Below, in pieces: positions 1-64,000 of a stretch of DNA of 64,000 nucleotides (position 1 is the stretch's first letter; each line of letters begins with the position of its first letter). The position numbers and the translations under genes were made by a program. Source of the DNA: Shinella fusca. GTDB lineage: Bacteria; Pseudomonadota; Alphaproteobacteria; Rhizobiales; Rhizobiaceae. Below the pieces are notes generated by a model. The model had not been told where the DNA came from, ran no database searches, and was given only the letters and a program-made list of their open reading frames with translations. The stretch covers positions 1 through 64,000 of the forward strand of contig NZ_JACHIK010000003.1 in NCBI RefSeq assembly GCF_014203155.1. The letters are read 5' to 3'.

Positions 1-14
1 AACGGCCACCTGCC

Positions 15-48
15 TGCATCGGCCGGGATGCGCATCCCGGCCGATGCA
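15..48. repeat. Perfect 34-bp palindrome
   Basis: Positions 15-30 (tgcatcggccgggatg) are followed by a central CG and then by their exact reverse complement at 33-48. There is no spacer, so an RNA copy would form a long stem with a tight loop. It lies about 110 bp beyond the stop of the malic enzyme gene, which reads towards it. No T-run follows on either strand, so it is not a canonical intrinsic terminator. It could help end transcription from both sides, be a dispersed palindromic element, or be a protein-binding site. The rest of 1-161 contains no gene, only a fragment that resembles the repeat near 30.2 kb. Confidence 0.7.
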
Positions 49-74
49 AGCAAGTAAACCACATCTCATCCACA

Positions 75-90
75 CAAGCCCGAGGATGAC
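75..90. repeat. Fragment matching one arm of the 30.2-kb palindromic repeat
   Basis: The 16 bases caagcccgaggatgac are identical to positions 30203-30218, the outer end of the right arm of the double-hairpin repeat at 30144-30218. Only this end is present here, so it may be a worn remnant of the same dispersed element. A chance match of 16 GC-rich bases is possible but unlikely. Confidence 0.45.
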
Positions 91-161
91 GGAGGAGAGG
101 AGAAGGCGACCTACAAGTTGCTCGGCGGTCGTCGGGCTATCGGGCGATGATCCCCCGCTCG

Positions 162-2477
<2,316 letters not shown>

Positions 2478-2710
2478 GTCGTCCTGCCCTGTATCGTTTT
2501 TCCTGCGACCTTTCCGGACATGGAAACGCCGCGACGTGAAGTTTTACGAGTCTTCCATAAAGCCGCAATCGGCGCCCCGTGCAATGGCTATTTGTCGATC
2601 GAAATTGCATAGGTGTGTCATCAATCTGAAACAGGAGTCTGGTTTTCAACGGGATGAAAGGCGCCCCTTCGGACGACGATCGCGGCGGCCGGCCACCCGG
2701 AGACAGATGC

Positions 2711-3541
2711 ATGACCGCGACCCCCGCCAATCCCGACGTCCGCCACTTCCGCACGCTCTTCATCTCGGACCTGCATCTCGGCTCGAAAGCGGCCAAGGCG
2801 GACTTCCTGATCGATTTCCTGCGCCACCACGAGGCCGAGACCATCGTGCTCGTCGGCGATATCGTCGACGGCTGGCGGCTGAAGCGCAACTGGTACTGGC
2901 CGCAGGCCTTCAACGACGTGACGCAGAAGTTCCTGCGCAAGGCCCGCAAGGGCACCCGCATCATCTACATTCCCGGCAACCACGACGAGTTCCTGCGCGA
3001 TTTCCCCGGCACGCATTTCGGCGGGGTGGAGGTCGCCGACCGCATCATCCACGAGGCGGCCGACGGGCGGCGTTATCTCGTGCTGCACGGCGACGAGTTC
3101 GACGTGGTGGTGCGCCATGCCCGCGTCGTCGCCTATCTCGGCGACTGGGCCTATGACGCGGCGATCGCGATCAACGTCGTCTTCGCCGCCGTCCGCCGCC
3201 GGCTCGGCCTGCCGTACTGGTCCTTCTCCTCCTGGGCCAAGCAGCAGGTGAAGACGGCGGTGAACTTCATCGGCGAGTTCCAGAAGGTGGTGGTCGAGGA
3301 GGCGCGGCGCAACGATGCCGACGGCGTCATCTGCGGCCATATCCACCATGCCGTCATCACCGAGATCGACGGCATCCGCTACATCAACAGCGGCGACTGG
3401 GTGGAAAGCTGCACGGCCATCGCCGAGCACCATGACGGCAGGATGGAGCTGATCACCTGGCAGAAGGTGGCAAGCCGGCCCGCCGAGGTGGTGCCGGTCT
3501 TACGCGACATGCCGGCGCTGGCCGCGCCCGAGGCCGCGTAG
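2711..3541 (+). CDS. UDP-2,3-diacylglucosamine diphosphatase-like metallophosphoesterase (LpxH-like)
   Basis: 276-residue calcineurin-type phosphoesterase. The metal-binding signature is complete: SDLHLGS near residue 17, GDIVDGW near 46, GNHDEF near 88, a later HGDEFD and a C-terminal GHIHHA. This LpxH/YbbF-like branch is usually labelled UDP-2,3-diacylglucosamine pyrophosphatase, which would make lipid X in lipid A synthesis. Many alphaproteobacteria use the unrelated LpxI for that step, so the true substrate may differ. The ATG at 2711 was preferred over an in-frame ATG at 2654 because GGAG sits 8 bases before it and the family begins there. The next gene, an MFS carrier, follows after 88 bp. 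Confidence 0.82.
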   Translation: MTATPANPDVRHFRTLFISDLHLGSKAAKADFLIDFLRHHEAETIVLVGDIVDGWRLKRNWYWPQAFNDVTQKFLRKARKGTRIIYIPGNHDEFLRDFPGTHFGGVEVADRIIHEAADGRRYLVLHGDEFDVVVRHARVVAYLGDWAYDAAIAINVVFAAVRRRLGLPYWSFSSWAKQQVKTAVNFIGEFQKVVVEEARRNDADGVICGHIHHAVITEIDGIRYINSGDWVESCTAIAEHHDGRMELITWQKVASRPAEVVPVLRDMPALAAPEAA

Positions 3542-3629
3542 CGCCGGGCGGGCTTGGTAGAAATAGCGGATTGGCGGGCATGGGCCGGCGTGCTAGAGCC
3601 GGCAGCGTTCCAACGCAGGTTCCCCGCCA

Positions 3630-4853
3630 ATGACGTCCCCTTCCGGGTTTTCCCCGACCGCCGGCGCGCCGCCGTTCTTCGCCGTGCGCATCGCGCTCGT
3701 CTTCTGCGCGCCGATGATGGTCAACGGCATCGCGCTGCCGTATTTTCCGGTCTGGCTCGAAACGCTCTCGATGAACGATTTCGAGATCGGCATCGTGCTG
3801 GCGGTGCCGCTCTTCATCCGCGTCTTCACCGCGCCGGTCGCCGGCGTCATCGCCGACCGGCTGGGCGAGCGCTCCATCGTGCTGTTGTGGTCGGGCGTGC
3901 TGTCGCTCTCCACCGCGCTTGCGCTGTTTGCGGCGGGCGGCTTCTGGCCGGTCCTTCTCCTCTACACCCTGCAGGGCGCGGTCTATTCGCCCTATGTGCC
4001 GATCACCGACGCCATCGCGCTTTCCGGCGTCAGGCGCTGGAATTTCGACTATGCGCGGATGCGGCTGTGGGGCTCGCTCGCCTTCATCTTCGCCACCATG
4101 GCCGGCGGCTGGCTCGCCGGGCTCTACGGCGGGGGAATGGTGCTTCCGGCGATGGCCGCCGCCTTCGTGCTGACGGTCTTCGGCGCGCTGATCGTGCCGA
4201 AGATCGGCAAGCCGCGCCGGCCGTCGCCGATTGCCGCCATCGCCTCGGTGCCGGCGGGCGGCACGCTCCGCCAGCGCGACGTGCAGCTGATGCTGATCGG
4301 CGTCTCGCTGGTCAATGCCAGCCATGCCATGCTCTACGCCTTCTCGGTGATCTACTGGCGCAAGCTCGGCTTCAGCGGCACGGATATCGGCATCCTGTGG
4401 AGCGTCGGGGTCCTGGCCGAGGTGATCCTCTTCCTCTTCGCGGTGCGCCTGCGTCGCCGTTTCAGCCTGTGGTCGATGATGATCTTCGGCGCGATGATGG
4501 CGGTGGGCCGCTGGCTCGTCTTCCCGCTCGACATGGGTTTTGCCGGTTATTTCGCGCTGCAATGCGCGCACGCCTTCACCTTCGCGATCCTCCATGCGAG
4601 CGTGCAGAGCCGTCTCGTGGAGCGGGTGGCGGAAGAGCAGGAGGCGGCCGCGCAGGGCCTCTATTTCTTCTACACAGGCATCTTCATGGCGCTCGCCACC
4701 TTCGTCTCGGGCTATGCCTACAACTGGTACGGCGTGCACGGCTTCTACCTGATGTCGGCGATTGCCGCGGTGGGGCTCGCCTTCGTCGTCGCCGGGCGCG
4801 TTGCCGCGCTTGCGGCCGGCGATCAGCCCCAGAGGGCGGCTTCCGGCGGATAG
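3630..4853 (+). CDS. MFS transporter, HcaT-like (phenylpropionate/nucleoside-symporter-like branch)
   Basis: 407-residue inner-membrane carrier with about 12 hydrophobic segments. The N-terminus (MMVNGIALPYFPVWL, then a first-loop GVIADRLGER motif) is typical of the MFS_1_like group that holds HcaT and nucleoside-proton symporters. The substrate cannot be told from the sequence. The last 31 bases overlap the 3' end of the epimerase gene on the other strand. If the two genes work together, import of a peptidoglycan-derived compound is possible, but only adjacency supports that. Confidence 0.8.
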   Translation: MTSPSGFSPTAGAPPFFAVRIALVFCAPMMVNGIALPYFPVWLETLSMNDFEIGIVLAVPLFIRVFTAPVAGVIADRLGERSIVLLWSGVLSLSTALALFAAGGFWPVLLLYTLQGAVYSPYVPITDAIALSGVRRWNFDYARMRLWGSLAFIFATMAGGWLAGLYGGGMVLPAMAAAFVLTVFGALIVPKIGKPRRPSPIAAIASVPAGGTLRQRDVQLMLIGVSLVNASHAMLYAFSVIYWRKLGFSGTDIGILWSVGVLAEVILFLFAVRLRRRFSLWSMMIFGAMMAVGRWLVFPLDMGFAGYFALQCAHAFTFAILHASVQSRLVERVAEEQEAAAQGLYFFYTGIFMALATFVSGYAYNWYGVHGFYLMSAIAAVGLAFVVAGRVAALAAGDQPQRAASGG

Positions 4854-5806
4854 ACGTCGGAGCCGTCATAGTGGAGGCCCGGCACTCTGTCCTCCGCGAG
4901 CAGCAGCGGGCCGTCGAGGTCGACGAAATCGGCGTCCTGCGCCAAAAGCACGGCCGGCGCCATGCCGAGCGAGGTGCCGACCATGCAGCCGACCATCACC
5001 TTGAGGCCGTGCGCGCGCGCCGCCGCGCGCAGCGCCAGCGCCTCCGTCAGTCCGCCGGCCTTATCGAGCTTGATGTTGATCGCGTCGTAGCGGTCGGCAA
5101 GGCCCGCCACGTCCTCCGTACGGTGCACGCTCTCGTCGGCGCAGACCGGGACCGGGCGCGCATGCCCGCGCAGCGCCGCGTCATCGCCGGCCGGAAGCGG
5201 CTGCTCGACGAGGGCGACGCGCGTCTCCGCGCACAGCGCGAAATGACGGGCGAGGTTTTCCGGCCGCCAGCCCTCGTTGGCATCGACGATGATCGCGCTT
5301 TGCGGCGCCCCGGCGCGCACGGCCCTGAGGCGCGCAGCATCGTCCGGCGTGCCGACCTTGATCTTCAGGAGCGGACGCCATGCCTCCCTGGCGGCCTGCC
5401 GCTCCATCGCCTCCGGCTCGCCGAGCGAGAGCGTATAGGCGGTGACGAGCTTGTGCGGCGCCGCGGAGCCGAGCACCTGCCAGGTCGGCACGCCCGACAG
5501 CTTGGCCTCGAGGTCCCAGAGCGCGCAGTCGACGGCGTTGCGTGCGGCGCCCGCCGGCATGAGGTCGAGAAGGTCCTCCCGGCCGACGCCGTCCTCGATC
5601 GCGCCGCGCATCGCCTCGATGGAGGCGAGCACGCCCTCGACCGATTCGCCGTAGCGGGCATAGGGCACGCATTCGCCGCGGCCGACGACGCCGGAGGCGC
5701 CGATGGTGCAGGTCACCACCTCGGCCTTCGTCTTGGCCCCGCGCGAAATGGTGAAGGTCCCGGCGATCGGGAAGGTTTCCGGGATGGCGAGAAGGCTTCG
5801 GCGCAT
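4823..5806 (-). CDS. dgcA: L-Ala-D/L-Glu epimerase (dipeptide epimerase, enolase superfamily)
   Basis: 327-residue member of the muconate-lactonizing subgroup of the enolase superfamily. It epimerises L-Ala-D-Glu from murein turnover so that the dipeptide can be degraded. Visible features are the KIKVG lysine pair (catalytic KxK), IIVDANEGW with the first metal ligand, a glutamate ligand in VEQPL, CADESVHR with the third ligand and the INIKLDKAGG lysine segment. The ATG at 5806 starts the conserved MRRSLLAIPETFPI sequence; the frame stays open upstream but would run into the mlaE leader. It is convergent with the MFS gene and divergent from mlaE. Other dipeptide specificities exist in this group. 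Confidence 0.85.
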   Translation of the reverse strand: MRRSLLAIPETFPIAGTFTISRGAKTKAEVVTCTIGASGVVGRGECVPYARYGESVEGVLASIEAMRGAIEDGVGREDLLDLMPAGAARNAVDCALWDLEAKLSGVPTWQVLGSAAPHKLVTAYTLSLGEPEAMERQAAREAWRPLLKIKVGTPDDAARLRAVRAGAPQSAIIVDANEGWRPENLARHFALCAETRVALVEQPLPAGDDAALRGHARPVPVCADESVHRTEDVAGLADRYDAINIKLDKAGGLTEALALRAAARAHGLKVMVGCMVGTSLGMAPAVLLAQDADFVDLDGPLLLAEDRVPGLHYDGSDVYPPEAALWG

Positions 5807-5904
5807 GGGATCATCCTGACGGACCTCAAAAAAATCGAGGCGGGAAGGGAGCTTTTGCCGGTTCGTTCGGTGACAGACGGCCGGCGAGCCGGTAAGACAG
5901 GCGC

Positions 5905-7092
5905 ATGTTGTCCCAAGCACGGGAAGATGCAAGAGACTTGACCGCCGCCGCCTCACCCGAGATCACGAGCGAGAGCCTGCCGGACAGGGACGGGGAGATC
6001 TGGCGTCTCTCCGGCCCCTGGATCAACACGACCGCCGTCGCCGCCGCCAAGCGCCTCGCGGACATGGCGAAGGGCAACAAGGGCAAGGGCCCGCTCGAGA
6101 TCGATCTTGCTGGCGTCAGCGAGATGGACACGTCCGGCGCCTGGCTCCTGCGCCGCGCCATCACCGAGCGGCAGGCCGGCGGGGCCGAGGTGAACGTCAC
6201 CGACCGCCAGGGCGCACGCTATGCCGACCTCGTCGGCGCGCTGCCGGCCGAGCTTGCCGAACCCAACAGGGACAAGGCGAAGCGCGGCACGCTCTTCGAG
6301 CGCCTCTTCACGCCGGTCGGCCGCATCATGGTCGACGTGTGGAACGACGCGGTCGCGGCCATGTTCATCCTCGGCTCGGCGGTGCGCGGTGCGCAGCTGA
6401 AGCTCGGCCGCAGGAGCGGCGTTTCCCCTGCCGCCATCGTGCACCAGATCGACCATATGGGGGTGCGCGCCGTGCCGATCATCCTGCTGATGTCCTTCCT
6501 CATCGGGGCGATCATCGCCCAGCAGGGCGCCTTCCAGCTCCGCTATTTCGGGGCGGAGGTCTTCGTCGTCGATCTCGTCGGCATCCTCCAGCTTCGCGAG
6601 GTGGGCGTGCTGCTCACCGCCATCATGATCGCCGGCCGCTCGGGCAGCGCGATCACCGCCGAGATCGGCTCGATGAAGATGCGCGAGGAGATCGACGCGC
6701 TGAAGGTGATGGGCCTCAGCCCCATCGGCGTCCTCGTCTTCCCGCGCCTCGTGGCGCTGACGGTGGCGCTGCCGCTGCTGACGATCCTCGCCAATTTCGC
6801 CGCGCTCGGCGGCGCGGCCTTCGTCGCCTGGTCCTATTCCGGCATCACCTTCGACACGTTCCAGTCGCGCCTTCGCGAGGCCATCGACCTTTCGACCGTG
6901 GTCTCGGGCATGATCAAGGCGCCGTTCATGGCGCTGATCATCGGCATCGTCGCCTCCGTGGAGGGCCTGAAGGTGGGCGGCAGCGCCGAATCGCTCGGCC
7001 GCCACGTCACGGCCGCCGTGGTGAAGGCGATCTTCGTCGTCATCCTCGTCGACGGCCTCTTCGCCATGTTCTACGCCGCCATCGATTTCTAG
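5905..7092 (+). CDS. mlaE: MlaE-type ABC permease with fused N-terminal STAS domain
   Basis: 395 residues. About the first 130 form a STAS-like domain (EIDLAGVSEMDTSGAW resembles the MlaB/SpoIIAA core), and residues 140-395 are the MlaE/YrbE permease with about five membrane spans and the conserved EIGSMKMREEIDALKVMG coupling segment. In E. coli the STAS protein MlaB is separate; here it is joined to the permease, which is common in alphaproteobacteria. It is the inner-membrane core of an MCE lipid transporter that moves phospholipids between inner and outer membrane. First gene of mlaE-mlaF-mlaD-lipoprotein, with 8 bp to mlaF. The start at 5905 has a weak ribosome site, so the first few residues are uncertain. 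Confidence 0.88.
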   Translation: MLSQAREDARDLTAAASPEITSESLPDRDGEIWRLSGPWINTTAVAAAKRLADMAKGNKGKGPLEIDLAGVSEMDTSGAWLLRRAITERQAGGAEVNVTDRQGARYADLVGALPAELAEPNRDKAKRGTLFERLFTPVGRIMVDVWNDAVAAMFILGSAVRGAQLKLGRRSGVSPAAIVHQIDHMGVRAVPIILLMSFLIGAIIAQQGAFQLRYFGAEVFVVDLVGILQLREVGVLLTAIMIAGRSGSAITAEIGSMKMREEIDALKVMGLSPIGVLVFPRLVALTVALPLLTILANFAALGGAAFVAWSYSGITFDTFQSRLREAIDLSTVVSGMIKAPFMALIIGIVASVEGLKVGGSAESLGRHVTAAVVKAIFVVILVDGLFAMFYAAIDF

Positions 7093-7100
7093 GGACGCAT

Positions 7101-7886
7101 ATGGATCCGGCTTCGGCAAAACAGGACGAGGTGGTGCTGTCGGTCAAGGACCTGACGGTGGGCTTCGGCAGCCATATCGTCCTCGACAGGCTCAACCTCG
7201 ATATCTACCGTGGCGAGATCCTCGGCTTCGTCGGCGCCTCGGGCACGGGCAAGTCCGTGCTGATGCGCACGGTGCTGCGCCTCCTGCCGCGCCGCTCCGG
7301 CACGATCCGCATCTTCGGCACGGATTTCGACAAGGCGAGCGATGCCGAGCGCATGGCGCTGGACATGAAGCTCGGCGTGCTCTTCCAGCAGGGCGCGCTC
7401 TTCTCCTCGCTGACGGTGAAGGAGAATATCCAGGTGCCGATGCGCGAATATCTCGACCTGCCGCAGGCGATGATGGATGACCTCGCGCGGCTGAAGATCG
7501 AGCTGGTGGGCCTTGCGCCGGAGGCCGCGGACAAGTTCCCCTCCGAGCTTTCCGGCGGCATGATCAAGCGCGCGGCGCTTGCCCGGGCGCTGGCGCTCGA
7601 CCCGGCGCTGGTCTTCCTCGACGAGCCGACCTCCGGCCTCGACCCGATCGGCGCTGCCGAATTCGACGAGCTGATCGCCAAACTGCGCGACACCCTCGGC
7701 CTCACCGTGTATATGGTGACTCACGACCTCGACAGCCTGTTTTCGGTGTGCGACCGCATCGCCGTGCTCGGGCAGAAGAAGGTTCTGGTCGAAGGCACGA
7801 TCGAGGACATGCTGGCCTTCGACGATCCGTGGGTGCAGTCCTATTTCCAGGGCAAGCGCGCGCGATCGATCGTGCGAAAGACGTGA
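7101..7886 (+). CDS. mlaF: MlaF-type ABC transporter ATP-binding protein
   Basis: 261-residue ATPase that powers the MlaE permease. Walker A is GASGTGKS near residue 44, the signature is LSGGMIKRAALARA, and Walker B is LVFLDEPTSGLDP followed by the H-loop MVTHDLDS. The FQQGALFSSLTVKENI Q-loop segment is typical of the MlaF/Ttg2A branch. The ATG at 7101, 8 bp after the mlaE stop, is chosen because the frame upstream only reads mlaE out of phase. It is the second gene of the operon, with mlaD 52 bp downstream. Confidence 0.92.
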   Translation: MDPASAKQDEVVLSVKDLTVGFGSHIVLDRLNLDIYRGEILGFVGASGTGKSVLMRTVLRLLPRRSGTIRIFGTDFDKASDAERMALDMKLGVLFQQGALFSSLTVKENIQVPMREYLDLPQAMMDDLARLKIELVGLAPEAADKFPSELSGGMIKRAALARALALDPALVFLDEPTSGLDPIGAAEFDELIAKLRDTLGLTVYMVTHDLDSLFSVCDRIAVLGQKKVLVEGTIEDMLAFDDPWVQSYFQGKRARSIVRKT

Positions 7887-7938
7887 AGGACGAGCCGGGA
7901 CCCGTTCGGCCCCGGCGAATGGAGCTGCGAGTACCGAT

Positions 7939-9309
7939 ATGGAAACGAAAGCCAACTACGCCCTCGTCGGCTTCTTCACCGTGCTGGTCATCGCGGCCGC
8001 CTTCTTCTTCGTCTACTGGATGTCGCAGTACGGGCGGGGCGGGGAGATGGCGCAACTCGCCATCCGCATCCCGGGCTCGGCCAACGGCCTTTCCGTCGGC
8101 TCGCCGGTGCGCTTCAACGGCATCCCGGTCGGCTCCGTGCGCAGCCTTGCCATCGACAAGGACGACCCGCGCTTCTCCATCGCCATGACGGAGGTCTCCA
8201 CCAGCGCGCCGGTCAAGAAATCCACCTCCGCCGTGCTGGAAGTGCAGGGCCTCACGGGCGCGGCCTATGTCGAGCTTTCCGGCGGCAAGGCGGACGATCC
8301 GAACATCCTGCGCCAGGCCTTCGACACCGACACGGCGGCCGTGCTCGACGCCGAGCAGTCGAGCGTGACGAACATCCTGTCCACCGCCGACAAGATCCTC
8401 AAGCGGGCCGATGCGGCGATCACCGATATCCAGGGCTTCGTCGCCGACGCGCGCGGGCCGCTGACCACGACGATCAGGAACGCCGAGCAGTTCTCCGGCT
8501 CGCTCGCCCGCAACGGCGAGAATATCGACCAGTTCCTGCAGAGCGTCGGCGGGCTTTCCGACACGTTCAAGAACCTTTCCGGCCGGCTCGACACGGTGCT
8601 CGCCTCGGTCGATTCGCTCGTCAAGGCGGTCGATCCGGAGAAGGTCGATGATTTCGTCGGCAATGTCGACAAGGTCAGCAAGGACATCGCCGCCGCGTCC
8701 GGCGACGTGAAGACCACCATGGAGGGCTTCCGCAAGACCGCCGAGACCTTCAAGGCCTTCGGCGAGCGTGCGACGGCGACGCTCGACAAGGTGGACGGCC
8801 TCGTGGCCGCCGTCGACCAGCAGAAGGTCAGCGGCGCCATCGACAACATCTCCGTCGCCACCGCCGATGCGCGCAAGGCCATCGCCTCCGTCACGGGCGT
8901 CGCCAACAGCATCGGCGAGCGTCGGGAGGATATCGACCAGATCATCACCGACGCCAAGCAGATGGCAAACAAGCTGAACGCGGCCTCCTCGCGCGTCGAC
9001 GGCGTGCTCGCCAAGCTCGACGGCTTCCTGGGCGAGGGCGATTCCGAATCGCTCTTCGCCGAGGCCAAGGCGACGCTGCAGTCCATCAAGCAGGCGGCCG
9101 ACACGCTGAACGGGCGCATCGGCCCCATCGCCGACGGCCTGCAGCGCTTCTCGGGCTCGGGCCTTCGCGACGTCGAGGCGCTGGTGCTCGACACGCGCCG
9201 CACCATCCAGAACCTCGACAGCGCCATTTCCGGCTTCGAGCGCAACCCGCAGCGCCTGCTCTTCGGCGGCGAGACGGTCAAGCAGTACGACGGGCGCACC
9301 CGGCGCTGA
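7939..9309 (+). CDS. mlaD: MlaD-type MCE domain substrate-binding protein
   Basis: 456 residues. One N-terminal membrane anchor (about residues 8-28), a single MCE domain (about 38-118, with the GSPVRFNGIPVGSV core) and a long, mostly helical region rich in Asp, Ala, Lys and Thr. The single MCE domain marks the MlaD class, but E. coli MlaD is only about 180 residues. The extra 280 residues could build a coiled-coil tube across the periplasm, as in the longer MCE proteins PqiB and LetB. It works with MlaEF in the inner membrane. Confidence 0.88.
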   Translation: METKANYALVGFFTVLVIAAAFFFVYWMSQYGRGGEMAQLAIRIPGSANGLSVGSPVRFNGIPVGSVRSLAIDKDDPRFSIAMTEVSTSAPVKKSTSAVLEVQGLTGAAYVELSGGKADDPNILRQAFDTDTAAVLDAEQSSVTNILSTADKILKRADAAITDIQGFVADARGPLTTTIRNAEQFSGSLARNGENIDQFLQSVGGLSDTFKNLSGRLDTVLASVDSLVKAVDPEKVDDFVGNVDKVSKDIAAASGDVKTTMEGFRKTAETFKAFGERATATLDKVDGLVAAVDQQKVSGAIDNISVATADARKAIASVTGVANSIGERREDIDQIITDAKQMANKLNAASSRVDGVLAKLDGFLGEGDSESLFAEAKATLQSIKQAADTLNGRIGPIADGLQRFSGSGLRDVEALVLDTRRTIQNLDSAISGFERNPQRLLFGGETVKQYDGRTRR

Positions 9310-9439
9310 GCCGCAAAGTGTGGCGCTATCCCCACAACGGGAAAGAGGCCGCCGACGCACGCGCATTTGTCCGCCCGGTGAGCGGTGACAGGCTGGCGTG
9401 CCGCTGCTACACAAGTGGCCTCAGGGTTCGAGGGATGAC

Positions 9440-10057
9440 ATGACGGTAACGGGTTTGGAGTTGTTGCGGAACGGGACGGCGGCGCGTGCCGCCCTCATCG
9501 CCGTTCTGGCGACGACCCTTGCGGCCTGCGGCAGCGCGCCGGCGAAGAACGACACGTTCAACCTCTCCGCCGTTCCCGCCGTCGAGGGACCTTCGGCGAG
9601 GAACCGGCAGATCCTCGTGCCCCAGCCCTCGGCGCTCAAGGCGCTCGACGGCGACCAGATCGTCATCCGCCCGTCGCCCTCGGAAATCCAGTATCTCGCC
9701 AAGTCGCAATGGAGCGACAGCCTCTCCAAGATGGTGCAGGCCAAGCTGGTGCAGGCCTTCGAGAATACCGGCCGCGTCGGCGGCGTCGGCATGCCGGGCC
9801 AGGGACTGGCGATCGACTATCAGATCGTGACGGATATCCGCGCCTTCGAGGTGCAGACCTCGGGCGCCGACACGGCCGTGGTGGAGATGTCCGCCAAGCT
9901 GCTCAACGACCGCAACGGCACCGTGCGGGCGCAAAAGGTCTTCCGCGCCGCCGTGCCGGTCCACGGCACCGGCAGCGTCGCCTTCGTGAAGGGGCTGGAT
10001 GCGGCCTTCGCGACCGTCACCGCCGATATCGTCGGCTGGACGCTGAAGTCGATCTGA
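9440..10057 (+). CDS. ABC-type transport auxiliary lipoprotein (PqiC/ABC_trans_aux family)
   Basis: 205-residue lipoprotein: a hydrophobic signal ends in the lipobox TLAAC with the lipidated Cys at residue 30, followed by an ABC_trans_aux domain (LVPQPSALKALDGDQIVIRP). PqiC-like lipoproteins are outer-membrane partners of MCE transporters. Here one takes the last place of the mla operon, where MlaC would be expected in E. coli. The ATG at 9440 has AGGG five bases ahead and gives a normal signal peptide; an upstream ATG at 9398 would give a poor one. A pair of inverted repeats follows. Confidence 0.82.
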   Translation: MTVTGLELLRNGTAARAALIAVLATTLAACGSAPAKNDTFNLSAVPAVEGPSARNRQILVPQPSALKALDGDQIVIRPSPSEIQYLAKSQWSDSLSKMVQAKLVQAFENTGRVGGVGMPGQGLAIDYQIVTDIRAFEVQTSGADTAVVEMSAKLLNDRNGTVRAQKVFRAAVPVHGTGSVAFVKGLDAAFATVTADIVGWTLKSI

Positions 10058-10071
10058 CGGGTTCGAAGACT

Positions 10072-10120
10072 GCCCCTCATCCCGCTGCCGCGACCTTCTC
10101 CCCGCAAGCGGGGCGAAGGG
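10072..10120. repeat. Dispersed palindromic repeat, copy 1 of an inverted pair
   Basis: The unit starts gcccctcatcc and holds a hairpin core ccttctccccgc-aag-cggggcgaagg. It lies just after the lipoprotein gene. It matches, on the opposite strand, the unit at 10183-10232 with only a few differences. Repeats with this ccttctccccgcaagcgggg core are, from memory, abundant between genes in rhizobial genomes. Confidence 0.7.
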
Positions 10121-10182
10121 AGTATGCCATAATGGTTTCCCCAAAAATCGATGTCGATTTAGAGCAGGGCTTTGCATCTTGC

Positions 10183-10232
10183 CTCCTTCTCCCCGCTTGC
10201 GGGGAGAAGGTGCCGGCAGGCGGATGAGGGGC
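10183..10232. repeat. Dispersed palindromic repeat, copy 2 (inverted to copy 1)
   Basis: The reverse complement begins gcccctcatccgcctgcc and contains the hairpin ccttctccccgc-aag-cggggagaagg, so it pairs with copy 1 across about 62 bp. Its outer end meets the stop codon of the Tim44-like gene at 10232. The two units together could fold into one large cruciform and probably serve as a transcription end for both converging genes. Confidence 0.7.
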
Positions 10233-11200
10233 TATTCTCCGCGCACGCCCTGGATGGCCGAAACCTTCCAGTCGCCGCCGCCCTGGCGCACGAAGGTCCA
10301 GATTTCGACTGCTTCCGTGAGCCTGTCCGGATCGCCCGAGACGACGCGGCCGCTGTCACGCTCGCGCATCACGTCGATGCTCTCGTAGCGCATGGCGACG
10401 GTGGCGTAGTCGTCCGCGCCCTCCCGCCAGGCTTCCGCGACGTCGCCCTGTACGAGATGGATATCACGCACCTCGTTGCGCAGGCCCCTGGTGGCGTTGT
10501 CGCCGATCTCCTCGGCAAGGTAGGACATCGCCTCCGGTGTGGTGATCTGGCGCAGCGTGCGGAAATCCTCCGCCGCATAGGCGGCCTGCAATTCCTTCAG
10601 CAAGCTTTCGAACCGGTCGAGGTCTGCCTGCTTGATGCCGATCTCGTCGCCCGACTGCGACTGCGATGCCGCCTGCCGCTGGCCGCCACCGATGCGCGGG
10701 ATCTCGAAATCGGAGCTGCCGTTCTGGTAGGGGCTGCGGGCGTTGCTTCCGGCATAGGCCGGCGCGCTCCGCTGGGCGAAGAGACGGCGCAGGAAGACGA
10801 AGAGGCCGGCGATGATCGCCACCTGCAGGATGAGCCCGAGGAAGCCCACACCGCCGCCGAAGCCATGGCCGAGCAGCATACCGAAGAGGCCGCCGAACAT
10901 CAGCCCGCCGAGGAGCGAGCCGCCGAAGCCGCCGAAAAGGCCCGGCCGCCCGCTGCCGAAGGGCGTGTTGCGGCCGGCCGAGGGCTGCGCGGACTGCTGG
11001 CGCGTCATCGTGCGGTCGATGGGCAGGGCCTCCGTCGGTGCCGTGCGCGTCGTGGACGGCATGGAGAAGGTGCGGCTGCCGCGGCTGCCGAAACCGCCGC
11101 CGGCGCGGCGGGCATCGGCGACATCCACCGTCGTCGCCACCGTCATCAGCGCTATCGCCAGCACCGCCATCACGCGCCTGAAACCATGTCTTCCCATCAT
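10232..11200 (-). CDS. Tim44-like domain membrane protein
   Basis: 322 residues. A basic N-terminus with a signal-like segment (about 5-27), a Ser/Thr/Arg-rich linker, a Gly/Phe/Leu-rich stretch around 85-115, a membrane helix near 120-140, and a C-terminal Tim44-like domain of about 130 residues (LLKELQAAYAAEDFRTL onward). Bacterial Tim44-domain proteins are often found in alphaproteobacteria and their role is poorly known. One (TimA) is linked to membrane protein assembly, which is family knowledge and not proof here. Start chosen at the first of two adjacent ATGs (11200 and 11197). It lies downstream of the GPR-like gene on the same strand, separated by a terminator. Confidence 0.78.
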   Translation of the reverse strand: MMGRHGFRRVMAVLAIALMTVATTVDVADARRAGGGFGSRGSRTFSMPSTTRTAPTEALPIDRTMTRQQSAQPSAGRNTPFGSGRPGLFGGFGGSLLGGLMFGGLFGMLLGHGFGGGVGFLGLILQVAIIAGLFVFLRRLFAQRSAPAYAGSNARSPYQNGSSDFEIPRIGGGQRQAASQSQSGDEIGIKQADLDRFESLLKELQAAYAAEDFRTLRQITTPEAMSYLAEEIGDNATRGLRNEVRDIHLVQGDVAEAWREGADDYATVAMRYESIDVMRERDSGRVVSGDPDRLTEAVEIWTFVRQGGGDWKVSAIQGVRGE

Positions 11201-11328
11201 GCCTGTCTCTCTTTCTCTGCCGCCCCGCGGGCGTGTCGAAAGGCATATAGAGGGCGGGGATGGGAATTTTAAGGTTTCGCATACGCGAAAGACGGCAGAG
11301 AGGGCGGTGGTAGAGATGCGGAGGGCGA

Positions 11329-11359
11329 AAAACAGAACGGCCGCCTCGAGGGCGGCCGT
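11329..11359 (-). terminator. Intrinsic terminator of the GPR-like gene
   Basis: Arms acggccgcc (11337-11345) and ggcggccgt (11351-11359) flank a five-base loop. On the minus strand the hairpin is followed by ttctgttttt, a U-rich tail. It lies 24 bp after the stop of the long coiled-coil gene. Confidence 0.75.
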
Positions 11360-11382
11360 CTTTGTCTCGGGGGCGGGCCTGC

Positions 11383-14300
11383 TCAGTTGAAGCGGCCGGC
11401 GGCGTGGGCGAGCATGGTGTAGACCTTGCCCGTGTCGGAGGTGAGGTAGGTCTGTGTCATCACCTTGTCGCGGTCGTTGCGGGCGACGTCGGCGAGCAGC
11501 TTCTCGAAATCCGAGATGTAGCGGTCGACCGCGGTGCGGAACTCCGGCTCGCGCTCGTACTTGCGCTTGATCTCGTCGAAGGTCTGCTGGCCCTTCAGCG
11601 TGTAGAGGCGGCGCGTGAAGACGTCGCGCTCGCCGCGCTGGTAGCGGCGCCACAGGTCGACCGAGGCGTCGTGGTCGATGGCGCGGGCGATGTCGACCGA
11701 CAGCGAGTTCAGCGATTCGACGACGTGGCGCGGGTTGCGGGCGTCCGTGGGGCGGGCCGCCTGGGCTTCGCCGCGCGGCTGGCCGAACTGGGCTTCCTCG
11801 CGCGAGACGGCGCCGCGCAGGAGATCGCGCATCCAGCCGCCTTCGCCGGCCGTCTTGGCGTCGGCCTCGGCGGGCAGGGGCTGCGCGCGCTGCGGCCCGG
11901 TGGCCGTTGCCGCACGCTCGATGCCGAGGCTGCCGCGCAGGGCCGGCTGCTCCTCGCGGCGCTGCTCGACGCGGGGCTGCTGCTGCACCGGCTGCTGGAC
12001 GGCGGCAGCCGCGTGAACGGCCGGCCGCGAGACTTCCAGCGCCGAGGACGACTTGCCGATGATATCGGAAAGGTCCTGCAGGGCCTTGATCTGCTCGGAG
12101 ACGGCGCGGCGCATCTGGGCCGCGTTCTCCTTGGCTTCCTCCGGCAGGTCGAAGGCGCCGCGCTTGAGTTCGCCGCGGGTCTGGTCGAGTTCCTTGCGGA
12201 TCTCGCTCGCCGCGCGGCGGATTTCCTCGGTGGCGCCGGAGAACTTGCCGATGGCTTCTTCCACGGCCTCGCGCATCGCGTCGCGCATGACGGCCGTGGC
12301 GGTCTCGGCCTTCTTGCCGGATTCGCCGAGCAGGCGGTCGACATCCGACAGCGAGGCGCCGACGCTGCCGCGCAGGCGGTTCGCCACTTCCTTCGTCCGC
12401 TCCTCGGCGCGCACGAAGGCGCCCTCGACGGACTGGCCCGCTTCCTCGCCGGCCTTGACCAGCGAATCCCGCAATGTGCTGGCGGCGGCCTCGGCGCGCT
12501 TTTCGGTCTCGCCGAGGATGCGGCCGACTTCGGCGAACGAGCTCTGGATGCCGCCGCGCAGGTTGCCGGCGATCTGGTTCGAGCGTTCCTCGGCGCGGCT
12601 GAAGGCGCCTTCCACCATGCCTTCGAGCGACTGCATCGTCTTCTCGATCTCTTCCGACCGCTGGACGAGGCCGATGGAGAGCGAACGCAGCGCGTCCTGG
12701 CGCTCCTCGAGCGTCGAGACGAGGTTGGACTGGGCGGCCGCGAGCAAGTCGGAGGCCTGCGACAGGATCTTCGAGTGATCCTCGAAGCGCCCGACGATGC
12801 CGCCGATCTGCGAGAGCGTGCCGGCGGAGATGTCGGAGAGGCGGTCGACCTTGCCTTCGAGCAGGCGCGAGGTGGTTGCGACCATGTCGGAGGCGCGCTC
12901 GGCCGAGTTGGTGAAGCGCTCGGCGGTGTTGGTCAGGCGGCCGTCGATGGCGCCGAGCGTCTGGCTGGCGGCGTCGACGATGCCGGCGATGGCGCCGTTG
13001 CTTTCCGAAAGGCGCTCGATCAGGCTTTCGACATTCGCCTGGAGGCCGCTTTCGATGGCGCGCATGGCGCCGGCGGCTTCTTCCGTGCGGCTGGTAATGG
13101 CGGCGAGCGTGTCGGCCGTGCGGGCGGAGATCGCGTTGATGAGCGCGGCGTTCTCGTTTCGCAGCCGGTCCGCGCTCTCGCGGGCGACACCGCTGATGCG
13201 CTCGGCGGCTTCGCGGCCGACGGCGGCATAGTCGTCGATGACCGGGCGGGCTTCCTCGTTGATGAGGCGCGAGAGTTCTTCCGTGCGGCTTGCCAGCATG
13301 GAATTGAGCTCGCGCGTGCGCTCGTCGAGCGTCGAGCGGATGGAGGCGCCACGCGTTTCCAGCGCCTTCTCGACATCGCCGAGGCCGGAGCGCAGCGACT
13401 GGGCGTGGTTTGCCAGCCGGCCTTCCGTTTCCGCAAAGCGGGCGACGGCGGAAGTGGTGGTTTCCTCGATGGCGCGGGTGAAGGCCTCGTTGCGGGACGA
13501 AAGGTTCTCGGCGAACTCTTCGCCGGTCTTGGCGATGGTCTCCGCGACGCGCTGGGCTTCCACGCCCATGTCCTGCGCCGCGCGCGAGACCGCGCCACGC
13601 AGCGAGGAGGAGAGGCTGGCGAATTCCTCGCCGGTCTTGGCGAGCGACTGGGCCGAGCGGATCGCTTCGGCATCCATGTCCTGCGCGGCCTGCGAAACGG
13701 CTTCGCGCAGGGTCAGGGCGAGGCCGGCGGCCTTGCCGTCGATGGTGCGGTTGACGCTGTCGAGGCCGATGGTGAGGGCCTTGTCCATCGTGCCGAGGCG
13801 TTCCTCGATACGGCCGGTCTTCTCGTCGATGGTGGCGGCGATGCGCTCTGCGGCCTCGCCGGAGACGCGCTCGATGTCGCCGACGCGGCTGGCGAGCGTG
13901 CCGTCGATGCGGGCCGCAGCCGCGCCGGCGATGCGTTCGATCTCGCCGGCCCGCTCGGTGAGCGTGCCTTCGATGCGTTCCGCGGCTTCCCCCGTCACGC
14001 GCTGGATTTCGCCGAGGCGGCCGGAAAGCGCGCCTTCGATGCGGCTTGCGGCATCCGTGCTGACGCGCTCGATGTCGCCCACGCGGCCGGCAAGCGCGGC
14101 GGCGATGCGCGCCGTCGTCTCGTCGCCGATACGGTCGACTTCGGCGATCGGGCGGGAGAGGGCGTCGGAGACGCGCAGCGACACGTCGCCGCCGACCCGG
14201 TCGAGATCGGCGAGACGCTCGGCAAGCGTATCGGAAATGCGCGAGGCGGCCGTGTCGACGATGCCGGAGACATTCTCGACGCTGTGCTCGATGCGGGCCT

Positions 14301-17067
14301 CCAGCTTGCCGAGGTTTTCCTCGAGCCGGCTGCCGGTCGTGTCGAAGCGGTTCGCCACGCTGTCGACCGTCTGCTCCATGCGGGCGCTGAAGGCGTCGGC
14401 GGCCTCGGCGATCTTGGTGGAGGTCTCGCCGAGGCGTTCGGCAACGGCGCCGGCGCTTTCGCGCACGCGCTGGTCGAGCAGGGCGGCGCTGCCGTCGATG
14501 GTGCGGCGCAGGTTCTCCTCGTGCTGCTCCAGCGACATTTCCAGCATGCCGGCGCTGGTGGCGATCGACGTGCCGATGGAGGTCGCCTGGTCGTTCAGCG
14601 TCTCGGTGATCTGGCTGCGGCCTTCGGCAATCGCCACGTTGATGGCGTTGATGCGGTCGTCGAGCGTGGCGCGGATCTGCTCGTGGGTTGAGACGAGCGA
14701 GCCGGCAAGCTCGGAAGCGCGGCCCGAAAGGGCTTCCGCGATCTCGGCGGCGCGGCCGGAGAAGGCCTCTGCGAATTCGGCGGCCTGGCCGTGCAGGACG
14801 CCGCCGAGCTCGCGGCTGCCTTCGGTGAGCACGCTTTCCACGCGGTCGGCGGCCGTGTCGATGGCCGACTGCATGGCGCCGGCGCTGTTGGAGAGCACGG
14901 AGGCAAGGTTCGCCGTGCGGCCGGTGATGACCTCGTCGATCTGGCGGGCGGCGCCGGTCAGCGCGGTCTCGACGCGGCTTGCGGCCGAGCCGACCGACTG
15001 TTCGAGCTGGCTGCCGGTGTCGTTCAGCATGGACGAGAGGGCGGCGGTGCGCTCGGTGAGCGCGCTGTCGAGGCGGTTGTGGCTGGCGGCGATGGTCGAG
15101 GTGATCTCGTCGGCGCGGGCGCCGAGCGCTTCTTCCATGCGGGCCTGGGCGGCCTGGATGTCGGTGGCGATCGCCGTGCCGCGGCTGTCGAGCGCATCCA
15201 CCAGGCGGCGCTCGCTGCCGGAGATGCTTTCGGCGAGCGCATCCGCGCGGGCGCCGAAGCCGTTCTCGATGCGGTCCTGCACCTCGGCAAGGCCCCCGAG
15301 CAGGGCGGCGGATTTTTCCGAAAGGACCGCGCCCATGCGCTCATGCGCGCCGCCGACGGCGTTGGTGATGGCGTCGGCATGGCCGGATACCGCGCTTTCC
15401 AGCACTTCCTGGCTGGTGGCGAGCGTCGTCGCCAGCGCGAAGGACTGGTCAGTCAGCGTGCTGCCGAGGCGGTCGATGCTGGTGGTGAGGATGCCGTCGA
15501 TCGCCTCGCGGCCGCTGGCGACCGTCTCGTTGATCCGGGCAAGGCTCTCCATCAGCTTGGAATCGAGCGAGCCGGCGCGCTGGTCGAAGGCATTGGCGAA
15601 TTCCTCGACGCGCTGGTCGAAGGCGCCGGCGATCTGGCCGATGGTCGTCTGCAGGCGTTCGTCGAAGAAGCCGGAGCGCAGGTCGAGGTCCATGACCGTG
15701 TCGTCGGCGGCGTTCTTGAGGCTCTGGCGGAACTGCGCACCCTTTTCGTCGAGGGCGGCGTTCATCGACTGGAGCACATGGTCGAGGCCGCTGGTGACGG
15801 CGTGCTGGCCGATGGACAGGCTCTCGCTGATCTCGCGGGTGCGGGCGATCAGCGTCTCGTTGAGCTGCTTTGCGCGCTCGTTGAGGGCGGCGTTCAGCTT
15901 TTCGGTGTTGATGTCGAGCGAGGTGGCGCGCGTCTCGAACTGCTGGAGCAGGTCGCGGCCGCGCGAATCGAGGCTCTGCGTCAGATGTTCGAGCCGGGTG
16001 TCGAACTCGTTGGCGAGCGCCACGCCCGAGGAGCTGAGGGTCGACAGCAGGCTGTCGGTGCGGGCCGAAAGCATGGCGCCGATGGTCTGCGTCGCGCTGT
16101 CGGACTTTTCCATCAGCATGGCGGCGCGGGTGTCGAGCATGGAGGCGAAGGCCTCGCCCGAGGTCGCAAGGCGCGCCGTGATGCTCTCGCCGGCGCTCGC
16201 CAGCTCGTCCTTGAGCTGCTCGTGGGCGCCGGAAATGGAGGAGCGGATGCGCTCGGCATGGCTGACGATGGCCTCGCGCTCGGTGCCCAGTTCCTGCACC
16301 AGCGTGCGCACGCGCATTTCATTGTCGGAATAGCTGCGCTCGAGTGCGTTGACTTCCGAATGGACGAGGGTTTCGAGCTCCGTCGCGCGGGCGATGGTGC
16401 GCTCGATGCCTTCGTTCATGGCGGAAACTTCGCGGCGCACGGCCTGGCCGACGGACATGATGCGGTCGGTGGCGACGGTCTCCGGCTCGGAGAGGCGAAG
16501 GGCGACTTCTGCCATGGAGCGGGCGGCGCTGCGCAGTTCGTGCGCACGGGCGATCATGATCGCGAAGGCGAAGAACAGCATGATCGGCATGACGATGGCG
16601 ACGACCATGCCGATGGCGCCGGGAAGGGCGAGGAGATCGGCGACCGAGCGGATCTGCCAGATCTGCGGGGCATAGAGGAGGTTGGCGACGCCGAGGCCGC
16701 CGACGATCCACAAGACCGAGGCGAGGATCGCCATGCGGACCGGACCGCGCGAGGAGCGCATGTCGAGCGACTTGAGGATTGCCGCCGGCGCCTTGCGCGA
16801 GCCGTCGTTGGCCGGCGTGAAGGCGGGCGCCTTCGGGGCCGGTTCGGGGGCGAGGGTGCGCGGGGTCTCGCCGGAGGCCGGCTTTTCCTGCGTCTTGTTG
16901 GAACGGCTTGCAGGTTCAGACACGCGGGCCTCCGAAGCGCTGTTCTTCGCGGGCGTGTCCTTGACGGGTGTGTCGGGCGCCAGATCGTCGAAATCGATCT
17001 TCAATGCTTCTTCAAGGGCCTGGAAGGCCTTGTCGTCGATCGACTCGGTGGGCTTGTTCGTCGCCAT
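11383..17067 (-). CDS. gpr: Growth pole ring protein-like (GPR/RgsE) giant coiled-coil membrane protein
   Basis: 1,894 residues. Residues 1-105 are charged and Pro-rich, two membrane spans follow (about 111-131 and 151-172), then about 1,500 residues of almost unbroken amphipathic helix with apolipoprotein A1/A4/E-like repeats, a Gln/Pro-rich linker and a conserved C-terminal domain of about 120 residues that contains VDLWRRYQRGERDVFTRRLY. This architecture matches Agrobacterium GPR and Sinorhizobium RgsE (about 2,100 residues), which form a ring at the growing pole needed for unipolar growth; that role is taken from the family. Start at 17067, GAGG nine bases upstream; upstream ATG codons at 17088 and 17175 lack good sites. 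It has its own terminator. It is often mislabelled kinesin-like. Confidence 0.8.
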   Translation of the reverse strand: MATNKPTESIDDKAFQALEEALKIDFDDLAPDTPVKDTPAKNSASEARVSEPASRSNKTQEKPASGETPRTLAPEPAPKAPAFTPANDGSRKAPAAILKSLDMRSSRGPVRMAILASVLWIVGGLGVANLLYAPQIWQIRSVADLLALPGAIGMVVAIVMPIMLFFAFAIMIARAHELRSAARSMAEVALRLSEPETVATDRIMSVGQAVRREVSAMNEGIERTIARATELETLVHSEVNALERSYSDNEMRVRTLVQELGTEREAIVSHAERIRSSISGAHEQLKDELASAGESITARLATSGEAFASMLDTRAAMLMEKSDSATQTIGAMLSARTDSLLSTLSSSGVALANEFDTRLEHLTQSLDSRGRDLLQQFETRATSLDINTEKLNAALNERAKQLNETLIARTREISESLSIGQHAVTSGLDHVLQSMNAALDEKGAQFRQSLKNAADDTVMDLDLRSGFFDERLQTTIGQIAGAFDQRVEEFANAFDQRAGSLDSKLMESLARINETVASGREAIDGILTTSIDRLGSTLTDQSFALATTLATSQEVLESAVSGHADAITNAVGGAHERMGAVLSEKSAALLGGLAEVQDRIENGFGARADALAESISGSERRLVDALDSRGTAIATDIQAAQARMEEALGARADEITSTIAASHNRLDSALTERTAALSSMLNDTGSQLEQSVGSAASRVETALTGAARQIDEVITGRTANLASVLSNSAGAMQSAIDTAADRVESVLTEGSRELGGVLHGQAAEFAEAFSGRAAEIAEALSGRASELAGSLVSTHEQIRATLDDRINAINVAIAEGRSQITETLNDQATSIGTSIATSAGMLEMSLEQHEENLRRTIDGSAALLDQRVRESAGAVAERLGETSTKIAEAADAFSARMEQTVDSVANRFDTTGSRLEENLGKLEARIEHSVENVSGIVDTAASRISDTLAERLADLDRVGGDVSLRVSDALSRPIAEVDRIGDETTARIAAALAGRVGDIERVSTDAASRIEGALSGRLGEIQRVTGEAAERIEGTLTERAGEIERIAGAAAARIDGTLASRVGDIERVSGEAAERIAATIDEKTGRIEERLGTMDKALTIGLDSVNRTIDGKAAGLALTLREAVSQAAQDMDAEAIRSAQSLAKTGEEFASLSSSLRGAVSRAAQDMGVEAQRVAETIAKTGEEFAENLSSRNEAFTRAIEETTTSAVARFAETEGRLANHAQSLRSGLGDVEKALETRGASIRSTLDERTRELNSMLASRTEELSRLINEEARPVIDDYAAVGREAAERISGVARESADRLRNENAALINAISARTADTLAAITSRTEEAAGAMRAIESGLQANVESLIERLSESNGAIAGIVDAASQTLGAIDGRLTNTAERFTNSAERASDMVATTSRLLEGKVDRLSDISAGTLSQIGGIVGRFEDHSKILSQASDLLAAAQSNLVSTLEERQDALRSLSIGLVQRSEEIEKTMQSLEGMVEGAFSRAEERSNQIAGNLRGGIQSSFAEVGRILGETEKRAEAAASTLRDSLVKAGEEAGQSVEGAFVRAEERTKEVANRLRGSVGASLSDVDRLLGESGKKAETATAVMRDAMREAVEEAIGKFSGATEEIRRAASEIRKELDQTRGELKRGAFDLPEEAKENAAQMRRAVSEQIKALQDLSDIIGKSSSALEVSRPAVHAAAAVQQPVQQQPRVEQRREEQPALRGSLGIERAATATGPQRAQPLPAEADAKTAGEGGWMRDLLRGAVSREEAQFGQPRGEAQAARPTDARNPRHVVESLNSLSVDIARAIDHDASVDLWRRYQRGERDVFTRRLYTLKGQQTFDEIKRKYEREPEFRTAVDRYISDFEKLLADVARNDRDKVMTQTYLTSDTGKVYTMLAHAAGRFN
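13822..14217 (-). repeat. Six tandem 66-bp (22-residue) repeats inside the GPR-like gene
   Basis: Six back-to-back 22-residue units fill exactly 396 bp. Each follows the pattern RxGxIxRVxxxAAxRIxxxLxx, beginning at RLADLDRVGG (base 14217) and ending at IAATIDE (base 13822). The four central units are closest to one another. A 22-residue (two times 11) period is the helical repeat of apolipoprotein A/E-type amphipathic helices. The rest of the rod shows weaker forms of the same period. Confidence 0.85.
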
Positions 17068-17342
17068 GCGGATACGCCTCGTTACCATGTCCGGGAACGG
17101 TCTTCCTGCGCGCCGCCGCTGCTCAGCCGCATTGGAACCGTCCGGTTGGCGGCCGGTCTTGCTGCAAACCCTCATGGCAAGCAGCGTCCGGACCGCCGTT
17201 CATTCCAAATTCGCTCGATAAACCGAAACGGTGAAACGGTGTATCTCCGCGCACGGTTTATCCACCGGGACTACCCGGTCGTATCGTAGTGACACATTAG
17301 CCTGTATCACACAATTCATTGCCATCTCCCTTCGCCCGAAAC

Positions 17343-17357
17343 TTAACAGGAAGTTAA
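17343..17357. promoter_or_regulatory. CtrA-type box TTAA-N7-TTAA
   Basis: TTAA at 17343-17346 and at 17354-17357 are separated by exactly seven bases (caggaag). This is the full CtrA recognition pattern of alphaproteobacteria. It lies 276 bp ahead of the GPR-like start and 240 bp ahead of the Hpt start, so it could act on either. Confidence 0.5.
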
Positions 17358-17414
17358 AATCCGGCGATTCCGTATCGCGATGGAATGCTTGCGAAAATGG
17401 CAATTTTTCAGCCG

Positions 17415-17422
17415 TTAACCAT
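17415..17422 (+). promoter_or_regulatory. CtrA half-site TTAACCAT
   Basis: The 8-mer TTAACCAT is the CtrA half-site seen in rhizobial promoters. It lies 58 bp from the full box at 17343-17357 in the same intergenic region, which makes both more believable. Confidence 0.45.
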
Positions 17423-17596
17423 AGTTTGCGATTCATGCCCATTTTGCGCCGTCTTTTAAGCGGATAGGCGCGCCGGCCACGCACAATGGCCCACCCCGCA
17501 ACCGAAGGCACGGCACGCCCGCCGCATGCCTCGCGCGGGGCCGGCCTGCGTCACAACGAAACAAGCGGTCTTCGCAACGACAAGGATTATTGGCAA

Positions 17597-17965
17597 ATGG
17601 CAGCGCTCAACATCGCCTTCGAGGCGCCGGACAATGCAAGCGGGGCCGGTCTTTCCGCCGGCCGGCCGATCGATTTCGACCATCTTGCCCGCCAGACGAT
17701 GGGCGACAAGGCGCTGGAGCTGGAGGTGCTGCAGATGTTCGCGCGCCAGGCCCGCGAGAGCATGAAGGAACTGGCGGGCACGGAAGGCGCGGCCCGCGCG
17801 GCCGTCGCGCACCGCCTCAAGGGCTCGGCCCGGGCGGTCGGCGCCGATGCCATCGCCGCGGCCGCCGGCAGGCTGGAAGACAAGCCCGCGGACGCCGCCG
17901 CGCTTGCGGGCGTCGCGGCCAGCGTGGTCGAGGCGGAAAACTTCATCCTCAAGCTCTGCCGCTGA
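17597..17965 (+). CDS. Hpt (histidine phosphotransfer) domain protein
   Basis: 122 residues forming a single four-helix Hpt domain. The phosphoacceptor His lies in AHRLKGSARAVGA near residue 77, followed by the usual small-residue helix. Such free-standing modules relay phosphate between hybrid kinases and response regulators. The partner is unknown; the CckA kinase in this window is one candidate, though CckA is normally served by ChpT, which is a different fold family member. Start at 17597 (MAALNIAFEAPD), where the conserved part begins; the upstream in-frame ATG at 17486 adds a low-complexity tail. Confidence 0.78.
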   Translation: MAALNIAFEAPDNASGAGLSAGRPIDFDHLARQTMGDKALELEVLQMFARQARESMKELAGTEGAARAAVAHRLKGSARAVGADAIAAAAGRLEDKPADAAALAGVAASVVEAENFILKLCR

Positions 17966-18140
17966 CCGTCGCGCCGGGAAAAGCCGGCGGCGCGCCCGGG
18001 CCTGCAAGGGCCGGGCGGGCGCGCGATGTTGACTGGGGAGGGGTTTTGTTGGAAACAACCGCCGGAAAACCGGCGGCCGGCCACGCCCCCGCCGGTCAGT
18101 CTACGCCCGCACGGGCAGCCTCTAGGATCCGGAAGCCATC

Positions 18141-18461
18141 ATGAGCAAACTCACCATCGTCGCCTTCGACGGCACGCGCAACGACCTCGATGTGGCAAAC
18201 GGCACCACGGTCATGGAAAACGCCGTGCGCAACTCGGTGCCCGGCATCGAGGCCGAATGCGGCGGGGCCTGCGCCTGCGCGACCTGTCACGTCTATGTCG
18301 ACGACGCCTGGAGCGCGGTCGTCGGCCCGCCGGAGGCGATGGAGGAGGACATGCTGGACTTCGCCTACGACGTGCGCCCCACCTCGCGGCTCTCCTGTCA
18401 GATCAAGATGTCGGATGCGCTGGACGGCCTCGTCGTGCATGTGCCGGAACGCCAGGCCTGA
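18141..18461 (+). CDS. 2Fe-2S ferredoxin, adrenodoxin type
   Basis: 106-residue soluble electron carrier. The cluster ligands are the cysteines of [11 protein letters not shown] (C-x5-C-x2-C spacing, near residues 40-48) and a fourth Cys near residue 85 in RLSCQIKM. The [16 protein letters not shown] block is typical of the adrenodoxin/Fdx group that serves cytochromes P450 or Fe-S assembly. No reductase or P450 gene is adjacent, so the partner is not known. A 175-bp gap with GC-rich inverted repeats precedes it. Confidence 0.9.
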
Positions 18462-18575
18462 CATCGTCCAGCCTTTCGTGACGTGACCGGCGGTCGCCGC
18501 CAAGGCGGCGGTCCCGTCCGTGCGCCGGAAGAACAGAACGGCGCGCTGGAAGTCTTTCCCGAAGAATAGATGGAC

Positions 18576-18614
18576 AAAAAAAGAGCCTCGCCGGTCGGTC
18601 AGGACGAGCGAGGC
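18576..18614 (-). terminator. Intrinsic terminator, minus strand
   Basis: Arms gcctcgc (18585-18591) and gcgaggc (18608-18614) with a 16-base loop, followed on the minus strand by tc and seven T (18576-18582). It lies about 270 bp beyond the DUF922 stop, too far to be a simple gene terminator, which supports a separate transcript. Confidence 0.75.
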
Positions 18615-18690
18615 CAGGAGGGCGCATCGCGGCAGGAGAGGGAGGAGACACCTGCTGCTTCTATTGGGACGCGCCAGGAGAACCTGTTGC
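18576..18690 (-). ncRNA. Candidate sRNA with anti-Shine-Dalgarno loops (alpha-r14/NfeR-like)
   Basis: On the minus strand about 115 bases fold into a chain of hairpins. A short one has stem caggNNNNcctg (18675-18686). A second has arms at 18629-18636 and 18651-18658, and its 14-base loop contains CTCCTCCC (18640-18647). A single-stranded stretch CCCTCCTGG follows (18614-18622), then a terminator with seven T. Loops rich in CUCC can pair with ribosome-binding sites of mRNAs. Length, order and loop motif recall the rhizobial alpha-r14 family (NfeR) and the related CcsR/cuckoo RNAs, as remembered rather than searched. The 5' end is a guess. It could instead be a long 3' trailer of the DUF922 gene, 192 bp upstream. 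Confidence 0.5.
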
Positions 18691-18882
18691 AAACCATTAC
18701 TGCGACTTCGGGAAGGAACGAACATCTTCCCGTTCAGTGTTGAAATGAAAATACGGTGATTTGCGGAATTGCGCTATCGCTAGAATTCACCAGTCATTTC
18801 ACGCATGCGCTCCCGCATCGCGCCCGATCCGGTCCATCTGCATTAAGGGGATTTCAAGAAATACATGCGCGGCCGCGCGGCC

Positions 18883-19503
18883 TTACTGCAGCTTGCTCTT
18901 GAGGCGGTGGGTGAGGAGCCGCATCATGCGATCGTTGAAGTTCTTCGATTCCACCTTGTCGAAGCGGGCCTGGTCGGCGTCGTGCTTCGATACGGCGTCG
19001 GCGGTCGCGCGGTCGACGCGGGCCTGCATGCGCTCGCAGTCGGCCTCCGGCGGCAAGCGCTTCAAGGTGCGCTCCAGCTCGCGGGCGTGGTTGCGCGCGA
19101 TTTCGGCGTGGCGTTCCTCGTGGCGCTTGATATCGGCGGAAAGCGTGTCCCAGATCAGGGCGAGCGAGGGCGTTGCGCGCTTGCGGTTCTTCCAGCGCGG
19201 CAGGATGATCTTGGTCGAGAGCGTGACCTTCGCGTCGCCCACGGCGCAGCGGTTGCCGCGCTTCACATAGGTGACCGAGCCGCCCCACTTGATCTTGGTG
19301 GCGCCGGGATGGCGCGAGCCGTTGTGCATCATCACCGGGCCGCGCTTGCCCAGTTCCTCGTCGAGCTCGGCAGCCGTGTGCCCGCCGACGGAGAAATAGG
19401 CGAAGGACTTGGAGGTGATCGTCTCCGCGCGGGCGGACTGGAAAGCGAGGCAGGCGAGGGCACCCAGGGCACCAAGCGCCATCAGGCGGGCGACGGTCTT
19501 CAT
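18883..19503 (-). CDS. DUF922 secreted protease-like protein
   Basis: 206 residues with a clear signal peptide (cut after about residue 26, FQSARA). The body carries the DUF922 pattern, a family predicted to be zinc-dependent secreted proteases. The HEERHAEIA segment supplies a HExxH-like metal motif in the middle of the protein, and GRxxY-like turns and two Cys (possible disulfide) are present. Enzyme activity is inferred, not shown. Two in-frame ATGs compete: 19503 starts directly at MKTVARL, and 19515 has AAAGGA touching it, so spacing favours 19503. Transcribed away from folP. Confidence 0.75.
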   Translation of the reverse strand: MKTVARLMALGALGALACLAFQSARAETITSKSFAYFSVGGHTAAELDEELGKRGPVMMHNGSRHPGATKIKWGGSVTYVKRGNRCAVGDAKVTLSTKIILPRWKNRKRATPSLALIWDTLSADIKRHEERHAEIARNHARELERTLKRLPPEADCERMQARVDRATADAVSKHDADQARFDKVESKNFNDRMMRLLTHRLKSKLQ

Positions 19504-19648
19504 ACGGGTCTGCATTCCTTTTGCCGCCGGGTCCTTGCGGCGGTGGGCCGGCGAGGAGGCCGGTTGAACTTCCGCCAACCTTGGGGCATAGGCTCGGCGA
19601 GCGCAACACCCTTTGCCGGGTGCTGGTTAACCGCCGAAGGAAACCGTC

Positions 19649-20521
19649 ATGTTCTCGCCGTTCGATCCCTTTGACTGGAGGCTCGCCCATGGCCGGCATC
19701 TGGAGCTCGGCCCGCGCGGCCTCCTGATGGCCATCGTCAACGTCACGCCCGATTCCTTTTCCGACGGCGGCCGGTTCGATAGTGCCGACCGGGCGGTCGC
19801 GCAGGCGATCCTCTGTCTGGAAGAGGGCGCCGCCATCGTCGATATCGGCGGGGAATCGACCCGGCCGGACGCCGCGCCCGTGGCAGCCGCGGAGGAGCAG
19901 GACCGCATCCTTCCCGTTATCGAGGCGCTGGCCGGCACGACGGACGCCATCATCTCCGTCGACACCTACCGCGCCGAGACCGCGCGGCTTGCCGTTGCCG
20001 CCGGCGCGCATATCGTCAACGACGTGCACGGTCTCCAGCGCGAGCCCGGCATCGCGCGCGTCGCCGCCGAGACCGGCGCGGGGCTCTGCATCATGCATAC
20101 CGGCCGCGACCGCCGGAAGCTGCCCGACGTGGTGGAGGACCAGTATCTCTTCCTCGGCCGCTCGCTGGAGATCGCCCGCGAGGCGGGCGTTTCGCGAGAG
20201 GCCATGGTGCTCGATCCCGGCTTCGGCTTCGCCAAGGACACGGACGAGAATCTGGAGCTGATGGCGCGTTTCGGCGAGCTCTTCGGCTTCGGGCTGCCGC
20301 TTCTCGCCGGTACCTCGCGCAAGCGCTTCGTCGGGGCCGTCACCGGGCGCGATGCGGATGCGCGCGACGTGGGTACGGCCGCGACGACGGCGCTGCTTCG
20401 CGTTGCCGGCGCGGCGGTGTTCAGGGTGCACGATGTCGCAATCAACAGGGATGCGCTTGCCATGGCGGATGCTATGCTGGCGTCAGGGCGCAAGGTGAAG
20501 GCGCGCGAGACGCACGCCTGA
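19649..20521 (+). CDS. folP: Dihydropteroate synthase
   Basis: 290 residues. It joins p-aminobenzoate to 6-hydroxymethyl-dihydropterin pyrophosphate, the sulfonamide-sensitive step of folate synthesis. Hallmarks are MAIVNVTPDSFSDGG near residue 27 and DIGGESTRPDA near 69, then SVDTYRAE, LDPGFGFAKD and the AGTSRKRFVG loop. It is the first of three folate genes in order folP-folB-folK, with 23 bp to folB. Start has a GAAGGA ribosome site. Confidence 0.96.
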   Translation: MFSPFDPFDWRLAHGRHLELGPRGLLMAIVNVTPDSFSDGGRFDSADRAVAQAILCLEEGAAIVDIGGESTRPDAAPVAAAEEQDRILPVIEALAGTTDAIISVDTYRAETARLAVAAGAHIVNDVHGLQREPGIARVAAETGAGLCIMHTGRDRRKLPDVVEDQYLFLGRSLEIAREAGVSREAMVLDPGFGFAKDTDENLELMARFGELFGFGLPLLAGTSRKRFVGAVTGRDADARDVGTAATTALLRVAGAAVFRVHDVAINRDALAMADAMLASGRKVKARETHA

Positions 20522-20544
20522 CGGCGGGCCAGACAGGACGAACC

Positions 20545-20913
20545 ATGACCAGCACCTATACGATCACGCTCAAGAACTGCGCCTTCTTCGCCCGCCACGG
20601 GCTGCACGACGCCGAGGAATTCCTCGGCCAGCGCTTCTTCGTCGATGCGGAACTCGACGTGCGCCCGGAGCGCCCGCTTTCCGACGACGATATCGAATCG
20701 ACAGTCGACTACGGCGTCGCCTTCAAGGAGATCGAGAAGATCGTGCTCGGCCGGCGCCGCTACCTCATCGAGGCGGTGGCGCAGGAGATCGCCGTCGCGC
20801 TCTGCGCCCGCTTCCCGCAGATTTTTCGCGCACGGATTACGGTTCGCAAGCCGAGCGCGCCGGTTCCGGGCGTGCTCGATTATGTGCAGGTAACGGTCGA
20901 CCATGCCGTCTGA
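20545..20913 (+). CDS. folB: Dihydroneopterin aldolase
   Basis: 122 residues, the normal length. It splits 7,8-dihydroneopterin to 6-hydroxymethyl-dihydropterin and glycolaldehyde, giving the substrate for FolK. Conserved parts are the LKNCAFFARHGLHDAE start with the catalytic Glu, the ESTVDYGVAFKEIE strand-helix and RITVRKPSAPVPG with the conserved Lys. It lies between folP and folK and its end overlaps the folK start by 11 bases, a sign of coupled translation. Confidence 0.95.
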   Translation: MTSTYTITLKNCAFFARHGLHDAEEFLGQRFFVDAELDVRPERPLSDDDIESTVDYGVAFKEIEKIVLGRRRYLIEAVAQEIAVALCARFPQIFRARITVRKPSAPVPGVLDYVQVTVDHAV

Positions 20914-21421
20914 GGTGTTCCGCCGGGCCGCGCTCGGCCTCGGCGGCAATATCGGCGATCCCGTCCGCGCCATGGCCGATGCCCTGCAGGCGCTCGACGG
21001 GCGGGCGGATTGCCGCATCGCCGCCGTCTCGCGGCTCTATCGCACGCCGCCCTGGGGCAAGACCGACCAGGACTGGTTCTTCAACGCCTGCGCGCTGGTG
21101 GAGACGACGCTTTCCCCCGAGGCGCTGCTCGACACCTGCCTCGGCATCGAGCGCGACATGAAGCGCGAACGCAAGGAGCGCTGGGGACCGCGCACCATCG
21201 ACATCGACGTGCTGACCTATGAGGGCGTGGCGCAGGCCGGCGGCCGGCTGGAGCTGCCGCATCCGCGCATGACCGGCCGCGGCTTCGTGCTGATGCCGCT
21301 CGCCGACATCGCGCCCGCGATGGAGGTCGAGGGGGGCGCGGTGGCGGACTGGCTGAAGGAGGCGGATGTGGCGGGGATCGAGCCGGCGAGCGCCGGCCCG
21401 GAGTGGTGGCGGGTTACTTGA
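20903..21421 (+). CDS. folK: 2-amino-4-hydroxy-6-hydroxymethyldihydropteridine diphosphokinase
   Basis: 172 residues. It transfers pyrophosphate from ATP to the pterin made by FolB. Typical motifs are LGLGGNIGDP at the start, RTPPWGKTDQDWFFNACA, the RERKERWGPRTIDIDVL block that binds ATP and magnesium, and LPHPRMTGRGFVL. Third gene of the folate operon. Its 3' end overlaps by 8 bp the convergent gene for a secreted protein. Confidence 0.96.
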   Translation: MPSEVFRRAALGLGGNIGDPVRAMADALQALDGRADCRIAAVSRLYRTPPWGKTDQDWFFNACALVETTLSPEALLDTCLGIERDMKRERKERWGPRTIDIDVLTYEGVAQAGGRLELPHPRMTGRGFVLMPLADIAPAMEVEGGAVADWLKEADVAGIEPASAGPEWWRVT

Positions 21422-21962
21422 TCGAACCGACCGCGATGTCGTCGAGATTGCGGTCGAGCGACAGGCCGATGACCGGGATCATCCGGCTTTCGACTTTCAC
21501 CGAGATGGTGATGTTCATCTTGTTCTCGCTTTCGAGGCGAGCGATCATCGCGCCGTTGAGCTTCTGGCGGTTGATGCCGACGACGACCTTGTTGCCGGCG
21601 ACCTGGCCGGAGGTGATGTCGAGGCCCTTGCCGGCCGCCCCGTCGAGGAACTTGCCCTTGTAGGTGCCGCCCGAGCGGGTGATCAGCGCGGACATCGGCT
21701 GCTTAAAGACGCCGACGCGGCAGAAGCCGTCGAGCTGGATGCCGGCATCCCTGGCGGCTGCCGGATCGCCCGTCAGGTTGCAGTTGAACTTGGTGCCCTT
21801 GTACTTGCCGGCGACGATCTCGCCGCTGCCCTGCCAGTTGCCGGCGACCTGATCGAAGAAGGCCTTGTCGCGCGAGCCTGCGGCGGCCGGAAGGGCGAAG
21901 GTGGTGGCTGCGAGGATGGCCGCTGCGGAAGCGCGGGCGATCAAAGAAGTGCGCGAATACAT
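21414..21962 (-). CDS. Secreted protein of unknown function
   Basis: 182 residues. A signal peptide ends near residue 28 (ALPAAAG); the mature part (GNWQGSGEIVAGKYKG onward) is rich in Gly, Lys and small residues and looks beta-rich, with two Cys that could form a disulfide. No family I can name with confidence. The start at 21962 has AAGGATC ahead of it. A TTAACCAT site on the minus strand (22026-22033) lies 64 bp upstream. It converges on folK. Confidence 0.7.
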   Translation of the reverse strand: MYSRTSLIARASAAAILAATTFALPAAAGSRDKAFFDQVAGNWQGSGEIVAGKYKGTKFNCNLTGDPAAARDAGIQLDGFCRVGVFKQPMSALITRSGGTYKGKFLDGAAGKGLDITSGQVAGNKVVVGINRQKLNGAMIARLESENKMNITISVKVESRMIPVIGLSLDRNLDDIAVGSIK

Positions 21963-22111
21963 GAACGATCCTTGACGGGCGATGGCCATCTGGCCTGCTT
22001 TTCTGGCGAGAAGGTTTGCGCGAAAATGGTTAATGGACAGTTTCCCGCCATGCCCGGCCCGCAGGATTTGATATCGGCTCACGCCCGGAAAACCGGGGTG
22101 TTGCCGTGAGG

Positions 22112-23161
22112 TCACGCTTCGTCGCGCCGGCCGGCCGCCGAACCCGGTGCAAGGTCGCCGATGAAATCGCCGATGCCCGGCCGTTTCAGCGCTCGGAAGG
22201 GCATCGGGCGGCAGAGGTCCATGGCGGCGATGCCGATCCGCGCCGTCATCAGCCCGTTGATGACGCCTTCGCCGAGCCGCGCGGAGAGCTTTGAGGCAAG
22301 CCCGTGGCCGAGCACCTGCTGCACGAGGCTGTCTCCCATGGCGATCGACCCGGTGACGGCAAGATGGGCGATGACGTCGCGCATCAGCCGCAGCATGCCG
22401 ATCTTGCCTGGATGCCCGCCGTAAAGCTCGGCCATGGCGCGCACCAGCCGGCTGCTCTCGAAGATCACGTAGCCGAGGTCGACGAGCGCGCGCGGGCTAA
22501 CCGCCGTGACGATGGAGACGCGCTTGGCCGCGCCGAGGATGAGGGCGCGGGCCTCGCGGTCGAGCGGGGCCATGAGCTCGCGTTCGGCAAGGTCGACGAG
22601 CTGGGCGGCGTCGATGATCTCGCCCTCCGTCTCGGCGAGCCGCGCCCGGCCGCGCGCCGTCTGCGGGCGGGCGGCGAGGAGGTGGACGAGGCGGGCGACG
22701 ATGGCCCGGCCGACGGCCGGCGAGGGCGAGGCCGCCGCGTCCGCGATATCGCGCTTGAGGTCCTGCACAGCGGCAAGGCCGCGAAGGCCGGAAAGTTCGC
22801 GCACGACGAGGCCGAGGAGCGCCAGCACCGCGACGGCCGCGGCCGCCAGCGCCAGATAGCCGAGCCAGTCGTTGCGGCTGAAGAGGTCGCGGATCAGCGC
22901 GTCCACCCACAGGCCGACGGCGAGCGAGACGAGGAGGCCGAGCGCGCCTGTCGCGATTCGCCCGAGCGTCAGGCGGCGCGGGCGGGGCGTCGCCACCGGC
23001 GGCACGAGGTCCGGCAGGCCGGCGGTCGTCTCGATGAACGGGTCCTCCGCATCCGGCGTCAGCGTCACCGCATCCTCGAAGGCGGCGGGGCGGCGGGGCT
23101 CTTTTTCCGGTGCGTCGGGGGAGAGCGAGAAGGCGGCGGGCCTGCGCGGACGGTCGGTCAT
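22112..23161 (-). CDS. ycjF: YcjF-like inner membrane protein (UPF0283/TIGR01620, DUF697)
   Basis: 349 residues. A charged N-terminus of about 65 residues, two membrane spans (about 68-88 and 100-122), then a helical region and the DUF697 domain (RALVDLGYVIFESSRLVRAMAELYGG). The family is almost always paired with the GTPase-like YcjX, as here: the start codon overlaps the ycjX stop by four bases (ATGA). Function is unknown; in enterobacteria the pair belongs to the sigma-32/phage-shock neighbourhood. Confidence 0.85.
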   Translation of the reverse strand: MTDRPRRPAAFSLSPDAPEKEPRRPAAFEDAVTLTPDAEDPFIETTAGLPDLVPPVATPRPRRLTLGRIATGALGLLVSLAVGLWVDALIRDLFSRNDWLGYLALAAAAVAVLALLGLVVRELSGLRGLAAVQDLKRDIADAAASPSPAVGRAIVARLVHLLAARPQTARGRARLAETEGEIIDAAQLVDLAERELMAPLDREARALILGAAKRVSIVTAVSPRALVDLGYVIFESSRLVRAMAELYGGHPGKIGMLRLMRDVIAHLAVTGSIAMGDSLVQQVLGHGLASKLSARLGEGVINGLMTARIGIAAMDLCRPMPFRALKRPGIGDFIGDLAPGSAAGRRDEA

Positions 23162-24630
23162 GCGAGCCGGTCTCCGATGAGATATTGCAGCGCGCGGTCG
23201 AGGCGGATGTGCGGCACCGACAGTTTCAGGCCGCCGCCGGTCTCCTCGATATGCGGCGGGCGGAAGCGCACGAAGTTGAGGAGCGGCGGATCGCCTTCGG
23301 AATGCGATTCAAGTTCCTGAAAAAGCGAGTCCGGATTCTTCGGCAAGTCCCCGGGAAATATGGCGGTTTTCCTCTCGCCGTCGAAGGTCTCGCCGTCGAT
23401 CGTCTCGCCCGCCATCGGCGTTCCGACGATGACCGGCAGGTTCTCGCCGTCGTGCTTGACGGTCGCCTCGCGGGTGGCGCGCACGGAGGCGAGCGCCATC
23501 ACCTCGATGCCCGCCCCGCTCATGCCGATGCGCTCGATGGCCCGCTCGACGAGCCGGCGCGTGACGGCCTCCAGCCGCGGATGGCTCTCGTGGTGCAGGT
23601 GGTCGGCCTTGGTGGCGGCGATCACGATGCGGTCGATGCGCCTCGTGACGAGCGAGGAGAGGAAGCCGTTGGTGCCGGCGCGGAAGCAGTCGAGCACGTC
23701 GCCGAGCGCGCGTTCTAGGTCGTGCACGGCCTCCGCGCCGCGGTTGATCGCCTGGAGCGCGTCGATCAGCACGATCTGCCGGTCGAGGCGGGCGAAATGC
23801 TCGCGGAAGAAGGGGCGAACGACATGGGTCTTGTAGGCCTCGTAGCGGCGCTCCATCATCGCGTGCAGCGAGCCCCGGGCCGGTTTTCCCTCCGGCAGGC
23901 CCGGCAGCGGTGCGAAGGTGAGGGCGGGCGAGCCTTCGAGGTCGCCGGGCATCAGGAAGCGGCCGGGCGGCAGGGTGGAGAGCGAGCGTTCGTCGGATTT
24001 GCAGGCCTTCAGGTAGGCGGTGAAGCTCTCCGCAAGGGAACGCGCCGTCGCCTCCTCGGCCGCGGCGGCGGGATCGACGGTGGCGGAAAGGGCGAGCCAG
24101 TCGCGGGCAAGCTCGGCGCGGATGCCGGAGCCGGCGAGCGCCACGGTATTTTCGCTGAAGGTGCGGAAATCCTGCCCGAGCAGCGGCAGGTCGAGCAGCC
24201 ATTCGCCGGGATAGTCGACGATATCGATGGAAAGGCGCCCCGGCGAGAACATCCGGTTCCAGCCGGAGGCGCTTTCGTAGTCGAGCGTGATGCGCAGCTG
24301 CGAGATGGCGCGGGTCGAATCCGGCCAGAGCCGGTCGGCGACGAGGGCGCGGATATGGTCCTCGTACTGGAAGCGCGGCACGGCATCGTCCGGCTGCGGC
24401 TCCAGCCTGATCTTCGAGACGCGGCCCGAGCGCACCGCTTCGAGCAGCGGCAGGCGCCCGCCGTTGAGGAGATTGTGCACGAGGGAGGAGATGAAGACCG
24501 TCTTGCCGGCGCGCGAAAGGCCCGTCACGCCGAGGCGGATCGACGGGTTGACGAGGCCGGCGGCGCGCCCGGCGAGCGTATCGAGCGCCAGCAGGGCGTC
24601 GTCTGTGAGGGTGGTCAGGCTAGGCGGCAC
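23158..24630 (-). CDS. ycjX: YcjX-like P-loop protein (DUF463)
   Basis: 490 residues. The P-loop is GLSRAGKT near residue 42, and DIVDYPGEWLLDLPL matches the Walker B/switch region of this GTPase-like family. Start is a GTG at 24630 with GGAAAG about eight bases before, giving a protein that begins PPSLTTLTDDAL; the frame remains open farther upstream but without a start in context. Its stop overlaps the ycjF start. The pair is likely one operon; what it senses is unknown. Confidence 0.87.
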   Translation of the reverse strand: MPPSLTTLTDDALLALDTLAGRAAGLVNPSIRLGVTGLSRAGKTVFISSLVHNLLNGGRLPLLEAVRSGRVSKIRLEPQPDDAVPRFQYEDHIRALVADRLWPDSTRAISQLRITLDYESASGWNRMFSPGRLSIDIVDYPGEWLLDLPLLGQDFRTFSENTVALAGSGIRAELARDWLALSATVDPAAAAEEATARSLAESFTAYLKACKSDERSLSTLPPGRFLMPGDLEGSPALTFAPLPGLPEGKPARGSLHAMMERRYEAYKTHVVRPFFREHFARLDRQIVLIDALQAINRGAEAVHDLERALGDVLDCFRAGTNGFLSSLVTRRIDRIVIAATKADHLHHESHPRLEAVTRRLVERAIERIGMSGAGIEVMALASVRATREATVKHDGENLPVIVGTPMAGETIDGETFDGERKTAIFPGDLPKNPDSLFQELESHSEGDPPLLNFVRFRPPHIEETGGGLKLSVPHIRLDRALQYLIGDRLA

Positions 24631-24700
24631 GGTCTCTTTCCAGCATCGAAGGCGATATAGGAAGCGCGGTCCGGCGAAAAAAGAGGCGCCGCCGTTTCGT

Positions 24701-25225
24701 TCAGGTGACCCGGTTCGGCGCCATGAAGCCTGCAAGGCAGGCGCCGCTGTAGTCCGCCTCCGTCGGGCGTTTGTCGAAATCGACGATGGCAAGGCCCGCG
24801 GTCGGATAGCCGAAGGGGGTGGCCGTCTCGGCCATCGCCTTGCCGACGAGGCGGAAGAAGAACTCCTCGATCATCGGATTGTGCCCGACGATCATCACGG
24901 CCTTTTCCTGCCGCTCGGCGAAGGCGAGCTCCGCATAGGTGTCGACCGTGCCGGAATAGAGCGAATCCACATAGGCGATGGGGAGCTCCTCGCTCATCGT
25001 GCGGTGGAAGGGTTCCGCCGTCTGGTGGCAGCGCACGGCGGTGGAGGAGAAGATGACGTCCGGGCGGTAGCCCTGGTCTGCCGCTTCCTCGGCGATCACC
25101 TCGGCCTCCGCGAAGCCCTCGTCGTCGAGCGCGCGGTCGAAATCCGACTGGCCGGGCTGCGTCCAGGCGGCGCGGGCGTGGCGGAGGATATAGAGCCGGA
25201 AAGCCGGCGTGCCGAGAGATGCCAA
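24701..25225 (-). CDS. SixA-like histidine phosphatase
   Basis: 174 residues when read from a TTG at 25225, which has GGAGG seven bases upstream and begins just before the conserved FRLYILRHARAAW motif. An ATG at 25279 would add 18 residues. The RHA catalytic motif near residue 14, a following FSSTAVRCHQTAE and the VGHNPMIEE second histidine motif are intact. SixA-type enzymes remove phosphate from Hpt histidines in phosphorelays, but many relatives act on small molecules. The closeness of an Hpt gene and CckA in the window is suggestive only. Divergent from dksA. Confidence 0.82.
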   Translation of the reverse strand: MASLGTPAFRLYILRHARAAWTQPGQSDFDRALDDEGFAEAEVIAEEAADQGYRPDVIFSSTAVRCHQTAEPFHRTMSEELPIAYVDSLYSGTVDTYAELAFAERQEKAVMIVGHNPMIEEFFFRLVGKAMAETATPFGYPTAGLAIVDFDKRPTEADYSGACLAGFMAPNRVT

Positions 25226-25624
25226 GTCGTGTCCTCCATCCGACCGCGGCCGGTGATCGGCGGCGCTTTCCGATTTCATGTCTTCCCGCGCCGGAAAGAT
25301 CAACCGCTTTTGAACGGACGACAGCTTCGCGAAAGCAAAACGCGCACTATCTATGGGAAGGATGCGCGTTCCTGCCCGTATGGCGGCGGAACGGGGCCGG
25401 AAAGGCAGTCCGGTCGCGACCTCCGTCTTGCGGGAAAGGGCAAATGGTTTCGCCCTTCCATCGGCGGGTTTTGCCATCCCGTTGTAATCTTGATGAAATA
25501 TTCGTCGGGCAAGGACCGCAGATCAAGGCAGGCGCGAAAACCGTGGGTAATTCCCGGCAGGCTTGAATCAGGAAACCCGTAGGGATATACAGCGCGCCTT
25601 GAGATGTTCTTCAGGAGAATCGCG
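25226..25624. other. 399-bp divergent intergenic region (SixA-like / dksA)
   Basis: Contains the dksA promoter at 25562-25590 close to the dksA start. The remaining bases have no convincing coding frame and no long inverted repeat. The long dksA upstream stretch may hold regulatory sites but none could be named. Confidence 0.55.
25562..25590 (+). promoter_or_regulatory. Housekeeping promoter of dksA
   Basis: CTTGAA (25562-25567), a 17-base spacer and ATATAC (25585-25590) closely match the rhizobial sigma-70 consensus CTTGAC-N17-CTATAT. It would place transcription start near 25597, giving a leader of about 28 bases with the AGGAGA ribosome site. Confidence 0.65.
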
Positions 25625-26044
25625 TTGAGTGAGAAGATCGATCTTAGCAATTTCGTCCTCGACGAGGACGAGGAATTCATGAACGCAAACCAGCGGGCTT
25701 ACTTTCGAGCGAAGCTGAACGCCTGGAAAAACGATATTCTGCGCGAAGCGCGCGAAACCCTCGATCATCTGGCGGAAGAAAGCGCCAACCACCCGGACCT
25801 CGCGGACCGGGCATCCTCGGAAACCGACCGGGCCATCGAACTTCGGGCACGCGATCGCCAGCGCAAGCTGATCTCCAAGATCGATGCGGCACTGCAGCGT
25901 CTCGACGAAGGCACCTACGGCTATTGCGAGGAAACGGGCGAACCGATCGGCCTCAAGCGTCTCGACGCCCGCCCGATCGCCACGCTCTCGATCGAGGCGC
26001 AGGAGCGCCATGAACGCAGGGAGAAGGTGTATCGCGACGAATAG
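25625..26044 (+). CDS. dksA: RNA polymerase-binding transcription factor DksA
   Basis: 139 residues read from TTG at 25625, with AGGAGA seven bases before; this start gives the known rhizobial N-terminus SEKIDLSNFVLDEDEE. DksA enters the secondary channel of RNA polymerase and, with ppGpp, tunes stable-RNA and biosynthesis promoters. A coiled coil spans about residues 35-105. The C-terminal finger has one Cys only (GYCEETGEPIGLKRLDARP, then ATLSIEAQ): the other three zinc-ligand positions are Thr, Ser and Ala, so zinc is probably not bound. A strong terminator follows. Confidence 0.93.
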   Translation: MSEKIDLSNFVLDEDEEFMNANQRAYFRAKLNAWKNDILREARETLDHLAEESANHPDLADRASSETDRAIELRARDRQRKLISKIDAALQRLDEGTYGYCEETGEPIGLKRLDARPIATLSIEAQERHERREKVYRDE

Positions 26045-26142
26045 GCGCGTCCCGCGGGCCCGAGGAGGCCTGCAGGCATCGCCTTGAAGGAACGACACCG
26101 GAATATCCGGTGCAGGCCGGCTTCGGGCTGTACCATCAATTG

Positions 26143-26178
26143 AAAGCCGCCGGAAACGTCCGTTTCCAGCGGCTTTTT
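26143..26178 (+). terminator. Intrinsic terminator of dksA
   Basis: Arms aaagccgccggaaac and gtttccagcggcttt (a near-perfect stem with one unpaired or mismatched pair) enclose gtcc and are followed by a T-run (ggctttttctttg). It lies about 100 bp after the dksA stop and may also serve the convergent FliO-like gene. Confidence 0.85.
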
Positions 26179-26196
26179 CTTTGAGGTGTCGTGGCT

Positions 26197-27159
26197 TCAG
26201 GATTTGCGGTTGGCCGCGATCTCGCCGAGCAGGCGCGCCATTTCCGCCTCGGTCTCTTCCCGGCTCTTGGCGGGCGGCTGCTGGCCCTGACTGGTTGCGC
26301 CGAAGCCCTGCCCGGATGGGGCGACCGGCTGCACGGCGGCGCGCGCGGGCGCGGCGAGGGCCGCGTTGCTCGTCATTTCCGCTTCGAGGATCTTTTCGAA
26401 TTCGCTGACCAGCGCCGGATTGTCGGCGGTTTTTTCCGCCGGCTTCGCATTCCCCGCCGTCACCGGGCGCTGCACGGCCTGGCCCTGGGCCGCGGTGGTG
26501 GTTGCCGCGACCTGCGGCGTCAGCACGCGCTGGCGGTTCTGTTCCAGAAGGTCTTCCACGCGCCGCTCCGGCGTGCGCTGCTGGGCCGCGGCCTGCACCT
26601 GATGGGCGGTTGCCGGCTGGGAAACCGGGCGGACCGGCACGGGGCGGGCGGCGGTCTCCTCGTCGGCGGCGTAGAGCACCTTGCCCATGGCGGAAACGCC
26701 GTCGGGCTGGTTGGCCGGGCGGCGCTCGGCGGCGCTTGCCGTCGCGACGGCGGCGGAACGGGCGGCGACCGGCGTTTCGACCGGCCTGGCGACGGTTTCC
26801 TGCGCCGGCTGCTGCACGGGCTCGGCCTTGTGCGCCTTCTGCTCCACCGGCTGCGCGGTGCTTTCGGCCGGCGTGGACACGATGCGCGATTCGATCACCA
26901 CGTCCGTCGGTCCTCCGATCATGATGAGATGTTCCACGTCGTCGCGGCGCACCAGCACGAGCCGGCGGCGCGTATCGATCGCCGCGGCGTCGAGCACGGC
27001 AAGGCGCGGCAGCCGGTTGCGCCCGCCGCGGATGAACGGCGAGGAGGGGCGGCCGCGGACGATCCACAGCACGAGCGCGAGGCAGAGAAGGCCGAGCAGC
27101 ACCACCACGGCGGCGACGATGAATTTCGTGCCGTTCTCGGTGAGAATCTCCTGGAACAT
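26197..27159 (-). CDS. FliO-domain protein (flagellar biosynthesis FliO-like)
   Basis: 320 residues. A short outer N-terminus, one membrane span (about 13-34), then a compact FliO-like domain to about residue 95 (LAVLDAAAIDTRRRLVLVRR, with the HLIMIGG strand), and a 220-residue Ala/Gln/Pro/Val-rich tail with no recognisable fold. FliO helps assemble the FliPQR export gate in flagella. Here it sits alone between dksA and cckA with no flagellar gene nearby, so it may be a FliO-like protein with another role. It faces away from cckA. Confidence 0.7.
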   Translation of the reverse strand: MFQEILTENGTKFIVAAVVVLLGLLCLALVLWIVRGRPSSPFIRGGRNRLPRLAVLDAAAIDTRRRLVLVRRDDVEHLIMIGGPTDVVIESRIVSTPAESTAQPVEQKAHKAEPVQQPAQETVARPVETPVAARSAAVATASAAERRPANQPDGVSAMGKVLYAADEETAARPVPVRPVSQPATAHQVQAAAQQRTPERRVEDLLEQNRQRVLTPQVAATTTAAQGQAVQRPVTAGNAKPAEKTADNPALVSEFEKILEAEMTSNAALAAPARAAVQPVAPSGQGFGATSQGQQPPAKSREETEAEMARLLGEIAANRKS

Positions 27160-27428
27160 GGGCGGTTACTCCTTTTCGGCACGGTGGCTGCATTTGAAGG
27201 CTTTTTTCGGGCTCCTACAAGCCGCCTTCGCCGGTTGTCCAGCGCCGATTGCTGGCCTGGGCGGCCCTGCGGCCGGCAATCGGCGGAATCAGCGGGAATA
27301 TTCCCTGTGAATTGGCAACCTTGCTTCCCCTCGACGGCTTTTTGCGCTTCCCTCGGGCGGATAAACATGATTCCCGCATCGCATGCGGATGGCAGACAGT
27401 GCCGCGCGCCGGTGCAGACGAGGGATTG

Positions 27429-30032
27429 ATGACGACGATGAAGCGGCCGGGCGAGGACACTATGCCGATCGTGGACCGCGGCATGCGGCCGGCGGTCGCG
27501 TTGCGGATCGTGCTGCTCGCCCTCGTGCTGGCGGCCTCCGCCGGCGCGTTCATCGTCTTCAAGAACCAGCTCGACAACGAACTGGTGCTCGGCGTTCTCG
27601 GCGTTCTCGCCATGGCCGGCATCTTCTTCGTCGTTTCCGCGCTCATCGGCTTCATCGAGGTGATGCCGGAGGCGAAGGATTCCGGCGAGCTGGCCCAGTC
27701 CTTCCTCGATTCCCATCCCGACGGCACCGTCGTCACCGACCGCAAGGGCCGCATCGTCTATGCCAACGCCGCCTATGGCGCGTTGACCGGGGCGAAGGGC
27801 GGCGCGGAAATCCAGACGCTCGAAACGCTGCTGTCGCGCAACCGCGAGGCGACGGAGGCCGTCTACCGCCTGACCAACGGCCTGCACGAGGGCAAGGAGG
27901 GCGCGGAGGAATTCCGTGTCCAGAAGACGCTCAACGCCACCTCCTCCAGCGGCTCCGGCGCCCACTGGTATCGCCTCAAGGCGCGCGTGCTGCCGAGCCG
28001 CAAGGGCGGCCAGCCGCTCTATATCTGGCAGATTTCCGACATCACCTCCGAGCGGGACGACCAGGAGCGCTTCTTCAAGGAATTGCAGAACGCCATCGAT
28101 TATCTCGACCATGCGCCGGCCGGCTTCTTCTCCGCCGGGCGCAAGGGCGAGATCGTCTATCTCAATGCGACGCTCGCCGAATGGCTCGGCATCGACCTGA
28201 CGAAATTCCAGCCCGGTTCGCTCGCCATTGCCGATGTCGTGGCGGGCGAGGGGCTTGCGCTCATCCAGTCCGTGCAGGCCGAGCCCGGCCTCAAGCGCAC
28301 CGAGACGCTGGACCTCGACCTGCGCAAGACCAACGGCCAGAGCCTTCCGGTGCGCATCGTGCACCGCGTCTCCTCCATGCGCGACGGCGCGCCGGGCGAA
28401 AGCCGCACCATCGTGCTGGCGCGCGAGGAGGGCGGGCAGAACGACCAGTCCGCCTCCATCGCCTCGATGCGCTTCACGCGCTTCTTCAACAACACGCCGA
28501 TGGCGATCGCCTCCGTCGACGGGGACGGGCGCATCCTGCGCACCAATGCGCCCTTCCTGAAGCTCTTTTCCGGCGTCGTCTCGCGGGACGACATCGACCG
28601 CGGCGTCAAGCTCGAGACCATCGTGCACGAGACCGATCGCGCGCGCCTCGAAGCCGCCGTGGAGGCCGCCAAGGACCGGCAGGGCGACATTCCGCCCATC
28701 GATTCCCTGCATCCGGCCGACGACGGCCGGCATTTCCGCTTCTACGTGAACGCCGTCATCGACCAGAGCGACGAGGCGCCGGAAGAGGCGGCCATCGTCT
28801 ATGCCGTCGAGATCACCGAGCAGAAGGCGCTCGAAACGCAGATGGCGCAGACGCAGAAGATGAACGCGGTGGGCACGCTTGCCGGCGGCATCGCGCACGA
28901 CTTCAACAACGTGCTGACGGCGATCCTGCTCTCCTCCGACCACCTGCTGCTCTCCGCGCGCCCTTCGGATGCGAGCTTCGCCGATCTCATGGAGATCAAG
29001 CGCAACGCCAACCGCGCTGCCGTGCTGGTGCGCCAGCTTCTCGCCTTCTCGCGCAAGCAGACGATGCGCCCGACGGTTCTCAACCTCACCGACGTCATCG
29101 GCGACCTGCGCATGCTGGTCGACCGCATGACCGGCACCAACGTCAAGATCGACGTGGAGTACGGCCGCGACCTCTGGGCGGTGAAGACGGACCTCGGCCA
29201 GTTCGAGCAGGTGCTGATCAACCTTGCCGTCAATGCGCGCGACGCCATGCCGGAGGGCGGCACCATCACCTTCCGCACGCGCAACGTGCCTGCCGAGGAA
29301 GCGGCCGCGCGCAACCTGCGCGACCTGCCGCCGGGCGACTATGTGGAGGTGGAGGTCGCCGACCAGGGCACCGGCATTCCGCAGGAGATCATCGACAAAA
29401 TCTTCGAGCCCTTCTTCACCACCAAGGAAGTGGGCAAGGGCACGGGCCTCGGCCTTTCCATGGTCTACGGCATCGTCAAGCAGTCCGGCGGCTACATCTA
29501 CCTCGATTCCGAGGTCGGCAAGGGCACGACCTTCCGCATCCTCATGCCGCGCCATATCGAGGAGATCGTGCCGGAAGCCGAGGCGGCGGTGCCGCAGGCC
29601 GGCGGCGGGCAGGCCGCTGCCGCCCTCCCGGCGCCGGAAAAGGAGCCGCGCGACCTGACCGGCGGCTCCGCCGTCGTTCTTCTCGTCGAGGACGAGGAGG
29701 CGGTGCGCCGCGGCGGCAAGCGCATGCTGGAGACCCGCGGCTACACGGTGCACGAGGCCGGCTCCGGCGTGGAAGCGCTCGAGATCATGGAAGAGCTGGA
29801 CGGCGCGGTCGACATCGTCGTCTCGGACGTCGTCATGCCGGAAATGGACGGGCCGTCGCTGCTGCGCGAATTGCGCAAGACCTATCCGGACATGAAGTTC
29901 ATCTTCGTCTCCGGTTACGCCGAAGACGCCTTCGCCCGCAACCTTCCCGCCGACGCCAAATTCGGCTTCCTGCCGAAGCCCTTCTCGCTGAAGCAGCTTG
30001 CCGAGGCGGTGCGGGAGATGCTGGACGCGTGA
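27429..30032 (+). CDS. cckA: Hybrid sensor histidine kinase CckA
   Basis: 867 residues. Two membrane spans (about 23-44 and 53-77), PAS regions (about 90-210, 220-335 and 345-465), a dimerisation box with His490 in GGIAHDFNN, an ATPase domain (about 585-708; the [22 protein letters not shown] boxes), a Pro/Ala linker and a receiver domain with Asp800 in [12 protein letters not shown]. CckA phosphorylates ChpT, which passes phosphate to CtrA and CpdR and so controls replication and division in alphaproteobacteria. Start at 27429 has AGGG ahead; a second ATG is at 27438. Divergent from the FliO-like gene. Confidence 0.95.
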
Positions 30033-30143
30033 GGCTGCGGGGCGGCGTTTGCGCTGTGCGGCTTCGATGGATGGGGGGAGGCGGCTGCTTACTCTATCCC
30101 TACCATCCAGACCCCCACCATCCGGGCCACCCACCTCTCCGCC

Positions 30144-30218
30144 GTCATGCTCGGGCTTGACCCGAGCATCCACAGCCGCAGGTGCCGTGTGGATCCTCGG
30201 GGCAAGCCCGAGGATGAC
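30144..30218. repeat. Double-hairpin palindromic repeat
   Basis: A 75-bp element. Its outer arms (about 30144-30174 and 30188-30218) are inverted copies with three mismatches in the first 28 bases. Each arm is itself a small palindrome: atgctcggg-cttga-cccgagcat on the left and atcctcgggg-caag-cccgaggat on the right. It lies between convergent cckA and psuG. A 16-base identical piece occurs at 75-90. Elements of this kind are widely scattered in rhizobial genomes. Confidence 0.8.
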
Positions 30219-30313
30219 GACCTTGGAGGGAGGTGCTGCACGGCGGCGGGGCGACACGAAAGAGACGGCGAAGTGCCGAAAAATGCGGCCGGGTAACCCG
30301 GCCGCCATCCTTG

Positions 30314-31240
30314 TCAATCCACCAGTGCCACGGCGATCTCCGCCGCCAGCCGCGCGTTGTTCTCCACCAGTGCGATGTTCGTCTTGAGGCTGCGCCCGTC
30401 CGTCAGGTGGAAGAGGTTGTCGAGCAGGTAGGGGGTGACGGCCTTGCCGGCGATCTCGTCGCGCTCGGCGTTGTCGATCGCGCGGGCGATGTAGATCTCC
30501 ATTTCCTCGCGCGGGATCTCGTCGGCCTCCGGCACGGGATTGGCGATCAGCATGCCGCCTGTAATGCCGAGCTCTTCGCGCACCGCCTGGAAATTGGCGA
30601 TGGCGGCCGGGCTGTTGAGCATCAGCGGGCTCTTGAGGCCCGAATCGCGCGACCAGAAGGCCGGGAAGACCGGGCTGTCGTAGGTGACGACCGGCACGCC
30701 GCGGGTCTCCAGCACTTCCAGCGTCTTCGGAATGTCGAGGATCGCCTTGGCGCCGGCGCAGACGACGATGACACCGGTGCGCGCCAGCTCCTCGAGGTCG
30801 GCCGAGATGTCGAAGGTCTCTTCCGCGCCGCGATGTACGCCGCCGATGCCGCCGGTGGCGAAGACTTTGATGCCGGCAAGCGCCGCGCCGATCATCGTCG
30901 CCGCGACCGTGGTGGCGCCCGTGCGGCGCTCGGCGATGGCGAAGGCGAGGTCGGCGCGTGAGACCTTCATGGCGCCCTCGCTCTGCGAGAGCGCTTCGAG
31001 CTGCGCATCCTCAAGGCCGATATGCAGCACGCCGTCGATCACCACGATGGTGGCCGGCACGGCGCCTTCCTCGCGGATGATGCGCTCGACGCTGCGCGCC
31101 ATGTCGAGATTGCCGGGATAGGGCATGCCGTGGGTGATGATGGTCGATTCGAGGGCGACGATCGGCGCGCCGCGTGCCTTGGCGGCGGCGACTTCGGCGG
31201 AATATTGCAGCGGCAGGCTGGGGGTGAGGGGGCGGGTCAT
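30314..31240 (-). CDS. psuG: Pseudouridine-5'-phosphate glycosidase
   Basis: 308 residues, normal length. It splits pseudouridine 5'-phosphate to uracil and ribose 5-phosphate. Characteristic parts are VALESTIITHGMPYPGN near residue 29, ATTVAATMIGAALAGIKVFATGGIGG in the middle and VVTYDSPVFPAFWSRDSG. The upstream neighbour on the same strand, 46 bp away, is the PfkB-type kinase that would supply its substrate, which makes a complete pseudouridine breakdown pair. Confidence 0.94.
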   Translation of the reverse strand: MTRPLTPSLPLQYSAEVAAAKARGAPIVALESTIITHGMPYPGNLDMARSVERIIREEGAVPATIVVIDGVLHIGLEDAQLEALSQSEGAMKVSRADLAFAIAERRTGATTVAATMIGAALAGIKVFATGGIGGVHRGAEETFDISADLEELARTGVIVVCAGAKAILDIPKTLEVLETRGVPVVTYDSPVFPAFWSRDSGLKSPLMLNSPAAIANFQAVREELGITGGMLIANPVPEADEIPREEMEIYIARAIDNAERDEIAGKAVTPYLLDNLFHLTDGRSLKTNIALVENNARLAAEIAVALVD

Positions 31241-31286
31241 GACGTGTCCTTACGCGATCCTGGGAGGAATCCTGGGCAAAAAAGTC

Positions 31287-32240
31287 TCATGACAGGATTT
31301 CGGCCTTCGGCACAAGAAAAAGTGCGCCGGCAAGCGCCTCTTCCGACATTTCCTCGGCGACGGCGAGGGGCGAGCGCACGGTGATGGCCGCCGCCGCCAC
31401 GCCATGGCGCAGCGCCTCGCCGATCCCCGCGCCACGGGCCCAGGCGCTGAGGAAACCGGAGGCGAGCGAATCGCCCGCCCCGGTGACGTCGCCGAGCGCG
31501 GGGATATCCGGCGGCACGACGAGGGCGGCGCCCGTCCCGTCGAAGGCGACGACGCCCCGGCCGCCGCGCGTCACCACGCCTGCGGAAAGCCCTGCTTCGC
31601 GCAGCGCCTTCGGCCAGTCGGCCGGGTCCTCCGGCGAAGCGCCTGTCAGCGTGCGGGCCTCCGCCTCGTTCATGAAGAGGAAGGCAAGGGTGGAAAGGTT
31701 TTCCCTGAACCGCACGACCTTCGCCGGCGAGATGGCGATGCCGGCGAGCGGCAGCCGCGAGGACGTCGCAGCCCGGGCGATCGCGGCAAGCGTTTCGGCC
31801 GGCAGGTTGGCGTCGGTGAGGATAATATCGGCCTCCGCCATGGCCTCGCGCATCGCCCGCTGCTGCAGGCGGCGCGGCGAGAACAGCCGGTAGAGCTCCA
31901 TGTCGGCGAGCGCGACGACGAGGTTGCCGTCCCGCTCGATGATCGCGGTATAGCTCGGCGTCGCGCGGTCGAGGAAGACGAAGGGCGTGTCCTCGACGCC
32001 CGCCGCTTCCGCCGCCGCCGTCACGATATCGCCGTCCGCATCCCCGCCGCGCGGCGAGACGAGCCGCACGCGGTGGCCGAGCCGGGCGAGGTTGCGCGCC
32101 GCGTTGAACGCGCCGCCGCCCGCCTCCACGAACCACGTTCCCGGATTGCTCGCCCCCGGCGCCGTCTCGCCGGCGATGCGCCCGCGCCTGTCCACATGGG
32201 CGCCGCCCAGCACCAGTATCCTGCTACCCGTCATCGTCAT
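31287..32240 (-). CDS. psuK: PfkB-family kinase, probable pseudouridine kinase
   Basis: 317 residues of the ribokinase/PfkB family. The N-terminal [14 protein letters not shown] and the C-terminal [15 protein letters not shown] motif with the catalytic Asp are present. Specificity for pseudouridine is deduced from the psuG gene directly downstream; the sequence alone would also allow another sugar or nucleoside. Divergent from recA across 222 bp. An ATG at 32234 would serve nearly as well as the one chosen. Confidence 0.85.
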
Positions 32241-32377
32241 CCTCTATGCGCCGATTCGGCCCCGAACGCCCGCCGCGGCAGGGGTACCGGACCTGTTCGC
32301 CCGCCTGTTCCACCCACCGGAAACGAAAATAGAACACGCACTCAATTCACAAATCCATTCAAATGGATGATGGTGCC

Positions 32378-32406
32378 TTGCAAAACGAGAACAAAATGTG
32401 TACATA
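32378..32406 (+). promoter_or_regulatory. recA promoter with overlapping SOS operator
   Basis: TTGCAA (32378-32383), 17 bases and TACATA (32401-32406) form a sigma-70 promoter. Over it lies TTG-N11-CAA (32378-32394), the LexA operator form described for Rhizobium recA. A GAAC-N7-GTAC (32389-32403), one base from the alphaproteobacterial GAAC-N7-GAAC site, is also there. LexA bound here would cover both promoter elements. Confidence 0.7.
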
Positions 32407-32462
32407 GCTTTCATCGGCGGCTTCGTTGCCTGTCTTGCTTCAATAACCTAAAGGTGGACCAA

Positions 32463-33548
32463 ATGGCACAGAACACTTTGCGGCTCGTAGAGGATAAAAC
32501 AGTGGATAAAAGCAAGGCACTCGAAGCGGCTCTCTCCCAGATCGAGCGCTCGTTCGGCAAGGGCTCCATCATGAAGCTCGGCGGCAAGGACAGCGTGATC
32601 GAGGTCGAGACGGTCTCGACGGGTTCGCTCAGCCTCGACGTCGCGCTCGGCATCGGCGGCCTGCCGAAGGGCCGCATCATCGAGATCTACGGGCCGGAAA
32701 GCTCGGGCAAGACGACGCTGGCGCTGCAGACCATCGCCGAATCCCAGAAGAAGGGCGGCATCTGCGCCTTCGTCGATGCCGAGCACGCGCTCGATCCGGT
32801 CTATGCCCGCAAGCTCGGCGTCGACCTTGAAAACCTGCTGATCTCGCAGCCGGACACCGGCGAGCAGGCGCTTGAGATCACCGATACGCTGGTGCGCTCC
32901 GGCGCCATCGACGTGCTGGTCGTCGACTCGGTCGCAGCGCTTACGCCGCGTGCCGAAATCGAGGGCGAGATGGGCGAGAGCCTGCCCGGCCTCCAGGCCC
33001 GCTTGATGAGCCAGGCGCTGCGCAAGCTGACGGCGTCCATCTCCAAGTCCAACACGATGGTCATCTTCATCAACCAGATCCGCATGAAGATCGGCGTCGT
33101 CTACGGTTCGCCGGAAGTGACGACCGGCGGCAACGCGCTGAAGTTCTACGCCTCCGTCCGCCTCGACATCCGCCGCATCGGCGCCGTCAAGGAGCGCGAC
33201 GAGGTGATCGGCAACCAGACCCGCGTCAAGGTCGTCAAGAACAAGATGGCCCCGCCCTTCAAGCAGGTCGAGTTCGACATCATGTACGGCGAGGGCGTGT
33301 CCAAGACGGGCGAGCTCATCGACCTCGGCGTCAAGGCCGGCATCGTCGAGAAGTCGGGCGCTTGGTTCTCCTACAACAGCCAGCGCCTCGGCCAGGGCCG
33401 CGAGAACGCCAAGACGTTCCTGCGCGACAACCCGGATCTCGCCCGCGAGATCGAGACGGCGCTGCGCCAGAATGCCGGCCTCATCGCCGACCGCTTCCTG
33501 GAAAACGGCGGGCCGGATCCGAACGACGGCGGCGACGGCGAAGTGTAA
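32463..33548 (+). CDS. recA: Recombinase RecA
   Basis: 361 residues. It forms filaments on single-stranded DNA for strand exchange and triggers LexA self-cleavage in the SOS response. Walker A is GPESSGKT (residues 77-84), Walker B is LVVDSVAAL, and the [12 protein letters not shown] and [10 protein letters not shown] loops follow. The start at 32463 gives the usual [12 protein letters not shown]; the in-frame sequence before it is non-coding and carries the promoter. Followed by an intrinsic terminator. Confidence 0.98.
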
Positions 33549-33860
33549 TCGCCGCGCAACGGTGGTGAAAAACTCGAAAGACCGGCCTCTTCTTCGCGAA
33601 AGGCCGGTTTTTTGGTGTCTGGACAGGTGCCGAGGCGGGCGATAAAAGCCTTGGGTTCTCGCGCGCGCCCGGGGTTTCCGGCCTTTTTGGGAAGGCTGTC
33701 GGCAGGCGCGCGCAACTTCGACGGAATTCGCGGATGGATGGCCCTTGCGGCCTCCGGCGGGCACTCCGGCCGGCGGGGCGATTTCGCATCTGCTGAACGT
33801 GACATTGGGTGGATGACGCGCCGGTCTCCGGCGTGCGCAGGGCAAGATGAAGGACGCGAT
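33549..33860. other. 312-bp gap between recA and alaS
   Basis: Holds the recA terminator (33581-33613) near its start. The rest is GC-rich with no ribosome-sited coding frame, and no T-box or attenuator-like structure was recognised ahead of alaS. It presumably contains the alaS promoter, but no clear -35/-10 pair could be picked. Confidence 0.55.
33581..33613 (+). terminator. Intrinsic terminator of recA
   Basis: Arms accggcct (33581-33588) and aggccggt (33601-33608) with a 12-base loop, followed by tttttt (33608-33613). It lies 32 bp after the recA stop. Confidence 0.9.
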
Positions 33861-36524
<2,664 letters not shown>

Positions 36525-36552
36525 CCTTTTTCGAGACGGAAAATCGATCATG

Positions 36553-36576
36553 CGGCGGGCCTCGGCCCGCCGTTTT
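36553..36576 (+). terminator. Intrinsic terminator of alaS
   Basis: Arms cggcgggcc (36553-36561) and ggcccgccg (36564-36572), followed by tttt (36573-36576). The stem is perfect with a minimal loop. It lies about 30 bp after the alaS stop. Confidence 0.75.
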
Positions 36577-36632
36577 CGTTTGCGAAGTCTTCAAGGTTTG
36601 CGCCTAGTCTCGCCGCGTGCGGAGTGCGTGCC

Positions 36633-37865
36633 TTGATTGAAGATATCATCAGCATATCGACCTTGATGATCTGTACCTTCCTGTCGACCATGGTCGTCGG
36701 GATTTTCATGCTCCAGGTCTGGCTGACCGACCGGCGCCATGCGGCGGCCGGCTACTGGTGCGTTTCCATGTGGGTCGGCTCGCTGTGCACGCTGCTCTAT
36801 GCGCTTCGCCCGGTCGGCTTTCCCCTGTTAACCGTCGGGCTCAGCAATGCGCTCGCCGCCTTCGCCTATGCCCTCATGTGGGCGGGCTTCCGGGTGTTCG
36901 ACCGCCGGCGGGTCCATCTGCCGGTCGTGCTCACCGGGCCGGCGCTTTGGGGGCTCGCCTATCTCTTCCTGCCGCAGGTTTCGGGCGATGTGAACAACCG
37001 CATCATCCTCTCCTCGGTGATCATCACCACCTATTCGCTCTGGATGGGCGTCGACATCTGGCGCGGACGCGGCGGCGAAAGGCTGCCGACCCGCACCATG
37101 TCCGCCGTCTTCTTCCTCACCCACGGCGTCATCTATTCGCTGCGCATCCCCATGGCGATCCTCACGCCGGCGCAGCTTGCCCACGGCACGGCCTATTCCG
37201 CCTGGTTCGCCGTGTTCTCGCTGGAGCTGTTCGCCCACACGATCCTTGCCGCCGTAGCCATGCTGGTGCTCATCAAGGAGCGCGGCGAGGCGCTTTACCG
37301 GCAGGCCTCGCGCACCGACGCGCTGACCGGGATACCCAACCGCGGCTCCTTCCTCGAAGATATCCAGACGTGGCTCTCCGGCAAGGGGCAGGGCACGCTG
37401 ATGATCTTCGACCTCGACCGCTTCAAGGCGATCAACGACACGCACGGCCATGTCGCGGGCGATACGGTGCTGAAGCGTTTTTCCGCCCGCGTCAGCGCGC
37501 TATTGGAGGATGGCATGCTGTTCTGCCGCTTCGGCGGCGAGGAATTCGCGCTCTTCGCGCCGGTGCACGATATAGCCCGGGCCGAAGCCTTCGCGGAAAT
37601 GCTGCGCCGGGAGACGGCGGGTATCGCCATCGCCTCCGGGGCGGGCGATATCCGCATGTCCGTCAGCATCGGCCTTGCCGATGTGGCGACCTTCGGGGCG
37701 GATTTCGACCGGCTGCATTCCGCCGCCGACAGCGCGCTCTATGCCGCCAAGGAGGCCGGGCGCGACCGCGTGATGCGGGCGACGCCCTCCGCCGGTCTTC
37801 CGGATATGGCCGGCCGCATGCGGGCTGCCGATGCGCCACCGGCAAGCACCGCGCTATCGGCGTGA
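36633..37865 (+). CDS. Membrane diguanylate cyclase (GGDEF)
   Basis: 410 residues. The N-terminal half has about six membrane spans with no named sensor fold. The GGDEF domain covers about residues 235-395: TDALTGIPNRGSFLED, FDLDRFKAINDTHGH and the active-site RFGGEEFAL, so it should make cyclic di-GMP. A TTG at 36633 has GGAG eight bases ahead and is preferred; a GTG at 36624 lies in frame with no ribosome site. Its TGA stop directly touches the stop of the GST gene on the other strand. Confidence 0.85.
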   Translation: MIEDIISISTLMICTFLSTMVVGIFMLQVWLTDRRHAAAGYWCVSMWVGSLCTLLYALRPVGFPLLTVGLSNALAAFAYALMWAGFRVFDRRRVHLPVVLTGPALWGLAYLFLPQVSGDVNNRIILSSVIITTYSLWMGVDIWRGRGGERLPTRTMSAVFFLTHGVIYSLRIPMAILTPAQLAHGTAYSAWFAVFSLELFAHTILAAVAMLVLIKERGEALYRQASRTDALTGIPNRGSFLEDIQTWLSGKGQGTLMIFDLDRFKAINDTHGHVAGDTVLKRFSARVSALLEDGMLFCRFGGEEFALFAPVHDIARAEAFAEMLRRETAGIAIASGAGDIRMSVSIGLADVATFGADFDRLHSAADSALYAAKEAGRDRVMRATPSAGLPDMAGRMRAADAPPASTALSA

Positions 37866-38504
37866 TCAGCCGGCGTTTGCCGCCTGAAGCTGGCGGTGCA
37901 TCTCCTCGTCGTCGAGGGCCCTGGCTTTCAGGTAGGCGGGGCGATCCTTCAGGCGATCCCAATAGGCCTGGAATTCCGGCCGCGGCTCGATCGTGTTGAA
38001 CTGCAGGCCCCAGTTGACGTGCGCGCCCACATAGACGTCGGCGGCCGTGAAGGCATTGCCGGTAATGTAGGGCGTGCGGCCGACGGCGAGCGACAGCGCG
38101 TCCATCACCGCTTCGAAGCTGCCGCAGCCGATGCTGCGCTGGCGTTCCTTCGGGATCTCGATGCCGAAGGCCTTGAGGGAAACGGCCGTTTCCAGAGGGC
38201 CGGCGGCGAAGAAGAGCCAGCGATAGTAGTCGGCGCGGGCATCGTTGGCCGGTGCGAGGCCGGCTTCGGGGAAGGCGTCGGCGAGATAGGCGCAGATCGC
38301 CGCGCCCTCGGTAACGACCGCCTTGCCGTGGCGGATGGCGGGCACCTTGCCCATCGGGTTGAGCGCGAGGTAGTCCGGCGCCTTCATCGAGCCGTCATAG
38401 GTCAGCCATTGTATGCGGTAGGGCGCGCCCACCTCTTCCAGCATCCAGCGGGCGATGCGCCCGCGCGACATGGGGTTGCTGTAGAAAACCAGTTCGTCTG
38501 CCAT
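37866..38504 (-). CDS. Glutathione S-transferase family protein
   Basis: 212 residues. A thioredoxin-like N-terminal domain (FYSNPMSRGRIARWMLEEVG, where Ser takes the catalytic place) with the cis-Pro region GKVPAIRHGKAVVTEGAAI, then an all-helix C-terminal domain with the NAFTAADVYVG N-capping box. It probably conjugates or reduces electrophiles with glutathione; the substrate is unknown. The ATG at 38504 has AGGAGAGG just upstream. Its stop abuts that of the GGDEF gene with no bases between. Confidence 0.9.
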   Translation of the reverse strand: MADELVFYSNPMSRGRIARWMLEEVGAPYRIQWLTYDGSMKAPDYLALNPMGKVPAIRHGKAVVTEGAAICAYLADAFPEAGLAPANDARADYYRWLFFAAGPLETAVSLKAFGIEIPKERQRSIGCGSFEAVMDALSLAVGRTPYITGNAFTAADVYVGAHVNWGLQFNTIEPRPEFQAYWDRLKDRPAYLKARALDDEEMHRQLQAANAG

Positions 38505-38561
38505 GGGCCTCTCCTGTGCTGGCGGGAGAATAGGGCAAGGGGCGGACGCTGCAAGAGGCAG

Positions 38562-38596
38562 AAAAAAGCCCGGCGGCGGGACCGTCGGGCTTTTTC
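38562..38596. terminator. Bidirectional intrinsic terminator
   Basis: Arms aaaaagcccg (38563-38572) and cgggcttttt (38586-38595) around a 13-base loop, so it has T-runs on both strands. It touches the stop codon of the Bcr/CflA gene, which it should terminate, ahead of the GST gene. Confidence 0.85.
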
Positions 38597-38598
38597 GT

Positions 38599-39846
38599 TC
38601 AGACCGGCTTGTTGTGCGGCTGGAAGAGCTTTCCGCGCTCGGCGAGGAGCACGAAGACGAGGCCGACGATCGACACGGAGAAGAAGCCGGTGACGAGCGG
38701 CAGCGCCGTGCCGTTGAAGGACTGGCCGATGACCGCGCCGATGATCGTGCCGCCGGCCGTGCCCATGAAGCCGAGCACGGAGGAGGCCGTGCCGGCGACG
38801 TGGCCGAGCGGCTCCATGGCGAGCGAGTTGAAGTTCGAGCCGATCCAGCCGAACTGGAACATCGCCAGCGCGAAGAGCACGATGAAGATCGGGAAGGGCA
38901 CATGCGGCGTCCACAGCAGCGTCAGCACCAGCCAGAGCGTGTTGATGCCGAGGAAGCCCAAAAGCGCGCCATGCGACAGGCGCCGCATGCCGAACCGGCC
39001 GACGAGGCGCGAATTGACGAAGGACGACAGCGCCATGAAGGTGGCGACGCCCGCAAAGGCGAGCGGGAACCACACGCCGAGCTCGTAGATGCCGACATAG
39101 ATCTGCTGGGCCGAGTTGATGAAGCCGAACAGCGCGCCGAAGATGAACGTGCTCGCCAGCGTATAACAGAGCGCCACGCGGTCCGTCAGCACGATGCGGA
39201 AGCCGCCGAGCACCGAGCGCACCGTGAAGGGGCGCACGTCGTCGGCGTGCAGCGTCTCGGGCAGGCGCAGATACATCCAGGTGCCGATGACGGCGGCCAT
39301 CACCGCCATGAAGACGAAGATCAGGTGCCATTCGCCGAACAGCATGACGATCTGCCCCGTGCCCGGCGCCATGACCGGCACGACCATGAACACCATCATG
39401 ATCAGCGACATGACCTCGGCCATCGCGCGCCCGCCGAAGACGTCGCGGACGATGGAGACGGTGATGACGCGCATGGCGGCCGAGCCGATGCCCTGGATGA
39501 AGCGCAGCGCAAGGAGCGCGGCAAAGCTCGGCACGAGGATCGCCGCAAGCGAGGAGACGACGTAGATGGCAAGGCCGAAGAACATGGGGCTGCGCCGGCC
39601 GAAACGGTCGGAGACCGGGCCGTAGAGAAGCTGCGCGAAGGCAAAGCCGATCAGGTAGGCCGAAATGACATACTGCCGATGGTTCTCGTTTTCCACGCCG
39701 AGGCTGGCGCCGATCTGCTGGAGGCCGGGCAGCATGATGTCGATGGCAAGCGCGTTGAGCGCCATGAGGAGTGCCATGAGCGCGATGAATTCTATCTTGC
39801 CCATGCCTTTCAGGCGCTGGGCCGCTTCGGGGGAAAGTCCAGTCAT
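38599..39846 (-). CDS. Bcr/CflA family multidrug efflux MFS transporter
   Basis: 415-residue 12-span drug:proton antiporter. MALNALAIDIMLPGL in span 1, the loop-2 GPVSDRFGRRSPM motif and the span-4/5 RFIQGIGSAAMRV region mark the Bcr/CflA branch. Substrates are usually chloramphenicol-, bicyclomycin- or sulfonamide-like compounds, but cannot be predicted here. Transcribed alone, with a terminator touching its end. Confidence 0.88.
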   Translation of the reverse strand: MTGLSPEAAQRLKGMGKIEFIALMALLMALNALAIDIMLPGLQQIGASLGVENENHRQYVISAYLIGFAFAQLLYGPVSDRFGRRSPMFFGLAIYVVSSLAAILVPSFAALLALRFIQGIGSAAMRVITVSIVRDVFGGRAMAEVMSLIMMVFMVVPVMAPGTGQIVMLFGEWHLIFVFMAVMAAVIGTWMYLRLPETLHADDVRPFTVRSVLGGFRIVLTDRVALCYTLASTFIFGALFGFINSAQQIYVGIYELGVWFPLAFAGVATFMALSSFVNSRLVGRFGMRRLSHGALLGFLGINTLWLVLTLLWTPHVPFPIFIVLFALAMFQFGWIGSNFNSLAMEPLGHVAGTASSVLGFMGTAGGTIIGAVIGQSFNGTALPLVTGFFSVSIVGLVFVLLAERGKLFQPHNKPV

Positions 39847-39870
39847 ATCAATTTAATCCATGAAAGAGAT

Positions 39871-39896
39871 AAGGCGCCGCTTTATGCGGCGCCTTT
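39871..39896 (-). terminator. Intrinsic terminator of grxD
   Basis: Arms aaggcgccgc (39871-39880) and gcggcgcctt (39886-39895) around tttat. Read on the minus strand it lies about 35 bp after the grxD stop, and is followed by tatctctttc. Confidence 0.7.
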
Positions 39897-39929
39897 GAAA
39901 AGCTCTGGGCCGGAATGGACCGTTAAGCG

Positions 39930-40265
39930 TCAGGCGGCGCCCTTGACGGCGATGCCCTGTCCCTGAAGGTGGGACTGCAACTCGCCCGACTGGAACATCT
40001 CGCGCACGATGTCGCAACCGCCGACGAACTCACCCTTCACGTAGAGCTGCGGGATGGTCGGCCAGTTGGAATAGTCCTTGATGCCCTGGCGGATGTCGGC
40101 GTCGGCGAGCACGTTGATGCCCTTGTAGTCCACACCCACGTAGTCGAGGATCTGCACGACCTGGCCGGAGAATCCGCACTGGGGGAATTCCGGCGTGCCC
40201 TTCATGAACAGGACGACGTCGTTGCTCTTCACTTCGTTTTCGATGAAATCGTGGATGCCGCTCAT
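39930..40265 (-). CDS. grxD: Monothiol glutaredoxin Grx4 (CGFS type)
   Basis: 111 residues. The single-Cys active site reads PQCGFSGQV near residue 30, and [19 protein letters not shown] holds the glutathione-binding cis-Pro and GG turn. CGFS glutaredoxins carry a 2Fe-2S cluster and partner BolA proteins in iron-sulfur and iron signalling. bolA lies 420 bp upstream on the same strand, with one small basic protein gene between. Start at MSGIHDFI (40265). Confidence 0.95.
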
Positions 40266-40352
40266 TGTCGTATTCCCTAGCAAATCGGTTTCAAGGACCG
40301 ATGCGATGAACCATTCGCCCTAGATAACAACCTCGGGTGACAAATGCCATAA

Positions 40353-40377
40353 GGCCCTCGCAAATTTTGCAAGGGCC
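40353..40377 (-). terminator. Hairpin, possible terminator after the basic protein gene
   Basis: ggccctcgca (40353-40362) pairs with tgcaagggcc (40368-40377) with one mismatch and a five-base loop. It lies about 40 bp beyond the stop of the minus-strand basic protein gene. The tail is only moderately T-rich, so it is a weak call. Confidence 0.45.
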
Positions 40378-40417
40378 GTTCCCGCTCCCGTTCAAGGTGT
40401 TGCGCGTTGGCCGCGGT

Positions 40418-40678
40418 CTACCGGCTGCGCTGGCGGCTGCGGCTTGCCGCCGTCTTGCGGCGGCTCACCTGCTTGCGCGGGCGCTTGGCCGCCTTCTTCT
40501 CCGGCTTCAGCGCCGCCTCGAGGATATCGCCGAGGAGGCCGCCGGAGGCTTTCTTGCGCGTCGTCGTCTTGCGGCGCGTGCGCCGGGTGGTCGCCTTGCG
40601 CACGCCGGTCTTCTTCAGCACCTCTTTCAGGGCTGCATCGACCACGCCGGAAACGAGCTCGTCGAGAAGGCCGGCCAT
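40418..40678 (-). CDS. Small basic protein of unknown function
   Basis: 86 residues. The N-terminal 25 form an amphipathic helix (AGLLDELVSGVVDAALKEVL); the rest is extremely rich in Lys, Arg, Thr and Ser (TTRRTRRKTTTRKK and a similar C-terminus) with a short helix between. It starts 5 bp after the bolA stop, so the two are probably one transcript with grxD. Basic tails suggest binding of nucleic acid or acidic membrane surface. No family recognised. Confidence 0.62.
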   Translation of the reverse strand: MAGLLDELVSGVVDAALKEVLKKTGVRKATTRRTRRKTTTRKKASGGLLGDILEAALKPEKKAAKRPRKQVSRRKTAASRSRQRSR

Positions 40679-40683
40679 GGCGA

Positions 40684-40917
40684 TCAGTCCGGGATGGAGG
40701 TCTGGAGGGCGAGGGCGTGCAGGACGCCGCCCATGTTGCCCTTCAGGGCGTCGTAGACCATCTGGTGCTGCTGCACGCGGGTCTTGCCGCGGAAGGCTTC
40801 CGCGATGACCTCGGCGGCATAGTGGTCCCCATCGCCGGCAAGATCGCGGATGACCACCTTCGCTCCGGGAATGCCGGTCTTGATGAGGTCTTCGATATCG
40901 CCGGGTGACATGGCCAT
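40684..40917 (-). CDS. bolA: BolA family protein
   Basis: 77 residues, a typical short BolA. The GDGDHYAAEVIAEAFRGKTRVQQHQMVYD region has the helix-turn and the conserved His/Arg/Gln positions that coordinate a shared cluster with CGFS glutaredoxin. The start ATG has GGAG seven bases before (a second ATG at 40911 is possible). It lies 17 bp after purL and ahead of the basic protein gene and grxD. Confidence 0.92.
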   Translation of the reverse strand: MAMSPGDIEDLIKTGIPGAKVVIRDLAGDGDHYAAEVIAEAFRGKTRVQQHQMVYDALKGNMGGVLHALALQTSIPD

Positions 40918-40934
40918 GGAATTCTCCCTTATCG

Positions 40935-43172
<2,238 letters not shown>

Positions 43173-43274
43173 CGTCGCTCGTCTTGTCGTGGAGGGCAGG
43201 ATTGCGGTCTCTTTAACCCAAGCCGCCTTGCAGCGCGACAGGAAAATGACCGCAGGCCACAGGCTGGGCGGCGG

Positions 43275-44696
43275 TCACGCGGGGCTGTCGTAACCCGTCG
43301 GGCCATGGGTCAAAAGATTGCGCAGCCGCCGGAAGCCGGCCGCGACCTCCGCGCGGCTTTCCGGCGACGAAAAGCCGACGCGCACGCGGTAGAAGGTCTT
43401 CTCCGTGCGGCCGGCCTTGAACTCGTCCTCGTCGTCGATGAGGATATCTTCGGCAAAGGCCGCCTGGCGGAACGTGCCGGCGAGCCAGGGGTCCGGCAGC
43501 TTCAGCCAGAGGAAGGGCACGCGCGGGTGCGAATTGAAGTCGAGGCCGGCGAGGATCGCGCGTGCCTCCGCCTCGCGCGCGCCGACCTCTTCCGAGACCT
43601 TCGTGCGGATCGTGTCGGCCGTGCCGGAAAGTACCAGCCGCGAGGCCAGCTCCGCCAGCAGGAAGGGCAGGCCGCCGCTCACCATCTTGTGGGCGATGCG
43701 CACGCGCTGGGCAAGGTGCGGCGGGCAGGCGATCCAGCCGCCGCGCACGCCCGCGGCGACGCTCTTCGACAGGCCGCCGACGAGGAAGGTGCGATCCGGC
43801 GCGATCTCGGCGATGAGCGGCACATCGCCGCCCGTCGTCGCGCCGTAGAGATTGTCCTCCACGAGAAAGACATTGTGCCTCTTGGCGATGGCGGCAATCG
43901 CCCGGCGCCGGTCTTCCGGCAGGGTGGCGAGCGTCGGGTTCTGCGCCGAGGACATGAGGAAGGCGAGTTTCGGATGCTGCTGCAGGCAGACCCGCTCGAA
44001 ATCCTCGGGAATGACGCCGTGCTCGTCCGACTCGACGAGGGCGGTCTGGCGGCCGAGCAGCGCGATGCCGCGACTGATCTGCGAATAGGTGACGTGCTCG
44101 AAGACGATGCGGTCTCCCGGCGCGGTGATGACGGAGACGGCGGCGATGACGGCGGCATGGGCGCCGAGCGTCGGCACGATGCTGTCGATGCCCGGCTGCC
44201 AGTCGCCGTGCCTCAGCCAGCGCCGGCCGGCCTCCATCCAGTGTGCCGGGAAATTGCGGGTGTAGCTGGCGATCTCGTTCGGCATGTCGCGGCAGATGCC
44301 GGAGAGGATATCGGTGATCGCGGCGGATTGCCCGACATCCGTGGCGGCCGTCGTGTCGAAGCGCAGCTTGCCGGGCGGGGCGTGCGCCGCGCGCGTGCCG
44401 GAAAGCCGGGCGCTGACCGGATCGACCGCGGCGGGCGCTTCCTCTTCCTCGGTGGTTCCGAGCACATAGGTGCCGCGCCCGACCTCGCCGCTGACGAGGC
44501 CGCGTTCGCGCACCATGCTGTAGGCCCGGCTGATCGTGCCGATCGTCACGCCGATGTCATAGGCGAGATTGCGTTGGGGCGGCAGCTTGCTGCCGGCGGC
44601 AAGCGAACCGGCGTGGATCGCCTGCTCGATCTGGTCGGCGATGCGGACATAGAGAGGCCCGTCGGAGGCCTGCAGATCGGGAAGCCAATTTGTCAT
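43275..44696 (-). CDS. MocR-type regulator (GntR DNA-binding plus aminotransferase-like domain)
   Basis: 473 residues. A GntR winged helix occupies about residues 10-80 (LYVRIADQIEQAIHAG, LPPQRNLAYDIGVTIGTISRAY), a linker follows, then a fold-type I aminotransferase domain (residues 115-470) with the PLP-lysine near FLVGGLSKSVAAGVRGG. MocR regulators sense amino-acid or vitamin B6 compounds through PLP. The divergent DUF1127 gene is a likely target. The 91-bp region between them holds direct repeats that suit a MocR operator. Confidence 0.87.
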   Translation of the reverse strand: MTNWLPDLQASDGPLYVRIADQIEQAIHAGSLAAGSKLPPQRNLAYDIGVTIGTISRAYSMVRERGLVSGEVGRGTYVLGTTEEEEAPAAVDPVSARLSGTRAAHAPPGKLRFDTTAATDVGQSAAITDILSGICRDMPNEIASYTRNFPAHWMEAGRRWLRHGDWQPGIDSIVPTLGAHAAVIAAVSVITAPGDRIVFEHVTYSQISRGIALLGRQTALVESDEHGVIPEDFERVCLQQHPKLAFLMSSAQNPTLATLPEDRRRAIAAIAKRHNVFLVEDNLYGATTGGDVPLIAEIAPDRTFLVGGLSKSVAAGVRGGWIACPPHLAQRVRIAHKMVSGGLPFLLAELASRLVLSGTADTIRTKVSEEVGAREAEARAILAGLDFNSHPRVPFLWLKLPDPWLAGTFRQAAFAEDILIDDEDEFKAGRTEKTFYRVRVGFSSPESRAEVAAGFRRLRNLLTHGPTGYDSPA

Positions 44697-44699
44697 GGT

Positions 44700-44752
44700 G
44701 TCAATTCTTATATTGCACCGTTTCAGGAGTCAATTCATTCCTGAATGCACCG
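44700..44752. promoter_or_regulatory. Direct-repeat operator in the MocR / DUF1127 intergenic region
   Basis: GTCAATTC occurs at 44700-44707 and 44729-44736, and GCACCG at 44715-44720 and 44747-44752, so a two-part unit is repeated with 29- and 32-base offsets. The second copy also contains TTCAGGA-N10-TCCTGAA (44722-44745). MocR regulators usually bind paired direct repeats. The -10-like TATAAG of the MocR gene (44707-44712, minus) lies inside the first copy. Confidence 0.45.
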
Positions 44753-44787
44753 ATTTTGGCAAAGCTGGGTGCTTTGGAGACACGACA

Positions 44788-45003
44788 ATGGCAATCGATA
44801 CAATCTTCGCCGGCACGGATGCCGAGGATAGCTCCACCTTGCGCGCCGCGGGCCGTCGCCTCTGGCTGGCCTTCCGTGCGTGGTACGTGAAGCGGCAGAC
44901 GCGCCATGCGCTGCTCGGCATGACCGACGATCAACTGGCGGATATCGGCATCAGTCGCCGCGAGGCGGAGCGGGAAGCCGCGAAATCGTTCTATTGGGAT
45001 TGA
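44788..45003 (+). CDS. DUF1127 small protein
   Basis: 71 residues. The C-terminal 45 match DUF1127 (YjiS-like): RQTRHALLGMTDDQLADIGISRREAEREAAKSFYWD carries the usual LxxLxDxxLxDIGI pattern with Arg-rich flank (quoted only in part below 20 residues: LLGMTDDQLADIGI). Short DUF1127 proteins in alphaproteobacteria affect RNA turnover, phosphate and carbon metabolism, and often have many copies. GGAG eight bases before the ATG. Convergent with a lipoprotein gene, 7 bp apart. Confidence 0.85.
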   Translation: MAIDTIFAGTDAEDSSTLRAAGRRLWLAFRAWYVKRQTRHALLGMTDDQLADIGISRREAEREAAKSFYWD

Positions 45004-45010
45004 GGGCGCG

Positions 45011-45403
45011 TCAGCAGCCCTTGCCGCCGGCGGCCCAGCGCCTGACGTCGGTGGCGACGCGCGTGCCGACGGCTTCGCTCATCAGCGGGCCGAAGGCATC
45101 GAGTCGCGCCGGATTGCCCTCGGCCTGGACGACCAGCAACGGGCGCGCTTCCGGCGAATGGCCGTGAACGAGGAGGATGCGCGGCCGGCCGGAGAAGGAA
45201 TTGAGCTCGGGTGCAAGGCGGTAGGCCTTGAAGGCCGGATCGCCAGACTTGAACCAGCAGCTGTTCGCCCCCAGTGCAACGCGCTCCATGGTCGGCAGGG
45301 CCGCATTGTCGGCCTTCGGCGCCGGTGGTTTTGTCTGGCAACCGGCCAGCGCCGCGGCGAGGGCGAGCGGCAGAAGGAGCGTCGCGGGGGAAAGAGGGCG
45401 CAT
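45011..45403 (-). CDS. Small putative lipoprotein
   Basis: 130 residues. A hydrophobic signal ends in the lipobox ALAGC with Cys22. The mature part (NSCWFKSGDPAFKAYRLAPE, then RPRILLVHGHSP) has two more Cys, one at the very C-terminus (GGKGC), that could pair. No named family. Start at 45403 with AAGG seven bases ahead; an upstream ATG at 45427 is possible. 47 bp downstream of purQ on the same strand. Confidence 0.68.
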   Translation of the reverse strand: MRPLSPATLLLPLALAAALAGCQTKPPAPKADNAALPTMERVALGANSCWFKSGDPAFKAYRLAPELNSFSGRPRILLVHGHSPEARPLLVVQAEGNPARLDAFGPLMSEAVGTRVATDVRRWAAGGKGC

Positions 45404-45450
45404 GGAAAGCCTTTCGGGGATGAGCATGCGCCCTTGATAGCAAAGGCCGG

Positions 45451-46122
45451 TTAAGCGGCGATTACGTCGAGCACCGAGGCGAAGAGGCCGCGGCCGTCCG
45501 AACCGCCATGGGCGGCTTCGATCAGGTTTTCCGGGTGCGGCATCAGGCCGAGCACATTGCCCTTCACGTTCATCACGCCGGCGATGTCGTTGACCGAGCC
45601 GTTCGGGTTGGTGTCTTCGGCATAGCGGAAGACGACCTGCCCGTTGCCTTCGACGGAGGCGAGCGTCTCGGCGTCGGCGAAATAGTTGCCGTCGTGATGG
45701 GCGACCGGGCAGCGGATGATCTGGCCCTTCCCGTAGGCGCGGGTGAAGTCCGTCTCGGCGTTCACGACTTCCAGCTTCACTTCGCGGCAGACGAACTTCA
45801 GCGAGGCATTGCGCATCAGCGCGCCCGGCAGGAGGCCCGCTTCGAGCAGGATCTGGAAGCCGTTGCACACGCCCAGCACCTTCACGCCCGCCTCGGCCTT
45901 CGCCTTGATCGCCTGCATGACCGGCATGCGGGCGGCAATCGCGCCGCAGCGCAGGTAGTCGCCGTAGGAGAAGCCGCCGGGGATGACGATGAGATCGACG
46001 TCCGGCAGCTCGGTTTCCGTCTGCCAGACGGTGACCGGCGCCTTGCCGGAAATCTTGGTCAGCGCTGCGATCATGTCGCGGTCGCGGTTGAGGCCGGGAA
46101 GTTGGACGACGGCGGACTTCAT
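45451..46122 (-). CDS. purQ: Phosphoribosylformylglycinamidine synthase, glutaminase subunit PurQ
   Basis: 223 residues. Class I glutamine amidotransferase: the nucleophile Cys lies in [15 protein letters not shown] near residue 86, with the catalytic His/Glu in [16 protein letters not shown]. It makes ammonia for PurL. The start overlaps the stop of a small coiled-coil gene by four bases, which in turn follows purS, so purC-purS-small gene-purQ form one operon. Confidence 0.97.
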
Positions 46123-46376
46123 GGGTGCGGTTCAAACCTTGCCTGGGCCTCGGCGAGTTCACGCAGTTCGAGGCGGTTTTCGATACGGTCGAGGCGCTGG
46201 TCCATCTGGGCGAAGGACCCACGAAGACTGTTGATGTCGCCCTGCATGGCATGAATCTGGTTGCGTATGGCGAGGTTGTCCTGGCGAAGGTCACGTTGGC
46301 CTTCCTTCAGCAGGGCAATGTCCGTCTGGATACGCTTCAGGATTTCATAGACGAGATCAGCATCCACCGTGGCCAT
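46119..46376 (-). CDS. Small coiled-coil protein between purS and purQ
   Basis: 85 residues, predicted as one long helix ([20 protein letters not shown] and following) with heptads of Leu, Ile and Met, ending in a short Pro tail. GAGG six bases ahead of the ATG at 46376. The stop overlaps purQ by ATGA. Function unknown; a scaffolding or regulatory role for the FGAM synthase complex is possible but unsupported. I recall similar unnamed genes at this spot in other rhizobia. Confidence 0.75.
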
Positions 46377-46391
46377 CATCCACCTCAACCA

Positions 46392-46634
46392 TTAAGAGAG
46401 GGCGATAGTATAGTTCTCGATTACCGTGTTGGCCAGAAGCTTCTCGCACATGGCCTTGAGGTCGGCTTCGGCCTTGGCGCGGTCGGCGGTCGCAAGCTCG
46501 AGGTCGAAGACCTTGCCCTGGCGGATTCCGCCGACGCCATCGAAGCCGAGGCTGGAAAGCGCGCCTTCGATCGCCTTGCCCTGCGGGTCGAGGACGCCGT
46601 TCTTGAGCGTAACCGTTACGCGTGCCTTGATCAT
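46392..46634 (-). CDS. purS: Phosphoribosylformylglycinamidine synthase subunit PurS
   Basis: 80 residues. It bridges PurQ and PurL and is needed for ammonia channelling. It opens with IKARVTVTLKNGVLDPQGKA and carries the GGIRQGKVFDLEL strand typical of PurS. Start at 46634 with GGAAAG upstream. 29 bp after purC and 15 bp before the coiled-coil gene. Confidence 0.96.
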   Translation of the reverse strand: MIKARVTVTLKNGVLDPQGKAIEGALSSLGFDGVGGIRQGKVFDLELATADRAKAEADLKAMCEKLLANTVIENYTIALS

Positions 46635-46663
46635 GTCTTTCCGTTCCATCCTTGGGGAGCGCG

Positions 46664-47428
46664 TTACTTCACCAGTACCGGGCCGGTGCCGCGGACGGGT
46701 TCGTTCTCGTTGATGATGCCGAGGCGGCGGGCCACTTCCTGGTAGGCTTCCACGAGGCCGCCCATGTCGCGGCGGAAGCGGTCCTTGTCCATCTTCTCCT
46801 GCGTGGCGATGTCCCACAGGCGGCAGCTATCGGGCGAGATCTCGTCGGCGATGATGATGCGCATCATGTCGCCCTCGTAGAGGCGGCCGCATTCGATCTT
46901 GAAATCGACGAGCTGGATGCCGACGCCGAGGAAGAGGCCGGAAAGGAAGTCGTTGACGCGGATGGCGAGCGCCATGATGTCGTCGAGTTCCTGCGGGCTC
47001 GCCCAGCCGAAGGCGGTGATGTGCTCCTCGGAGACCATCGGGTCCTCGAGCGCATCGGCCTTGAAGTAGAATTCGATGATCGAGCGCGGCAGCACGGTGC
47101 CTTCCTCGATGCCGAGGCGCTTGGAGAGCGAGCCGGCGGCGACGTTGCGCACGACCACTTCGAGCGGGATGATCTCCACTTCCTTGATCAGCTGCTCGCG
47201 CATGTTGAGGCGGCGGATGAAATGGGTCGGAATGCCCATCTTGTTCAGCTGCGTGAAGATGTACTCAGAAATGCGGTTGTTGAGCACGCCCTTGCCGTCG
47301 ATGACGTCATGCTTCTTCTTGTTGAAGGCGGTGGCGTCGTCCTTGAAGAACTGGATCAGCGTGCCCGGCTCGGGACCCTCATAGAGAATCTTGGCCTTGC
47401 CCTCGTAGATACGGCGGCGACGGTTCAT
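46664..47428 (-). CDS. purC: Phosphoribosylaminoimidazole-succinocarboxamide synthase
   Basis: 254 residues. It couples CAIR with aspartate to give SAICAR. Motifs are [20 protein letters not shown] at the N-terminus, [19 protein letters not shown], the [12 protein letters not shown] block and [15 protein letters not shown] with catalytic acidic residues. First gene of the purine operon, start at 47428. Divergent from the zeta-subunit gene across 227 bp. Confidence 0.97.
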
Positions 47429-47601
47429 GGATTTTATCTCTGTTGTTGGCGCGCTTGGGGCCGCGCAGGTGTCGTTCGTTTGCGCTCCCTTAAACGAAAT
47501 GCCGCCCTTTAACAATCGCCGTGACGTCCGATCCCCCGATTTCCGGCCTTCGTGCCAAGTTCCGCAGGGACGAAAGTTCGCATTGCACTTTTGCCTTCGT
47601 T

Positions 47602-47630
47602 TTGATTTATGGGCGGGGAAAGCCTATCGG
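47602..47630 (+). promoter_or_regulatory. Possible promoter of the zeta-subunit gene
   Basis: TTGATT (47602-47607), a 17-base spacer and TATCGG (47625-47630) lie 26 bp before the start codon at 47656. The -35 is good and the -10 fair. Confidence 0.4.
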
Positions 47631-47655
47631 GTCACAGAATCTACGGGAGCCATGG

Positions 47656-47976
47656 ATGACCAGCATACAGGATCGGGAAAAGGCCTTCGAAGCCAAGTTC
47701 GCGCTGGACGAAGAGCTGCGCTTCAAGGCCGAGGCACGCCGCAACAAGCTGGTCGGCTTGTGGGCTGCCGGCCTGCTCGGCAAGACGGACGGTGATGCCG
47801 AGGCCTACGCCAGGGACGTCGTCGCCGCCGATTTCGAGGAAGTCGGCCATGAGGATGTCGTGCGCAAGATCAAGGCCGATTTCGACGCCGCCGGCGTCGT
47901 CCGCAGCGAGGACGACATCCGCGTGCAGATGATCGAGCTTCTGGCCGTCGCCATCGCGCAGGTCGAAGCCGGCTGA
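47656..47976 (+). CDS. ATPase inhibitor subunit zeta (DUF1476)
   Basis: 106 residues. The DREKAFEAKFALDEELRFKA start and the EARRNKLVGLWAAGLLGKT core match the alphaproteobacterial zeta protein, an F1-ATPase inhibitor known from Paracoccus: its N-terminal helix enters the F1 head and blocks ATP hydrolysis. The C-terminal part is a small helical bundle that binds nucleotide. Inhibition is family knowledge; potency differs between species. Start at 47656 is the conserved MTSIQDREKAF; an ATG at 47652 is out of frame. Terminator follows. Confidence 0.88.
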   Translation: MTSIQDREKAFEAKFALDEELRFKAEARRNKLVGLWAAGLLGKTDGDAEAYARDVVAADFEEVGHEDVVRKIKADFDAAGVVRSEDDIRVQMIELLAVAIAQVEAG

Positions 47977-48000
47977 GACCGGACTTTGCTATGTCTTTGG

Positions 48001-48032
48001 AAAGCCGTCCGGCGCTGCCGGGCGGCTTTTTC
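48001..48032. terminator. Bidirectional terminator (zeta gene / EAL gene)
   Basis: aaagccgtccggc and gccgggcggcttttt form a hairpin with one or two unpaired bases, followed by T-runs on the plus strand. It sits between the zeta gene and the converging PAS-GGDEF-EAL gene, 25 bp after one stop and 6 bp from the other. Confidence 0.8.
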
Positions 48033-48037
48033 GTTGG

Positions 48038-50623
48038 CTAGCGGGCGGCGGTGCGGCGGAGGTCGCCGTGAGGGGCCGGCGCCGTCCCGGCATGATCGCG
48101 CCATTCCTGCGCCTCTACGAAGCCGGGAACGGCGGATGCCGGCATGGGGCGGGCGAGGGCGTAGCCCTGGAGGATATCGCAGCCGAGATCGCGCATGATG
48201 GAAACATGGGCGGGCGTTTCCACGCCCTCGGCGACGACCTCGATGTTCAGCGAGCGGCCGATCTCCACGATGGTGCCGACCAGCTTGCGCTGGCCCGGCG
48301 AGCGGCTGACCGGCTTGATGAGCTGGCGGTCGATCTTGAGGCGCCGCGGGCTCAGCTTCATCAGGCTGACGATGGAGGCATGGCCGGTGCCGAAGTCGTC
48401 GATCTCGATATCGATGCCGAGCCTGCGCATCTCGGCGAGGTTTTCCAGGACCGTACGGTCGCAATCGTCGAGGAAGATCGATTCCAGCAGCTCGAAGGAA
48501 AGCGATTTCGGCGCGATCTCCAGCGTGCGCAGCGAACGGCCGAGCTCCGGGTCGTGCAGGCGCTTGGAGGAGACGTTGGCCGAGATCTTGCCGATGCCGA
48601 GCCCGAGCCTCTGCCATTCGGCTAAATCGGCCAGCGACCGTTCGAGCACGATCCTGTCGATCATCGCCACGCAGTCAAGGTCCTCGGCGATCTTCAGGAA
48701 GGTGTCGGGCGTGAGGATGCCGCGCGTCGGGTGATCCCAGCGCGCCAGCGTCTCGACGCCGATGAGGTCGAGCGTGCGCGCGCAGAACTGCGGCTGGTAC
48801 CAGGGCAGGAAACGGCGCTGCTCGATGCCGGAGAGAATGTCGTCGGCGGTCTGCTTGCTGACGATGATCTGTGCCTGGAAATCGCTGGTGAAGAATTCGT
48901 GCCGGCTTCGGCCGCGGTTCTTGGCGCGGTAGAGCGCAAGGTCCGCATTGACGAGGAGCTGCTTTGCGTCGATGGCCGTGCCGGACTGGCTGGCGATGCC
49001 GACGCTGGCCCCGAAACGGCAGACATGGCCGTTGAAGGTGACGGGCTTGCGCATGGCCTCGACGATCGCCTCGGCGAGCGTTGCAAGGTTGCGCCCGGCT
49101 GAGACCGAGGAGACGAAGACGAATTCGTCGCCGCCGATGCGCGCGACGAAATCGCCGGGGCCTCTCAGCTCGTTCAGAACGCCGGCGGCATGCACCAGCA
49201 TCCGGTCGCCGGCAACGTGGCCGAGCGTGTCGTTGATCTCCTTGAAACGGTCGAGGTCGATATGCAGCACGGCAAGGCGGCTGCCGGCCTGGCGCGCCTC
49301 CTCGGCGGTCGCCTCGATGGCGGCGTCGAGATAGCGCCGGTTCGGCAGGCCCGTCAGGTGGTCGTGCAGGGCCGTGTATTCGATGCGGGCCCTTGCGGCC
49401 TCCAGCTCGGCGGCGCGGGCTTCGGCGAGGTCCTTCGCGCGCTTCAGCTCCTCCTGCAGCAGCACGTCCTCCGTCACGTCCCAGTTCGCCCCGATGAGGC
49501 GGGGAACGCCCGTCAGGTCGACATAGGGCGCGGAACGGCCGCGCAGGTGGCGGACCTCGCCGTCGCCGCGCACGATGCGGAATTCGTTGGCGAAATCCTG
49601 GCCGCTGGAGATGCCGTCGCTGACCCTGGCGGAGGCCTTGCGGCGATCCTCCGGGTGCAGCGAGCGCTCCCAGGTCTCGCCGTCGGGCGTGCCGGCAAAG
49701 CCGTACATCTCGAGCATGCGGTCGTCCCAGCGCACTTCGCCGGTGCGCAGGTTGACCTCGAAGACGCCGATGCGCGAGACGCCGAGCGCCAGCTCCAGGC
49801 GGCGGGACATCTGTGCTAGGCGCTCTTCCGCCTCCTTGCGGTCGGTGATGTCGGTATCGGTGCCGGCGATGCGGACCGGCTTGCCGGCCGCATCGTATTC
49901 CACCACCGCCCCGCGGCTCTCGATCCAGATCCAGCGCCCGTCCTTGTGCCGTTCGCGGTAGCTGAAGACGTTGAACGCCGCTTCGCCGGTTTCCTGCTTG
50001 GCGATCTGCGCGAGCACATGCGCGCGGTCGTCCGGATGGACGGACTGGATCCACGCCTCCAGGGAAGCCTCGATGGGCTCGTCCGACCTCAGGCCCCGGA
50101 TAGCGCGCCACTGGCGGGAATAGAAGAGGTCGCCGCGGGCGAAATCATGGTCCCAGACACCCTGGCCGGCGGATTCGAGCGCGTGGTTCCAGCGGCTTTC
50201 CCGCTCGGCCAGCTCCAGCGCGTTGCGCTTGCGTTCGTCGATGTCGAGGGTCTGGACGAGGAGGGCGGGCGCGCCTTCGCCCGGAAGGGCAGGCGGCGTG
50301 ACGAAGGAGGCAAGCACCCAGAATTCCGTGCCGTCGGCCCGTTGCAGGCGAAGTTCCCACGGGGCCTGCTCGGCGAGGCTCGCCCGCATGGCGAAGGAAA
50401 GGACGCTCCGGTCCTTCGGCGAGACGCAGTCTTCGAAGGCGGGAAGGCCGGTGACGGAAGCGACGCCGAAAGGCGCGAGGAAGGCGGCATTCGCATCGAC
50501 GATGCGGCCCCTGCCGTCCAGCGCGGCAAAGCCGAATCCGGAGCGCGCGAAAAGGCCGCGATAGAACGGCTCCTCGTCCGCTTCCCGCATGGCAATGGAG
50601 GTCGAACCGGACGGTTTGGCCAT
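48038..50623 (-). CDS. PAS-GGDEF-EAL cyclic di-GMP signalling protein
   Basis: 861 residues, no membrane span. Three PAS domains (about 20-135, 135-260, 265-385), a GGDEF domain (about 410-575; LDRFKEINDTLGHV and ARIGGDEFVFVS are intact) and an EAL domain (about 590-840). The EAL motif reads VETLARW; Asn in ANVSSKR, Glu in ELLES, the DDFGTGHAS pair, KIDRQLI, VAEGVET and QGYALARP are all present, so both making and breaking of c-di-GMP are possible. The start at 50623 is the most likely of several. One gene, terminator shared with the zeta gene. Confidence 0.87.
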   Translation of the reverse strand: MAKPSGSTSIAMREADEEPFYRGLFARSGFGFAALDGRGRIVDANAAFLAPFGVASVTGLPAFEDCVSPKDRSVLSFAMRASLAEQAPWELRLQRADGTEFWVLASFVTPPALPGEGAPALLVQTLDIDERKRNALELAERESRWNHALESAGQGVWDHDFARGDLFYSRQWRAIRGLRSDEPIEASLEAWIQSVHPDDRAHVLAQIAKQETGEAAFNVFSYRERHKDGRWIWIESRGAVVEYDAAGKPVRIAGTDTDITDRKEAEERLAQMSRRLELALGVSRIGVFEVNLRTGEVRWDDRMLEMYGFAGTPDGETWERSLHPEDRRKASARVSDGISSGQDFANEFRIVRGDGEVRHLRGRSAPYVDLTGVPRLIGANWDVTEDVLLQEELKRAKDLAEARAAELEAARARIEYTALHDHLTGLPNRRYLDAAIEATAEEARQAGSRLAVLHIDLDRFKEINDTLGHVAGDRMLVHAAGVLNELRGPGDFVARIGGDEFVFVSSVSAGRNLATLAEAIVEAMRKPVTFNGHVCRFGASVGIASQSGTAIDAKQLLVNADLALYRAKNRGRSRHEFFTSDFQAQIIVSKQTADDILSGIEQRRFLPWYQPQFCARTLDLIGVETLARWDHPTRGILTPDTFLKIAEDLDCVAMIDRIVLERSLADLAEWQRLGLGIGKISANVSSKRLHDPELGRSLRTLEIAPKSLSFELLESIFLDDCDRTVLENLAEMRRLGIDIEIDDFGTGHASIVSLMKLSPRRLKIDRQLIKPVSRSPGQRKLVGTIVEIGRSLNIEVVAEGVETPAHVSIMRDLGCDILQGYALARPMPASAVPGFVEAQEWRDHAGTAPAPHGDLRRTAAR

Positions 50624-50707
50624 AAACGCGGCGCCTGCAATGAACTCAACAGCCGCAGCGTGCAACAGTTCTATGAAATTCCTCTTAATGACGAGGAGGG
50701 GCGCCGG

Positions 50708-51268
50708 TCAGGCCGGCGCCTTCAGCTTGCCGAGGAACTGGGCGAAGACCATCGTGCCCTCCGGCCAGGGACCGTGCCCGGACTCGGCATTGATATGGCC
50801 GGCCTCGCCCGCGTCGAGCAGCAGCGAGCCCCAGGCGGCGGCGATGTCGTCGGCATGCTCGTAGCTGCCGAACGGATCGTTGCGGCTGGCGACGAGAAGC
50901 GAGGGGAACGGCAGCGGGTCGCGCGGATAGGGGCCGAAGGTCATGAAGTGCTTCGGCCGTATATCGGGATTGGCGACGTCCGGCGGCGCGACGAAAAAGG
51001 CGCCGGCGACCTTGCCGCCGATCTGCGGGACGGCGTGGATGGCGGCTGCGACGCCCAGCGAATGGGCGACGAGGACGACCGGTTTCGTCGCGGCCGAGAC
51101 CTCCTCGGCCACGCGCTGCACCCAGTCCTCGCGCACGGGCTTTGCCCATTCGGCCTGTTCCACGCGGCGCGCGGTGGACAGTTTCGACTGCCAGCGGCTC
51201 TGCCAGTGGTCGGGGCCGGAATTGGTGTAGCCGGGGACGATGAGGATATCTGCTTCGGAGGCTTTCAT
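50708..51268 (-). CDS. RBBP9/YdeN-type serine hydrolase
   Basis: 186 residues with the small alpha/beta hydrolase fold of this family. ILIVPGYTNSGPDHWQSRW begins the protein, the nucleophile Ser lies in VLVAHSLGVAAA near residue 70, the acid in ASRNDPFGS and the His in GHGPWPEGT. Substrate unknown. Start at 51268; the open frame upstream runs into the promoter of the divergent DUF2189 gene. Confidence 0.87.
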   Translation of the reverse strand: MKASEADILIVPGYTNSGPDHWQSRWQSKLSTARRVEQAEWAKPVREDWVQRVAEEVSAATKPVVLVAHSLGVAAAIHAVPQIGGKVAGAFFVAPPDVANPDIRPKHFMTFGPYPRDPLPFPSLLVASRNDPFGSYEHADDIAAAWGSLLLDAGEAGHINAESGHGPWPEGTMVFAQFLGKLKAPA

Positions 51269-51437
51269 GCCCCGGCATGTGCGTTCACGAAGTGCTGAAG
51301 TCAAGGGGACGGGACAAATCCGCGCACGGGGTGTATGATTCGCGCTCTGCAAAGCCAGTCACGGTGCACCATGGTGGCCGATGGTCGCCTTCTGCGCCTC
51401 ATGCCGTGACGGTTTGGAACCGGCAAGGAGGAAGCCT

Positions 51438-52238
51438 ATGACGACGTTTCATGTCATGGCCGGCCCTGACGCGATGGTTGCCCATCCGGCTGTCCGGCGG
51501 ATCGCACTCACGGATGTCCGCGATGCGCTCGCGCAAGGGTTCGACGATTTCCGCGCAAAGCCCTCCCACTACGTTTTCCTGAGCCTCATCTACCCGATCT
51601 GCGGGGTCGTGCTCGTCACGTGGAGTTCCGGGGCGAACATGCTGCCGCTGATCTTTCCGCTGGTCGCGGGTTTTGCGCTGCTCGGGCCGTTCTTCGCCAT
51701 CGGCCTCTACGAGATCAGCCGGCGGCGCGAACTGGGCATGGATACGTCCTGGCGCCATGCGCTGGACGTGCGCCGTTCGCCGGCGCTGCCGTCGATCCTC
51801 GCGCTCGGGGCCATGCTGATGGTGCTCTTCGTCGCCTGGCTGGTCTTCGCGCAGATGCTCTATACGAGCCTCTTCGGGCCTGAGCCGCCGCGCTCGCTGT
51901 CGCTGTTCCTCGCCTCGATCTTCGGATCGGAGAACGGGCTGCTGCTGATGCTGGCGGGCAATGCCATCGGCTTCTGCTTCGCCCTCGTCGTGCTGGCGAC
52001 GACGGTGATCGCCTTTCCGCTGCTGCTCGACCGCGATGTCGGGGCGGTTGCCGCCATCGAGACGTCGCTGCGCGCGACGCTCGCCAATCCGGTGCCGATC
52101 GCCTGCTGGGGCCTGATCGTCGCGGCGTTGCTCATCGTCGGGACGATCCCGATCTTCGTGGGCCTTGCCGTGATCATGCCGATCCTCGGCCATGCGACCT
52201 GGCACCTCTACCGCAAGATCGTCGTCGACGGGCGGTAA
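51438..52238 (+). CDS. DUF2189 membrane protein
   Basis: 266 residues with six predicted membrane spans. VRRIALTDVRDALAQGFDDF at the N-terminus is the DUF2189 hallmark. Family role unknown. AAGGAGG seven bases before the ATG at 51438. Followed by a perfect-stem terminator. Confidence 0.85.
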   Translation: MTTFHVMAGPDAMVAHPAVRRIALTDVRDALAQGFDDFRAKPSHYVFLSLIYPICGVVLVTWSSGANMLPLIFPLVAGFALLGPFFAIGLYEISRRRELGMDTSWRHALDVRRSPALPSILALGAMLMVLFVAWLVFAQMLYTSLFGPEPPRSLSLFLASIFGSENGLLLMLAGNAIGFCFALVVLATTVIAFPLLLDRDVGAVAAIETSLRATLANPVPIACWGLIVAALLIVGTIPIFVGLAVIMPILGHATWHLYRKIVVDGR

Positions 52239-52294
52239 CGTCTTTCGCGGGCGGTACGCGCCGGAGGAGTGCGCAAGGCCGCCCGCCAGAGGGG

Positions 52295-52326
52295 AGCGAT
52301 GGCGCCACTGGCGCCATCGCCGTTTT
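52295..52326 (+). terminator. Intrinsic terminator of the DUF2189 gene
   Basis: gcgatggcgcca (52295-52306) and tggcgccatcgc (52308-52319) are exact inverted copies one base apart, followed by cgttttt (52320-52326). It also lies just after the end of the converging purB. Confidence 0.85.
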
Positions 52327-52334
52327 TCAGGCGA

Positions 52335-53642
52335 TCAGACCGTGCCGAAGACACGGCGGAAGATCGTGTCGACGTGCTTGGTGTGGTAGCCGAGGTCGAA
52401 TTTCTCGCGGATCTGCTCTTCCGAGAGCGCGGCGCGCACCTCCGCGTCGGCCAGAAGCTCCTCGAGGAAGTCCTTGCCCTGTTCCCAGACCTTCATGGCG
52501 TTGCGCTGCACGAGGCGGTAGGCGTCCTCGCGCGAAACGCCGGCTTGCGTAAGGGCAAGCAGCACGCGCTGCGAGTGAACGAGCCCGCGGAACTTGTTGA
52601 GGTTCTTCAGCATGTTCTCCGGATAGATCACCAGCTTCTCGATGACGCCGGCAAGCCGGTTGAGCGCGAAGTCGAGGGTGATCGTCGTATCCGGGCCGAT
52701 GCCGCGCTCGACGCTGGAATGGGAGATGTCGCGCTCGTGCCAGAGCGCCACGTTCTCCATGGCGGGCGTCACGGCCATGCGCACGAGGCGGGCAAGGCCC
52801 GTCAGGTTCTCCGTCAGCACCGGATTGCGCTTGTGCGGCATGGCGGAGGAGCCCTTCTGGCCCGGCGAGAAGAATTCTTCCGCTTCCAGCACTTCCGTGC
52901 GCTGCATGTGGCGGATCTCGATGGCGACGTTCTCGATGGACGAGGCGATGACGCCGAGCGTGGCGAAGAACATGGCATGACGGTCGCGCGGGATGACCTG
53001 CGTGGAGACCGGCTCGGGCGCAAGGCCGAGCTTGGCGCAGACATGCTCTTCCACGCGCGGGTCGATATTGGCGAAGGTGCCGACGGCGCCCGAGATTGCG
53101 CCGGTCGCGATTTCCGCGCGGGCGGCGACAAGGCGGGCGCGGTTGCGGTCCATCTCGGCATAGAAGCGGGCGAGCGTCAGGCCCATCGTCGTCGGCTCGG
53201 CATGGATGCCGTGGCTGCGGCCGATGCGGATCGTGTCCTTGTGCTCGAAGGCACGGGCCTTGAGGGCGGAAAGCACCCGGTCCATGTCGGCGATCAGGAT
53301 ATCGGCGGCGCGCACGAGCTGGATGTTGAAGGTCGTGTCGAGCACGTCGGAGGAGGTCATGCCCTGGTGCACGAAGCGGCTGTCCGGGCCGACGAATTCG
53401 GCAAGGTGCGTCAGGAAGGCGATGACGTCGTGCTTGGTGACGGCCTCGATCTCGTCGATGCGGGCGACGTCGAATTCGGCCTTGCCGCCCTTTTCCCAGA
53501 TCGTTTCGGCGGCGGATTTCGGGATGACGCCGAGATCGGCAAGCGCGTCGCAGGCATGGGCCTCGATCTCGAACCAGATGCGGAACTTCGTTTCGGGCGA
53601 CCAGATGGCGACCATGTCCGGTCGGGAATAACGAGGGATCAT
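52335..53642 (-). CDS. purB: Adenylosuccinate lyase
   Basis: 435 residues. It acts twice in purine synthesis (SAICAR to AICAR, and adenylosuccinate to AMP). Conserved regions are MIPRYSRPDM, FVHQGMTSSDVLDT, the flexible signature loop GSSAMPHKRNPVLTEN with the catalytic Ser, and VERGIGPDTTI. Transcribed alone, with 64 bp to the next upstream gene; separate from the purC-purL block 5 kb away. Confidence 0.97.
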   Translation of the reverse strand: MIPRYSRPDMVAIWSPETKFRIWFEIEAHACDALADLGVIPKSAAETIWEKGGKAEFDVARIDEIEAVTKHDVIAFLTHLAEFVGPDSRFVHQGMTSSDVLDTTFNIQLVRAADILIADMDRVLSALKARAFEHKDTIRIGRSHGIHAEPTTMGLTLARFYAEMDRNRARLVAARAEIATGAISGAVGTFANIDPRVEEHVCAKLGLAPEPVSTQVIPRDRHAMFFATLGVIASSIENVAIEIRHMQRTEVLEAEEFFSPGQKGSSAMPHKRNPVLTENLTGLARLVRMAVTPAMENVALWHERDISHSSVERGIGPDTTITLDFALNRLAGVIEKLVIYPENMLKNLNKFRGLVHSQRVLLALTQAGVSREDAYRLVQRNAMKVWEQGKDFLEELLADAEVRAALSEEQIREKFDLGYHTKHVDTIFRRVFGTV

Positions 53643-53706
53643 CGGCTGAGGCTTTCCTTGGGACGGGTGGGAATTGCCGCCGCTTTAGCAAAGATGGCCG
53701 GCAAGC

Positions 53707-54240
53707 TCAACGCATGGTTCTGGACATCCGGCCCGCAAGCCACAGGCTGACGCCCGCAAGAAGCGGCAGGCCGGCGGGAAGATAGAGCCTGAGCCCCATG
53801 ACGAGGAACTGGTAGGCGGCGCCGGCGATGGTGAACGCGAACTGGTACGCCCAGATGCGCGTGCCGAAGGGCTGGTGCCAGCGGGCGTAGAAGACCCGGT
53901 AATCCAGGGCGAAGACGAAGGCCGTCACGGCGACCGTGCCGAGGCCGAGCAGCGCGAAATGGCCGGCAAAGCGCGTTTCGATGCCGTGCCGGCGCGTGAG
54001 GAGCCGCGCCATCGGCAAGGCAAGGAGCCAGGCGCCGAAGCCGCCGGAGAAATAGACGAGCATCAGTTCGCCGAGATGGAAGGTCTGCCAGCGGCCTTCG
54101 AGGACGAGGGAGGCGAAGGCGCAGCCCGTCATGGCAAGGCCCCAGCAGACGGCGCCGGCGACGTGGCGGGTGAGGGGCGGAAAGGCCGGCATCGGGCCGC
54201 CGGCCGGAACGCTGGAAACCTCGCCTGTTCCCTCGCTCAT
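53707..54240 (-). CDS. Small membrane protein of unknown function
   Basis: 177 residues with four or five membrane spans and a Pro-rich N-terminal tail. No family recognised. The start codon follows the stop of the DUF2259 gene by one base, so it is the third gene of an rpe-DUF2259-membrane protein operon. Confidence 0.7.
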   Translation of the reverse strand: MSEGTGEVSSVPAGGPMPAFPPLTRHVAGAVCWGLAMTGCAFASLVLEGRWQTFHLGELMLVYFSGGFGAWLLALPMARLLTRRHGIETRFAGHFALLGLGTVAVTAFVFALDYRVFYARWHQPFGTRIWAYQFAFTIAGAAYQFLVMGLRLYLPAGLPLLAGVSLWLAGRMSRTMR

Positions 54241-54241
54241 G

Positions 54242-54973
54242 TCAGGGCCGGAAGGGAACGGCGAGCCAGCGCCCGTCCGCACCCTCGAAGCCGACGCTGC
54301 GCAGGAGGACGAGCGCGACATGGACGGGGTCGCCCTCGGCCGGATGGAAGGTCACAGCGCCCGAGACCTGGTAGGAGAGCGGGCAGTTGCGGCTGTCGGG
54401 AATGCGCGCGTCTTCGTGGATCACGCGGTCGGCCGCCGCACCGTCGCGCGCGACGAGTTTCAGGCGGAAACCCTTGCCGCCGGGCGTGATGTCCCGGCAG
54501 CGCTCGGGAAGCGCAAGCGGGATCTCCTCCAGCGCCAGCGCATAGGCACCGCCGGGAGCGGGCTCGACGGCATGCTCGATATAGTCGATGCGCTTGCGGT
54601 CGACGCCGGCCTCGCCCATCGGGTTGAAGGCGGCAAGAACGCCGGGATTGGAGAGGACGGCGTGCTGCTCGATCAGCGGCCTGGCGAGAGCGAGGCTTGC
54701 GGCGCGTGCCTTACCGATATCGGCCGCCTCGTCCTCTATGCGCACGCGCACCGGCGTGCCGGCAAGGAAGGCGTCCTTCTCCGTATCGATGAAATAGAGC
54801 GTGGAATAGGCAAAGCCGGAGCCGTCCTGCACGCCGAATTCCTCGAAGGCGTAGACCTTTCCGTCCGGCGAGAAGCCGAGCGACTGGAAGGTGGCGAAAT
54901 CGCCGGCCGCAGCGCCCGTCGCCGTGACGAGGCCAATGAGGAGGCCGGCCGCCGCTTTCGCCAGGATTTTCAC
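54242..54973 (-). CDS. DUF2259 secreted protein
   Basis: 243 residues. Signal peptide ends near residue 23 (ATGAAAG), then [20 protein letters not shown], the start of the DUF2259 (predicted secreted) domain that runs through the protein; it resembles a WD40-like beta-propeller blade opening. Two Cys could pair. The start overlaps the rpe stop by four bases. Function unknown. Confidence 0.8.
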
Positions 54974-55647
54974 GCGCGCGCGCCCTCCGCATTGCCGCGG
55001 AGGGTCTCGACGGTCTTGCGGTAGGCATCGACATGGCCGCCGCCGAAGATGGCCGAGCCCGCGACGAAGACATTCGCGCCGGCCGAGGCGGGCAGCGCGA
55101 TTGTGTCCGTCGCGATGCCGCCGTCCACCTGGAGATCGATAGGGCGCTCGCCGATCATCGCGCGCACGCGGCGGATTTTTTCCTCCATCGCCGGGATGAA
55201 CTTCTGGCCGCCGAAGCCGGGGTTCACCGTCATGACGAGGATGAGGTCGAGCTTGTCGAGGAGGTATTCCAGCACGCTTTCGGGCGTCGCCGGGTTGATC
55301 GCCACGCCGGCGCGCTTGCCGAGCGCCTTGATCGCCTGCACCGAGCGGTCGAGATGGTGGCCGGCCTCGGCATGGACGGTGATGCTGTCGCAGCCCGCCT
55401 TGGCGAAGGCTTCCAGATAGGGATCGGCCGGGGCAATCATCAGGTGGCAGTCGAAGAAGGCGTCGGTATGCGGGCGCAGCGCCTTGATGACATCCGGCCC
55501 GAAGGAGATGTTCGGCACGAAATGCCCGTCCATGATGTCGAGATGGATCCAGTCCGCGCCGGCCGCAACGACATCGCGCACCTCCTCGCCCAGCCGGGCA
55601 TAGTCGGCGGCGAGGATGGAGGGCGCGATCCGGATGGGAAGGGTCAT
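54970..55647 (-). CDS. rpe: Ribulose-phosphate 3-epimerase
   Basis: 225 residues. TIM barrel linking ribulose 5-phosphate and xylulose 5-phosphate. [16 protein letters not shown], the metal site in [32 protein letters not shown] with the catalytic loop and [10 protein letters not shown] are all clear. Start at 55647. The downstream DUF2259 gene overlaps its end (ATGA). The P1 peptidase gene lies 70 bp upstream on the same strand. Confidence 0.96.
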
Positions 55648-55717
55648 GTCAGGCTCCGTGGGGCAGAAGGGTCTTGCGGCCCGCAATACCATTCGCCGCG
55701 GGGGCGAACAACGGGAA

Positions 55718-56719
55718 TTACCGCGCCGACCAGCCCGGCAGGAGATCGCCGGGCATCGGCCGCGCGTCGTGCACGCCCCTTGCGATGGCGCGGGCCATGG
55801 CGGAGGCTGCGGCCGCGCAAAGGCCGATGAAGTCTTCCGGTGCCGGCGCGCGGCCGCTACGGCCGGTCGACAGCGCGAAGACGAGGTCGCCGTCCATCGG
55901 CGTGTGCGCGGGCCAGAGGGCGCGGGCGAAGCCGTCATGGGCGGCAATCGCCAGCCGCCTGGCCTCCGCCTTGGTGAGGATCGCATCGGTGGCGATGACG
56001 GCGATGGTCGTGTTCTCGACGCCGGCGGGCCTTGCGGAGAGCTTCGTGCGCGGCAGGCGGGCATTTTCCGGGAAAGGCGCGGGCAGGCCGAGCCCGCCGA
56101 ATTCCGCGCCTTCCTCGAAGGGCGCGGCCCAGAAATGCCGCGTGTCGCCGACCGTCGCCGAGCCGAGCGCGTTGACGGCGACGAGGGCGCCGACGGTAAA
56201 GCCTTCCTCCGTGACGGCGGAGGCCGAGCCGAGGCCGCCCTTGAACGTGGCGGTGAGGGCGCCGGTGCCGGCTCCCGCGCTGCCGGTTTCAAAGGTTGTC
56301 GAAGCAGCGGTGAGCGCCGCATGGCCGAGCTCGCGATAGGGCGGGTAGCGGCCCCAGTCCTTCTCGCCGCCGTTCATCAGGTCGAAGAGGATGGCGGCCG
56401 GGACGATGGGCACGCGATAGGGACCGACGGCAAGGCCTCGGCCCGTCTCGCGCAGGCCCGCCTGCACGCCGGAGGCCGCATCGAGCCCGAAGGCCGAGCC
56501 GCCGGAGAGCACGACGGCATCGACCGTCTGCACGGTGTTGTGCGGGGCGAGCAGATCCGTCTCGCGCGTGCCCGGCGCGCCGCCGAGCACCTGCACTGCC
56601 GCCACCGCCGGTTCCTCGCAGAGGACCACCGTGACGCCGGAGCGCAGGGCATGATCCTCGGCATTGCCGACGCGAAGGCCGGCGACGTCGGTGATGAGGT
56701 TTTTCGGCCCCGGCCTCAT
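55718..56719 (-). CDS. P1-family peptidase (DmpA/BapA/NylC type)
   Basis: 333 residues. NTn hydrolase family that cuts itself into two chains and works as an aminopeptidase or amide hydrolase. [14 protein letters not shown] at the start and [13 protein letters not shown] in the large chain are diagnostic. The processing point is probably Asn236-Thr237 ([13 protein letters not shown]), which would make Thr237 the nucleophile, as in NylC. Its start overlaps the stop of a periplasmic binding protein gene by four bases. The substrate is likely a peptide or beta-amino acid amide, an inference from the family. Confidence 0.87.
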
Positions 56720-57789
56720 TCCGCGCGATCCTCCGCAGGCACGAACGCCCCGGCACGCCAGACGAGCAGGCGATAGGGATTGTCGCGCAGCTCATGGTCG
56801 GCGCCGAAGGAAAGCGGGCCGATGGCCGTCGTGAAGCTGCCGGCGGCGAGCCGGTCCGCAAGGTCGCCGCCTTCCGTGGCTGCGGCGGCCGCAAGGGCGG
56901 TCATCGCCGCATGGGCGGGCAGCACATAGCCTTCCGCGACGATGCCCTTTTCCTTCATGGCATCCGCGACCGGGCGGCCCTCGGGCGTGAGCGCATAGTC
57001 GGGCAGGGCGATGGCTTCCACGCCGTCCGTCATCGGCACGGCGGGGTCGGCGCCGACGAGCGCCTCGCCGCCGAGCAGGCGGAAGGGTGCCTTCTCCGCC
57101 TTCGCATCGCGGGCGATGATGGCGGCATCCGTCCGGTCGCCGCCGATGAAGACGCGGGTGACGCCGGTTTTCGCAAGGCGCCGCACGAGGGCGATCTGCT
57201 GTTCCTGCGCGGGGCGGAAGGTGTCGACGAAGGCGGCCTTCATGCCGACGTCCTCCAGATGCAGGCGAACGGTCTCCACCAGTTCGCGCGCATGGATCGT
57301 GCCGTCGTCGATGAGGGCGAAGGGCTCGGATTTCCAGTCGCGGGTGATGGTCTCGACGGCCTTTTCCGCCTCGGCCTTCGGGCCGGGCGCGAGGCGGAAG
57401 AGTGGCCATTTCTTCTTCAGCGCATCCTCCATGAGGATGCCGGAGCGCACGGAAAGGGTGATGGCGGGCACCTTCGCCTCGGCGAGCGCCGGCAGGGAGG
57501 CGGAAAGCCCCTCCGTGCAGAGGAAGCCGATGGCGGCGGCGGCGTCCGCGGCGAGAACCGCCTTGGCGATGCCCGCTCCGTCGCTCTCGTCGCAGGCTTC
57601 GGCAATCTCCACCACCGTGTCGCCGTCCGCTTGCGCCGCAAAGCGCGCGCCGTCGCGGACCTGCTGGCCGAGAATGGCAAGGGGGCCCTCCTTCGGCGCG
57701 ACGACGGCGACGGTAAGGCCCCAGGCGGCGGCCGGGGGAGCGGCAAGCGCCAGAGCGCCGATGAGGCTGGCGAGAAGGGCGGTCTTCAT
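56716..57789 (-). CDS. ABC transporter substrate-binding protein (LivJ-like)
   Basis: 357 residues with a signal peptide (cut near residue 22, PPAAAWG). The TVAVVAPKEGPLAILGQQV opening and the mid-protein FRLAPGPKAEAEKAVE region match the type I periplasmic family of the branched-chain amino acid/amide group. No permease or ATPase is nearby. Coupled by ATGA overlap to the P1 peptidase gene. Upstream it faces the flavin reductase gene across 171 bp. Confidence 0.82.
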   Translation of the reverse strand: MKTALLASLIGALALAAPPAAAWGLTVAVVAPKEGPLAILGQQVRDGARFAAQADGDTVVEIAEACDESDGAGIAKAVLAADAAAAIGFLCTEGLSASLPALAEAKVPAITLSVRSGILMEDALKKKWPLFRLAPGPKAEAEKAVETITRDWKSEPFALIDDGTIHARELVETVRLHLEDVGMKAAFVDTFRPAQEQQIALVRRLAKTGVTRVFIGGDRTDAAIIARDAKAEKAPFRLLGGEALVGADPAVPMTDGVEAIALPDYALTPEGRPVADAMKEKGIVAEGYVLPAHAAMTALAAAAATEGGDLADRLAAGSFTTAIGPLSFGADHELRDNPYRLLVWRAGAFVPAEDRAE

Positions 57790-57960
57790 GCTCGATCCAT
57801 GGCTTGCGATCCCGCCCTTTGTAAGGATCAGGCCCGGGGCGTCAAAGGAAATATCGCGGCTTTCCCTTTGCCCGCCCCGCGCCGTGCGGGAAAATTCCGC
57901 CGCAGGGGTTACATTTTTCTTCATTTTCGCCATGTATCTCTTTTGTCGAAGGAGAACAGC

Positions 57961-58458
57961 GTGTTGGACAGATTGGTGGTGGATCCGTCGCTCTACCGGG
58001 ACGCCATGAGCCGCTATGCAGGCCATGTGCAGATCGTGACGACGGCGCACGAGGGCGAAAAGCGCGGGGTGACGATCACCGCCGCCTGCTCGGTGTCGGA
58101 CAATCCCGCCATGGTCCTTGCCTGCGTCAACGCCTCCAACCCCAAGAACGCGATCTTCGAGAGAAGCGGGCGCTTTGCGCTCAACACGCTTTCGGCCGAC
58201 CAGATCGACCTTGCCAACGCCTTTTCCGGCCGCGATCCCTCGCTCACCTCCGAGCAGCGTTTTGCCATCGGCAACTGGCAGGAACTCGTCACGGGCGCGC
58301 CCGTCCTTTCGGATGCGCTTGCCGCCTTCGATTGCCGCCTCGTCGAGCTCAAGGTCATGGCGACGCACATGATTTTGATCGGCGAGGTGATGGGCGTCAC
58401 CTTCGGCGAGACGAAGCCGGCGCTTCTTTATATGGACCGTAGCTACCGGGCGCTATAA
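57961..58458 (+). CDS. Flavin reductase family protein
   Basis: 165 residues, FMN-binding split barrel. AMSRYAGHVQIVTTAHEGEK and GVTITAACSVSDNPAMVLAC are the FMN and substrate strands of the HpaC/RutF group, which supply reduced flavin to partner monooxygenases. No monooxygenase gene is adjacent. Start is GTG at 57961 with AAGGAG six bases before. The reading frame upstream lacks a start in context. Confidence 0.85.
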   Translation: MLDRLVVDPSLYRDAMSRYAGHVQIVTTAHEGEKRGVTITAACSVSDNPAMVLACVNASNPKNAIFERSGRFALNTLSADQIDLANAFSGRDPSLTSEQRFAIGNWQELVTGAPVLSDALAAFDCRLVELKVMATHMILIGEVMGVTFGETKPALLYMDRSYRAL

Positions 58459-58485
58459 GTTCTCTTCCGGACCCGGAGGAACGAC

Positions 58486-59412
58486 GTGCCCCATCATCGC
58501 GGACAAATCCCGCAATCCATCGACGAAACCGTGGACATGCTCTCGGCCGGCAATTACCTCGCCGGGCGGTCGCTTGCGACGGTGCTCTTCCTCGCCCTGC
58601 GCATGAAGCGGCCGCTCTTCCTCGAGGGCGAGGCCGGCGTCGGCAAGACGGAGATCGCCAAGGTTCTCGCCGCCGCGCTCGACCGGCCGCTGATTCGCCT
58701 GCAATGCTACGAGGGGCTGGACGTCTCCTCGGCGGTCTACGAGTGGAACTATCCGGCGCAGATGCTGGAAATCCGCCTTGCCGAAGCCGCCGGCACCACG
58801 GACCGCGGCCGCATCGAGGCCGATATCTTCTCCGAGCGCTACCTGATCCGCCGGCCGGTGCTTCAGGCGCTCTCCTCGCCGGACGGGCGTGCGCCGGTCT
58901 TCCTCATCGACGAGCTCGACCGCACGGACGAGGCCTTCGAGGCCTTTCTTCTGGAAGTGCTTTCCGATTTCCAGGTGACGGTGCCGGAACTCGGCACGAT
59001 CCGCGCCGCCGAGCCGCCCATCGTCATCATCACGACGAACCGCACGCGCGAGGTGCACGACGCCCTGAAGCGCCGCTGCCTCTACCATTGGGTGGATTAT
59101 CCCGAGGCCGCGCAGGAGCTGGAGATCATCCGCCGCAAGGTGCCGGGCTGCAACGCGGCGCTGTCGCGGCAGGTCGTCGCCTATGTGCAGAAGCTGCGCA
59201 CACTCGACCTCTTCAAGAACCCCGGCGTCGCCGAGACCATCGACTGGGCGAGCGCGCTCACCGAGCTCGACCGCGTGGCGCTCGATCCCGAGACGGTGTC
59301 GGACACGCTGGGAACGCTCCTCAAGTACCAGGACGACATCGCCCGCATCGAGGGCGCGGAGGGCCGCCGGCTGCTCGACGACGTGAAGGCCGAGCTGGCG
59401 GCGACGGGGTGA
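58486..59412 (+). CDS. MoxR-family AAA+ ATPase (CoxD-like)
   Basis: 308 residues. Walker A is GEAGVGKTE near residue 47, Walker B is VFLIDELDRTDEAFE, then sensor 1 in ITTNRTREVHDALKRR with the Arg finger. MoxR ATPases pair with vWA-domain proteins as chaperones that insert metal centres. The next gene is such a vWA protein, and CoxD/CoxE pairs mature molybdenum hydroxylases. GTG start with GGAGGA five bases before. First gene of the maturation cluster. Confidence 0.88.
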   Translation: MPHHRGQIPQSIDETVDMLSAGNYLAGRSLATVLFLALRMKRPLFLEGEAGVGKTEIAKVLAAALDRPLIRLQCYEGLDVSSAVYEWNYPAQMLEIRLAEAAGTTDRGRIEADIFSERYLIRRPVLQALSSPDGRAPVFLIDELDRTDEAFEAFLLEVLSDFQVTVPELGTIRAAEPPIVIITTNRTREVHDALKRRCLYHWVDYPEAAQELEIIRRKVPGCNAALSRQVVAYVQKLRTLDLFKNPGVAETIDWASALTELDRVALDPETVSDTLGTLLKYQDDIARIEGAEGRRLLDDVKAELAATG

Positions 59413-59414
59413 CC

Positions 59415-60650
59415 ATGACCGGCGCGGCGCACATCGCGGCCTTGGATGCGGACGGGCGGCTTGCCGACAACATCGTGCATTTCGCCCGCGTGCTGCGCAA
59501 GGCCGGTCTGCGCCTCGGCCCGGCGGCGGTGACCGACGCCATCGAGGCGGTGCAGGCGATCGGCATCGGCGACCGCGAGGAATTCTACACGGCCCTCCAT
59601 GCCACGCTCGTCAAGCGGCACGAGGACGAGGCCATCTTCGACGAGGCGTTCCGCCTGTTCTGGCGGGCGCGCGATCTCGTGGGAAAGATGATGGCGCTGA
59701 TGTCGCCGGTCGTTACCCGGAACGAGGAGCGCGAGAAGCGCAAGGCGGCGGAGACGCGTGTTTCCGATGCGCTCTTCGGCGGACGGCAGGACGAGAAGCG
59801 CCTGTGCGACGAGCCGGAGATCGAGATCGACGCACGCTTTACGGCCTCCGGCAGCGAGGTGTTGCGCAAGACCGACTTCGCGCAGATGAGCGCTGTGGAA
59901 CTTGCCGAGGCCCGGCGCGCCATCGCCCGCCTCGTGTTGCCGCTGGACGAGGTGCGCACGCGGCGCTTCCGCCGCAGCACGAGGCCCGTCGCCATCGATG
60001 CGCGCGCCACCATGCGCCAGGCCATGCGCACCGGCGGCACGCTGATCCTGCCGCGTCACCGCGCGCCGAAGACCGTGCATCCGCCGCTCGTCGTGCTCGC
60101 CGACATTTCCGGCTCCATGAGCCAGTACACCCGCATCTTCCTGCATTTCCTGCATGCGCTCGGCGAGCATCGCCGCCGCGGCCACGCCTTCCTCTTCGGC
60201 ACGCGCCTCACCAATGTCACGCGCCAGATGCGCAACCGCGACCCGGACGTCGCGGTCGAGGCGTGCAGCCGGGCGGTGAGCGACTGGTCGGGCGGCACGC
60301 GCATCGGCGAGACGCTGAAGGAATTCAACCGGCTCTGGTCGCGCCGCGTGCTGGGGCAGGGCGCCGTGGTGCTTCTCATCACCGACGGGCTGGAGCGCGA
60401 GGGGATCGAGTTGCTCGAAACGGAGATGGACCGGCTGCACCGCTCCTGCCGGCGGCTCGTCTGGCTCAATCCGCTGCTGCGCTTCGAGGGTTTCGAGGCG
60501 CGGGCGCGGGGCGTCCGGGCCATGCTGCCGCATGTCGACGAATTGCGGCCGGTGCATAATCTGGAAGCCATGGCCGACCTGGTGGCGGCGCTTTCCGGCG
60601 TTGCACCCCGCAAAGCCGGCGATCCGCGGCGTTTCCTGCCGGCCGCATGA
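59415..60650 (+). CDS. CoxE-like vWA-domain protein
   Basis: 411 residues. The C-terminal half is a von Willebrand A domain with a complete metal-ion site (LADISGSMSQ near residue 233, TDG later), the N-terminal half is helical and basic. The family is the partner of the MoxR ATPase. The ATG at 59415 follows the moxR stop by two bases; a GTG at 59409 that overlaps the stop is an alternative. Followed 13 bp later by an XdhC gene. Confidence 0.87.
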   Translation: MTGAAHIAALDADGRLADNIVHFARVLRKAGLRLGPAAVTDAIEAVQAIGIGDREEFYTALHATLVKRHEDEAIFDEAFRLFWRARDLVGKMMALMSPVVTRNEEREKRKAAETRVSDALFGGRQDEKRLCDEPEIEIDARFTASGSEVLRKTDFAQMSAVELAEARRAIARLVLPLDEVRTRRFRRSTRPVAIDARATMRQAMRTGGTLILPRHRAPKTVHPPLVVLADISGSMSQYTRIFLHFLHALGEHRRRGHAFLFGTRLTNVTRQMRNRDPDVAVEACSRAVSDWSGGTRIGETLKEFNRLWSRRVLGQGAVVLLITDGLEREGIELLETEMDRLHRSCRRLVWLNPLLRFEGFEARARGVRAMLPHVDELRPVHNLEAMADLVAALSGVAPRKAGDPRRFLPAA

Positions 60651-60663
60651 GGAGGACGAAGAC

Positions 60664-60996
60664 ATGAACGAGACCGCAGACGACGTGCTCGACCCGCTCG
60701 CCATCGCCGAGCGCTGGATGGATGACGGGCGCATGGTGGCGCTTGCCACGGTGGTCGAGACCTGGGGATCGGCGCCGCGCCCGGTCGGCAGCCATCTGGT
60801 GATCGACGGCGAGGGCAATTTCCACGGCTCCGTCTCCGGCGGCTGCGTGGAAGGGGCGGTGATCAGCGAGGCGATGGACGTGATAAGCGACGGGGAGCCG
60901 CGCATGCTGGAATTCGGCGTCGCCGACGAGACCGCCTGGCGCGTCGGCCTTTCCTGCGGCGGGCGCATTCGCGTCTATGTGGAAAGGGTCGGCTGA
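60664..60996 (+). CDS. XdhC/CoxI family protein, N-terminal domain only
   Basis: 110 residues. VALATVVETWGSAPRPVGSH and the GSVSGGCVEGAVI motif belong to the XdhC/CoxI N-terminal domain. XdhC proteins bind the molybdenum cofactor, add or protect its terminal sulfur and insert it into xanthine dehydrogenase-like enzymes. Here the two domains are separate proteins: the next gene has the other. GGAGG ahead of the ATG. Confidence 0.85.
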   Translation: MNETADDVLDPLAIAERWMDDGRMVALATVVETWGSAPRPVGSHLVIDGEGNFHGSVSGGCVEGAVISEAMDVISDGEPRMLEFGVADETAWRVGLSCGGRIRVYVERVG

Positions 60997-61694
60997 TGGA
61001 TCCCTATCTGCTGCGCAAATTGAACAGGGAGCGCGCCGCGCGCCGCGCCGTCATCCACCTGACGGACCTCGGCGACGGGCGCGACCGCGTCATCTGCGAG
61101 GGCGACCCGGTGGCGGGGCCCCTCGGCGAGGCGGTCGCGGCGGCCTTCCGCTCCGGCAAATCGGGCATTGCGGAGGCTGACGGGCGCACCTTCTTCCTCA
61201 ACGTCCACCTGCCGCCGGCGCGCATCGTCGTCATCGGCGCGGTGCATATCAGCCAGGCGTTGGCGCAGATGGCGAAGATCGCCGGCTTCGACATCGCCGT
61301 CATCGATCCGCGCACGGCCTTCGCCACCGAGGAGCGCTTCGCCGGCATCGACCTTGTCGCGGACTGGCCGGAGGACGTGCTGAAGGGCCGCCCGCTCGAT
61401 GCCTATACGGCGCTCGTCGCCGTGACGCACGATCCGAAGATCGACGATGTCCCGCTCTCGCAGGCGCTGTCCGCCGACTGCTTCTATATCGGCGCCCTCG
61501 GCAGCCGGAAGACCCATGCTAGGCGCGTCGAGCGGCTGACGGCGCTCGGCCATACGGAGGCGGAGATCGGCCGGATTTCCGCGCCGATCGGTCTCGATAT
61601 CGGCGCGGCGAGCCCGGCGGAGATCGCCGTCGCCATTCTCGGCGACATCATCCAGCACCTGCGCCGCCGGGCGCTGCGCGGGACCGCGGCGTGA
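60996..61694 (+). CDS. XdhC Rossmann-domain protein
   Basis: 232 residues. After a 70-residue N-terminal part, a Rossmann-type domain starts with ARIVVIGAVHISQALAQMA; IGALGSRKTHARR and the APIGLDIGAASPAEIAVAI end are the XdhC C-terminal signature. Its ATG overlaps the stop of the preceding XdhC half by one base. The pair rebuilds a complete XdhC in two chains. Confidence 0.86.
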   Translation: MDPYLLRKLNRERAARRAVIHLTDLGDGRDRVICEGDPVAGPLGEAVAAAFRSGKSGIAEADGRTFFLNVHLPPARIVVIGAVHISQALAQMAKIAGFDIAVIDPRTAFATEERFAGIDLVADWPEDVLKGRPLDAYTALVAVTHDPKIDDVPLSQALSADCFYIGALGSRKTHARRVERLTALGHTEAEIGRISAPIGLDIGAASPAEIAVAILGDIIQHLRRRALRGTAA

Positions 61695-62287
61695 GCGTCG
61701 CCGCCCTCGTTCTGGCCGCCGGCAGCGCAAGCCGCATGAACGGCCGCCACAAGCTGCTCGCCGCCTTCGACGGCACGGCGCTGGTGCGCCGTTCGGTGGA
61801 GGCGGCGCTTGCCGGTGCGCCGGACCGTGTCGTGGTCGTGACGGGGCACCGGGCGGAGGAGATCGAGGCGGAGCTTGCCGGGCTTGCGGTCGGGATCGTG
61901 CGCAATCCGGATTATGCCGAGGGCATGTCGACCTCGTTGCGGGCCGGCATCGCGGCGCTCGATCCCGATTGCGACGGGGTTGTCGTGATGCTGGCGGACA
62001 TGCCGCATGTCACGGGCGCCGACGTGCGCCGGCTGCTCGACGCCTTTGCCGAAGCCGGCGGCCGCGCCGTCGTGCGTGCGGTCTCCGGCGGCAGGCGCGG
62101 CAATCCGGTCGTGCTGCCGCGCGCGACCTTCGCCGCGGTCCTTCGGCTCGAGGGCGATGTCGGCGCGCGGCATGTCATCGAAAGCGCCGGGCTCGACGTG
62201 GTGGACGTGGAGATCGGCGCGGCGGCGCAGGTCGACGTGGATACGCCCGAGGCGGTGGCGGCCGCGGGCGGCGTGCTGAAAGGATAG
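61691..62287 (+). CDS. MobA-like nucleotidyltransferase (MocA/CoxG-group, molybdenum cofactor cytidylyl- or guanylyltransferase)
   Basis: 198 residues. VLAAGSASRMNGRHKLL at the N-terminus is the NTP-transferase signature, and VMLADMPHVTG carries the metal-binding Asp. The family adds CMP or GMP to molybdopterin; the MocA subgroup, usual beside xdhC/coxE genes, makes the CMP form for xanthine-dehydrogenase-like enzymes. GTG start overlapping the upstream stop by four bases (GTGA). Last gene of the maturation cluster; TfoX follows 3 bp later. Confidence 0.82.
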   Translation: MSVAALVLAAGSASRMNGRHKLLAAFDGTALVRRSVEAALAGAPDRVVVVTGHRAEEIEAELAGLAVGIVRNPDYAEGMSTSLRAGIAALDPDCDGVVVMLADMPHVTGADVRRLLDAFAEAGGRAVVRAVSGGRRGNPVVLPRATFAAVLRLEGDVGARHVIESAGLDVVDVEIGAAAQVDVDTPEAVAAAGGVLKG

Positions 62288-62290
62288 GGG

Positions 62291-62608
62291 ATGGATCGCG
62301 ACGGGATCGAGGAAATGTTCCAGGCGCTGGGGCCGGTGACCATCAAGCGCATGTTCGGCGGCAAGGGCATCTATCACCAGGGCATCATCCTGGCGCTGGA
62401 ATATCGCGGCGATATCCTGCTCAAGGCCGATGGCGAGAGCGCGCCGGACTTCGAGGCGGCCGGCAGCCGGCAATGGACCTATGAGGGAAAGCGCGGCCAG
62501 CCGGTGAAGATGCCCTACTGGTCCGTGCCGGATGCGGCTTATGACGATCCGGACGAAATGGCCGTCTGGGTGCGGCGGGCCTACGAGGCGGCGCTGAGGG
62601 CGCGGTGA
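62291..62608 (+). CDS. TfoX/Sxy N-terminal domain protein
   Basis: 105 residues. VTIKRMFGGKGIYHQGIILA and the Tyr/Trp-rich middle are the TfoX N-terminal domain, which in Haemophilus belongs to a competence regulator; short forms with only this domain are common and of unknown role. Starts 3 bp after the MobA-like gene. Its last 28 bases overlap the converging NUDIX gene. Confidence 0.87.
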   Translation: MDRDGIEEMFQALGPVTIKRMFGGKGIYHQGIILALEYRGDILLKADGESAPDFEAAGSRQWTYEGKRGQPVKMPYWSVPDAAYDDPDEMAVWVRRAYEAALRAR

Positions 62609-63018
62609 CGCGCGCCAAGCGCCGCCACGGCATCGGCCGCGAAGCGCGAGAGCGGCGCGGGCAGCGCGTCGAGCGCGAACCAGCCGAATTCCGGCAGCTT
62701 TTCCGGCTCCATGACGCGCGGCTCGCCGGAGAAATCCTCGCTCACATAGATCAGCGAGAGCCAGTGCTGGCGCTCTTCCACGATGATCTGCTCGGAGACA
62801 CAGAGGAAATCGACCTTGCCGATGACAAGGCCCGATTCCTCCTCCGCCTCGCGGCGGGCCGAGTGGGCGGCGCGCTCCATGTGGTCGACCTTGCCGCCGA
62901 CGATGTTCCAGGTGCCGGCCTCGGGCGCGCGAAGGCGCCGGTAGAGCAACAGCTTGCCCTCACGCAAAAGCGCCAGGCCGCAACCGAGGCCTGGCACGTC
63001 GATACCGGGAACGGGCAT
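62581..63018 (-). CDS. NUDIX hydrolase
   Basis: 145 residues. The NUDIX box is complete: GGKVDHMERAAHSARREAEE followed by ESGL, with the metal-binding Glu residues. GLALLREGKLLLYRRLRAPE and TWNIVGG precede it. The substrate (a nucleoside diphosphate-type compound) is unknown. 8 bp separate it from the helicase gene upstream on the same strand. Confidence 0.9.
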   Translation of the reverse strand: MPVPGIDVPGLGCGLALLREGKLLLYRRLRAPEAGTWNIVGGKVDHMERAAHSARREAEEESGLVIGKVDFLCVSEQIIVEERQHWLSLIYVSEDFSGEPRVMEPEKLPEFGWFALDALPAPLSRFAADAVAALGARHRALSAAS

Positions 63019-63026
63019 GGAGCCGA

Positions 63027-64000
63027 TCAGGCCTTGCCGGCGATCAGCATGAAGGCCGGGACCTCGTCGCCGAAGCCGAGCGGCGTCGGGCCGTCGTCGT
63101 CGTCGCGGCGGTAACGGCTGCGGCGATCGCGGCTGTCGTCGTTGGCCGGGCGCGGGGCGGCATGGTTTGCGGCTCGCGGGTTGCGGGCGGGAGCCTGCGG
63201 GCGCCCTTCGGTCTTGCGTTCAGCTTTCACGGCTTCCACCTTCTCTTGCGCCTCACTGGTCTCGGTACGGGTTTCCGCACGGGGCTCGCCCCTGGTGTTC
63301 CGGCCGCGCGAACGGTCACGGTCGCGACCGCCGCGTTCGCGGCCGCCGCGGGGGCGTTCCTCGCTCTCGGCCTGCGGCGGCAGCGCGTCGATATCGCCGT
63401 TCAGCCATTCGATCTTCTGGTCGATCAGCTTTTCGATGGCATCGACGAACTTTCCGTCGCGCTTGGAGACGAGGGTGAAGGCGGCGCCCGAGCGGCCGGC
63501 CCGGCCGGTACGGCCGATGCGGTGGACATAGTCCTCGGCATGGATCGGGACGTCGAAGTTGAAGACGTGGCTCACGTCCGGGATATCGAGGCCGCGCGCG
63601 GCGACGTCGGACGCCACGAGCAGCGTGAGCTTGTTTTCCTTGAAGTTCGCCAGCATCGTCGTGCGGGCCCGCTGGTCCATGTCGCCGTGCAGCGCGCCGA
63701 CGGAGAAGCCGTGGCGGTCGAGCGAGCGGAAGAGGTCGGCGACGTCGACCTTGCGGTTGCAGAAGATGATCGCGTTCTTGAGGTCGTCCTGTGCGCGGAT
63801 GAGGTCGCGCAGCACGGAGCGCTTCTCGTAATCCTTGCTGTGGGTGGCGACGAGCCGCTGCGTCACGGTCTTGGCCGTGGAGGAGGGCGGGGCGACCTCG
63901 ATACGTTCCGGGTTCTGCAGGAAGCGGTCGGCCAGCTTCTGGATTTCCGGCGGCATGGTGGCCGAGAAGAACAGGGTCTGGCGGGTGAAGGGGATGAGCT
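63027..64000 (-). CDS. DEAD-box RNA helicase (RhlE-type), 5' part beyond the window
   Basis: Partial: the C-terminal 324 residues are present and the frame is open to the window edge. It enters with LFFSAT (motif III, SAT), followed by the second helicase domain: IIFCNRKVDVADLF, VGALHGDMDQRAR, VASDVAARGLDIPDV and HRIGRTGRAGRSG (motifs IV-VI). The last 150 residues are Arg/Gly/Asp/Glu-rich with no fold, an RNA-binding tail typical of RhlE proteins in alphaproteobacteria. It unwinds RNA in ribosome assembly or decay. The first domain and start lie beyond 64000. Confidence 0.9.
   Translation of the reverse strand, partial: LIPFTRQTLFFSATMPPEIQKLADRFLQNPERIEVAPPSSTAKTVTQRLVATHSKDYEKRSVLRDLIRAQDDLKNAIIFCNRKVDVADLFRSLDRHGFSVGALHGDMDQRARTTMLANFKENKLTLLVASDVAARGLDIPDVSHVFNFDVPIHAEDYVHRIGRTGRAGRSGAAFTLVSKRDGKFVDAIEKLIDQKIEWLNGDIDALPPQAESEERPRGGRERGGRDRDRSRGRNTRGEPRAETRTETSEAQEKVEAVKAERKTEGRPQAPARNPRAANHAAPRPANDDSRDRRSRYRRDDDDGPTPLGFGDEVPAFMLIAGKA

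Follow-up and report, generated by a model that had tools for sequence, protein, structure and literature searches.

The C7 small RNA of Agrobacterium tumefaciens is encoded between atu1350 and atu1351, and the passages that describe it report 20-fold enrichment with Hfq in minimal medium, a visible signal on Northern blots, and lower levels in a Δhfq strain in minimal medium (PMC4201532). Searches of open-licence papers gave no target or regulator of C7. Here, we analysed a 64,000-nucleotide stretch of Shinella fusca DNA (positions 1 to 64,000 of contig NZ_JACHIK010000003.1; the window), in which a sequence-only reading had proposed an unannotated, trans-acting small RNA (sRNA) with an anti-Shine-Dalgarno loop, about 115 nt long and resembling the alpha-r14/NfeR family, on the minus strand at positions 18576-18690. 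As judged by covariance models and comparison of homologues, this feature is a small regulatory RNA with a conserved anti-Shine-Dalgarno loop, and it belongs to the already catalogued Atu_C7 family.

A scan of positions 14000-24000 against 4227 Rfam families gave one significant match, RF02501 (Atu_C7), at 18731-18580 (minus strand), with a score of 49.9 bits against a cut-off of 45 and an E value of 3.8e-9. The complete model was aligned at the locus (model positions 1-157), and this was the sole match above cut-off in the whole window. The feature is therefore not unannotated as had been thought. The score lies near the cut-off because the 5' part diverges. In addition to the score above the gathering cut-off, the locus shares with the family its covarying secondary structure and its context, a DUF922 gene lying upstream on the same strand in 29/29 family matches. 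The E value and the covariation across 50 homologues place the feature far beyond chance. We take Rfam Atu_C7 to be the Hfq-bound C7 of A. tumefaciens, from its name and from the Agrobacterium loci that score 173-192 bits. Hfq binding and expression as a small RNA are known for A. tumefaciens C7 only, and for the Shinella copy we infer them by analogy.

Membership of the alpha-r14/NfeR1 or CcsR/cuckoo families would account for a similar anti-Shine-Dalgarno loop, a similar core length and the same proposed target class. However, the ar14 model (RF02344) was silent at this locus at E values up to 10, both in the Rfam scan and in a whole-genome run, and the same model identified strong copies at three other places in the genome (120.7, 97.3 and 95.5 bits). 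Each of these carries three copies of TCCTCCC, against one here, and instead of the three anti-Shine-Dalgarno hairpins of ar14 we found one within helix P1, plus a terminator hairpin. The Atu_C7 promoter element described below scored at most 5.1 bits around the ar14 copies. The earlier assignment to alpha-r14/NfeR was therefore dropped as highly improbable. Membership of CcsR/cuckoo also appears improbable: the Rfam scan, whose families may or may not include a CcsR model, gave no CcsR match, and there is one CCUCCUCCC-type loop here, against the repeated hairpins of the CcsR/cuckoo RNAs. The ar14 copies (L111-L113) are at G000:C3:324861-324985, C24:3481-3606 and C3:325163-325286, of which two form a tandem pair spaced by about 180 nt; all three lack the Atu_C7 promoter element.

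Other candidate identities were also considered. No alpha-r15/AbcR model matched at the Atu_C7 locus in the scan of 14000-24000. The sX13 RNA of Xanthomonas (RF02232) gave a weak overlapping match at chance level (19.6 bits against a cut-off of 50, E 3.4), and EcpR1, which the passages that mention it place between divK-pleD and rpmG in S. meliloti, occupies a different locus. SmelC165 was dropped as the possible S. meliloti name of the Atu_C7 RNA, as the literature passages on it gave no neighbouring genes to match.

The minus-strand sequence is as the sequence-only reading described, and its proposed hairpin fold was borne out: 18695-18576 folds at -44.9 kcal/mol compared with a shuffled mean of -36.3 (z -2.56; 4/200 shuffles equally stable). 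Helix P1 is formed by the arms GGCGCGUC (18668-18675) and GAUGCGCC (18621-18628), with 97.7% of cells paired, and encloses helix P2, formed by GCAGG (18651-18655) and CCUGC (18632-18636), with 90.7% of cells paired. P2 is capped by the loop CUCCUCCCUC (18638-18647), the main anti-Shine-Dalgarno seed, and within it CTCCTCCC (18647-18640) lies in a hairpin loop as had been claimed. The predicted intrinsic terminator (18576-18614) also held, with a G+C-rich GCCUCGC..GCGAGGC stem at 18614-18585 (the fourth covarying helix, 94.0% of cells paired) followed by a U tract at 18584-18576; a simple terminator scan did not report a terminator at 18614-18576. Across 50 sequences, four helices were backed by covariation, namely P1, a 3-bp continuation of it, P2 and the terminator stem. 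Pairing was kept in 94.1% of cells, with changes on both sides in 15/26 pairs, and there were 115 double-change cells compared with 37.5 in shuffles (0/500 shuffles as high). When partners were slid by 1-3 columns, pairing fell to 30-50%; this control matters most, since related sequences can exceed shuffles without any structure. In principle, the locus could be no more than the DUF922 terminator region, a strong terminator behind a gene on the same strand, with a chance fold. Covariation beyond the terminator, in P1 and P2, together with the Rfam match, the conserved upstream element and the Agrobacterium Northern blots (PMC4201532), makes this explanation scarcely credible.

Two C/U-rich strands are both open and conserved in the Atu_C7 core. 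The P2 loop was unpaired in 50/50 core folds, as were the stretch 5' of P1 and the linker leading into the terminator. The loop core CCTCCC was present in 47/50 cores and in 68/76 named homologues found without motif selection (in L028, one of the 29 Rfam matches, the counted CCTCCC sits in the 5' box and not in the loop), whereas the full window loop CTCCTCCC was present in 7/50 cores. The loop core CCUCCC is conserved, and the proposal of a trans-acting type of sRNA with an anti-Shine-Dalgarno loop and an intrinsic terminator is supported. The other strand is a mostly single-stranded 5' box, GUUCUCC (18677-18683, with UUCUCC at 18682-18677), which is the first anti-Shine-Dalgarno-like seed and in which the final two letters of UUCUCC show partial pairing when the full window copy is folded. 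TTCTCC was found at this place in 27/29 Rfam matches and in 64/76 named homologues, again without motif selection. Conservation of the 5' box is inflated in the 50-row alignment A1, because loci were chosen for it by a motif on that box; 7/109 loci failed the motif, including three that carry the sRNA (L002, L080 and L106), 2 further loci without a T run were dropped, and the 100 that were left were reduced to 50.

The sequence-only reading had paired the loop with a second single-stranded motif, CCCTCCTGG. Its position in the linker (alignment columns 75-80) is indeed unpaired in the 50 core folds, but in the window copy the motif is partly paired (mean unpaired probability 0.49), its first two C's closing P1 and its last two G's entering the terminator stem, and its letters vary. 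CCCTCCTGG was present in 8/50 non-redundant homologues, and the linker letters CCCUCCUGG (18614-18622 in the window) in 4/29 Rfam matches and in 18/76 named homologues without motif selection. The two conserved open C/U-rich strands, UUCUCC and the CCUCCC loop, are therefore not the pair named in that reading, which overlooked the 5' strand. Two observations concern the more variable 5' domain. A second hairpin, CGGGAAG..CUUCCCG, lies at 18732-18709 (minus strand) and by eye is kept in most Shinella rows (L031-L042), with alterations in L035, L040 and L041. Several Shinella sisters have a short ORF beginning in this domain, also seen by eye, the start of which is absent in the window copy and which stops early in L031; we do not regard it as conserved.

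The sRNA lies in a conserved gene order. Upstream on the same strand is the DUF922 gene (18883-19578, minus strand; PF06037, 149.6 bits; start codon uncertain), the stop codon of which is 192 nt from position 18690 as had been described, and on the other side a convergent 2Fe-2S ferredoxin gene (18141-18461, plus strand; PF00111, 43.4 bits). The best 12 named DUF922 loci were all from Shinella, with 80-89% protein identity. RF02501 matches were found in 29/151 genomes of the same family at E values up to 0.001, 24 of them above cut-off, and the ferredoxin gene was within the 3-kb locus in 26/29. A covariance model built from 50 non-redundant cores (R1) detected the sRNA in 76/80 named DUF922 loci, 25 of the 80 having been used in building it, with record titles including Shinella, Sinorhizobium, Ensifer, Rhizobium, Agrobacterium, Neorhizobium and others. 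Four named loci had no R1 match (L067, L072, L097 and L107), of which L067 stops at a contig edge. The order DUF922, sRNA, convergent ferredoxin was kept in 75/76 named loci, the exception (L071) ending first. Some named and unnamed loci come from the same genome (for example L021 and L037). Elsewhere in the neighbourhood, the window encodes a long, repetitive, coiled-coil-looking ORF of 1930 aa (11383-17175, minus strand), near which lies an Hpt-domain gene (17486-17965, plus strand).

The sRNA is single copy in the genome, with an R1 score of 92.1 bits against 16.2 for the next best match. Among 297 genomes of the order, an R1 search with strict filters, by which weak true members may be missed, identified nothing convincing outside the family. 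Weak matches of 26-37 bits in 10/297 other-family genomes were by eye mostly terminator-like and were left out of the counts. Neither DUF922 nor ferredoxin was present within the locus DNA of 12 loci examined (11 outside-family R1 matches and one same-family locus). Three weak R1 matches in another family of the order (L127, L131 and L134, family f6) have a 5' CCTCC strand, one hairpin and a terminator, with no DUF922 or ferredoxin in the locus, and are possibly a separate small RNA family.

The region between DUF922 and the sRNA contains a conserved element that we interpret as its promoter. An EM motif finder applied to 86 upstream regions reached a log-likelihood of 1243, compared with 109-118 in three shuffled runs, and returned a 30-bp element with the consensus CAGtaaATnActGGTGAnTTCTaGCgATaG, at 18774-18803 (minus strand) in the window. 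The window copy scored 39.1 bits, compared with at most 13.5 in 20 shuffled windows, and the element exceeded 13.5 bits in 97/102 loci, with five lacking it; the matrix was scored on its own training loci, with the shuffled runs and genome-wide searches as controls. Exactly 20 nt after the element, 72/97 loci have a -10-like hexamer, most commonly TATATT and in the window TATTTT (18748-18753), whereas 25/97 have it at another offset. Its first two letters (T51 and A52) are nearly invariant in alignment A2, and some loci have only a weak hexamer (GTAGCT in L095, L103 and L104; TACNTT in some Shinella). A sigma-70 consensus scan of the locus found no promoter and no recognisable -35, in line with a promoter that depends on an activator. 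R2, a sequence-only model that covers element and -10 and was built from 49 loci, had only one match in the window genome, at the sRNA locus, and one match each in 18/101 family genomes, 16 of the 18 at the sRNA locus. Two genomes had a weak R2 match without a reported sRNA (G026 and G091), and at least one (G014) had an RF02501 match but no R2 match. A pattern search allowing up to 3 mismatches placed the element at 6 sites in the genome, of which one, at the sRNA locus, was exact.

The position of the -10 suggests where transcription starts. In the Agrobacterium-type loci L095, L103 and L104, the hexamer at the 20-nt offset is GTAGCT, yet the first base of the Rfam model falls 8-9 nt past it, where a transcription start would be expected. 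Elsewhere this base lies at differing distances from the -10 (17 nt in the window, 24 in L036, and about 126 in L048 and L054), so the Rfam 5' end is no test of the start outside Agrobacterium loci. From the Agrobacterium spacing and the conserved -10, we predict a start near 18740 in the window and a transcript of about 165 nt (18576-18740, minus strand) ending at the U tract. The length of about 115 nt given earlier thus describes the conserved core at 18576-18690 well, but not the predicted full transcript, and the interval 18690-18720, in which the sequence-only reading had expected the start, was probably misplaced. Most loci belong to one of two classes of element-to-core distance, about 90-125 or about 215-235 nt, and Sinorhizobium-type members should therefore have a longer 5' domain, the predicted RNA in Sinorhizobium being about 250-260 nt long.

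The sRNA could instead be produced only by processing of the DUF922 mRNA 3' UTR, with no promoter of its own. It shares the strand of DUF922 and lies 192 nt past the end of that gene, conservation between genera is poor immediately 5' of the core, and both the silent sigma-70 scan and the misfit of the Rfam first base with the proposed start outside Agrobacterium are in keeping with processing. However, this would leave unexplained the 30-bp element between DUF922 and the RNA with its -10-like hexamer at fixed spacing, the restriction of element plus -10 to a single site in each of the genomes where R2 matched, nearly always beside the RNA, and a distance from DUF922 stop to core that varies from 153 to 699 nt across loci. 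We therefore consider processing alone unlikely, and that the sRNA probably has its own promoter.

A GANTC site occurs within 26 nt after the element in 41/97 loci; the offset is 12 for 30 of these sites. In Sinorhizobium, Ensifer, Agrobacterium and others (for example L043 and L104) it lies a few bases before the -10 at a nearly fixed place, and it was found in 0/14 Shinella rows, as though Shinella had lost a cell-cycle input. We presume this to be a CcrM-type site, and treat a CcrM/GcrA connection as a lead only.

Genes were also examined by the spelling of their Shine-Dalgarno sequence, with sites defined as the pattern 4-9 nt before ATG and ORFs of at least 100 aa, longest per site. Three spellings were compared: AGGGAGGA, the C7-type flank; TGGGAGGA, which fits the ar14 loops better; and AAGGAGGA, a standard strong control. 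AGGGAGGA had 31 sites in the genome (reversed-pattern control 2) with 23 ORFs, TGGGAGGA had 24 sites (control 0) with 21 ORFs, and AAGGAGGA had 56 sites, all examined (control 8), with 33 ORFs; 8/31, 3/24 and 23/56 sites, respectively, were dropped as short. ABC-transporter parts, judged by hand from Pfam tables, made up 10/23 of the AGGGAGGA genes and 13/21 of the TGGGAGGA genes, compared with 2/33 for AAGGAGGA (Fisher p 0.0018 and 1.3e-5, on sets unadjusted for other differences between them). Pooling the two GGGAGGA-type classes gave 23/44 against 2/33 (p 1.5e-5). TRAP-type binding proteins (L218 and L284) were not scored as ABC parts, and an NMT1-type binding protein (L278) was. Shinella genome G075 has 30 AGGGAGGA sites, against 31 in the window genome, and nine AGGGAGGA genes are shared by the two at an identity of at least 90%. 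Six of these are ABC parts, with substrate types read from their Pfam families: an ATPase, a permease and four binding proteins, of which three are sugar-type and one is peptide-type. The other three encode ureidoglycolate lyase, a CoxG protein and a 2Fe-2S subunit.

This signature is not assignable to the Atu_C7 RNA alone, since the three ar14 copies in the genome carry similar loops; these RNAs would be expected to compete for the same sites, and the signature is stronger for the ar14-type flank (13/21) than for the C7-type flank (10/23). The GGGAGGA spelling in binding-protein genes might also have another cause. Being single copy and having two C/U-rich strands that are conserved and open, the RNA could mainly bind some other partner, acting as a sponge for another sRNA or contacting a protein, and its mRNA targets are so far predictions. 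Against this, the complement of the loop matches the Shine-Dalgarno sequences of an ABC-transporter-rich gene class, and we give such a partner only a small chance of being the main one.

Taken together, these results make it likely that the locus encodes a single-copy, independently transcribed, Hfq-type base-pairing sRNA of the Atu_C7 (C7) family of rhizobia and agrobacteria, which would mainly block ABC-transporter and catabolic mRNAs. In this model, an activator-type promoter, comprising the 30-bp element and a -10 at fixed spacing with no recognisable -35, would start the transcript near 18740, and the terminator would end it near 18576. P1 and P2 would keep the loop UCUCCUCCCUC open, with the second C/U-rich strand UUCUCC directly 5' of P1. 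Translation would be blocked where the loop and UUCUCC pair with Shine-Dalgarno sequences of the GGGAGGA type, the targets being mainly ABC-transporter and catabolic mRNAs. For the Shinella Atu_C7 RNA, we infer Hfq-assisted silencing of nutrient uptake, and the predicted targets and direction of regulation likewise. A more speculative extension, which we hold tentatively, is that the C7 RNA has a dedicated input (the 30-bp activator site fixed to the -10, joined in many loci by the CcrM-type GANTC) and a coded output, its loop reading a special Shine-Dalgarno spelling. The GGGAGGA spelling may be a genome-wide code for anti-Shine-Dalgarno sRNAs; if so, it would let several such sRNAs address the uptake regulon as a class. 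What this analysis adds is the private element upstream of the RNA, a covarying core in which two strands are open, and a spelling signature in the Shine-Dalgarno sequences of uptake genes. With its boundaries, its covarying structure, an element conserved like the RNA itself and nine candidate targets, C7 function becomes directly testable in rhizobia, and the spelling result suggests a general rule for how rhizobial anti-Shine-Dalgarno sRNAs pick uptake genes.

The closest relative, Agrobacterium C7, and the Shinella copy share the DUF922-sRNA-ferredoxin order, the loop core and the terminator. They differ in the 5' domain, which has diverged in Shinella (49.9 bits against the 173-192 bits of L095, L103 and L104), and in the GANTC site near the -10, which most Agrobacterium loci have and the 14 Shinella rows (L020, L021 and L031-L042) lack. 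The SmelA075/SmelA099 and RS0680a family is described, in the passages concerned, as having CCUCCUCCC hairpin loops as here, but the hairpin is repeated two to four times and each genome has several copies, unlike the Shinella Atu_C7 RNA (PMC3927594). Three further likenesses are drawn from passages of a single source (PMC7143759). Alpha-r14/NfeR1 (RF02344) also has anti-Shine-Dalgarno loops and transport-protein mRNAs as predicted targets, and alpha-r15/AbcR1 and AbcR2 are likewise Hfq-binding RNAs with C/U-rich anti-Shine-Dalgarno motifs and ABC-transporter-rich predicted targets; the ABC-rich candidate class found here matches the target class of AbcR and NfeR1. In contrast, AbcR1 and AbcR2 form a tandem pair flanked by SMc01226 and lsrB in S. 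meliloti (PMC7143759), and alpha-r14/NfeR1, multicopy and with three anti-Shine-Dalgarno hairpins, is unlike the Shinella Atu_C7 RNA in fold, upstream region and locus.
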